NCBI GenBank assembly: GCA_001303955.1
Contig: LJUP01000012.1
Span: 1 to 36,233 of the forward strand
Direction of reading: 5' to 3'
Source of the DNA: Bacteroides sp. SM23_62
GTDB taxonomy: Bacteria > Bacteroidota > Bacteroidia > Bacteroidales > SM23-62
DNA: 36,233 nucleotides
The notes below the pieces were generated by a model, which did no database searches, had not been told where the DNA came from, and saw only the letters and a program-made list of their open reading frames with translations. This document shows, piece by piece, positions 1 to 36,233 of the stretch. The position numbers and the translations under genes are program-made. How positions within the stretch are numbered: the stretch's first letter is position 1; the number at the start of each line of letters is the position of its first letter.

Positions 1-1654
1 AGGTCTTGCCCTCGATCGCCGGGAACCGAGTGAGCTCAGTGAACTGGTCAGGGGCTGTGCAGACCAGTGCCAGCTCACCCTTCTCCGACAAGACCAGCAG
101 CAGATCCTGGTCGGCCAAAAGGAGGAGCTGACCACCGTAGCGTCCGCCTCTCCATTTCCGTTCACCGTCCTCAATATCGATGCAGACCAGACTGGGACCG
201 TCAAAGCCAAAGGCATGGCCCTTGTGAATGACAAAATCATTGAAGTTGGGTTTCATCCGGACCGACGTCCAGTGCTCTTTGATTTTCCATCCACCGGGTT
301 CCTTGTCGACAGAGATGCGGCGCATACCTTTTACCCCGCCGGCGCTAAGCAGGAGGTCGCCGTCTGGGGTAATAGCAGGCTGCACGATGCGTTCTTCCGG
401 CCACTCATGCTGCCAAAGCAGCCTACCGTCTGTTGGTGCAACACTGGTCGCGCCGATTTCACTCATCAATAGGATCTGTGGAACGCCGTCGATTGTCAAT
501 AGGTGTGGCGAGCTGTAGCCGGCACCGCCATCCGGACCAAACCAGCGTGGATCACCTGTACTACATTCATAGGCGGCGAGAGTGCCAGCAGTGGCAACGA
601 TGACGATGTCATCAACCACCAATGGCGAACTCGTGAAGCCCCAGCCTGGAAGCTCCACACCGGTGTCAAACCAGGCGTTGCGCGACCACACAAGAGCGCC
701 GTCACGGGCGTCAAGGACGTTCAGGATTCCGGTCGCACCCAATGTATATACATGACCGCCGCTGAGGGTCGGTGTCGCTCGCGGACCGACCCCAGCATGT
801 GAATCCCAGAACCGTGCCGAATCACTGTGTCTCCACACAAGTTTGCCGGTGGTTACATTGTAGCAGGCGATGACCTCGTCATCACCTATTTGCTCCTGGG
901 TATAGAAGAAGTCACCGTGAACCGCGAAGGATGAGCAGCCCGGACCGATAGGTCGTCGCCACAACTCTACTGGTGGCGACAAGGACCAGTCGGTCCTGAT
1001 CTGTACGCCAAAAATGATCCCGTCGCGATGGGGTCCGCGAAAACCGGGCCAGACGGCTTCGGTCTCCGACGCTTCTGGCACAGACTGGACCACCGTCGGC
1101 TCATTGCCGGATTGGGCCAGGAACAGCTCCTCAGGTGTCTTCGCCCATCTCCAGGCGAAAACCGCACCGGCGTCTCCTGTAATGCCATCTGAACGAAGAA
1201 GGATCCAGACTCCGCATGCGAGCATTATAGTTACGACCATGGTCGCCCGACGAATTACGGCAGAGAGACGACGGCTGGCCACCGCCCAAATGACAAAGGC
1301 GAGGCTCAGGACCGGGATGGCGTATACGAAGAACATCATCCCCTGAAATCCTGTCTCAATCGACTTGTGGATTAATCGAGGTGTAACGATCAGCGCGACT
1401 ATCATCAGGATGACGGCACCCCAGCGCTCTGTTCGAGGAGCCTGACTGAAGAACGCCCACCACATGATAATGGCCAACCCTCCCAAGAGTCCCCCCAATA
1501 CCCCGAATACAATAGTGCTAGCCCCTGGGATAATAACTGGGATGCCAAACCTGATCAACCACTGCAGCATCACGATGATCACACCGGGCCAAAGTTTGAG
1601 CGGTTTCTGTAGAGTCGGTTCGTCGGATGGTACTTGTTTTCTTCTTTTTAACAT
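1..1654 (-). CDS. PQQ-binding-like beta-propeller membrane protein (3' end outside window)
   Basis: One uninterrupted minus-strand frame runs from an ATG at 1654 to the left edge (about 551 codons, no stop reached). The N-terminal ~150 residues contain about four hydrophobic segments. A linker leads to a propeller entry motif (WPGFRGPHRDG) followed by blade repeats of the type GKLVWRH, GALVWSR, GDPRWFG, GRLLWQH and GERKWRG. This is the PQQ-like/BamB-type propeller pattern common in Bacteroidota and Planctomycetes. Such proteins are usually cell-envelope proteins of unknown substrate, and true PQQ binding is not implied. Base composition is clearly richer in G+C than the rest of the window (39 of 60 bases in 661-720), which suggests transfer or a different gene pool. 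An insertion sequence lies a few bases upstream of the start codon. With the IS removed, an in-frame TAG lies just upstream, so this ATG is the probable start. Confidence 0.85.
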   Translation of the reverse strand, partial: MLKRRKQVPSDEPTLQKPLKLWPGVIIVMLQWLIRFGIPVIIPGASTIVFGVLGGLLGGLAIIMWWAFFSQAPRTERWGAVILMIVALIVTPRLIHKSIETGFQGMMFFVYAIPVLSLAFVIWAVASRRLSAVIRRATMVVTIMLACGVWILLRSDGITGDAGAVFAWRWAKTPEELFLAQSGNEPTVVQSVPEASETEAVWPGFRGPHRDGIIFGVQIRTDWSLSPPVELWRRPIGPGCSSFAVHGDFFYTQEQIGDDEVIACYNVTTGKLVWRHSDSARFWDSHAGVGPRATPTLSGGHVYTLGATGILNVLDARDGALVWSRNAWFDTGVELPGWGFTSSPLVVDDIVIVATAGTLAAYECSTGDPRWFGPDGGAGYSSPHLLTIDGVPQILLMSEIGATSVAPTDGRLLWQHEWPEERIVQPAITPDGDLLLSAGGVKGMRRISVDKEPGGWKIKEHWTSVRMKPNFNDFVIHKGHAFGFDGPSLVCIDIEDGERKWRGGRYGGQLLLLADQDLLLVLSEKGELALVCTAPDQFTELTRFPAIEGKT

Positions 1655-1660
1655 TGTCTT

Positions 1661-1682
1661 CTACTTAGTTAAACCTGAAAAA
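1661..1682. repeat. Left end of IS: direct repeat plus terminal inverted repeat
   Basis: CTACTTA (1661-1667) is followed by the terminal repeat core TTAAACCTGAAAAA. The transposase stop codon (TAA on the minus strand, 1665-1667) falls inside the direct repeat, so the target sequence may supply the stop. Confidence 0.7.
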
Positions 1683-3026
1683 CCCATCGGTTTTCCCAGG
1701 CTTGTATTTTTGATTATATTTTGTTCTCCAAAGCATCAAATAGTTGAGGCAAAAACTATTGGTTTTGGCTTTGATTTTCCGCAACATCTTCATCATATTG
1801 AACCAAGTAGCCGCCAGTAAGGTATTTATTGCATCTCCCTGAGATCCGCTGAGATAATTTCTGAGCATTCCATGGTCATGTTTTATGTGGCCGATTACAG
1901 GTTCAATCCCCGCCCTGGCCCTGAAGTACTTGCGTGTTTTCTGTTTTTGATAATAGGTAGCATCTGCCGGCAGCTTTCCCGGGATCTTTATCTCAGTACC
2001 TAAAACATTCTTTTTTCCCTTGTAACCTCTGTCAAGGATTGCAATTTTCGGAAACCGGCCTGTCAGCCTCTCAATTTGCCGCAGCTGGGGATCCAGTGTA
2101 GCTGCATCATATGGATTATCACTAAATGGCAAAGCTCCAACAATAATTCCCGACTTCATATTCCTGGCAATGGATGACTTATTGCCAAACTCATACTTAT
2201 TTGCTTCTTTCCCTTTTGCAATGTATCTCACTTCAGGTTCATGAAGACTGTAGGTTTTATTCTGATCTTTCTGCTTTTGACTCAAAACCTTCTTAAAGAT
2301 CAGGAGATCCTGCTGGTACCGATCCAGCTGTTCATCATTTAACTTCCTCTCCAGATCCCTGACGACCCTTCCGGCTATTACCTTAATCTTCCGGGCAGCG
2401 GCATTTGCCTTTTTGCGTCGCTTGGGATGCTCCCGAAAACGCTGGTCTATTATCAATTGCTTTAAGGTTCGCTTGTAACTCTGACGCAATATTATACCCT
2501 CATCTTTGGCAATCTCCCTGCACTTTTCGATAATCTTTTTCTGAAGTTTAGTATCTGTGGGATAGGTTATATTCTTTTCCTGGACGGTTGAGTCCACTAA
2601 CAACTGCTTCTCCTGGATCTCTTTTTTTTCAAAAAGTTCAATGGACAGTTTAAGTATCCGCTCCATCCTTTCTTCAACCAGGCGTTGCCTGAACTTGATC
2701 AGCTCGGTTGTATCAAAAGGCCAGTGATGTTGAAAATTCACCTCCTCACAGAAGTATTGCCAATAAGTATTCTCTTTCCACCTGTCTACCACACTTTCGT
2801 CACTTTCTTTGAACATCCTTTTCAGTAAGGTAACCCCGGATATCTTCCTGATTGGTATGGACGGTCTTCCGTTATCAGGGCAGTAATAAGCCGATAAATC
2901 CTGCTCCAACCCATCCCAGTTTATCTTCTCAGCAAGCCGGCATAACTCGTGCTCATTATTAATAAACTGAACCAATGGAACCTGGTACATGTTTAACTGG
3001 GGTGTCTTCTCTATTTTTCCGATCAT
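1665..3026 (-). CDS. IS5-like (IS1182-type) DDE transposase
   Basis: This is a 453-residue transposase read from the ATG at 3026; a TTG at 3065 would add 13 residues. The N-terminal part resembles the DUF772-type DNA-binding domain (RPSIPIRKISGVTLLKRM). A long basic helical region occupies the middle. The DDE catalytic positions are probably D in LLVDSTVQEKN, D in AILDRGYKG and E in RAGIEPVIGHIK. The enzyme cuts and joins the ends of its own element in the cytoplasm. It reads as intact, with no frameshift. I prefer the ATG because the TTG lies within a strong hairpin immediately upstream, which may limit translation. Family placement between the IS5 group and IS1182 is from motif memory, and the exact subgroup is uncertain. 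Confidence 0.93.
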   Translation of the reverse strand: MIGKIEKTPQLNMYQVPLVQFINNEHELCRLAEKINWDGLEQDLSAYYCPDNGRPSIPIRKISGVTLLKRMFKESDESVVDRWKENTYWQYFCEEVNFQHHWPFDTTELIKFRQRLVEERMERILKLSIELFEKKEIQEKQLLVDSTVQEKNITYPTDTKLQKKIIEKCREIAKDEGIILRQSYKRTLKQLIIDQRFREHPKRRKKANAAARKIKVIAGRVVRDLERKLNDEQLDRYQQDLLIFKKVLSQKQKDQNKTYSLHEPEVRYIAKGKEANKYEFGNKSSIARNMKSGIIVGALPFSDNPYDAATLDPQLRQIERLTGRFPKIAILDRGYKGKKNVLGTEIKIPGKLPADATYYQKQKTRKYFRARAGIEPVIGHIKHDHGMLRNYLSGSQGDAINTLLAATWFNMMKMLRKIKAKTNSFCLNYLMLWRTKYNQKYKPGKTDGFFRFN

Positions 3027-3146
3027 TGTGCAAGGTTTTACCCTATTTTCGGCAAAACCTTGCAATCTGAGATGATTATACCATCATTAATATTAACTTT
3101 ATATGCTTGATTATCAACATGGTAATAATTTTTTCAGGTTCGACTA
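1666..3146 (-). mobile_element. IS5-like insertion sequence
   Basis: The element holds one transposase gene and is bounded by imperfect terminal inverted repeats. The left end reads TAGTTAAACCTGAAAAA (1666-1682). The right end, read on the minus strand, is TAGTCGAACCTGAAAAA (3130-3146), 15 of 17 matching. A 7-bp direct repeat, CTACTTA, lies at 1661-1667 and 3144-3150 and partly overlaps the inverted repeats. The exact cut points and target-duplication length are therefore ambiguous (7 bp at most). Intact ends and a full-length transposase suggest a recent or active copy. The direct repeat implies that the GC-rich propeller gene and the AT-rich strip to the right were contiguous before insertion. 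Confidence 0.85.
3029..3064 (-). promoter_or_regulatory. Hairpin just upstream of the transposase start codon
   Basis: An 11-bp perfect inverted repeat, TGCAAGGTTTT (3029-3039) and AAAACCTTGCA (3054-3064), with a 14-base loop, ends two bases from the ATG at 3026. In the transposase mRNA it would form a stem next to the initiation site. Several IS elements are known to use such stems to stop read-through transcripts from being translated. That role here is inference. Confidence 0.5.
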
Positions 3147-3150
3147 CTTA
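3130..3150. repeat. Right end of IS: terminal inverted repeat plus direct repeat
   Basis: TTTTTCAGGTTCGACTA (3130-3146) is the inverse of the left end with two mismatches. It overlaps the second copy of CTACTTA (3144-3150). Confidence 0.7.
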
Positions 3151-3533
3151 TAATATTTTGCAATGTAAAGAAAAAAATTTGCCTCCCGTAAACGAGGAGA
3201 AATTGATTAATCCTGTAAACACGAATCCACCGAACAGGTAACACACTGGTTTACAGATTGACGAATTGAATTGAAACCTGAGCAGTATCCAGCATCATAT
3301 GAGGTTTATTGATTGCTCCACCGCAGAAATTCAAAAAATAGCAGGTTTAAATTTTTTCTAAAAGATCGTTCCATCCGGCAGATTTCGACTCCGTGAAGCA
3401 GGATAGTCGAAGCAGATCTCGGTCAAAAAAGTCAGATCCTGACTGTTTCAGTGAGTTCCTTTTGACCGGGAAACTGTAACGATCCAACAAATACTCCAGG
3501 ATTATCAAACTGATTCAGTCATTCTCCCCTATG

Positions 3534-3566
3534 CCATTCATCCCAAATTCAACCATTCATCCCAAA
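3534..3566 (+). promoter_or_regulatory. Direct repeat, possible LytTR-type operator
   Basis: CCATTCATCCCAAA occurs twice, at 3534-3547 and 3553-3566, with a 19-base period. Paired direct repeats of an ACCATTCATC-like word about two helical turns apart resemble the sites used by LytTR-family response regulators. The second copy ends about 45 bases before the putative -33 element, a usual distance for an activator. No regulator gene is in the window, so the assignment is tentative. Confidence 0.35.
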
Positions 3567-3611
3567 AATATCGCAGATCATAACAAAACCTATCCTGTGC
3601 ATTACAAGAAA

Positions 3612-3642
3612 TTGTGATCTGATATTGGCTACCCTAGATTTG
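3612..3642 (+). promoter_or_regulatory. Putative Bacteroidota-type promoter
   Basis: TAGATTTG (3635-3642) matches the Bacteroidota -7 consensus TAnnTTTG. TTG at 3612-3614 lies 20 bases upstream, an acceptable spacing for the -33 element. It points toward the hypothetical frame at 3674 and the dehydrogenase remnant. Confidence 0.35.
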
Positions 3643-3673
3643 ATCAGAATTTGAAGAACTAAAAAATTAAAAA

Positions 3674-4015
3674 GTGAATTCATCCAAAAATACCGTAAGT
3701 ATCGAAGGATTCGATTATCTAGTTCTCCTAATAGGGGGTATGTTAGATGAATTTTTTGTTCGCTTCAAACATACTTTACCGAGTGATAGGGCAACAGGCA
3801 ATAAAGCTATGGTTTCTGAACAACTATTCTGTACTCGGTTTGCTGGCGATTTAATCAAATTCACGTGTAATTCAGTGGTGGCTCTGGCACTTTATGTCCT
3901 ACTCAAACCAGTAAACAAAATTATCTCGTTGATTGAGGCATTTAATAAGTTGGTGCATAGGGTCATTTGTGCTATCAATCTGATTAATCGTTTATTTGAT
4001 CTGCTGCTTACCTGA
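3674..4015 (+). CDS. Hypothetical protein, doubtful
   Basis: An open frame of 113 codons starts at GTG and ends at TGA. I do not recognise it. It has a hydrophobic C-terminal half (VVALALYVLL and INLINRLFDLLL) and no known motif. It lies 31 bases after a plausible promoter and just before a clear pseudogene. It could be a real small membrane protein, a chance frame, or the antisense shadow of a decayed gene. The opposite strand has many stops in its matching frames, so no intact gene is hidden there. Confidence 0.25.
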   Translation: MNSSKNTVSIEGFDYLVLLIGGMLDEFFVRFKHTLPSDRATGNKAMVSEQLFCTRFAGDLIKFTCNSVVALALYVLLKPVNKIISLIEAFNKLVHRVICAINLINRLFDLLLT

Positions 4016-4078
4016 AGAAAACTACCTGTAAATCTGACTTAAAACCAGAAGAGAAAATTTGAACAGATCTGAAGCGTA

Positions 4079-4597
4079 AAGGATGTTCTTGCATTACAGG
4101 AGATCCAAAAACCTGTTCCCAAGGCCAATGACATCCTGATTAAACTACATGCGGCATCCGTAAATCCACTTGACTGGCATTTCCTGAGAGGTGTACCATT
4201 TCCGGCCAGCATAGGGCGCTGACCAATCAGACCAAAGAGACGGGTTGAAGCAGTTGGCGGAACCGTAAAGCAGTTTCAGCCGGGACAAAGTGTCCTGATT
4301 AATGGTGCGTCTGGTGTTGTGGGTATGATAGCAGTGCAGTTCGCCAAATCATTAGGTTTCAGATCTTGAACGTGCATTAAGTCCCAAAGGAATTCGTGTC
4401 ATCATCGGATATTCTTCTCCGGTTCTTTTGTTACAGACCATGTTCCTGGGACCATTCCATTGATTTCAATGACCGGGACCAGGAAAATAGGTCTCATAGG
4501 AGATGCGAACGCAAACCATAAAGACCTGGTTTTTCTGAAGGAGCTTCTTGAAGCCAGGAAAGTAATGCCTGTTATAGATAGCCATTACACCACATCT
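4079..4597 (+). pseudogene. Degraded zinc-type alcohol dehydrogenase / quinone oxidoreductase (MDR superfamily)
   Basis: Pieces of an MDR enzyme appear in order but in different frames. The N-terminal GroES-like segment includes DILIKLHAASVNPLDWHFLRG. After an in-frame TGA comes VEAVGGTVKQF joined directly to PGQSVLINGASGVVG, so about 80 residues that normally separate these motifs are gone. After a second gap and a frame change comes DLERALSPKGIRVIIGYSS. A further frame change leads to ISMTGTRKIGLIG and LEARKVMPVIDSHY, the normal C-terminal region. The last change is explained by a 5-base tandem duplication (CCATTCCATT, about 4452-4461). Family members are about 320-340 residues NAD(P)H-dependent reductases. 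This copy has lost most of the catalytic and Rossmann domains and cannot be functional. Confidence 0.85.
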
Positions 4598-4787
4598 GCG
4601 TTTTTTATAAATACGGATAAAGCCCTCAATCCAGAACGTTTCCTACACGTAACTGCCTTCCGTAACCTGATCCTCTCGAAACCCTGCCCTGATCTTAATC
4701 ACTGACTTCTATTGTATCCCGTCAATTGAAAGATCCAAATAATTTTATATATTCTAGGATTAAAAATTTGCACAGGAATCAAAAACG

Positions 4788-5929
4788 ATGAAAAAATCAA
4801 TCCTCTTCATAGGTAGTATACTACTCCTGGGAAAATGTACACAACCTGAAGTAAGTCGGGAAATCCCGGCTTCTTTGCAGGAGGTCTACGAAAATGCCTT
4901 TTTGGTTGGAAGTGCCTTGAATGAAGGAATCGTCTCTGGTGCAGATAGGGCTTCTCAGGCTATTGTACTTGAGCAATTCAATAGCATCACCGCAGAAAAT
5001 GTCATGAAGGCCGGGCCAATTAACCCACAGCCAGGCGTATATAATTTTACTCCAGCTGATGAGTTTGTTGAATTCGGAGAAGAAAATGACATGTTCATTA
5101 TCGGCCATACATTGGTTTGGCATAATCAAACCCCTGCCTTGTTTTTCCTGGATGAGCATGGAAATCCCAATACCCACGAAGCCCAGGTTGAACGAATGAG
5201 AAACCATATCGAAACAGTGGCAGGCAGGGTTCATGCATGGGATGTGGTGAATGAAGTAATAGATAATGACGGTTCCTACCGACCAACAACCCGGATTAAG
5301 GGTATCGGAAATGGAGATAAACTCGTAAAACTGGCCTTTAAGTTTGCCGGCGAATACGCACCCGGTGCCGAGTTATATTACAACGATTTTAACGCCTGGC
5401 GACCGGCTAAAAGGGATGGTATTGCGAGGCTTGTCAGAATATTACAGGAAGAAGGGATCCGGATTGATGGCGTGGGCATTCAGGGTCATTGGGGACTCAA
5501 TTACCCCAGAACAGAGTACATCGAGGCAGCCATTGATACTTTTGCCTCACTGGGTGTGGAGGTAATGATTACTGAGCTGGGTGTGGATGTCCTTCCCTTG
5601 ACCAGAGAAGGCCAGATAATCGGTAGCGTTATGAGTGATAAACAGTTTCAGTCAGAGGAATTCAAGGAGTTCCTGGATCCCTTTACAGATGAACTTCTTG
5701 CCGGTATACAACAAAAACTTGCTGATCGTTATGCTGAGTTATTCGGTATTTTTATAGTAAACGTGACAAAATTGACCGGGTAACGCTGTGGGGTGTACAT
5801 GATGGCATGTCCTGGAAGAATGGCTATCCGGTACCGGGAAGAACAAACCATCCTTTGTTGTATGACAGGGACAAAAAAGCCAAACCTGCCCTTGATGCTG
5901 TTTTGAGCATACCGCATAACATAGAATAA
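4788..5929 (+). CDS. GH10 endo-1,4-beta-xylanase, frameshifted near the 3' end
   Basis: The frame from ATG 4788 runs 331 codons to a TAA at 5781-5783. The GH10 C-terminal strand (KRDKIDRVTLWGVHDGMSW, then the YPVPGRTNHPLLYD segment) continues in the next frame to TAA at 5927-5929. One extra T in the T run at 5749-5753 would restore a 380-residue enzyme. Recognisable GH10 parts are GHTLVWHNQTP, acid/base E156 in WDVVNEVID, and nucleophile E263 in MITELGVDVLP. The residue two after the nucleophile is Gly where GH10 enzymes normally have Asp (TELD). The signal sequence ends LLLGKC, a weak lipobox. The enzyme would hydrolyse beta-1,4-xylan outside the cytoplasm. It is either truncated and mildly decayed, or the frameshift is an assembly error. 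Confidence 0.85.
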
Positions 5930-5988
5930 CATGTGATACTTCGGATCATAAAGGAATAAAATTGTGACGTATTATACAACTGATAACA

Positions 5989-6098
5989 ATGTATATGAAA
6001 AATAGGCCAGATACTCTTAAATCAATGGTTTTGGTACGCTCCAAGCCATATTTAACTGGATAGCAAATCACCTGTAATCGCCAGCATTTCATATACAT
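5989..6098. repeat. 12-bp inverted repeat enclosing 86 bases
   Basis: ATGTATATGAAA (5989-6000) and its exact inverse TTTCATATACAT (6087-6098) bracket a non-coding segment between the xylanase and the SnoaL-like gene. It could be the ends of a tiny non-autonomous element or a regulatory dyad. GTATATGAAA recurs near 29579. Confidence 0.35.
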
Positions 6099-6131
6099 AT
6101 CATTAGCAATTATGTAACATAATTCAACAAG

Positions 6132-6563
6132 ATGAAGGCAATGATTCTACTGGCAACTTCTGGCCTTCTTTTTATCACAGGCTGCAATGGCCCTGATAAA
6201 AAGCATGATCAAATAAGAAACCGAAACATTGAAATTATTGAACTTTATGTGGAAGAAGTATGGAATAAGTGGAACCTCGACTTGGTAGATTCAATAATTG
6301 GGGATGATTTTGTTGATCCTGCGTCAACGACAGGTGAGAAAGGACCTGAGGCATTTAAAGAAATTATTACCAACTACCAAACCAAGTATCCTGACATGGA
6401 AGTTACCATTGATGAATTGGTAGCTGATGGGCACAAAGTAGCATGGAAGTGGACTGCTACCGGAACCCATGCTTCTACTAATCAGCATGTAATTTTTAGC
6501 GGAACTATTATCGATAGATTTGAAGATGGCAAAATCGTACAACGTTTGGCAGCCTATGATTGA
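6132..6563 (+). CDS. SnoaL-like (NTF2-fold) lipoprotein
   Basis: A 143-residue protein with a lipoprotein signal (LLFITGC, Cys at residue 18). The mature part is a single SnoaL/ester-cyclase-like NTF2 domain: IIELYVEEVWNKWNLDLVDSII, DDFVDP, KYPDMEVTIDELVADGHKVAWKW split around a hinge, and a C-terminal FSGTIIDRFEDGKI. Such proteins bind small hydrophobic or polar ligands in a cone-shaped pocket, and secreted lipoprotein forms are common in Bacteroidota with unknown substrate. It is the usual length for a one-domain member. The next gene's earliest possible start overlaps its stop codon. Confidence 0.8.
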   Translation: MKAMILLATSGLLFITGCNGPDKKHDQIRNRNIEIIELYVEEVWNKWNLDLVDSIIGDDFVDPASTTGEKGPEAFKEIITNYQTKYPDMEVTIDELVADGHKVAWKWTATGTHASTNQHVIFSGTIIDRFEDGKIVQRLAAYD

Positions 6564-6649
6564 GTAACATTACAATAACAATTATTAGATCAGCAAGAAA
6601 ACTACGCATACCGTTGACCGTCAGTGGCAGTAAATCAAAGATAACCAAT

Positions 6650-8131
6650 GTGAAAATCAGTCGTCCTCAAATAATATTGTTTTCAGTAATCGCCATAGGC
6701 ATTATATTATTCCTGTATGTTTTTACTAAATCTTATGTCTCAGCATTTACACATGATGAAAGCTTTTCTTATCTGAATTACTGTAAAGAGAGTTTCATGG
6801 AAATTATCTCTTTCAGCAATTGGTATACAAATAACCATGTATTGAATAGTCTATTCATGAAATATTCAGAACAGCTATTCGGTAGTTCTGAGATTGCACT
6901 AAGACTGCCCAACTTATTGTTACTCATTGTTTACATGGTCTATAGCTATTTCTTGTTCAAGAACACAAAGTCCCTCCTGACCGTTGCAATGTTTTCATTG
7001 ATGTGCACCAATTGCTTACTGATGGATTTATTTGGATTAGCTCGTGGATATGGTATGTCTTGCGGGTTTATGTTAATGAGTTTGTATCATTTCATGGAAT
7101 ATTGCAAAGACAGCAAAATAAGAAATCTTGCGCTTTTTCATGCTGCGGCTCTCTTGTCATGTTTGAGTAATTTCACATTGCTAACCTTCTACGTTGCCAT
7201 TATGCTTGTGTACAATCTGATTGCATTTCTGTATGCTAAATCCATCTCTGATGAAAAATATAGCTTCTTTAAATCAAACAAGTTGCATATCATTCCCCTC
7301 CTTTTGGTAATCATAGTCCTTTACGAGCCTGTCAGGAGAGTGCTTACTTACAGTACACTTGATTTTGGTGGTAAGACAGGATTTTACCAGGATACGGTAA
7401 CAGCTTTAATATTTAATACTTTTCACGGTACAGGCCTTCCCTCAGTAGCAACACTGGTTCTTCAGATAATATTCACCTGCCTGCTATTCATTTCCTTATT
7501 CATTATTGTGCGCATGATCATTAAAAAGAATAAACCATTCTTTGAGCAACATTTAGGATTAATCGTTTCTTGTTTTCTTTTGATTTTAATTTCAGTAATC
7601 ATAATACTACTACACGTAATACTCGGAGCAGATTATCCGATTGCTCGTTTTTCAATCTTTCTTTTTCCGCTTTTTATGGTTCACCTCGGATTTCTTGTTC
7701 ATTATTTGATGTCCTTGAAATATGATAAAGTAATACTTGCGGTCATATTTAGTATTGCCTTGGCATCCATGATCAGTTTTTGGCAAAAAGCTAATTTGTA
7801 TTCATCTGCTGAATGGGCTTACGATATGAAAACGAAAAATATGATTCAAGCCCTGATGTCTCACCGGGAGAAAAATAATCCTAGCACTGGAAATATAAAA
7901 CTTGGAGTCAACTGGCTTTTCGAACCTACCATTAATTTTTACAGAGAAAAAATGGAAATTGATTGGCTTTTACCTGTTGACCGTAATGGCATAAGTAAAA
8001 ATGATGATTACTATTACATTTTTAAAGACGAACTTGATCAACTGGATTCGTCTGAATATGAAATAATTGAAGAGTATAAAAATATCAACACATTGCTGAT
8101 TTTAAACATCAAAGACACTGATATAAAATAA
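6650..8131 (+). CDS. GT-C-type polytopic membrane glycosyltransferase-like protein
   Basis: The open frame begins at TTG 6560, overlapping the previous stop, but the first 30 residues look non-coding. I place the start at GTG 6650 (VKISRPQIILFSV); this is uncertain. About ten hydrophobic helices follow. An acidic first-loop motif (HDESFSYLNY) and the NNHVLNSLFMKYSEQLFG / EIALRLPNLL segments are typical of GT39/PMT_2-like GT-C enzymes. These transfer sugars from polyprenyl-phosphate donors on the periplasmic side of the inner membrane. The C-terminal ~80 residues form a soluble tail. The acceptor is unknown. A methyltransferase follows after about 40 bases, so the two may be co-transcribed. 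Confidence 0.7.
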   Translation: MKISRPQIILFSVIAIGIILFLYVFTKSYVSAFTHDESFSYLNYCKESFMEIISFSNWYTNNHVLNSLFMKYSEQLFGSSEIALRLPNLLLLIVYMVYSYFLFKNTKSLLTVAMFSLMCTNCLLMDLFGLARGYGMSCGFMLMSLYHFMEYCKDSKIRNLALFHAAALLSCLSNFTLLTFYVAIMLVYNLIAFLYAKSISDEKYSFFKSNKLHIIPLLLVIIVLYEPVRRVLTYSTLDFGGKTGFYQDTVTALIFNTFHGTGLPSVATLVLQIIFTCLLFISLFIIVRMIIKKNKPFFEQHLGLIVSCFLLILISVIIILLHVILGADYPIARFSIFLFPLFMVHLGFLVHYLMSLKYDKVILAVIFSIALASMISFWQKANLYSSAEWAYDMKTKNMIQALMSHREKNNPSTGNIKLGVNWLFEPTINFYREKMEIDWLLPVDRNGISKNDDYYYIFKDELDQLDSSEYEIIEEYKNINTLLILNIKDTDIK

Positions 8132-8155
8132 GCACCTGTCAAACGGGTGTTTATT
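8131..8155 (+). terminator. Weak stem-loop after the glycosyltransferase gene
   Basis: AGCACC (8131-8136) pairs with GGTGTT (8146-8151) with one G-U pair and a 9-base loop, followed by a short T-containing stretch. The stem is short and no long U run follows, so it may only be an attenuator or chance structure. Confidence 0.2.
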
Positions 8156-8174
8156 CAAGACGCCAATAAATGAA

Positions 8175-8984
8175 ATGAATCGAGGAAATATTTCACATTT
8201 TTTCAGAAATCTCGGGCTGCTTTATGCTGCCGACTTTATTAGATTTCAAGTTCATAGAATAAAACACCGAAAAATAAATCAGGATTTTAGACAGCATAAT
8301 CCATCCATTAAAATGCCCCCAGATTATCTGCTCTATGAATCCTTTGCCTTAAATTACCCGGCATATTATTATGGCGGCAGAGAATCTGCAAAGGATTTGT
8401 TTAATCATTTTTCAAAGTATAAATCCCGGCATAACCTGAATATCCTCGATTGGGGGTGCGGCCCGGGAAGAATTATTCGCCACATGCCTGAATTATTTGA
8501 TGATAGCTGTACATACTATGGTACTGATTATAATTCAAAATCCATCAAGTGGTGTGCCGCAAATATTCCAGGTATTTATTTCTCCCATAATGCGCTGTCT
8601 CCGCCGCTGAATTATGCCAATGATCAATTTGATATTATATATGGTATTTCGATTTTTACACATCTATCAGAGGAAATGCATTTTGCCTGGATAAATGAAT
8701 TGTTTCGTATCATAAAAAAAGATGGGATCATATTATTAACCACTGCCGGGAGTGCTTTTAAATCCCTTTTTACACAAAGTGAAAAAACCCGGTTTGAGAA
8801 TGGTAATATTATTATAAGAGATAAGGTCAGAGAAGGTCACAGGACGTTTACAGCTTTCCATCCGGTTGGATTCATTCAAAGATTATTCTCAAATTTTGAG
8901 ATCCTTGAACATATTGAGCGAGATCCGGTTGACAATAAATTACCACAAGATATATGGATTGTTAGAAGGAGAAATAGCGTTTAA
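8175..8984 (+). CDS. Class I SAM-dependent methyltransferase
   Basis: A 269-residue cytoplasmic protein. Motif I of the SAM-binding Rossmann fold is clear (LNILDWGCGPGRI, residues ~88-100). It is followed by an acidic post-motif (YYGTDYN), then FDIIYGISIFTHL and a DGIILLTTAG strand, the standard order of the Methyltransf_11/25 type. The target cannot be read from the sequence. Its position between a membrane glycosyltransferase and a GNAT protein would fit modification of a glycan or lipid-linked sugar, but that is inference. Confidence 0.85.
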   Translation: MNRGNISHFFRNLGLLYAADFIRFQVHRIKHRKINQDFRQHNPSIKMPPDYLLYESFALNYPAYYYGGRESAKDLFNHFSKYKSRHNLNILDWGCGPGRIIRHMPELFDDSCTYYGTDYNSKSIKWCAANIPGIYFSHNALSPPLNYANDQFDIIYGISIFTHLSEEMHFAWINELFRIIKKDGIILLTTAGSAFKSLFTQSEKTRFENGNIIIRDKVREGHRTFTAFHPVGFIQRLFSNFEILEHIERDPVDNKLPQDIWIVRRRNSV

Positions 8985-9056
8985 CATTTTATAGATGAAA
9001 GGTTTCTTAGGTTGCACGACACTTCTTACCGCTTTCCACAGTATAAATATTTAAAA

Positions 9057-9860
9057 ATGCAGCTCAGTAATATTACATATAATGATCTGAAAGAAATAGG
9101 GAAATTGCAACCCGAAGGTTGGCAGGATATAGTGCCCGAATTTGAGTATTATATCAGGAAAAAATTTTGTTTTCCCGTAAAAGCAATGATTGATAATAGC
9201 ATTGTGGGAGTTGGAACATTGATTGTTTTCGCTAATACAGGTTGGCTGGCACATATTATTGTAGATCAAAATTATCGAAATAAAGGTATCGGATTTCAAA
9301 TCACTGAAAAACTGATAAATGAGGGAAAGAAAAAATCAGTTGGCACCCTTTTATTGATAGCGACTGAACTTGGTTTACCTCTGTATAAAAAGGCAGGTTT
9401 CAGAATGGTAACAGAGTATCAATATTTCAAGCGAGATAATCCCTGGAGAGATTTTCAATTATCCCCGAATATCTTCCCGTATGAAGATAATCTTAACTCA
9501 GAAATATATGAAATGGATAAAAAAATATCAGGTGAAGATCGAAGGTCACTTCTGGCAGATTATTTAGAAACTACGCTTGTTTACATTGAAGGTAGCTCTA
9601 TAACAGGATTTTATATGCCTGATCTGGGTGAAGGAATCATACTTGCCAATACCACAGAAGCAGGTCTGGAATTGATGAAGATTAAATATTCGAAGGTTGA
9701 CAAAGCAGTCCTTCCTTCAGAAAACCAAATTGGTATTGACTTTTTAACACAAAACGGATTTACGCTCTCAGAGACTAAAGGGACAAGAATGATCCTGGGA
9801 AAGGAAATTGACTGGAAGCCCGAAAAGGTATTTAGCAGAATTGGCGGTAACTATGGATGA
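9057..9860 (+). CDS. GNAT family N-acetyltransferase
   Basis: I choose ATG 9057 (MQLSNITYNDLKEIG), because the upstream TTG at 9012 would add residues unlike the family. The N-terminal half is a GNAT domain with the acetyl-CoA signature AHIIVDQNYRNKGIGFQI (R/Q-x-x-G-x-G/A-like, RNKGIG) and the GLPLYKKAGF element. The C-terminal half (GFYMPDLGEGIILANTTEAG, then IGIDFLTQNGF) looks like a second, degenerate GNAT-like domain of the Acetyltransf_18 type. At 267 residues it fits two-domain GNATs. The substrate is unknown. It ends 11 bases before the convergent minus-strand glycosidase gene. Confidence 0.82.
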   Translation: MQLSNITYNDLKEIGKLQPEGWQDIVPEFEYYIRKKFCFPVKAMIDNSIVGVGTLIVFANTGWLAHIIVDQNYRNKGIGFQITEKLINEGKKKSVGTLLLIATELGLPLYKKAGFRMVTEYQYFKRDNPWRDFQLSPNIFPYEDNLNSEIYEMDKKISGEDRRSLLADYLETTLVYIEGSSITGFYMPDLGEGIILANTTEAGLELMKIKYSKVDKAVLPSENQIGIDFLTQNGFTLSETKGTRMILGKEIDWKPEKVFSRIGGNYG

Positions 9861-9871
9861 AAATATACCCT

Positions 9872-12178
9872 TTACCGGACAATGATTTCGAAAAACCGTG
9901 TGCTGTGATCTCCCGGAAGGTTTAATTCCAGTTTTCCGGCTTTGATTTCGGAAGCGACCTTTTCACCACGGCTTCCCAGATCATCAAGAATGAAGACCGT
10001 TGCATTTTCCGGATGATCCAGTGCGATCAACACTTTCCCTTTGATCGGTTCAGTAATGATCGGTGGTTCACCGAGCTCCAGCACGGCAACGCGTTGTGCT
10101 GGTGGCAAGGCCACTCTCGAGGCATGGCGGTCATGGGTTTGATCACGATCTGCAGCGTTTCCGTATTGCGTGCCGCTGTTCCGCGCCCGGCCCAAAGCCG
10201 TCAGGAGAAGATGATTACTGCTGTGAATGGATTCCTTATCGTTTAAGGTTGTTAATGTAATCAGACCGTAGCTGGTGCTGGATTCAATGGAAATGGTTTC
10301 GGTATTGATATTGATTCCGCCGATATAACCGCAAACACCCTGTGTCCTTTGTGTGTTGATGAGCATATAACCTTGCCCCCAGTCCCATGTTAATTCCCCG
10401 CTCATACTCTGGGCAACTTTTTGCTCTTGATTCAGATAGGATTTAATGCCGTGTGCTTCATAGTGCGGCATGGGCTGGGATACAAATTCATTGCCGACTT
10501 TCCCCACGATCGCGAGCATATGTCCGAATTCATTTACTTCCGGAATTTCTTCATTAAAAGTTAACATAAATGCTTCAGGGAAAAAACGTGAAGGGATGGC
10601 AGAAGGCATGTTGAGCTGGGACGGAGCAATGCGTCGGATAAACACCGGATCAGCCTCGACGATGTCCTGTCGATGCCAGAGCCGTGCAAGCGTGGGATAT
10701 TGCAAAACCACGGAAGGATTTTGCCCGACATTGAAGAAACCATTTGTCAGCATGGGATTTTCCTCCGGTGGTCGGCGGGGGACCAGCAAAAACTGGATCA
10801 GACCGTCCCAGCCCTGAAGCAGCCCGCACGCGATCATGGTGAACGATGCCTCCATTAAATGTTCGTTCCAGGCTCCGATATTCCACTCGCTGACCGTGTA
10901 GGGGCGATTCAGAACCTGCCGGGGTGCAAGGTTACCAATCAATCCGGCCTGTGGCGACTTGAGCATTGACTGGTTGTGGAAAACCGCATCCTGTGTGCGC
11001 CATCCCCCCTGGGGATGATCAAAATAATCATGCTGGTCCAGGTAGTCCAGGTGCGAATCGGCTTCAAGAACATGCCGCATGGAATATGAATGACCACGCC
11101 AGTTGGAACCGCAGATGGTTTGCTTGCAACCAAGTTCTCGCAGATAGGCGTATGATCGCGCATAGAATGCCGTCAGTTTTTTATGAAGAAATTCTGTTTG
11201 GTCGGACTTGCGTGGTCTCATGCCAATGTCTTTATCGTTAACTTCGACATGCCAACCGGCCATTTCAAATAAATCGATGTTCTCTGCTTCCAGACTTTCT
11301 GCGGCTGCCAGAGCACAAGGATATTCATCCAGGGTCCAGGCCTCACGCAAGACTTCTGTGTTCTGATATTTGTCCCGAAGGAACGCTGAAAACTGTTGTT
11401 GTATCTCTGCCCAGAATACAGGCAGGTCATTTTTAATCCAGTTCAAAGCCCAGAAGGGACTATCCTCGTTTTTCAATTCAAATGCAACAAGGGTCGGATC
11501 ATCAGCATAACGAAGTCCGGTATAAGGATTTTGATGATGGTAGAACGATTTCCAAAGTTCCCGGACTGTCTGTTCCATATTGTCATTGAAAAACAAGATC
11601 ACATGGCTGGATGTTATGACCTCATTCCCTTCAGGATCAATAATCTCAAATTCCGTCCAGTAAATCGGGGTCAGCACAAGATAAATTCCAGCCTGTTTGC
11701 ACTGGTAGATTAAATAATCCATCCGGTCCCATTCCTCTGGAGACGGCAGGCCAAAACCATGGGCCCGGCCGAAATTCAGTCCATGCCGCCTCATCCATTG
11801 CACCAACCACTCCGCATCTGCCTTGTCGGGAAAGGGATTGATCTGTCCACCCAAAAACCGAGCCGGAGTACCATCCTCAAAAACGAAATGGCCTTTGCCG
11901 TCCTGTTTGAGGAATCCGTGCATGCCCCCCGGTTTCTCAATATACCGGCCGGCATCTAAAATGCCCCCAGCGGTAATATCATCTTTGTGTGGAATATATG
12001 GAAGCCAATCCTCGGTATCTGGATTGGTATAGTGACCTGCTGAACCTGCCACCTGACGGCTCCAGGCATTGAGGTCTGCAGCACCGGCCTGACGCGGCGA
12101 TTGTGCTTGTGCTTGAATTGAAAATTTACAACATAATAGTATGAAAAGATGGAACAGGGTTAATTTCAGATCATTCAT
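9872..12178 (-). CDS. Secreted clan-A-like glycoside hydrolase (cellulase-like family, unassigned)
   Basis: A 768-residue protein with an N-terminal Sec signal (LFHLFILLCCKFSIQAQA). The (beta/alpha)8 barrel begins near residue 90 (GGQINPFPDKADAEWLVQ, then the GLNFGRAHGF strand). Likely catalytic residues are the acid/base Glu in VAFELKNEDSP (LKNE in place of the usual NE) and the nucleophile Glu in YTVSEWNIG. C-terminal beta domains follow (the GELTWDWGQGYMLINT region), as in GH2/GH39/GH42-like enzymes. I cannot name the family or substrate. It is transcribed away from the PL8 gene across a shared 354-bp gap. Its sequence is somewhat richer in G+C than the flanking GNAT and lyase genes, resembling the DUF5060 gene in this respect. 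Confidence 0.8.
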   Translation of the reverse strand: MNDLKLTLFHLFILLCCKFSIQAQAQSPRQAGAADLNAWSRQVAGSAGHYTNPDTEDWLPYIPHKDDITAGGILDAGRYIEKPGGMHGFLKQDGKGHFVFEDGTPARFLGGQINPFPDKADAEWLVQWMRRHGLNFGRAHGFGLPSPEEWDRMDYLIYQCKQAGIYLVLTPIYWTEFEIIDPEGNEVITSSHVILFFNDNMEQTVRELWKSFYHHQNPYTGLRYADDPTLVAFELKNEDSPFWALNWIKNDLPVFWAEIQQQFSAFLRDKYQNTEVLREAWTLDEYPCALAAAESLEAENIDLFEMAGWHVEVNDKDIGMRPRKSDQTEFLHKKLTAFYARSYAYLRELGCKQTICGSNWRGHSYSMRHVLEADSHLDYLDQHDYFDHPQGGWRTQDAVFHNQSMLKSPQAGLIGNLAPRQVLNRPYTVSEWNIGAWNEHLMEASFTMIACGLLQGWDGLIQFLLVPRRPPEENPMLTNGFFNVGQNPSVVLQYPTLARLWHRQDIVEADPVFIRRIAPSQLNMPSAIPSRFFPEAFMLTFNEEIPEVNEFGHMLAIVGKVGNEFVSQPMPHYEAHGIKSYLNQEQKVAQSMSGELTWDWGQGYMLINTQRTQGVCGYIGGININTETISIESSTSYGLITLTTLNDKESIHSSNHLLLTALGRARNSGTQYGNAADRDQTHDRHASRVALPPAQRVAVLELGEPPIITEPIKGKVLIALDHPENATVFILDDLGSRGEKVASEIKAGKLELNLPGDHSTRFFEIIVR

Positions 12179-12532
12179 GAATTCTTATTCCCTTTTTAAT
12201 GAATAGAATGGGATAATTGCTAAGCTGAATGAAATATTTCAGTCGATCGTGCATCAGGTTGCTGTAAAAGCAAATAATTCATAATATACAAACAAACGCT
12301 CACTTTGCACAGAAACTTTATGCCCAAAATATCATAGTTTATAATGAATAAAGACATTGGCCAACGGGTATGACAAAGTGTATGTGAAACGGTCCTTTAA
12401 TTTTTCTGAATTGTCAAATCATCACTAAATTTAGATATTAAGCTGGATTATTAACAGCAAGCATGGTAAAGACAATCCGCATGGAAAAATTTGACCGTTA
12501 GGAACCAGTACAGAGATGAAATAATTAAACCC
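12179..12532. other. Divergent intergenic region
   Basis: This is the upstream region of both the minus-strand glycosidase and the plus-strand PL8 lyase, so it should hold both promoters. I see no clean TAnnTTTG on either strand and no gene. The word GTGTATGTGAAACG near 12380 resembles GTGTATATGAAACG near 29577. Confidence 0.4.
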
Positions 12533-14725
12533 ATGGTAAAAATATATTTCCTGTTCTTATCAGGGATCATCAGCAGTTTCTCAGGTTATAGCTATTACAA
12601 CGACTCACTGGATATTGAGAAAATCAGTGAAGGATTATATGAATTCTCGATTGAAAAAAGGGATAGACCCGAGCGATTAACCAAATTCCCCATAGACAGC
12701 ATCATTGATCGATATTCAGTACAAGCAGGGTGTTGGAGTGATATTGATTATCATGATGATGATCCTGCAACCTGGGAATCTGCCGAACATTGGCGAAGGC
12801 TCTGTGAGCTGGCCATTGATTATGCAAATCAAAGGGAAAAAGCTGAAAGCAACGAAAAGAAATTAGCGCTCATTGAGGCCGGCATTAATTACTGGATCAA
12901 GCATAAACCCGAATCTTCAAATGGGTGGTGGAATGCCATAGGTATACCCCTGTATATAGGTAAAGTACTGGTTCTTCTTAACCATGGTGAATTACCTGAT
13001 TCGACGATTAACAGCGCCTTGGATATGATGGGACCTGGCATCAGGGAGGACCATTATCATTACGGTGGCCGTGCAACGGGACAGAATCTTTTATGGCTTG
13101 CCAGTGTGCATTTACATATTGCTGCCATTGAAAGAGACATTGAGGGGATGAAACGGGCTTTCAGTGAAACAGTGAAAGAGATATCCTATTCCAGCCAGGA
13201 AGGCATTCAGTTCGATCACAGCTTTCATCAGCATGGCAAGCAATATTACAGCTGGGGATACGGACGCGTTTTCACGCTGTTTCTTGCTCAGTTTGCCTAT
13301 CTAGCACATCAGACACAATTTCAGTTTCCTCCTGAAAAGATTCGTCTTATATCAGATTTCATCCTCGATGGCCAGCAATGGATCATCTATAAAGGCCAGC
13401 CAGATTATATCGCTACCGGACGTGAAATATCACGGCCGCCACGGGATGACACCCTATGGTTATGGGCCCTGGAACTGATGTCAACCATTGATTTAAGTAG
13501 GGAAGGCGAGTATAAAATTCTGATTCAGGATTATTACGCACTGAATGACATGGTGAGAGTTACCGGGAACAAGCATTTCTGGCATTCCGACTTTATGGTG
13601 CACAAGCAACCAGCCTATTATGCTTCAGTGAAAATGGCATCCAACAGGATCATATGGTCAGAATCGGGCAATGGTGAGAATCTGAAGGGATATTATTTGG
13701 GCAATGGGACAAACTTTTTTTTCAGGACAGGTAGGGAATACTCTAATATATTTCCAATCTGGGATTGGAAAAAGCTTCCAGGACTTTTATGTGAACAGGA
13801 CTCGGCGCGATTGCCATTGATCAATTGGGGACGTGGCGCTGTAAATAAAGCCTCATCCTTTGTTGGGGGTGTAACCAACGGCAGAAACGGATTAGCCGTA
13901 TTTGATTATCACAAGGAAAACCTTGAGGCAAAACGGGCATGGTTCTTTTTTGACAATGAGATAGTGCATCTGATTTCGGGCATCTCGTACACTGGCAAAT
14001 CGGACCTCTATCAAACGATCAACCAGTGCTTGGCAAATGGGGAAGTGGTTGTGATGGGAAATAATAAAGCATCCCTTTTAGAAGGCGCATTCGATATATC
14101 CAAAAAACTGAACTGGGTACACCACGATTCAATTGGTTACTTTATCCCGGGAAATTTTACCGTAAATGTTTCCAGGGAAAATAGAACGGCCAGCTGGAAG
14201 GAAATTAACCAAAGTTATGATGATACTGTAACAAATGATGTTTTTACGCTTGGCATAAATCTGGGCAATAAAATCTCTTCTTCGGATTCAATCTGTTACT
14301 GCATTCTTCCCAATGTATCGGTCTCAGACATGGAAAATGCAAGCGAATTGATCCAGCATATTAAGATCCTGGCCAATAACAAGCACATGCAAGCGGTTCA
14401 TCACGAGAAACTGAATCAGTATCATATTGCTTTTTATCAACCTGGTGAAATTAAGTTGAACGAGTCATTCTCTCTTTCAGTGGATAAAAGTACGCTTGTC
14501 ATCATAGAAAAATCAGATGAATTTGCTTTTGATCTGTCTGTAGCCAATCCGGAAAATTCAAGGACCGATATTAATGTGGAAGTCGGTCTGAAAGTTGATT
14601 GCGATAACTGCAGATGGATCCAACAAAGAAATGTAACACAGTTCACCATTCCAGGGCTTGAAAATCCATTCGCCGGAAAAACTGTATCTGTAAGATTGAA
14701 GTCAACTGTTCCTGATATATTATAA
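12533..14725 (+). CDS. Polysaccharide lyase family 8 (chondroitin AC / hyaluronate / xanthan lyase type)
   Basis: I choose ATG 12533 (MVKIYFLFLSGIISSFSG), which gives a proper signal peptide; the TTG at 12491 does not. The enzyme has 730 residues. The N-terminal alpha/alpha toroid carries the PL8 hallmarks: NGWWNAIGIPLYIGK, then Asn in GRATGQN (~185), His in SFHQHG (~234) and Tyr in GYGRVF (~243), the usual Asn/His/Tyr catalytic set. A central beta-sandwich (IFPIWDWKKLPG) and a small C-terminal beta domain follow in normal order. PL8 enzymes cleave uronic-acid-containing chains by beta-elimination. Which glycan this one uses is not visible. The GH53 remnant starts 11 bases after its stop, suggesting one transcript. 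Confidence 0.9.
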   Translation: MVKIYFLFLSGIISSFSGYSYYNDSLDIEKISEGLYEFSIEKRDRPERLTKFPIDSIIDRYSVQAGCWSDIDYHDDDPATWESAEHWRRLCELAIDYANQREKAESNEKKLALIEAGINYWIKHKPESSNGWWNAIGIPLYIGKVLVLLNHGELPDSTINSALDMMGPGIREDHYHYGGRATGQNLLWLASVHLHIAAIERDIEGMKRAFSETVKEISYSSQEGIQFDHSFHQHGKQYYSWGYGRVFTLFLAQFAYLAHQTQFQFPPEKIRLISDFILDGQQWIIYKGQPDYIATGREISRPPRDDTLWLWALELMSTIDLSREGEYKILIQDYYALNDMVRVTGNKHFWHSDFMVHKQPAYYASVKMASNRIIWSESGNGENLKGYYLGNGTNFFFRTGREYSNIFPIWDWKKLPGLLCEQDSARLPLINWGRGAVNKASSFVGGVTNGRNGLAVFDYHKENLEAKRAWFFFDNEIVHLISGISYTGKSDLYQTINQCLANGEVVVMGNNKASLLEGAFDISKKLNWVHHDSIGYFIPGNFTVNVSRENRTASWKEINQSYDDTVTNDVFTLGINLGNKISSSDSICYCILPNVSVSDMENASELIQHIKILANNKHMQAVHHEKLNQYHIAFYQPGEIKLNESFSLSVDKSTLVIIEKSDEFAFDLSVANPENSRTDINVEVGLKVDCDNCRWIQQRNVTQFTIPGLENPFAGKTVSVRLKSTVPDIL

Positions 14726-14736
14726 CTTCCAGCATT

Positions 14737-15333
14737 ATGAAAACACTGATTAAAACTACCGTTTCTGCCGGCATAAAAATGTCTGTATGTTTTATTTTTT
14801 GGTGCCTGGTGATTTTTCCATCGTCCAGTGCTCAGACTTATGCCATCGGGGCAGATCTTTCTTTTATAAAACAGGCAGAAGATAATGGTTTTGCTTTCAA
14901 GAACCATGGGTATAACTGGATACGCTTAAGGTTGTTTCATACGCCGACACAATTGCCCAATGACATGGAATATACCATTGCATTGGCCAGGAAGGCCAAA
15001 CAAATGGGGTTCAGATTCCTGCTCGATTTGCGGGAATGTTTGAATTTTACCGCAAATGAATACAAGAAAGACGTTATTGTTGTTGAAGCAGCATACAACT
15101 GGACACCCAGGGAATATATAGACAGAAATGCACCATTTCCAGAATCGCCTGAGGGGCAGCAAGAATTTTTGGAAGAAGTCAACAGGATCGTCTTAAGTGT
15201 TCCTGACAACAGGGGTTGTGGAGTTTTCTGGTGGGAACCTGCAGTATCAAGGAGAGGATCCAGGAGTTTTTTTGATGAGGAAGGAAATGCCTTGCCGGTG
15301 ATCAACGTGTTTGACAAGTATACCAGAAACTAG
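14737..15333 (+). pseudogene. Internally deleted GH53 endo-beta-1,4-galactanase
   Basis: The frame is open for 198 codons, but GH53 enzymes are about 330-400 residues. A signal peptide (to SSAQ, ~33) is followed by the GH53 start ADLSFIKQAEDNG. Here FAFK runs straight into NHGYNWIRLRLF, dropping about 13 residues. After FRFLLDL the chain jumps to RECLNFTANEYKKD, skipping roughly 170 residues of the barrel, including the Asn-Glu that carries the acid/base. The nucleophile Glu (~117, VIVVEAAYNW) and the C-terminal GVFWWEPAV remain. Both deletions keep the frame. The product could not be a working galactanase. It could still be translated as a short secreted protein. Confidence 0.85.
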
Positions 15334-15456
15334 ACATGGCCTATGATCAGGCACCAGCACCTGACTAATACTGCTGACCGTCAGGCGGAATGTCTGCTCG
15401 TATTTGAATAAATATCTCACTGATAGATTTAATAAATGATCTAAAAGAAATGCCAC

Positions 15457-16269
15457 ATGGGAAAAGTTGCGATTATTACGGGTGCCAATCACGGTATTGG
15501 CGAGGCGATCGCTAAAGAATTGGCTGTCAAAGGTTACGGAGTCATCATCACCTGGCTGAATCCGGAGGATTATACTTACTCAAAGAATCAGAAAGCGAAG
15601 ATGCGTCACACGATAGGAGGAAAAAGTAAGGCAGATCAGGTTGTTGAGTCAATAGTAAAAAAAGGAGGGAAGGCAGAGAGTATCGCTGCAGATCTCTCGC
15701 GTGTAGAAAGTATTCCTGCCATATTTAACTTTGCTGAAAAGGCATTTGGTCCAGTTGATTCACTGATAAACAACGCTGCCCATGCTGAAGGTAATGATAC
15801 ATTGGAATCCTGTGAGGCCGGGATGATTGACCGCACTTATGCTGTAAATATTCGGGCTTCCGTGCTCCTGATTAAGGAGTTTTTAAAACGTTATCGGATT
15901 TCCAAGCGGGAAAAAGGGGCTGTGGTCAACATTAGCACCAATGCTGCACAATATTTTGCCGGGCAGATTCACTACGGAGCAAGCAAGGCAGCGTTGGAGG
16001 CTTACACTCGCTCGCTTGCTGTGGAACTTGGCAAATATGGTATTCGTGTCAATGCTGTCGCTCCAGGCCCTGTTCACACCGGCATTCCAAAATCTTATAT
16101 CAATCCTGAAACAGAAAAAATGTTGATTAAGAGAATACCCCTGGGACGATGCGGTCATCCCGATGACATTGCCCGGGCAGTCCGTTTCCTTGTTTCAGAC
16201 GATGCCGACTGGATCACCGGCCAAGTATTGTGTGTCGACGGCGGGCATACCTGGGGCCGGTGTCTGTAA
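15457..16269 (+). CDS. SDR family NAD(P)-dependent oxidoreductase
   Basis: A 270-residue classical short-chain dehydrogenase. The cofactor motif is TGANHGIG (residues 9-16), then INNAA (104-108), catalytic Ser160 (VVNIS), and Tyr173/Lys177 in HYGASKAA. The C-terminal strand WITGQVLCVDGGHTWG is typical of the family. A short insertion at 35-58 (YTYSKNQKAKMRHTIGG) extends the second beta-alpha unit. It is cytoplasmic and lacks a signal. Sitting between a galactanase remnant and a glycosidase, it may reduce or oxidise a sugar released by the locus, but 3-oxoacyl or other substrates are equally possible. Its stop codon TAA overlaps an ATG (TAATG) that opens a short broken frame. Confidence 0.9.
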   Translation: MGKVAIITGANHGIGEAIAKELAVKGYGVIITWLNPEDYTYSKNQKAKMRHTIGGKSKADQVVESIVKKGGKAESIAADLSRVESIPAIFNFAEKAFGPVDSLINNAAHAEGNDTLESCEAGMIDRTYAVNIRASVLLIKEFLKRYRISKREKGAVVNISTNAAQYFAGQIHYGASKAALEAYTRSLAVELGKYGIRVNAVAPGPVHTGIPKSYINPETEKMLIKRIPLGRCGHPDDIARAVRFLVSDDADWITGQVLCVDGGHTWGRCL

Positions 16270-16535
16270 TGAAACAAATGCAGATCATGCTGTACAGAGG
16301 TTTTTCCGCAACCTGACAGGGGATTTGCCGCCGGCAGGTTCCACCGCCCTACAAGTGGTTTCGGATTAAGCCGGAGAAGTATCAATGCAATGAGTGCTGG
16401 GAAGTGAGGCCTCAAATGGATTTATTGTCCGGAAATGAGGAAGGTGAAGCATATATTGCTGCAACAGAGGAAGCATTTCATGGGGGGAATGGTTGCTTTT
16501 TTTTGCATGAATCATTAGCATTGAATAAATTGTAA
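16269..16535 (+). pseudogene. Possible decayed coding remnant after the SDR gene
   Basis: An ATG overlapping the SDR stop opens a frame that meets TGA after 15 codons. The same frame then stays open for about 70 codons to TAA at 16533-16535. That part contains Cys-rich YQCNECWEVRP and EEAFHGGNGCFFLHE, which looks protein-like and faintly like a carbohydrate-binding beta strand. I do not recognise a family. It may also be chance. Apart from this I see nothing in the 293 bases before the next gene. Confidence 0.25.
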
Positions 16536-16562
16536 GAAAAACTCACGAAACAGAAAACAAAA

Positions 16563-18335
16563 ATGGGCAATTTTCGAGCCAGCCGCCTTTATATATTGCT
16601 GATGGTGCTTCCTCATTTCATTTATGCACTTGCTGAAGAAGGTTCAGACGAATACCCGAAATGGCATCCAATGGAGATCCATTTCCAAGGGCCCCTTGCA
16701 GATGAAATGGATGATGATCCGAATCCTTTTCTGGATTATAAGCTACAGGTAATATTTACCTCACCGGATGGCAACCGGTACAACGTCCCGGGGTTTTTTA
16801 ACGGAGATGGCAAAGGAGGTGGAAAAGGCAATGTCTGGACGGTGCGATTCAATCCGGATCAGGAAGGCAGATGGACCTATCTGGCCTCGTTCCGAAAGGG
16901 TAAAAACATCGCTGTCGAAATAAATATCACAGCAGGTCGGTCCGCCGCCTTCGATGGAGCATCAGGTTCGTTCACTATCCTGCCAACAGATCCTGGCTCT
17001 CCAGGATTTCTGAAATGGGGCCGGCTGGAATACGTTGGCGGACACTACCTGAAATTTGTAGACGGTCCCTATTGGATAAAGGGAGGAACCGATACTCCTG
17101 AAGATCTTCTGTCCTATGCAGATTTTGACAACACACCCAACGCGGGGCATCGGTACCAGGCGCATGAAGAGGATTGGCAGCAAAATGATCCTGAATGGAA
17201 GGAAGGCAAAGGGAAGGGCATTATCGGACTGCTAAATTATCTCGCCTCACAGCATGTGAACTCGATTTACTTTCTGGCGCAAAACATCGGCGGCGATGGG
17301 AAAAATGTATGGCCATTTGCCGGGAATATCAACCCTGAGGGCCATCCTGATAATGACAATATCCATTATGATGTCAGTAAGCTGCATCAATGGAATATTG
17401 TCTTTAGTCATGCACAGAGAAAAGAGATTTTTCTGCATTTCGTACTCAATGAAGCAGAAGAGATGAACAAACGTGAGCTGGATGAAGCTGAGTTGGGAAT
17501 AGAGCGAAAACTTTATTATCGGGAGCTGATCGCCCGGTTTGGTCATCATAATGCTTTGCAATGGAATCTTTCCGAGGAATATGATCTGTTTCTTGATTTA
17601 AAACCCGAACGAATTCGGGAGTTTGCACAGTACATTATCGATGTTGATCCTTATGATCATCCTGTAACAGTCCATAACGAGGGTCGTGATCCGGATCCTA
17701 ACTGGCTGCCATTTCTAGGAGACGAGCGTTTTAGCACAACTTCCCTGCAATTTTATGAAGGGAATGCAAAATGGGGGGAAAGGGTGGAAAAATGGCGTCG
17801 CTTGACCGAGGTTGCTGGTCGTCCTTTACCGATCAATCTGGATGAATTTATGATTTTGGGCCCGGCAAACCAAGCGCAGGTAAGAAAGGAAATGTTGTGG
17901 CCGACTTATCTGTCCGGAGGTCATCTCGAATTCATCCAGAAAGGATCTCTGGGAACCGAGAGTCTTAAAGATGTAGAACAAATGTGGCAATGGACTTGGT
18001 ATGCCCGGCGTTTTGTCCAGGAGAATTTACCATTCTGGGAAATGGAACCGGATGACCTGGCCGTTGTCAATGGAACGAACGAACTGGGCGGTGTGCAGGT
18101 GTTTGCCAAACACGGGGAAGCCTATGCCATTTATCTGCCTGAGGCCGATCCTTCCGGTTCCCTGACCATGTGGCGGATTCAGGGAACTTTCCTGCAGAGA
18201 TGGTACAATCCCCGGACTGGTGCATTTGAAGGAAAGCCGCGACGCTTTCAGGCCGGTGGTGTAGTATCTTTAGGATTACCGCCATCCGATCACCAGGAAG
18301 ATTGGGTTACGCTTATTCAGAAGGAGATCGAGTGA
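16563..18335 (+). CDS. DUF5060-domain glycoside hydrolase-like protein
   Basis: A 590-residue secreted protein with signal peptide (to YALAEE). The N-terminal beta-sandwich is a DUF5060 domain: WHPMEIHFQGPLADEMDDDP, NPFLDYKLQVIF, VPGFFNGDGKGG and NVWTVRFNPDQEGRWTY. A (beta/alpha)8-like domain (about residues 155-490) carries LQWNLSEEYD, a plausible acid/base site, and PINLDEFMI, a plausible nucleophile region. The C-terminal beta domain (YAIYLPEADPSG, LQRWYNPRTG) resembles the putative collagen-binding domain often found at the end of such enzymes. The substrate is not established. The gene stops one base before the DUF3795 gene and is somewhat GC-richer than the genes downstream. Confidence 0.8.
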   Translation: MGNFRASRLYILLMVLPHFIYALAEEGSDEYPKWHPMEIHFQGPLADEMDDDPNPFLDYKLQVIFTSPDGNRYNVPGFFNGDGKGGGKGNVWTVRFNPDQEGRWTYLASFRKGKNIAVEINITAGRSAAFDGASGSFTILPTDPGSPGFLKWGRLEYVGGHYLKFVDGPYWIKGGTDTPEDLLSYADFDNTPNAGHRYQAHEEDWQQNDPEWKEGKGKGIIGLLNYLASQHVNSIYFLAQNIGGDGKNVWPFAGNINPEGHPDNDNIHYDVSKLHQWNIVFSHAQRKEIFLHFVLNEAEEMNKRELDEAELGIERKLYYRELIARFGHHNALQWNLSEEYDLFLDLKPERIREFAQYIIDVDPYDHPVTVHNEGRDPDPNWLPFLGDERFSTTSLQFYEGNAKWGERVEKWRRLTEVAGRPLPINLDEFMILGPANQAQVRKEMLWPTYLSGGHLEFIQKGSLGTESLKDVEQMWQWTWYARRFVQENLPFWEMEPDDLAVVNGTNELGGVQVFAKHGEAYAIYLPEADPSGSLTMWRIQGTFLQRWYNPRTGAFEGKPRRFQAGGVVSLGLPPSDHQEDWVTLIQKEIE

Positions 18336-18336
18336 T

Positions 18337-18696
18337 ATGAAAGACGTGGTATCATATTGTGGACTCATTTGCAAAGGGTGTCCAATTCTTTGGGCGACAA
18401 ATGAAGAAAATGAGGAGTTGAAAGAGAAAATGAAGATTGAAATCTCAAGATTATGCAATGAGCTATATAAAACAGAATACTGTTCAGAAGATATTACAGA
18501 TTGTGATGGTTGCCTGGCAGAGAATGGAAGATTGTTTCCAGGGTGTGTTAACTGTCAAATCAGGAATTGTGCCAGGGAGAAAAAAATTTCAAACTGTGCA
18601 TATTGCGGCGAATACATCTGTGAAAAACTTGAAACATTCTTCAAAGATAATCCGGAATCAAAATCCCGCTTGGACTTTATCAGATCAGTGCTTTAA
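18337..18696 (+). CDS. DUF3795 domain-containing Cys-rich protein
   Basis: A 119-residue cytoplasmic protein with many Cys residues in paired patterns (CGLICKGCPI, DCDGCLAENG, CVNCQIRNCA, NCAYCGEYIC), the usual layout of DUF3795. The Cys arrangement suggests metal or Fe-S binding, which is inference. Start ATG 18337 follows the glycosidase stop by one base, so translation may be coupled, although the two proteins have no evident shared role. Confidence 0.85.
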   Translation: MKDVVSYCGLICKGCPILWATNEENEELKEKMKIEISRLCNELYKTEYCSEDITDCDGCLAENGRLFPGCVNCQIRNCAREKKISNCAYCGEYICEKLETFFKDNPESKSRLDFIRSVL

Positions 18697-18757
18697 GGTC
18701 TGAATTGTTTGGAGAATAGCAATCAGGTAATCCAAAGAAATGTGAATTTAGAGCAGC

Positions 18758-19251
18758 ATGATTAGCATTACGGATCATGTATTTTATCCACTTGACAGAA
18801 ACCTGGATAACAGATTGTTGAACAGGCTGCGTCATTCAGAACTTGAGTTTATTCATGAATTATCCAACCTGTCGGAAAAATACAATATGATTTCTGAGAT
18901 TGAGGGCGATAAAATGATCTGGAAAGACGGGGAAAATAACCAGCACCTGATTTTCATTTCAACATCAAAGCATTTGATATAAACAAACTTATCGAAGTTT
19001 ACAGAGAAGCTAAACAAAATTCAAATATTCAAAATTTTATTTTTATCGATCAGGCACATACATTCAAGCAGGCTTATGACATATTCAGGTTGAATCAGTT
19101 AAGTTATATGCAGCACTGTAATCATTTCAGGATCAAAAAAATCAGACATAAAGCCCAAGAACTTAAGTTAACAGGTGAGAGTTTATATACCTTATTTAGC
19201 AGATTGAAACCGCATCAAAAATATCGATGGGGAAAATGTTTTGTCAATTAA
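18758..19251 (+). pseudogene. First half of an unrecognised tandem-domain protein, frameshifted
   Basis: From ATG 18758 the frame stops at 18982 (74 codons). The downstream frame is open from about 18955 to TAA 19249-19251 and reads on naturally: FDINKLIEVYREAKQN, FIFIDQAHTFKQAYDIFR and LSYMQHCNHFR. One extra T in the T run at 18957-18959 joins the two parts. The restored domain matches the protein encoded just downstream: an Ile-Trp strand (DKMIW / EYIIW), a helix (DINKLIEVY / NIDTFIRLY) and the end motif DIFRxxxxSYxxHCNxxR. I do not recognise the family. A C-terminal basic helix links it to the next frame. Confidence 0.6.
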
Positions 19252-19553
19252 AAAAAGCCATTGAATCATTGGAAGAGGAGTGTAAAAGAAGGCAGCTAAA
19301 TCAAATTGTTGAAAATGAATACATCATCTGGATGAACCAGCGAAATGAAATCGAATGCATGATTTTGTTGGTTTATGATCCTTCCAATATTGATACATTT
19401 ATAAGACTCTATTCAAGAATTAAGAAGGAGGATATCAAACTCACCTATTGCATAGTTCATCAAATCCCTGACGGTAAATATGAATTTGATATCTTCAGGA
19501 TAACCGAAATGAGTTACCTGGAACATTGTAACCGTGTAAGGCCAAGAAGATGA
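19227..19553 (+). CDS. Second half of the tandem-domain protein (hypothetical)
   Basis: A 108-residue frame from ATG 19227 (or 19236, MFCQLKKAIESL) overlaps the end of the preceding frame by 25 bases. It repeats the preceding domain: a charged helix, ENEYIIWMNQ, MILLVYDP, NIDTFIRLYSRIKKED, then EFDIFRITEMSYLEHCNRVR. One extra A in the A run at 19233-19236 would fuse both halves into one protein of about 265 residues with two copies of the domain. As it stands it may be translated separately. The family is unknown to me. No signal peptide or membrane segment is visible, so it is probably cytoplasmic. Confidence 0.6.
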   Translation: MGKMFCQLKKAIESLEEECKRRQLNQIVENEYIIWMNQRNEIECMILLVYDPSNIDTFIRLYSRIKKEDIKLTYCIVHQIPDGKYEFDIFRITEMSYLEHCNRVRPRR

Positions 19554-19575
19554 AAAAAGACATAACAGTAGTAAC

Positions 19576-21114
19576 ATGGGATGCATAAAGTGCATATCAG
19601 TTTGGGTAACCTTGGTTGTCATGATCATTGGTTGTCAGGAATTAAAGCAAGATGCACCAATAGATGTGAAGGAATTAACCATCTCCCAAATTCATAAGGC
19701 TTATGAAAAAGGAACCTATAACAGTCAACAGCTCGTATCTGCCTTCCTAGCGCAAATTGAGGAGTACGATCGTAAAATTAACGCACTGACATTTATCAAT
19801 CCGGATGCCCTTTCCCTGGCAAAACAACTAGATGTTGAATATCAAAGGACAAAGGTTTTCCGCCCACTTCATGGGATCCCTCTGATTGTGAAAGATAACA
19901 TCAATACCAAGGGACTTCCAACTACTGCCGGATCACTGGCGCTTCAAGATTTTATACCGGATGAGGATGCTTTTATCATACAAAAACTGGTGAATGCAGG
20001 AGCCATCATCCTTGCTAAATCAAATATGGCCGAGTGGGCTTTCAGTCCAATGCATACGGAAAGTTCCACCACGGGCACAACCCGCAATCCCTATAACCTT
20101 GAGCATGTTCCTGCTGGATCGAGCGGAGGAACCGCTTCCTCGGTAGCAGCAAATCTTGGTGTAATCGGATTGGGCACCGATACCGGTAATTCAATTAGGG
20201 GACCTTCCTCCCATTGCGCTCTTGTGGGTTTCAGAACCACGCTGGGATTGATCAGTAGAAGTGCCATCATACCATTATTTTTGCGGAACGATGTGGTTGG
20301 ACCATTGTGCCGGACTGTAGAGGATGCCACGAAAGTTCTTGAAATCATTGCGGGATTTGATCCGGCAGATCCCATAACCAAATATTCCGAGGCTAAAATA
20401 CCTGATAATTACACCCAATTTTTAATCAAAGATGGTCTTCAGGGCTCCAGCATCGGTGTGCTTAGAGAATTAAGTAATGATCATCCAGACCCGGAAATAA
20501 AGAAATTATTTGAGAAAGCAATTCTGGATCTGGATTCACTCGGTGCACAGATAAAAGATCCGATATTCATTCCGGGTTTCTCGTCCTTAAGGCAAAATCA
20601 ATGGTGTTCAGAATTCAGGAAAGACCTGGAAACCTATCTGGCAGAATATGTCAAAAATGACACCCTGAAAACTTTAGAAGATATTATCAAAGTTGGCTCC
20701 AGTTCTGAGTTCACAAAGGAACAATTGAAATTTTATGCTAACAGCAGTGGCAGGTACGAAAATCCTGACGTTGAATGTTTAGATGCATACACGGACGTAC
20801 GTCGTATTGCCTTTCGTGAAGCTGTTGAAAAAGTAATGGATTCATTAGAGTTGGATGCCTTAATATATCCGTCCTGGAATAACCAACCTGCCAGCATTGA
20901 TTCTTTCGAAGTGGAGTATAAAGGAGACAATAATCAGATCATTGCACCCCATACCGGACAACCTGCCTTTACCGTTCCGATGGGTTTTTGCAAAGACAAT
21001 CTGCCTGCGGGACTTCAATTTCTGGGGAGAATGTATGATGAACCAATTTTAATCAGGCTGGCATATTCATATGAACAAGGTACAAAACACAGGGAAGCCC
21101 CCAAGATCAATTAA
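19576..21114 (+). CDS. Amidase signature family hydrolase, lipoprotein
   Basis: A 512-residue amidase with a lipoprotein-like signal (VVMIIGC, Cys20). The amidase signature Ser-cisSer-Lys triad is present: Lys106 in PLIVKDNI, Ser182/183 in GSSGGTASS, and nucleophile Ser206 in GTDTGNSIRGP, where Asn replaces the more usual Gly before Ser. The C-terminal YPSWNN and HTGQPAFTVPMGF segments are normal for the family. It would hydrolyse an amide bond in the periplasm or at the outer membrane; the substrate cannot be told. The gene stands 22 bases after the hypothetical gene and reads as intact. Confidence 0.9.
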   Translation: MGCIKCISVWVTLVVMIIGCQELKQDAPIDVKELTISQIHKAYEKGTYNSQQLVSAFLAQIEEYDRKINALTFINPDALSLAKQLDVEYQRTKVFRPLHGIPLIVKDNINTKGLPTTAGSLALQDFIPDEDAFIIQKLVNAGAIILAKSNMAEWAFSPMHTESSTTGTTRNPYNLEHVPAGSSGGTASSVAANLGVIGLGTDTGNSIRGPSSHCALVGFRTTLGLISRSAIIPLFLRNDVVGPLCRTVEDATKVLEIIAGFDPADPITKYSEAKIPDNYTQFLIKDGLQGSSIGVLRELSNDHPDPEIKKLFEKAILDLDSLGAQIKDPIFIPGFSSLRQNQWCSEFRKDLETYLAEYVKNDTLKTLEDIIKVGSSSEFTKEQLKFYANSSGRYENPDVECLDAYTDVRRIAFREAVEKVMDSLELDALIYPSWNNQPASIDSFEVEYKGDNNQIIAPHTGQPAFTVPMGFCKDNLPAGLQFLGRMYDEPILIRLAYSYEQGTKHREAPKIN

Positions 21115-21129
21115 AAAAATGAAGATAAC

Positions 21130-21273
21130 ATGAAAAACATAACCCTGATAGAATTTGGTGTTACAGTATTGATGGCCATTTCTTTTACGAAAATAGACTG
21201 GAACGATGCAGGCAATACTACTGGAGAATTGTATATCCATTCGAATGCTAAAGACATTCTCTTAAATGTTTAA
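21130..21273 (+). CDS. 47-residue signal-peptide-like ORF, probably a gene remnant
   Basis: ATG 21130 to TAA 21271-21273, starting 15 bases after the amidase stop. The first 20 residues (MKNITLIEFGVTVLMAISFT) form a fair signal or membrane segment. The rest (KIDWNDAGNT, GELYIHSNAKDILLNV) is short and does not resemble a complete domain. It may be the two ends of a larger secreted protein joined by a deletion, as seen elsewhere here, or a true small exported peptide. Confidence 0.3.
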   Translation: MKNITLIEFGVTVLMAISFTKIDWNDAGNTTGELYIHSNAKDILLNV

Positions 21274-21288
21274 CTATAACAACTTTGG

Positions 21289-23139
21289 ATGAAAAAGTAT
21301 CTGGTATTATCGTTTCTTTGGGTGATAAGTATCTCAGCTCAGTCTCAAAATAATATTATAACAACTGAAGCTGAATTTGAAACCACCTTAAACAAACCTA
21401 TAAAGATTCAAAAAGTAGATAAGGGTCATTACTTTATAGATTTTGGCAGGGCATTTTTTGGAACGGTGTTGATGAATGCCAAGCACGGCCAGGATGCCCC
21501 CCTTACTGTTCATATGGGAGAAAAATTATCAGGTACCTGCAGGATTGACCGAAAACCCGGAGGTACGATAAGGTATCAGAATGTTAAACTGGAAAAACTA
21601 AATGCCCATGAATTATTGGTAATAGATCTTGTTCCTGATAAAAGAAATACAAATCCACCGGCAGTTTTACTTCCGGATTCGTTTGGCGTGATCATGCCGT
21701 TCAGGTACTGTGAACTTGAAAATCTGAAGATCCCCATTGAAGATATTAAAATCTGGCAAAGGGCTTTTCATTATAAGTTTTATGATGAATCAAGCCATTT
21801 TTCATCTTCTGACAAGGTCTTGAACGCCATCTGGGATCTGTGTAAGCATTCCATCAAAGCGACCAGTTTTACAGGGTATTATATTGACGGCGACAGGGAA
21901 CGCATCCCTTATGAAGCAGATGCATATATCAATCAATTAAGTCATTATGCCGTGGACAGCGTTTATTCACTGGCCAGGAGAACAAACGAATATTTTCTGA
22001 AACATCCTACCTGGCCGACAGAATGGATTCTTCATACCGTTTTATTGTTTTATAATGATTACATGTACACCGGGGACCTGGATGTTCTTGAAAAGTATTA
22101 TGATGTGCTTAAAATAAGGACCTTAATGGAGCTGGAGCGTGATGATGGCCTGATCAGTTCCAGATCAGCCAAAATGAATAATGAATTAATATTGAAACTC
22201 GGTTTTAAAAATCCGGAAACCCGGATCCGGGATATTGTAGACTGGCCGCCAGCCCAAAAAGATACGGGATGGAAACTGGCAACCGCAGAAGGTGAAAGAG
22301 ACGGATATGAAATGGTAGAAATTAACACCTCCGTCAATTCATTCTACTATTATAATTTAAAATTGATGTCGGAAATAGCAGGATACCTTCAAAAACGTAA
22401 AGACTCTATCGTCTTTCTGGAAAAATCTGAAATGGTAAAAAAATCGATCAATCAAAAACTGTTTGATAAAACCCGGGGAGTCTACCTTGATGGTGAAAGT
22501 TCGGATCACGCATCATTACATGCGAATATGTTCCCTTTGGCCTTTGATCTGGTACCAGAGGAAAACCTGGAAACAGTTATCAGCTTCATCAAATCCAGAG
22601 GCATGGCCTGTAGCGTTTATGGAGCCCAGTACCTGCTGGAGGGATTATTCAAAAATGGTGGATCTGCCTATGCAACACATTTGATTAGAGATACAACCGG
22701 TGACAGGAACTGGTGGAATATGATAAGGATAGGGTCGACCATAACGCTGGAGGCCTGGGATATGAAATACAAGCCGAATATGGACTGGAATCATGCCTGG
22801 GGAGCTGCACCGGCCAATATAATCACCAGGCACATGTGGGGCATAATCCCTGAAAGTCCCGGTTTCCTTATTGCACAAATAAAACCACAGCTCGGCTATT
22901 TAAGCTTTTCTGAAATCAAGGTACCTACCATCAATGGATTTATTCATGCTGAATACAGATCCCTCAATGAGAATCACAAGATTTATAAGATTAAGATGCC
23001 GGAAAACATGAAAGGGCAATTCATAATCCCGGATGAGGTAGTTGAAGTTGTACTTAATGACAGGATTATCACAATGAATGGAGATTTATTGAAACTTGAC
23101 AGTGGATTGAATATTATTGAAATAAACCAAAATCAATAA
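21289..23139 (+). CDS. GH78-like alpha-L-rhamnosidase
   Basis: A 616-residue secreted protein with a Sec signal (LSFLWVISISAQSQ). An N-terminal beta domain (GHYFIDFGRAFFGTVLM, PLTVHMGEKLSG) precedes an (alpha/alpha)6 barrel from about residue 170. The barrel carries the GH78-type motif IDGDRERIPYEAD (~199-211), where an acidic residue acts as general acid, then HPTWPTEWILHTVLLFYNDY and TLEAWDMKYKPNMDWNHAWG, plus the usual C-terminal beta domain. It would release terminal alpha-L-rhamnose from a polysaccharide. It is shorter than many multi-domain GH78 enzymes but has the core. Its stop overlaps the next start (TAATG), so the MBL gene is translationally coupled. Confidence 0.87.
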   Translation: MKKYLVLSFLWVISISAQSQNNIITTEAEFETTLNKPIKIQKVDKGHYFIDFGRAFFGTVLMNAKHGQDAPLTVHMGEKLSGTCRIDRKPGGTIRYQNVKLEKLNAHELLVIDLVPDKRNTNPPAVLLPDSFGVIMPFRYCELENLKIPIEDIKIWQRAFHYKFYDESSHFSSSDKVLNAIWDLCKHSIKATSFTGYYIDGDRERIPYEADAYINQLSHYAVDSVYSLARRTNEYFLKHPTWPTEWILHTVLLFYNDYMYTGDLDVLEKYYDVLKIRTLMELERDDGLISSRSAKMNNELILKLGFKNPETRIRDIVDWPPAQKDTGWKLATAEGERDGYEMVEINTSVNSFYYYNLKLMSEIAGYLQKRKDSIVFLEKSEMVKKSINQKLFDKTRGVYLDGESSDHASLHANMFPLAFDLVPEENLETVISFIKSRGMACSVYGAQYLLEGLFKNGGSAYATHLIRDTTGDRNWWNMIRIGSTITLEAWDMKYKPNMDWNHAWGAAPANIITRHMWGIIPESPGFLIAQIKPQLGYLSFSEIKVPTINGFIHAEYRSLNENHKIYKIKMPENMKGQFIIPDEVVEVVLNDRIITMNGDLLKLDSGLNIIEINQNQ

Positions 23140-23774
23140 TGAATACAAGAATCCTCTATGTGATCATCATAATCATTGTATTTCAATCGTGCATTAAAAT
23201 CAAGCATAGTCCGTTAAGAGAACCGAATCCGGAAAGCATAGAAATAGCAGGATGTACAATATCATCAACCGGAGCTGTTTATATAAATATTTTCGGAATT
23301 ATTAAAGCCGATTTCATATCCGCTGGTGTCAAAATAAAATCAGATGACATATTATTGTATATTGATCCATTGGTTACTGATGATACAGCAAAAGCAGATT
23401 ACATTTTTATAACTCATAACCATCTCGATCACTTTTCCATGCCTGATATTCATAAACTTTCAAAACCGGAAACAATCATTATCGGACCGGAGCCAGTAAC
23501 CAGAAAACTTAAAGGTAAAATAGTAAAAACGATTTCTGCCAGAGATACCGATTTCATTCCGGAAATGGAAGCATTTGAAAACATAACGGTTGCCATCATT
23601 CCGATAGGAGAAGGTAAAACAGCCATGAATCCACAGACAGCTTCAAAAGCTGCCAATCTGATAAATCCCAGGATTGTTATTCCGATCCATTATAAATTGG
23701 AGCAAAACAGGGGAAAGGAGTTTTTGGCATTGGTAGACAAGCATATTGAAGTTAAGTTTTTAAACTCACATTAA
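23139..23774 (+). CDS. MBL-fold metallo-hydrolase lipoprotein, probably internally deleted
   Basis: A 211-residue protein with a lipoprotein signal (IIVFQSC, Cys18). The metallo-beta-lactamase motif THNHLDHF (His93, His95, Asp97, His98) is clear. The C-terminal DTDFIPEM, VAIIPIGEGKTAMNP and VIPIHYK match small UPF0173-like MBL hydrolases. In relatives, a stretch of about 40-45 residues containing another metal-binding His lies before the GDTD motif. Here KTISA runs directly into RDTDF near residue 134, so that stretch seems lost in frame. Activity is doubtful, although most metal ligands remain. Confidence 0.75.
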   Translation: MNTRILYVIIIIIVFQSCIKIKHSPLREPNPESIEIAGCTISSTGAVYINIFGIIKADFISAGVKIKSDDILLYIDPLVTDDTAKADYIFITHNHLDHFSMPDIHKLSKPETIIIGPEPVTRKLKGKIVKTISARDTDFIPEMEAFENITVAIIPIGEGKTAMNPQTASKAANLINPRIVIPIHYKLEQNRGKEFLALVDKHIEVKFLNSH

Positions 23775-23804
23775 ATTATTGCCACAACATATCACCGAGG
23801 ACAG

Positions 23805-24935
23805 ATGCAATATATACCATTCCATTTTATTTTCATTTTACTGGTGTTGTGTAAGCCATAGTGCTTTGGGCAAAATCCTGTTATAAAGGATATTGGCATG
23901 TCAGATCCCCATATACAGGTATTCCATGATACCGTCTATTTTTATTGCGGCCATGATTCAAGTCCTGATGATGTAACCTGGATTACGAAGGACTGGCGGG
24001 TTTTCTCCACAACTGACCTGGTTAATTGGATATCGGAGGGGACCATTTCACCAAAAGAAAATTACATGGATGATGCCAGCACTGACTACTGGGCTGGAGA
24101 TGCGGCTACACGAAACGGAGAATACTATTTTTATTTTTCAGATAGAAAAAGGGGGATTGGAGTAATGAGATCTGAATCTCCCAAGGGTCCATTTATGGAT
24201 GCCCTCGGTAAACCGCTTCTGTCACCAATACATGATCCGACAATTGTCATAGATGATGATCCAAATAAAACCCCATATATTATTTATGAACCCTATGAAT
24301 GTGTTGGAGCTGTCGGGAACGGACATCATTTAAACGAATTTGCCCATGGAAGCTTTTTTATGTGGAAAGGGCAGTTTTATCACATCTGGTACTACCTCAG
24401 GAATGGCTATAAATATCACGAGTCCATTATTACCTACTGCCATTTCGATGAAAATGGCGCCATGGTTACTGACACAGATTTTTTAGATAAGCATTTTACC
24501 ACGGGAGTTGGACAATATGATGCATCCTGGCCGGAAACTCAGGCAGAGTGGTACTACAAGATTTCACATGGTATTAAGAAAGAAGGAACCAGAAAAGATG
24601 GATTTGTGCTTACTGACATCAAGGATGGCAGCTGGGTGAAATTTGCCAATATGAATTTTGAGAGAAGACGCCGTTTGTTTGAGGCAAGCATATCTCTTTC
24701 TGGAGGAAACGGAAATATTGAGATCCGGGCTGATAGCCTGACTGGATCACTGCTGAGGGTTGCTACGATCTACCCGATAGTGAACCCGGATAACCATCAG
24801 GTTATATCATGTGAATTAGGTGGTGTCACTGGTAAGAGGAATATACTTGTGAAGTTTAACGGAGATGAGAAAAGCACTTTTAAATTTGATTGGTTTAACT
24901 TAACGGATTCAGTGAATAAGGTGAACATATATTGA
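23805..24935 (+). pseudogene. GH43-CBM6 glycosidase with an amber stop in the signal peptide
   Basis: ATG 23805 opens a typical signal peptide (MQYIPFHFIFILLVLCKP) that hits TAG at 23859-23861. The same frame continues CFGQNPVIKDIGMSDPHIQVF into the enzyme. The first Met after the stop is at 23898, which would give a protein without signal or the first residues of the propeller. GH43 elements are the catalytic Asp in MSDPHIQVFHD and Asp in IHDPTIVIDDD. The region where the acid Glu blade should lie is short: YIIYEPYE runs quickly to NGHHLNEFAHGSFFMWKG, so about 70-80 residues may be missing in frame. A CBM6 domain follows from GVGQYDASWPETQAEW to FDWFNL. It would have acted on arabinose- or xylose-containing glycans. 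Confidence 0.8.
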
Positions 24936-25020
24936 TGATCAATCTGAGATGCAATAATACTCGATATAACAAGGTAAAAAATCCGTTTTCGGACAAGATA
25001 ATGACCCTGAAAGAAAAATT

Positions 25021-27069
25021 ATGTTCATAATTGCAAGATCCTTTCTACTGGTTGGCCTCTTATTTTCTATCTCCGGAAATGCAGTCGCACAGAAAAACTG
25101 GAAGGAAATCATATCGGTTGAAGATTTATGTGAATCCTACCCTGAGACGATGAAAAATATGTTTGATGATTTCAACCTTAATTATCAGGGCCTTGAAAGA
25201 GTCAAAACGGCATTTAACAGTGGCAATATTGTGGATGCCTGCCATTATTTGTTAGCCTATTATAAAGATTGCAATACTGCACAACATTTAAGAAAAGAGC
25301 AACCTGCAAAAACAGACAATACCTTGGCCAGCGCGGACACAGTCCTAAATGATGTTTTTGTTATTCAGAATGTCAGGGGCCAGGTTCCCTACCGTGATGA
25401 TGGCCATCGCGACTGGTATTACAAAGGGCCAAACAATGACAGAGAATGGGCCTGGCTCTCAAACCGTCACAGCCAGATCAACAGTGTACTTACCACCTAT
25501 TTTAAAACAGGAAATCCTGAATATGCGAAATACATTGATTTGTTTTTACGGGATTTTATCATTGCAAGCATGCCTTATCCCGCTGTTAAAAGCAGAACTT
25601 CAGTATGGAGAGGTTTGGAAGTCTCATTCCGGGCGAAGGTCTGGTCGCGCATTTTTTATGGCCTGATAAACAGTGAATATTTATCCCCTTCCACTCAACT
25701 TTTGATTTTAAGCAGTCTGCCCGATCATGCGCATTATAATAGGCATTTCCATGGCGGTAATAATTGGTTGACCATGGAAATTTCAGCACTTGCAACCATA
25801 GCAACCGATTTTCCTGAGTATAAAGAATCCAATGAATGGCTTGAGTTTTCCATTGCCACAATGACAGAAAGCATGAAAGACCAGGTTTATCCCGATGGGG
25901 TGCAAACAGAACTCACGTCGCATTATCACAATGTTTCATTATATAATTTTGAATTATTCAAGATTATTTGTGACAATGCCAATAAAACGCTCCCTGAATT
26001 TTTCAACCGGACCATTGAGGATATGTATAGCTATTTGGCTCATGCTATGCGCCCCGATGGTTACCGTATTCTCAATAATGATGGCGATAGAGGTAGTGAC
26101 CGTGATATTGTTATAAGTGCTGCAAAGAAATTCAATCAACCTGAGTGGGAATACATTGCTACAAATGGTAAATCCGGAACTGAACCTTTACACGGGCCAT
26201 CCTATTTCTATCCCTGGGCAGGACAATTAATATCAAGAAGCGGATACGATGCAAACGCTCATTGGTCATTCTTTGATATCGGACCCTGGGGCAGCGGACA
26301 CCAGCATAATGATAAGTTACATATTTCCATATCTGCTTACGGCAGGGATCTGCTTGTGGATGCCGGGAGATTTGCATATACCGGAGATGTAGCTCAGAAA
26401 TTCAGGCCCTATGCACGTGGCAGTGCCGGTCATAATGTCATTCTGATTGACAGTAAGTGCCAGGATGCAGGTCCCACTCATGCCAAGGAACCACTGGATA
26501 TAAGCCACTTTAAAATAACGGATGATTTTGATTATGCTTCAGATTCATTTGATCGTTTTATGGATTTGGATGGAGAGGTAAAACATATCAGATCTGTTTT
26601 TTATGTCCGCGGGGAATTTTGGGTGGTGGTTGATAGAATAATCACCGATAGACCAAGAAAAATCGATGCGTTGTGGCATTGGCACCCGGCATGTTTGGTA
26701 GAGAAAGATAATGTAACTGTCAAAACCAATAACAGGGAAGGTAACCTGGCTGTTATTCCGGTTAGTCAACAAAAATTTGATATAAGATTTATTCAGGGTC
26801 AGGAAGAACCTGAGATACAGGGATGGTACAGTCCTGAGTACAATATATTTGAGCCAAATATTGCCAGTTACTACAGCACAAATATAAGTGAGAACAGTAC
26901 CATCGTATGGTTGCTTCTGCCTTCGGGAAAAAAGATACCAGAGATAGGGGCAGAAATCATATCTGAGAATGATAGCGAAGTCAAAATAAAGGTGAGATCA
27001 AAACAGCATAACTGGCAGCTTAATATCCCCTATACTGACAGTAGAGATGCAAAGTTGGCAAAGCATTGA
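25021..27069 (+). CDS. Heparinase II/III-like polysaccharide lyase
   Basis: A 682-residue secreted protein, signal peptide to NAVAQ (~24). The N-terminal half is an (alpha/alpha) toroid of the heparinase II/III N type (REWAWLSNRHSQI, RFxFHGGNNWLTME-like HFHGGNNWLTME at ~242-253). The probable catalytic His/Tyr pair lies in TSHYHNVSLYNFELF (~299-313). The C-terminal beta-sheet domain has the family hallmark SGHQHNDKLHISISAYGRD followed by LLVDAGRFAY. These enzymes (PL12/15/17/21 and relatives) cleave glycosaminoglycans or alginate by beta-elimination. The exact PL family is unresolved. Together with PL8 at 12.5 kb it argues for a uronate-rich substrate. The gene reads as intact. Confidence 0.88.
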   Translation: MFIIARSFLLVGLLFSISGNAVAQKNWKEIISVEDLCESYPETMKNMFDDFNLNYQGLERVKTAFNSGNIVDACHYLLAYYKDCNTAQHLRKEQPAKTDNTLASADTVLNDVFVIQNVRGQVPYRDDGHRDWYYKGPNNDREWAWLSNRHSQINSVLTTYFKTGNPEYAKYIDLFLRDFIIASMPYPAVKSRTSVWRGLEVSFRAKVWSRIFYGLINSEYLSPSTQLLILSSLPDHAHYNRHFHGGNNWLTMEISALATIATDFPEYKESNEWLEFSIATMTESMKDQVYPDGVQTELTSHYHNVSLYNFELFKIICDNANKTLPEFFNRTIEDMYSYLAHAMRPDGYRILNNDGDRGSDRDIVISAAKKFNQPEWEYIATNGKSGTEPLHGPSYFYPWAGQLISRSGYDANAHWSFFDIGPWGSGHQHNDKLHISISAYGRDLLVDAGRFAYTGDVAQKFRPYARGSAGHNVILIDSKCQDAGPTHAKEPLDISHFKITDDFDYASDSFDRFMDLDGEVKHIRSVFYVRGEFWVVVDRIITDRPRKIDALWHWHPACLVEKDNVTVKTNNREGNLAVIPVSQQKFDIRFIQGQEEPEIQGWYSPEYNIFEPNIASYYSTNISENSTIVWLLLPSGKKIPEIGAEIISENDSEVKIKVRSKQHNWQLNIPYTDSRDAKLAKH

Positions 27070-27110
27070 TGCTTACCGTGTGCTGAAACATCAAAACAGA
27101 ATTCACATAT

Positions 27111-28550
27111 ATGAGAAATTTAAGTCTGGTAATTGTTTTCACTTTTCTTACTGTATGTATCTTTGGGCAAATTGAAGAGCATGCTGTTGTTGACAGCATT
27201 TTTGCCGAATGGAATAAACCGGATGTTCCTGGTGGGGCATTGGGAATCATAAAAAATGGAGAGTTAATCTACGCCAGGGGATATGGAACAGGTGATCTGG
27301 AACATGACATCGCCATAGAGCCATCATCTGTCTTCTACACTGGATCTGTTTCAAAACAGTTTGTGACTTTCTGTGCTTTATTGCTTGAAGAACAGGGAAA
27401 ATTGAGTTTGGATGATAAAATTCAAAAGTTCCTGCCTGATTACCCCGAGTATGAAACACCCCTGACCATAAGACATTTTATACATCACACAAGTGGTGTT
27501 AGGGACTATTTCTCACTCATGTATCTTATGGGTAGGAATTATCTCGACCACATTAAACCAGATGAGGTTTATGAAATTATTAAAAGACAAAGTGTATTGA
27601 ATTTCTCTCCAGGAGAGCAATACATGTACAGCAACTCATGTTATTTCATGCTGGCCATGATCATTGAAAAAGCAGCTGGTCAATCACTGAAAGAATTCGC
27701 TGAGAAAAATATTTTTCAGCCTCTGGAGATGAACAACACCTTATTTTATGATGATAATACCGATATCATCAAAAATCGTGTCTTCAGCTATGCCAAGTCG
27801 GCAGATGAAGATAGATTCGATAACCTGATAATGAGATTTGATCTTGTTGGATCCGGTGGTATGTATTCCAGCGTTGAAGACCTGTACTTGTGGGACCAGA
27901 ACTTTTACAATAATAAATTGGGAAGGGGCGGGCAGGAGATTATTCAGAAAATGCATGAAGAAGGAATTCTGAACAATGGAGAAAGCTGCGGCTATGCTTT
28001 TGCTTTGGATATTGGAACATACCATGGATTGAGAACAGTAGGCCATTCAGGGTCCCTTGCCGGCTATCGGGCTCAATTATTGAGATTTCCTGACCAGCAA
28101 TTTTCTGTTATTATACTGGCGAATCGGTCTGATGCTAACCCAGCAGAAAAGGCTTTAAAAATAGCGGATATATTTCTTCGGGATGACTTTATCAAGGAAG
28201 GCATAGCTGAGGAAATTGAACCTGAAATATATGAAAATGACCGGGAAGAAGTAGAAGTTGAATGGGATACCCCAAGCATCGCATTTGATGAATACGGTGG
28301 TAATTATTACAGTATTGAGCTGAATACTACTTATGAGTTATTTGTTGAGGATGAAGCTTTAAAAGTAAAGATTGGCCATTTTGAGCCAATAACCCTGGAA
28401 GCATATGATGTGGATCAGTTTACAGTTAAAGGAGAGGAACTTCTATTTCGGTTCAGGAGAGATGCAAAGCATATAATCGGGTTTGAACTTGATGCCGGGA
28501 GCATAAAAAACTTAATGTTTATAAAGGAATATATCTCAGCGGTCAAATGA
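27111..28550 (+). CDS. Beta-lactamase-fold serine hydrolase with C-terminal lipocalin-like domain
   Basis: A 479-residue secreted protein (signal to CIFGQ). Class C/PBP-like motifs are Ser79-x-x-Lys82 in TGSVSKQF, Tyr173-Ser-Asn175 in YMYSNSCYF, and HSGSLAGYRAQL (~310) in place of KTG. The last ~100 residues (YGGNYYSIELNTTYELF and onward) form a beta domain seen in many beta-lactamase-family esterases and peptidases. It is likely an esterase or D-aminopeptidase of unknown substrate; true beta-lactamase activity is not implied. It is the first of three relatives within 8 kb. Confidence 0.9.
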   Translation: MRNLSLVIVFTFLTVCIFGQIEEHAVVDSIFAEWNKPDVPGGALGIIKNGELIYARGYGTGDLEHDIAIEPSSVFYTGSVSKQFVTFCALLLEEQGKLSLDDKIQKFLPDYPEYETPLTIRHFIHHTSGVRDYFSLMYLMGRNYLDHIKPDEVYEIIKRQSVLNFSPGEQYMYSNSCYFMLAMIIEKAAGQSLKEFAEKNIFQPLEMNNTLFYDDNTDIIKNRVFSYAKSADEDRFDNLIMRFDLVGSGGMYSSVEDLYLWDQNFYNNKLGRGGQEIIQKMHEEGILNNGESCGYAFALDIGTYHGLRTVGHSGSLAGYRAQLLRFPDQQFSVIILANRSDANPAEKALKIADIFLRDDFIKEGIAEEIEPEIYENDREEVEVEWDTPSIAFDEYGGNYYSIELNTTYELFVEDEALKVKIGHFEPITLEAYDVDQFTVKGEELLFRFRRDAKHIIGFELDAGSIKNLMFIKEYISAVK

Positions 28551-28628
28551 TAAACACCATTATTTCAGGTGTTTGTACATTGTTATTCTTCCTTTTCTGT
28601 GAATTTATCTTTTATAAGAAACCATACG

Positions 28629-29501
28629 ATGAAAGACATAATAAATGGCTTAAAGTATTTCGATATTGTTCAAAGGAATATCGGAATATTTACCAAAGAA
28701 GAACAACTTAAACTCAAAAATAGTACAGTATTGATTACTGGAACCGGAGGGATTGGAGGCCCATTAGCAGAAGTGTTAGTACGGATGGGAATCGGTAAAT
28801 TAATACTTGCTGAATTTGACTCATACTCAGTATCGAATTTAAACAGGCAACTTCCTTCAACCGTAGAAGATATTGGAAAACATAAAGCCAAAGTCTTGGA
28901 ATCCCATCTAAAAAAAATTCATCCTTATTCAGAGATTGTGGTTATCCCGGAAGGAGTAACAAAGAATAATGTCGATAAACTGGTAAAACAGAGCGATGTA
29001 GTATTACAGCTAATGGACAGTGCCATGACAATGGTATTACAGGAAGCATTGAAGAGGAATAATAAAATAGGTTTTACAAGTGTGCCCTTATTAAATGAAA
29101 TAATATTTGTTTCCTTTCCTCCAAAAGGAACTTATTTTAGGGATATATACCCGTACGAAATTGATGAAAGAAATATCGACAAAAGTAATGATGATTATCG
29201 CACCTTTGCTGAAGTTATGTCCAGAAAGAAACTCTTAGTAAATGACTACTTTCCTGTAATATGTGCTGGTACATTTGTTTCTACAGGAATGTTGGCTTAT
29301 CAGGTTGCTTACTATCTGGTTGGTGAAAAAATCATTTTTCCAGCATTCCCAGCACATGCTTTACTTGACACCCATAAAATGAAACTACATGTAAAATATA
29401 AATATTTAAAATATTTTTATAATACTATTTTATCCGTATCATTTATTAAACGCCTGATATTAAGATCTATAAAAAGAAAAATAGAAAGAAAAATCAAGTA
29501 A
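28629..29501 (+). CDS. ThiF/HesA/MoeB-type E1-like adenylyltransferase
   Basis: I choose ATG 28629 (MKDIINGLKYFDIVQRNIG), a normal E1-like start; the earlier frame opening at 28569 reads as untranslated sequence. The protein has 290 residues. The nucleotide site is GTGGIGG (38-44), Asp64 in AEFDSYSVSNLNRQ, and the Asn/Arg pair in NLNRQ (70-74). DVVLQLMDS is the usual following strand. The family activates the C-terminal carboxylate of a ubiquitin-like or RiPP peptide by adenylation. A zinc-binding CxxC pair is not evident; Cys in FPVICAGTF is the most obvious catalytic candidate. The C-terminus is strongly basic. No sulfur carrier, ubiquitin-like protein, JAB peptidase or nucleotide cyclase gene is nearby, so the partner is unknown. 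Confidence 0.85.
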   Translation: MKDIINGLKYFDIVQRNIGIFTKEEQLKLKNSTVLITGTGGIGGPLAEVLVRMGIGKLILAEFDSYSVSNLNRQLPSTVEDIGKHKAKVLESHLKKIHPYSEIVVIPEGVTKNNVDKLVKQSDVVLQLMDSAMTMVLQEALKRNNKIGFTSVPLLNEIIFVSFPPKGTYFRDIYPYEIDERNIDKSNDDYRTFAEVMSRKKLLVNDYFPVICAGTFVSTGMLAYQVAYYLVGEKIIFPAFPAHALLDTHKMKLHVKYKYLKYFYNTILSVSFIKRLILRSIKRKIERKIK

Positions 29502-29607
29502 TCTGTTCACAAAAACTGCCTGACTTAAAACAGTATTATTGAAATAAATGCTGACGCTTGTCAACGCACAACGGTGTGTATATGAAACGTTCTGTGGCAT
29601 TTAAAAA

Positions 29608-31791
29608 ATGATAAACATGCAGAAGATATTTGGTTCATTCTTAATCGTATTTGTTAGTACTGTCAGTATTGCCCAGCATAACCAGGACCTGCCATTGATT
29701 GATATTTCGCAGGAAACCCATCGTCATGTTGTAATAGCTGCCGGAACTGAGGATATTTATCAGGGGCATCCTACGACTGTATTAATGGAAGACAAAAGAA
29801 CCATTTTTTGTGTCTGGAGTATCGGTCATGGAGGCCCTGCGGGACCCATGGCGGTTAGCCGGAACGGTGGAATAACATGGGAGAGAATAGATGATCGCTT
29901 ACCGGCAGGATTTAAAAACCATATTAACTGTCCGAGCATTTACAGGCTGATGGATATGAATACCGGCATTGTCAGGCTTTGGGTTTTTTCAGCACAACCC
30001 AATATGCCGAGAATCATGAGCGAGGATGGTGGAAGAACGTGGACTGAATTGCCTCCCCTGGGTTTTGAATGTGTGATGACCTTCAGTAGCATTATCAGGT
30101 TATCGGATGGGAATTACCTAGGATTCTATCACCGAAGAAAGGACTCAACACTGGTTGTTCTGCAAACAAAGACAAATGATGGAGGATTGACCTGGTCAGC
30201 ACCCAGGGTTGTCACCGATGTTGTCGGCAAAAAACCTTGTGAGCCTTTTGTATTTCGTTCCCCCAGCAACAAGGAATTGTGCTGTTTGATGAGAGAGAAT
30301 ACACATACGGGAAAAAGCCTTATGATGTTCAGTCCTGATGAGGGTGAATCCTGGGGTGATCCCGTTGACACACCCTGGGGTTTATCAGGAGACAGGCATA
30401 TGGGATTGTACACCAAAGATGGACGTCTGATAATTGCCTTCCGGGATATGGCTCCCAACAGTCCCACCAGGGGACATTTTGTTGCATGGGTCGGCACCTA
30501 TGAGGATATTAAAAATAGTAACCCCGGGGAATACCGGGTGAAGCTGCTACACAGCTATGCAGGAAGAGACTGCGGTTACCCCGGCATGGAACTGTTGCCG
30601 GATGGCACCATTATCGCAACAACATATATCAAATACAGGGATGATAGCTGCAAACATTCTTTGGTCAGTACGCGATTCAATATACGGGAAACAGATGCCA
30701 AAAACGCCAAATACCTATTGGATCATAGTAAATTGAAAGATGAAAAGCCGCTTTTCCATACCCAGGTACTTTACAGATCAGATACCCCTGGGTCAGCCAG
30801 GGGACCCCACATCATAGTTTCTCCGGATGGGACCATCCTGGCTTTTGGCCGGGGGTGCAGCTCCATCAGAAAAAGCAGGGACAAGGGTAAAACCTGGTCC
30901 CCTGAAGAAGACCTTGGATTCAAGGGGCAGAATGTGATCATTGATGATGTAACAGGTGATATATTGATCATTTCTCCTGATAAGGGAAATCCATGCCTCT
31001 ACAGAAGCAGTGATAACGGCAATAAATGGGAAAGGGAAGCCATTGCAATCAGACGCAATACCATGAGGCATGGGACGGGGGATGTCCCGATAAACATAGC
31101 TTCCATGGAGACCGGTATCACCCTGAAATATGGAGAGCATAAAGGACGATTGCTCATTGCCGGGCGAATCCAGCCGCCATTGGGGAATAATGACCAGGAA
31201 TACTGGATGTATAATTATAATACCGCCATGTTCAGTGATGACCGCGGTAAAACATGGCAGGTAAGTGAAGGCATTATGAGTGGCACCGGTGAAGCGGCCC
31301 TGGTGGAATTGTCTGACGGCAGGATTTATTACAACTCCAGATCTCATATGTCCATTGACCACAGGCGACGGCTCGCATGGAGTTACGATGGAGGATACAG
31401 GTTTGTGGACTGGCATGTATCTGATGATCTCTTTGAAATTGGCGAACCATTCTATTTCAAGTATGCAACCAGGCCAAGTTACGGATGCAGAGCCGGGCTG
31501 GTGCGTATGCCGGACGGCATGATTCCTGCAAATGATGTATTGGTCTACAGTTCACCGGATTGGACAGGAGGATGGCGTTATCAAATGACCGTCTGGGCTT
31601 CCTTTAACGGATCTGCCACATGGCCTGTTAAACGTCTCATAGATGCGAACCTCAGTGCCTATTCATCTTTGGCAGTGGATAAGGATGGAACGGTCTACTT
31701 ACTTTATGAGGGTGGAGAAAATCAGCTGTATGATGAAACCAGTGTGGCCGTATTTAATCTAAAGTGGTTACTTGAAGGAGAAGAGTACTGA
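29608..31791 (+). CDS. Tandem sialidase-like (GH33-type) double beta-propeller
   Basis: A 727-residue secreted protein (signal to TVSIAQ; alternative ATG 29617). Two sialidase-fold propellers lie end to end. The first (~30-385) has Asp boxes [24 protein letters not shown] and SPDEGESW. The second (~395-727) has [16 protein letters not shown] and SDDRGKTW, plus [19 protein letters not shown] with [12 protein letters not shown], close to GH33 exo-sialidases. Sialidases remove terminal nonulosonic acids using an Arg triad, a Tyr/Glu pair and an Asp. I cannot assign all of these by eye, and the N-terminal propeller may be non-catalytic. It would act outside the cell on acidic glycan caps. Confidence 0.85.
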
Positions 31792-31869
31792 TCTCGAATC
31801 AGAGATCCTTATTTGGCATTCAATAGAAAAACTCCTATTATAGTTGGTTATCAGTAATTATTCATAAAA

Positions 31870-33384
31870 ATGAAAAGGATCCTGAAAAGACAACATTGCC
31901 TTATCTTTGAAATTGCCCTAATACTTTTAATAAATCCTGTAAATTCATTTTCGAAGGATATTTTATTTGGTGATGCCGGGGTAACGGACACCGTGGTAAG
32001 TGAAATCGTAAATGATTTTCTTTCAGCAGTCAATGCTGGTGAGAGAAAGACCATGCAGGATTTTATCTTGATGCATTATGACCAGAATGCTCTCAAGAGA
32101 ATCCCATTGTTCGCGGTGGTAAATTTAAACCTTGGATTTTATTACGAAACAGGAGGATTGGGTTATGAATTGCTCGATATACTTCCATCAGAAGAAAATC
32201 TGATTTCAGCCGAACTATACAATGAATTAACGGATGCTAAATTGATTTTAAAAATTCCAACCTCAGGTGCCCCACTTCATAAAATCAACAGGTTCATTAC
32301 GACTGAATTAATGTCAGCCTCAACCAAAGAAAGACAAATGAAGCAGTTAAGCGACGATGAAATTATCATACGAATACAAAAATGCTTAAAAAAACTTGAT
32401 GAGGATGAAGAGTTTTCCGGTACTGTACTCGTTGCTAAAAATGGAAAGATACTTTTGGAAGAAGCCATCGGCATGGCGAGCAAATCCTATGAAGTACCCA
32501 ATAAAATAGATACTAAATTTAATATCGCTTCAGTAGGAAAGATGTTTACCGGTGTGGCTGTTACACAACTGGCTGAGCAAGGAAGGCTGTCATTCGATGA
32601 CCCTATTAATAAATATGTATCAACCGAGTGGTTAAGTCCGGAATTAAGCGAAAAAATACAAATTAAACATTTATTAACTCACACATCAGGTCTTGGAGAC
32701 TATTTTCGAGATGCATATACCCAATGTAAAATACATTTCTTTAGAGACCTGGAGGATTACAAATCATTGATTGTTGATGATACGCTGATTTTTGAACCGG
32801 GAACAAGATTTTCGTATAGCAACACGGGCATGTTACTCCTGGGAGTAGTTATTGAAAAAGTCACCAATGAAAAATACTTCAATTATTTGAGAAAGAACCT
32901 CTTTGAACCCGCTGGAATGATCAATACGGATGGTTTTGATAAAGACAGCCCGGTTATAAACAGAGCTACCGGGTATTCCAAGGTATATGAAAATGGTGAT
33001 GTAAAATGGAATAATCATCAGTTTACCCGAATAATGAGGGGCAGCCCATCCGGAGGTATTTATTCAACGGTTGAAGACCTGTTGAGATTTGATATTGCAT
33101 TAAGGTCAAACAAATTGTTGTCAAATGAATATATGGAAATATTATTGAAAGGAAGACCGGAATTAAACGCTTCTTTTCACGGATATGGTTTCTTTCATTC
33201 TAATGGCGTTGCAGGCCGCGAAGCATCACACAGCGGTGATGGTCAGGGTATGAACTGTCATTTCAAAATGTTTCTTGACTCAGGATATACATATGCCGTA
33301 CTTGCAAATTACAGCCAGCCATCAGCAAATATTGTGGCAAATGTAATTGATCAATTAATTTCAGGCAGTGTTGTAACAAAATAA
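31870..33384 (+). CDS. Beta-lactamase-fold serine hydrolase with N-terminal NTF2-like domain
   Basis: A 504-residue secreted protein with an N-terminal hydrophobic signal (IFEIALILLINPVNSFS). Residues ~40-150 look like a small NTF2/DUF3887-like domain (FLSAVNAGERKTMQDFI). The catalytic domain has Ser221-x-x-Lys224 (ASVGKMF), LLTHTSGLGDYF, YSNTGMLLLG and SHSGDGQGMN near the end. This arrangement is common in Bacteroidota periplasmic esterases or peptidases of unknown substrate. It lies 78 bases after the sialidase and 65 bases before the third relative, so the three genes may share a transcript. Confidence 0.88.
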   Translation: MKRILKRQHCLIFEIALILLINPVNSFSKDILFGDAGVTDTVVSEIVNDFLSAVNAGERKTMQDFILMHYDQNALKRIPLFAVVNLNLGFYYETGGLGYELLDILPSEENLISAELYNELTDAKLILKIPTSGAPLHKINRFITTELMSASTKERQMKQLSDDEIIIRIQKCLKKLDEDEEFSGTVLVAKNGKILLEEAIGMASKSYEVPNKIDTKFNIASVGKMFTGVAVTQLAEQGRLSFDDPINKYVSTEWLSPELSEKIQIKHLLTHTSGLGDYFRDAYTQCKIHFFRDLEDYKSLIVDDTLIFEPGTRFSYSNTGMLLLGVVIEKVTNEKYFNYLRKNLFEPAGMINTDGFDKDSPVINRATGYSKVYENGDVKWNNHQFTRIMRGSPSGGIYSTVEDLLRFDIALRSNKLLSNEYMEILLKGRPELNASFHGYGFFHSNGVAGREASHSGDGQGMNCHFKMFLDSGYTYAVLANYSQPSANIVANVIDQLISGSVVTK

Positions 33385-33449
33385 TCTTACATACAATTTG
33401 ACGGCGAATGAATAGGGAGATATACTTCATTTTTACGGTTAACTAAGTC

Positions 33450-34985
33450 ATGTATGTATTGAAACCGATATCATTGATTCTTCTCACAACAATCAGCTTT
33501 ACCGGGTGTCATCACAAAAATGATGTCGCGTATACTTCTTCCGATACCTGGCGACCATCATATTATGTTTCAATAGATGGTTTGTGGAGATGCACTCCGG
33601 AAACATCCCTGAAATTCCCGAACGGCTCGTTGGAACCAGTAATCAAAATCAGCGGAGCCATATACAGAAATTTGACAGTCCAGGGTTGTTTTTTATGGGA
33701 CAGCCGTTATTATGATGAATGGGAATTGTCTGATATACAGTTTGATGACTCAACAAACCAGCTGACGGTGATAGATGGCAACGGAAATAAATATGCCGGC
33801 GTCGTGGATGAGAATATGCGAACAATCATCGGATATGTTTATTCAAATGATCCAAACAACAGTGTTCCGGAAGACAAGCTTGACTTTATCCGGGCTGATT
33901 CGATTCATGCAACCCGACTGTTTATGCCTCGCATTCCTGATTTAAATGGAAGTATAAAATATGTTTACCACCAACCCGAGCAAAATGAAGATGGCTGGCA
34001 ATCTGCCCCTATTTTTCAGTTTACCACTGACTCCGCAGCTATCTATGACCTGATGTCAAGGCTGATCAGGCAGGATTACGGGCATTTGGAATCCTTGATC
34101 ATTATCAAGGATGGGAGACTCATACTGGAAGAATATTTTTATGGTTATGACCGTTCACAAATTCATAACATACATTCCTGCACCAAGAGTATTACTTCTT
34201 TGCTTCTTGGCATAGCCCTGGAGGGTCATGATTCCATGAATGTCGACCAATCCATATTCACTTTTCTCCCACAATATGATTCTTTAAAAACTGAAGAAAA
34301 TGAACAGATCACCCTGAAACATATTTTAACGATGACAGCTGGATTTCTTGAGGAAGAAGATCTTGAGGAACATGAGACCGATGATCTGTTTCAATATATC
34401 CTCAGCCTGCCCCTGGTGTCGAAACCTGGTGAGAAATTCAAATACAGTAATGACTGCTCTAATCTTCTCGGAGGCATCATTTACTCACTTGAGGGTAAGC
34501 AAGTGGACGCCTATGCTGAAGAAAACCTCTTTGGTCCACTGGGTATCTCACATTATTACTGGGAATCTGAGAATGGTGTACCTCACTGTCACAGCGATCT
34601 GCATTTACTCCCCAGGGACATTGCCAAGATCGGTCTGTTGGTCCTGAATGATGGGAAGTGGCGGAACAGACAGGTCGTTCCAAAAAAATGGATTTATGAA
34701 TCTACAAAGCCTCATGTACAGGAAAGTATTTATTATGATTATGGTTATCACTGGTGGCACCGTTCAAAGGAAAATATGCCCTGGTGGGAAAGATCGGATA
34801 TGGGAACGAGGGATGAGAAGGATAAGATAATAGCACTGGGATATGGTGGTCAATACATTGTGATCATCAGGGATCTGAACATGGTTGTGGTGACCACCGC
34901 ATCGGATTATGGCAATGGCAGGAAAGCACGAAGTAAAATCCCCATGGTGGTAGAAGAGATTATTCCCATCTTTCTGGAGATATGA
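33450..34985 (+). CDS. Beta-lactamase-fold serine hydrolase lipoprotein with N-terminal beta domain
   Basis: A 511-residue lipoprotein (lipobox SFTGC, Cys20). Residues ~35-150 form an all-beta domain of unclear type (DGLWRCTPE, TVIDGNGNKYAG). The catalytic domain begins near 195 and has Ser243-x-x-Lys246 (HSCTKSIT), LTMTAGFLEEE, YSNDCSNLLGG and GYGGQYIVI in the KTG position. It resembles EstB/6-aminohexanoate-oligomer-hydrolase-like proteins in its C-terminal half. It is probably anchored to the outer membrane; the substrate is unknown. It is intact and at the end of the plus-strand block, with a degraded minus-strand gene abutting it. Confidence 0.88.
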   Translation: MYVLKPISLILLTTISFTGCHHKNDVAYTSSDTWRPSYYVSIDGLWRCTPETSLKFPNGSLEPVIKISGAIYRNLTVQGCFLWDSRYYDEWELSDIQFDDSTNQLTVIDGNGNKYAGVVDENMRTIIGYVYSNDPNNSVPEDKLDFIRADSIHATRLFMPRIPDLNGSIKYVYHQPEQNEDGWQSAPIFQFTTDSAAIYDLMSRLIRQDYGHLESLIIIKDGRLILEEYFYGYDRSQIHNIHSCTKSITSLLLGIALEGHDSMNVDQSIFTFLPQYDSLKTEENEQITLKHILTMTAGFLEEEDLEEHETDDLFQYILSLPLVSKPGEKFKYSNDCSNLLGGIIYSLEGKQVDAYAEENLFGPLGISHYYWESENGVPHCHSDLHLLPRDIAKIGLLVLNDGKWRNRQVVPKKWIYESTKPHVQESIYYDYGYHWWHRSKENMPWWERSDMGTRDEKDKIIALGYGGQYIVIIRDLNMVVVTTASDYGNGRKARSKIPMVVEEIIPIFLEI

Positions 34986-35326
34986 CACTAAAACAGATCG
35001 AAAAATTCCAATGGGCAGCTGTCCCCTCATACTGCGGCGGATTATCTAAAATGTAGGCGATATCCATGATGTACATTTGTCTCCCCAGTCCCTCATGGGT
35101 AGCATCGATTGACATTGGCTTTCACCTCGGCCAGTTTTTGAGCCATTTCTCCTGATCCGTCATCTTTGAAAAGACCGAAATAGCGGCCTTCCAGTATGGT
35201 ATTGTCGTCCTGCCATACATGGTGGCTGGGATTGTCAAAGAAGTAGCAGACATCTTGCCCGGTCGCACAACCTGCCAGGTTTAAAAGTATATGATCCAGT
35301 TTCTCATTTGATTTCCTCCTAATCAT
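34964..35326 (-). pseudogene. Degraded minus-strand gene of unknown family
   Basis: Two adjacent minus-strand frames both look like protein. From ATG 35326 one reads HHVWQDDNTILEGRYFG and FKDDGSGEMAQKLAEVKANV, then stops at 35093. The next frame continues IDATHEGLGRQMYIMDIAYI and LDNPPQYEGTAAHW to about 35000, then runs into the opposite gene's end. A frameshift near 35105-35115 would join them. The upstream LLNLAGCATGQD may be a decayed export signal. I do not recognise the family. It might instead be chance, but the amino-acid make-up argues for a remnant. Confidence 0.4.
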
Positions 35327-35525
35327 AAATACAGATTTGGCCCAGGGATCAAAAAGACTGCGATATGGCTGCTTGTCATTTATCAGACCTCTGCAAAATA
35401 AATTAATTGCTAAAGAGTTACAAAAACATATATGGTACAGACATCCTAAATTACTATTTTCAGAATTTAATTTGCGACGATGCCATGAAAGTGCATTATT
35501 ACAATAACAAAACGAAAAACATACG
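35327..35525. other. Intergenic region before the DUF1801 gene
   Basis: AT-rich and without a convincing gene. It should hold the promoter of the DUF1801 gene; TTTAATTTG at about 35466-35474 is a near match to the Bacteroidota -7 element, but spacing is not convincing. Confidence 0.3.
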
Positions 35526-35900
35526 ATGCCAGCACGCAAACCAAAAACAATCGATGAATATATAGCTGAATTTCCTGGGGAGGTACAGGATATTTTAAAA
35601 AAAGTGAGAGAAACAATACGTAAGAATGCCCCTGATGCAGAAGAGACTATTAATTATCAAATTCCAACTTTTAAGCTAAATGGGAATCTTGTCCACTATG
35701 CAGCGTTTAAAAAACATATTGGATTTTATCCAAGCCCAACCGGAATAAAGCGGTTTAAAAATGAGTTAACTGACTTTGAAACTTCCAAAGGTTCGATAAA
35801 ATTTCCCTTCAATAATCCGGTTCCCTATGACCTGATTGCAAAAATCACAAAATTTCGAGTCAGGGAACAAAACTCAAAAAAAAACAAACAAAGTCAATAA
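35526..35900 (+). CDS. DUF1801 (YdhG-like) family protein
   Basis: A 124-residue cytoplasmic protein with a typical DUF1801 layout: TIDEYIAEFPGEVQDILKKV, then APDAEETINYQIPTFKLNG, HIGFYPSPTGIKRF and GSIKFPFNNPVPYDLIAKI. The fold is frataxin/YjbR-like, and some members are called iron chaperones, but the function is poorly established. It is of normal length and appears intact, with a Lys/Asn-rich tail. It is followed after 44 bases by a methyltransferase gene in the same direction. Confidence 0.92.
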   Translation: MPARKPKTIDEYIAEFPGEVQDILKKVRETIRKNAPDAEETINYQIPTFKLNGNLVHYAAFKKHIGFYPSPTGIKRFKNELTDFETSKGSIKFPFNNPVPYDLIAKITKFRVREQNSKKNKQSQ

Positions 35901-35944
35901 GGTGGTAATATAAAGAACACTCAAAAGGTATTAACAATATTCAT

Positions 35945-36233
35945 ATGAGGTATTGGGACAAAAAAGAAAAGCTATGTAAATACGCAGGTGGTGTGAGGCA
36001 GTTCTTCCCTCTAGCCAGTGATCAATTGGTGTTGATCTCAAGAATCATTGAGAAATTCAACCCTGAGATCAAAACTTTTCTGGATCTAGGCTGTGGCGAT
36101 GGATTTCTGGGACATTTCATCCAAAAAAAATTTCCGGAAGCATCCGGAATATACTTGGATATATCAGAAGAAATGATCAATAAGGCCCGAAAAAAGGTTA
36201 CTGATCAGAAATCTGAATTCATTGTTACGGATT
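35945..36233 (+). CDS. Class I SAM-dependent methyltransferase (5' part only)
   Basis: ATG 35945 opens a frame that runs off the right edge after 96 codons. SAM-binding motif I is clear (TFLDLGCGDGFLGHFI, about residues 39-54), followed by an acidic second strand (IYLDISEEMINKAR) and EFIVTD. This is the standard Methyltransf_25/11 pattern. The substrate-binding part is beyond the window, so specificity cannot be judged. Confidence 0.85.
   Translation, partial: MRYWDKKEKLCKYAGGVRQFFPLASDQLVLISRIIEKFNPEIKTFLDLGCGDGFLGHFIQKKFPEASGIYLDISEEMINKARKKVTDQKSEFIVTD

Follow-up and report, generated by a model that had tools for sequence, protein, structure and literature searches.

Gene Organization at the Locus

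The window, i.e., the whole stretch of 36,233 nucleotides that was analysed, carried three overlapping open frames on the forward strand, flanked by a DUF3795 gene that stops at 18696 and an amidase gene that starts at 19576. The first frame was open at 18752–18979, with an ATG at 18758 and a stop codon at 18980–18982; the second was open at 18940–19248 and terminated by a TAA at 19249–19251; the third was open at 19200–19550 and closed by a TGA ending at 19553. The coordinates and frames given in the first-pass annotation agreed with the listing of open reading frames. Joining the three frames over two single-base frame changes resulted in one protein of ~265 residues. The upstream neighbour on the same strand, located 61 bp before the gene (18337–18696), encoded a DUF3795 protein (Pfam PF12675, E 5e-14), and an amidase-family protein (Pfam PF01425, E 3e-98) was encoded by the same strand 22 bp after the gene (19576–21114).

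Two copies of one domain were delimited in the joined protein, all parts of which lay on the forward strand. The N-terminal part of copy 1, consisting of the 'FYPLDR' start, the helices and the I-W strand, was found in the first frame (18758–18954) and matched positions 20–75 of a profile built from foreign homologs (E 4.5e-6). The first frame change, where one base was missing, was placed at 18940–18960 by the frames, the ungapped alignment of the two copies and the profile register; it interrupted copy 1 after profile position 75 and before position 81. The C-terminal part of copy 1, ending with DIFRLNQLSYMQHCNHFR, was encoded by the second frame (18955–19140; profile positions 81–140, 39 bits). 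The linker joining the copies (19141–19170) was unaligned between two profile matches. The N-terminal helix of copy 2, 'GESLYTLFSRLKPHQKYRWGK', was found in the second frame as well (19171–19236), where its match to profile positions 14–37 was weak alone (8 bits); this helix paired with 'DDIYSLFSTGQDFPKPGRKKWAQ' of an intact two-domain relative (L063). The second frame change, also with one base missing, was located at GGGGAAAATG (19227–19240) from the sequence and a heptamer scan, and an in-frame G GGA AAA heptamer (19230–19236) lay inside this site, the codon phase being derived by hand from the coordinates. The main part of copy 2, ending with DIFRITEMSYLEHCNR, occupied the third frame (19237–19550; profile positions 41–140, 93 bits, E 1e-27).

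Window positions 4788–31800 held a dense polysaccharide-degradation cluster that encoded GH10, PL8, GH53, DUF5060 glycosidase, rhamnosidase-like and GH43-CBM6 proteins, and also heparinase- and sialidase-like proteins recognized by eye. The GH10 glycosidase gene (4788–5940, +) contained one frame change near 5740–5755 in a TTTTT run, with the remainder of the domain in another frame. The middle of the GH53 protein (14737–15333, +) was seemingly missing, residue 97 already corresponding to profile position 223, and the GH43 match at 23898–24935 (+) ended at profile position 138 of 288 and was followed by CBM6; in-frame deletions in these two genes were possible. Region 1–1660 (54% GC) had no long reading frame and adjoined an IS transposase gene (1665–3065, −), and no frame of at least 115 aa was found at 3084–4763, which may hold decayed genes.

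Evidence for a Duplicated Domain

The first-pass annotation had described an internal duplication of one domain, interrupted by two single-base losses. When the frames were joined, copies 1 and 2 were aligned end to end over 97 residues without gaps, and the score of 111 exceeded the best one from 5000 shuffled sequences (63; Gumbel P ~2e-9). Because this alignment crossed the first break ungapped, the break was best explained by a one-base offset, and each of the two frame changes had the sense of one missing base, as had been proposed.

Further, an independent profile was built from four foreign proteins only, with the window sequence left out, and compared with every open frame of the window that had at least 20 residues (1046 in total). 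Exactly three frames were picked, namely the third (E 1e-27), the second (4e-13) and the first (5e-6), with the next best frame at E 2.5. The profile positions were covered in order across the frames (20–75, 81–140, 14–37 and 41–140), which indicated two full copies with both breaks inside the domains; the 14–37 match corresponded to the starting helix of copy 2 in the second frame, and the remainder of copy 2 was in the third. The duplication was thus borne out by both the alignment and the foreign profile. The extent of the repeat had to be revised, however: two copies were indeed present, but copy 2 began earlier than originally described, at about 19180 ('SLYTLFSRLKPHQKYRW'), hence the second break was also inside a domain and not in the linker.

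Both copies carried the C-terminal motif D-I-F-R-x4-S-Y-x2-H-C-N. Given the whole-domain match to a profile built without the window sequence, it was concluded from sequence comparison that the gene belongs, in broken form, to a family of domains of ~130 residues, labelled 'DIFR-SYLEHCNR' in this analysis, and is not a random reading-frame accident.

Homologs and Their Distribution

A degenerate DNA pattern for D-I-F-R-x4-S-Y-x2-H-C was scanned over GTDB genomes, and nine loci were obtained. Four were clear relatives, one was cut by a contig end (L028, BMS3Abin03), and the other four (L029, L031, L033 and L034) were chance matches in short frames. The clear relatives, all unannotated, were found in distant bacteria of environmental origin, namely an unplaced bacterium (L032, 6232–6663), Melioribacteraceae of the Ignavibacteriota (L030, 1262–1687), Bacteroidales (L027, 338–775) and Anaerolineales (L026/L041). 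They were intact genes for proteins of ~140 aa, present in one copy per genome. The same whole domain and the same motifs were shared by these proteins and the window gene, the L032 protein being 23–35% identical to each window copy; in contrast to the two copies and broken frames of the window gene, each relative had one domain per gene and an intact frame. The single domain was usually the form of the family, which the first-pass annotation had not foreseen.

A two-domain relative (L063, 10056–10808) was recovered by a phylum-wide search around the genome of L032. Its uninterrupted 250-aa protein contained two copies, was aligned with the read-through window protein over both of them (score 197) and matched the single-domain profile twice (E 7e-40). 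It resembled the window gene in its fused pair of copies and in their order, and differed from it in its single uninterrupted frame and in its first copy, which had drifted (WDVFGLRQQRGLIHWNRF) and lost most of the DIFR/SYLEHC motif. Since an uninterrupted two-domain relative exists, the restored two-domain architecture was considered genuine, in line with the continuous protein that had been postulated. It had also been suggested that a lack of homologs with the repeat, or orthologs occurring as two separate genes, would speak against such a protein. The repeat was common to at least four lineages, and the relatives were not solely two separate genes with different starts, because the 250-aa protein had both copies in one frame.

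No conserved partner gene was found among the neighbouring genes of the homologs, which differed in every relative. In one instance (L043, 7234–9664), a single-domain relative was located downstream of a possible outer-membrane protein and a weakly matching PBP-like periplasmic protein. The gene directly upstream of the Anaerolineales relative (L046, 8140–8736) encoded a 198-aa protein without a Pfam match.

Searches of Pfam, NCBIfam, PHROGs and PADLOC gave no family match above the curated cut-off or with E < 0.001, so that the earlier description of the protein as undescribed holds against these libraries and the PDB, where sequence matches (antibody light chains and a hydrogenase subunit) were at chance level. 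No homolog was recovered when the protein was searched directly against 99 relatives, the phage and plasmid collections and genome contigs, and a weak match from one such search (L005) was rejected when the motif was seen to be absent. The two-copy profile gave scattered weak matches in 393 genomes of the order, all with E > 5e-4, and no relatives were found in IMG/VR. Scans widened from the match genomes to their class, order and phylum recovered almost no further members, except L063. In all, 1891 genomes were searched, and the members were confined to the genomes named above, including that of the window. The motif scan covered 84,980 species and found members in five, although with so strict a motif distant members could be missed. 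The family is therefore very rare and scattered over Bacteroidota, Ignavibacteriota and Chloroflexota. Such a distribution suggests gene transfer or repeated loss, between which an eight-row tree with unresolved branching was too poor to discriminate.

Predicted Structure and Conserved Residues

The structure predicted by AlphaFold from five sequences was an alpha+beta model (pLDDT 89.4, pTM 0.85) with the elements H7-17, H25-36, H39-53, E56-61, E64-68, E75-82, H88-101, E105-114, E117-126 and E132-138. In the predicted fold, three N-terminal helices are followed by a meander of three strands, which leads into a fourth helix and another three strands. The same core was obtained with the third-frame ORF of the window as the first row (pLDDT 80.6).

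Only W67, D121, F123, H133 and N135 (L032 numbering) were invariant in all eight domains. Conservation was strongest at the C-terminal hairpin (D-I-F-R....S-Y-L-E-H-C-N-R). Since the Cys of HCN was replaced in the two-domain relative, cysteine chemistry was considered unlikely.

A Foldseek search against the PDB gave no match at E ≤ 0.001, the best TM-scores being ~0.4–0.5. The top match was the restriction-endonuclease-like 3ijm (E 0.005, TM 0.41), and 9y1l and 3ajv of the same fold class were matched by the second, third-frame model. These proteins, which were among the top weak matches, shared with the predicted domain the order of a helix, three strands, a helix and strands, at TM-scores of 0.33–0.45 and E > 0.005. 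No TM-score above 0.5 to a member of the PD-(D/E)XK superfamily was obtained, the best being about 0.41–0.45 (3ijm and 9y1l), and the D ... (D/E)-x-K pattern was not found on strands 2 and 3, the third strand being without Lys and reading E-C-M or E-A-L, or H-L-I or S-I-L in the drifting copies. Because the catalytic E-x-K was absent, membership among the nucleases was not claimed. Literature searches on the heptamer and on 3ijm yielded nothing useful.

Origin of the Frame Changes

It was proposed that the locus, in an environmental and probably Bacteroidota genome, is probably, although by no means certainly, a recent pseudogene of a two-domain protein. It would be a disabled gene for a protein in which an alpha+beta domain of ~130 residues, rare, unnamed and cytoplasmic, occurs as a fused pair and, if the window sequence is right, no complete protein would be made in this genome. 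Real mutations were favoured by ten large genes (479–768 aa) that were intact on the same contig, and ten other contigs of the assembly had a normal coding density (0.82–0.97), which indicated that the assembly was not riddled with indels. On the other hand, each loss was in or close to a short run, and the T5 run of the GH10 gene contained another single-base break, the third; consensus errors would therefore be possible, in which case the gene would be intact. An uninterrupted gene in the living organism, with both breaks arising from consensus or assembly errors, was accordingly regarded as a plausible reading, held at less than even confidence. Each of the three single-base breaks seen in the window was a loss in or close to a short homopolymer, the base composition by codon position was not eroded and still resembled coding sequence in all three frames, and an intact two-domain relative exists. 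The intact large genes and the normal density of the other contigs count against such errors, and a pair of them within a gene of 0.8 kb would be locally excessive.

Two further explanations were judged very unlikely. Programmed −1 ribosomal frameshifting at G GGA AAA could link, at a minimum, the second frame to the third, as the heptamer is in the correct frame and follows the X XXY YYZ pattern, and slippage by −1 at this site yields exactly a continuous copy 2. However, 201 such heptamers occurred on the same strand of the window, so that chance is adequate to account for this one; the first 73 bases downstream fold weakly (−6.3 kcal/mol), no comparable heptamer lies in frame at the first break, and the intact relative needs no shift. 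The third frame could also be a functional gene in its own right, encoding about 108 aa, being open from an ATG at 19227, containing the best-scoring stretch in the profile search and giving a folded core in AlphaFold. It would lack, though, the N-terminal helices present in every single-domain homolog, and the helix that it misses can be read just upstream, in the second frame.

Proposed Function and Significance

The Asp, His and Asn of the hairpin together with the Trp of the second strand may form a ligand-binding or catalytic pocket. On this view, a lone domain would act as a dimer, and the two copies of the fused form would make up an internal pseudo-dimer that leaves one of them free to drift; the loss of the motif from the first copy of L063 may be compared. 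The pocket and the dimer, taken together, are put forward as speculation. Equally tentative is the wider proposal that these domains form a bacterial family not described before, whose fold is missing from the PDB and which gene transfer has spread thinly over distant phyla; it would exist in single and fused-pair forms and might have a novel enzymatic or binding role based on a D/H/N/W site. The analysis adds a small real protein family that is absent from the curated libraries searched, and the family sequences, the motif and a confident model now make it searchable and testable.
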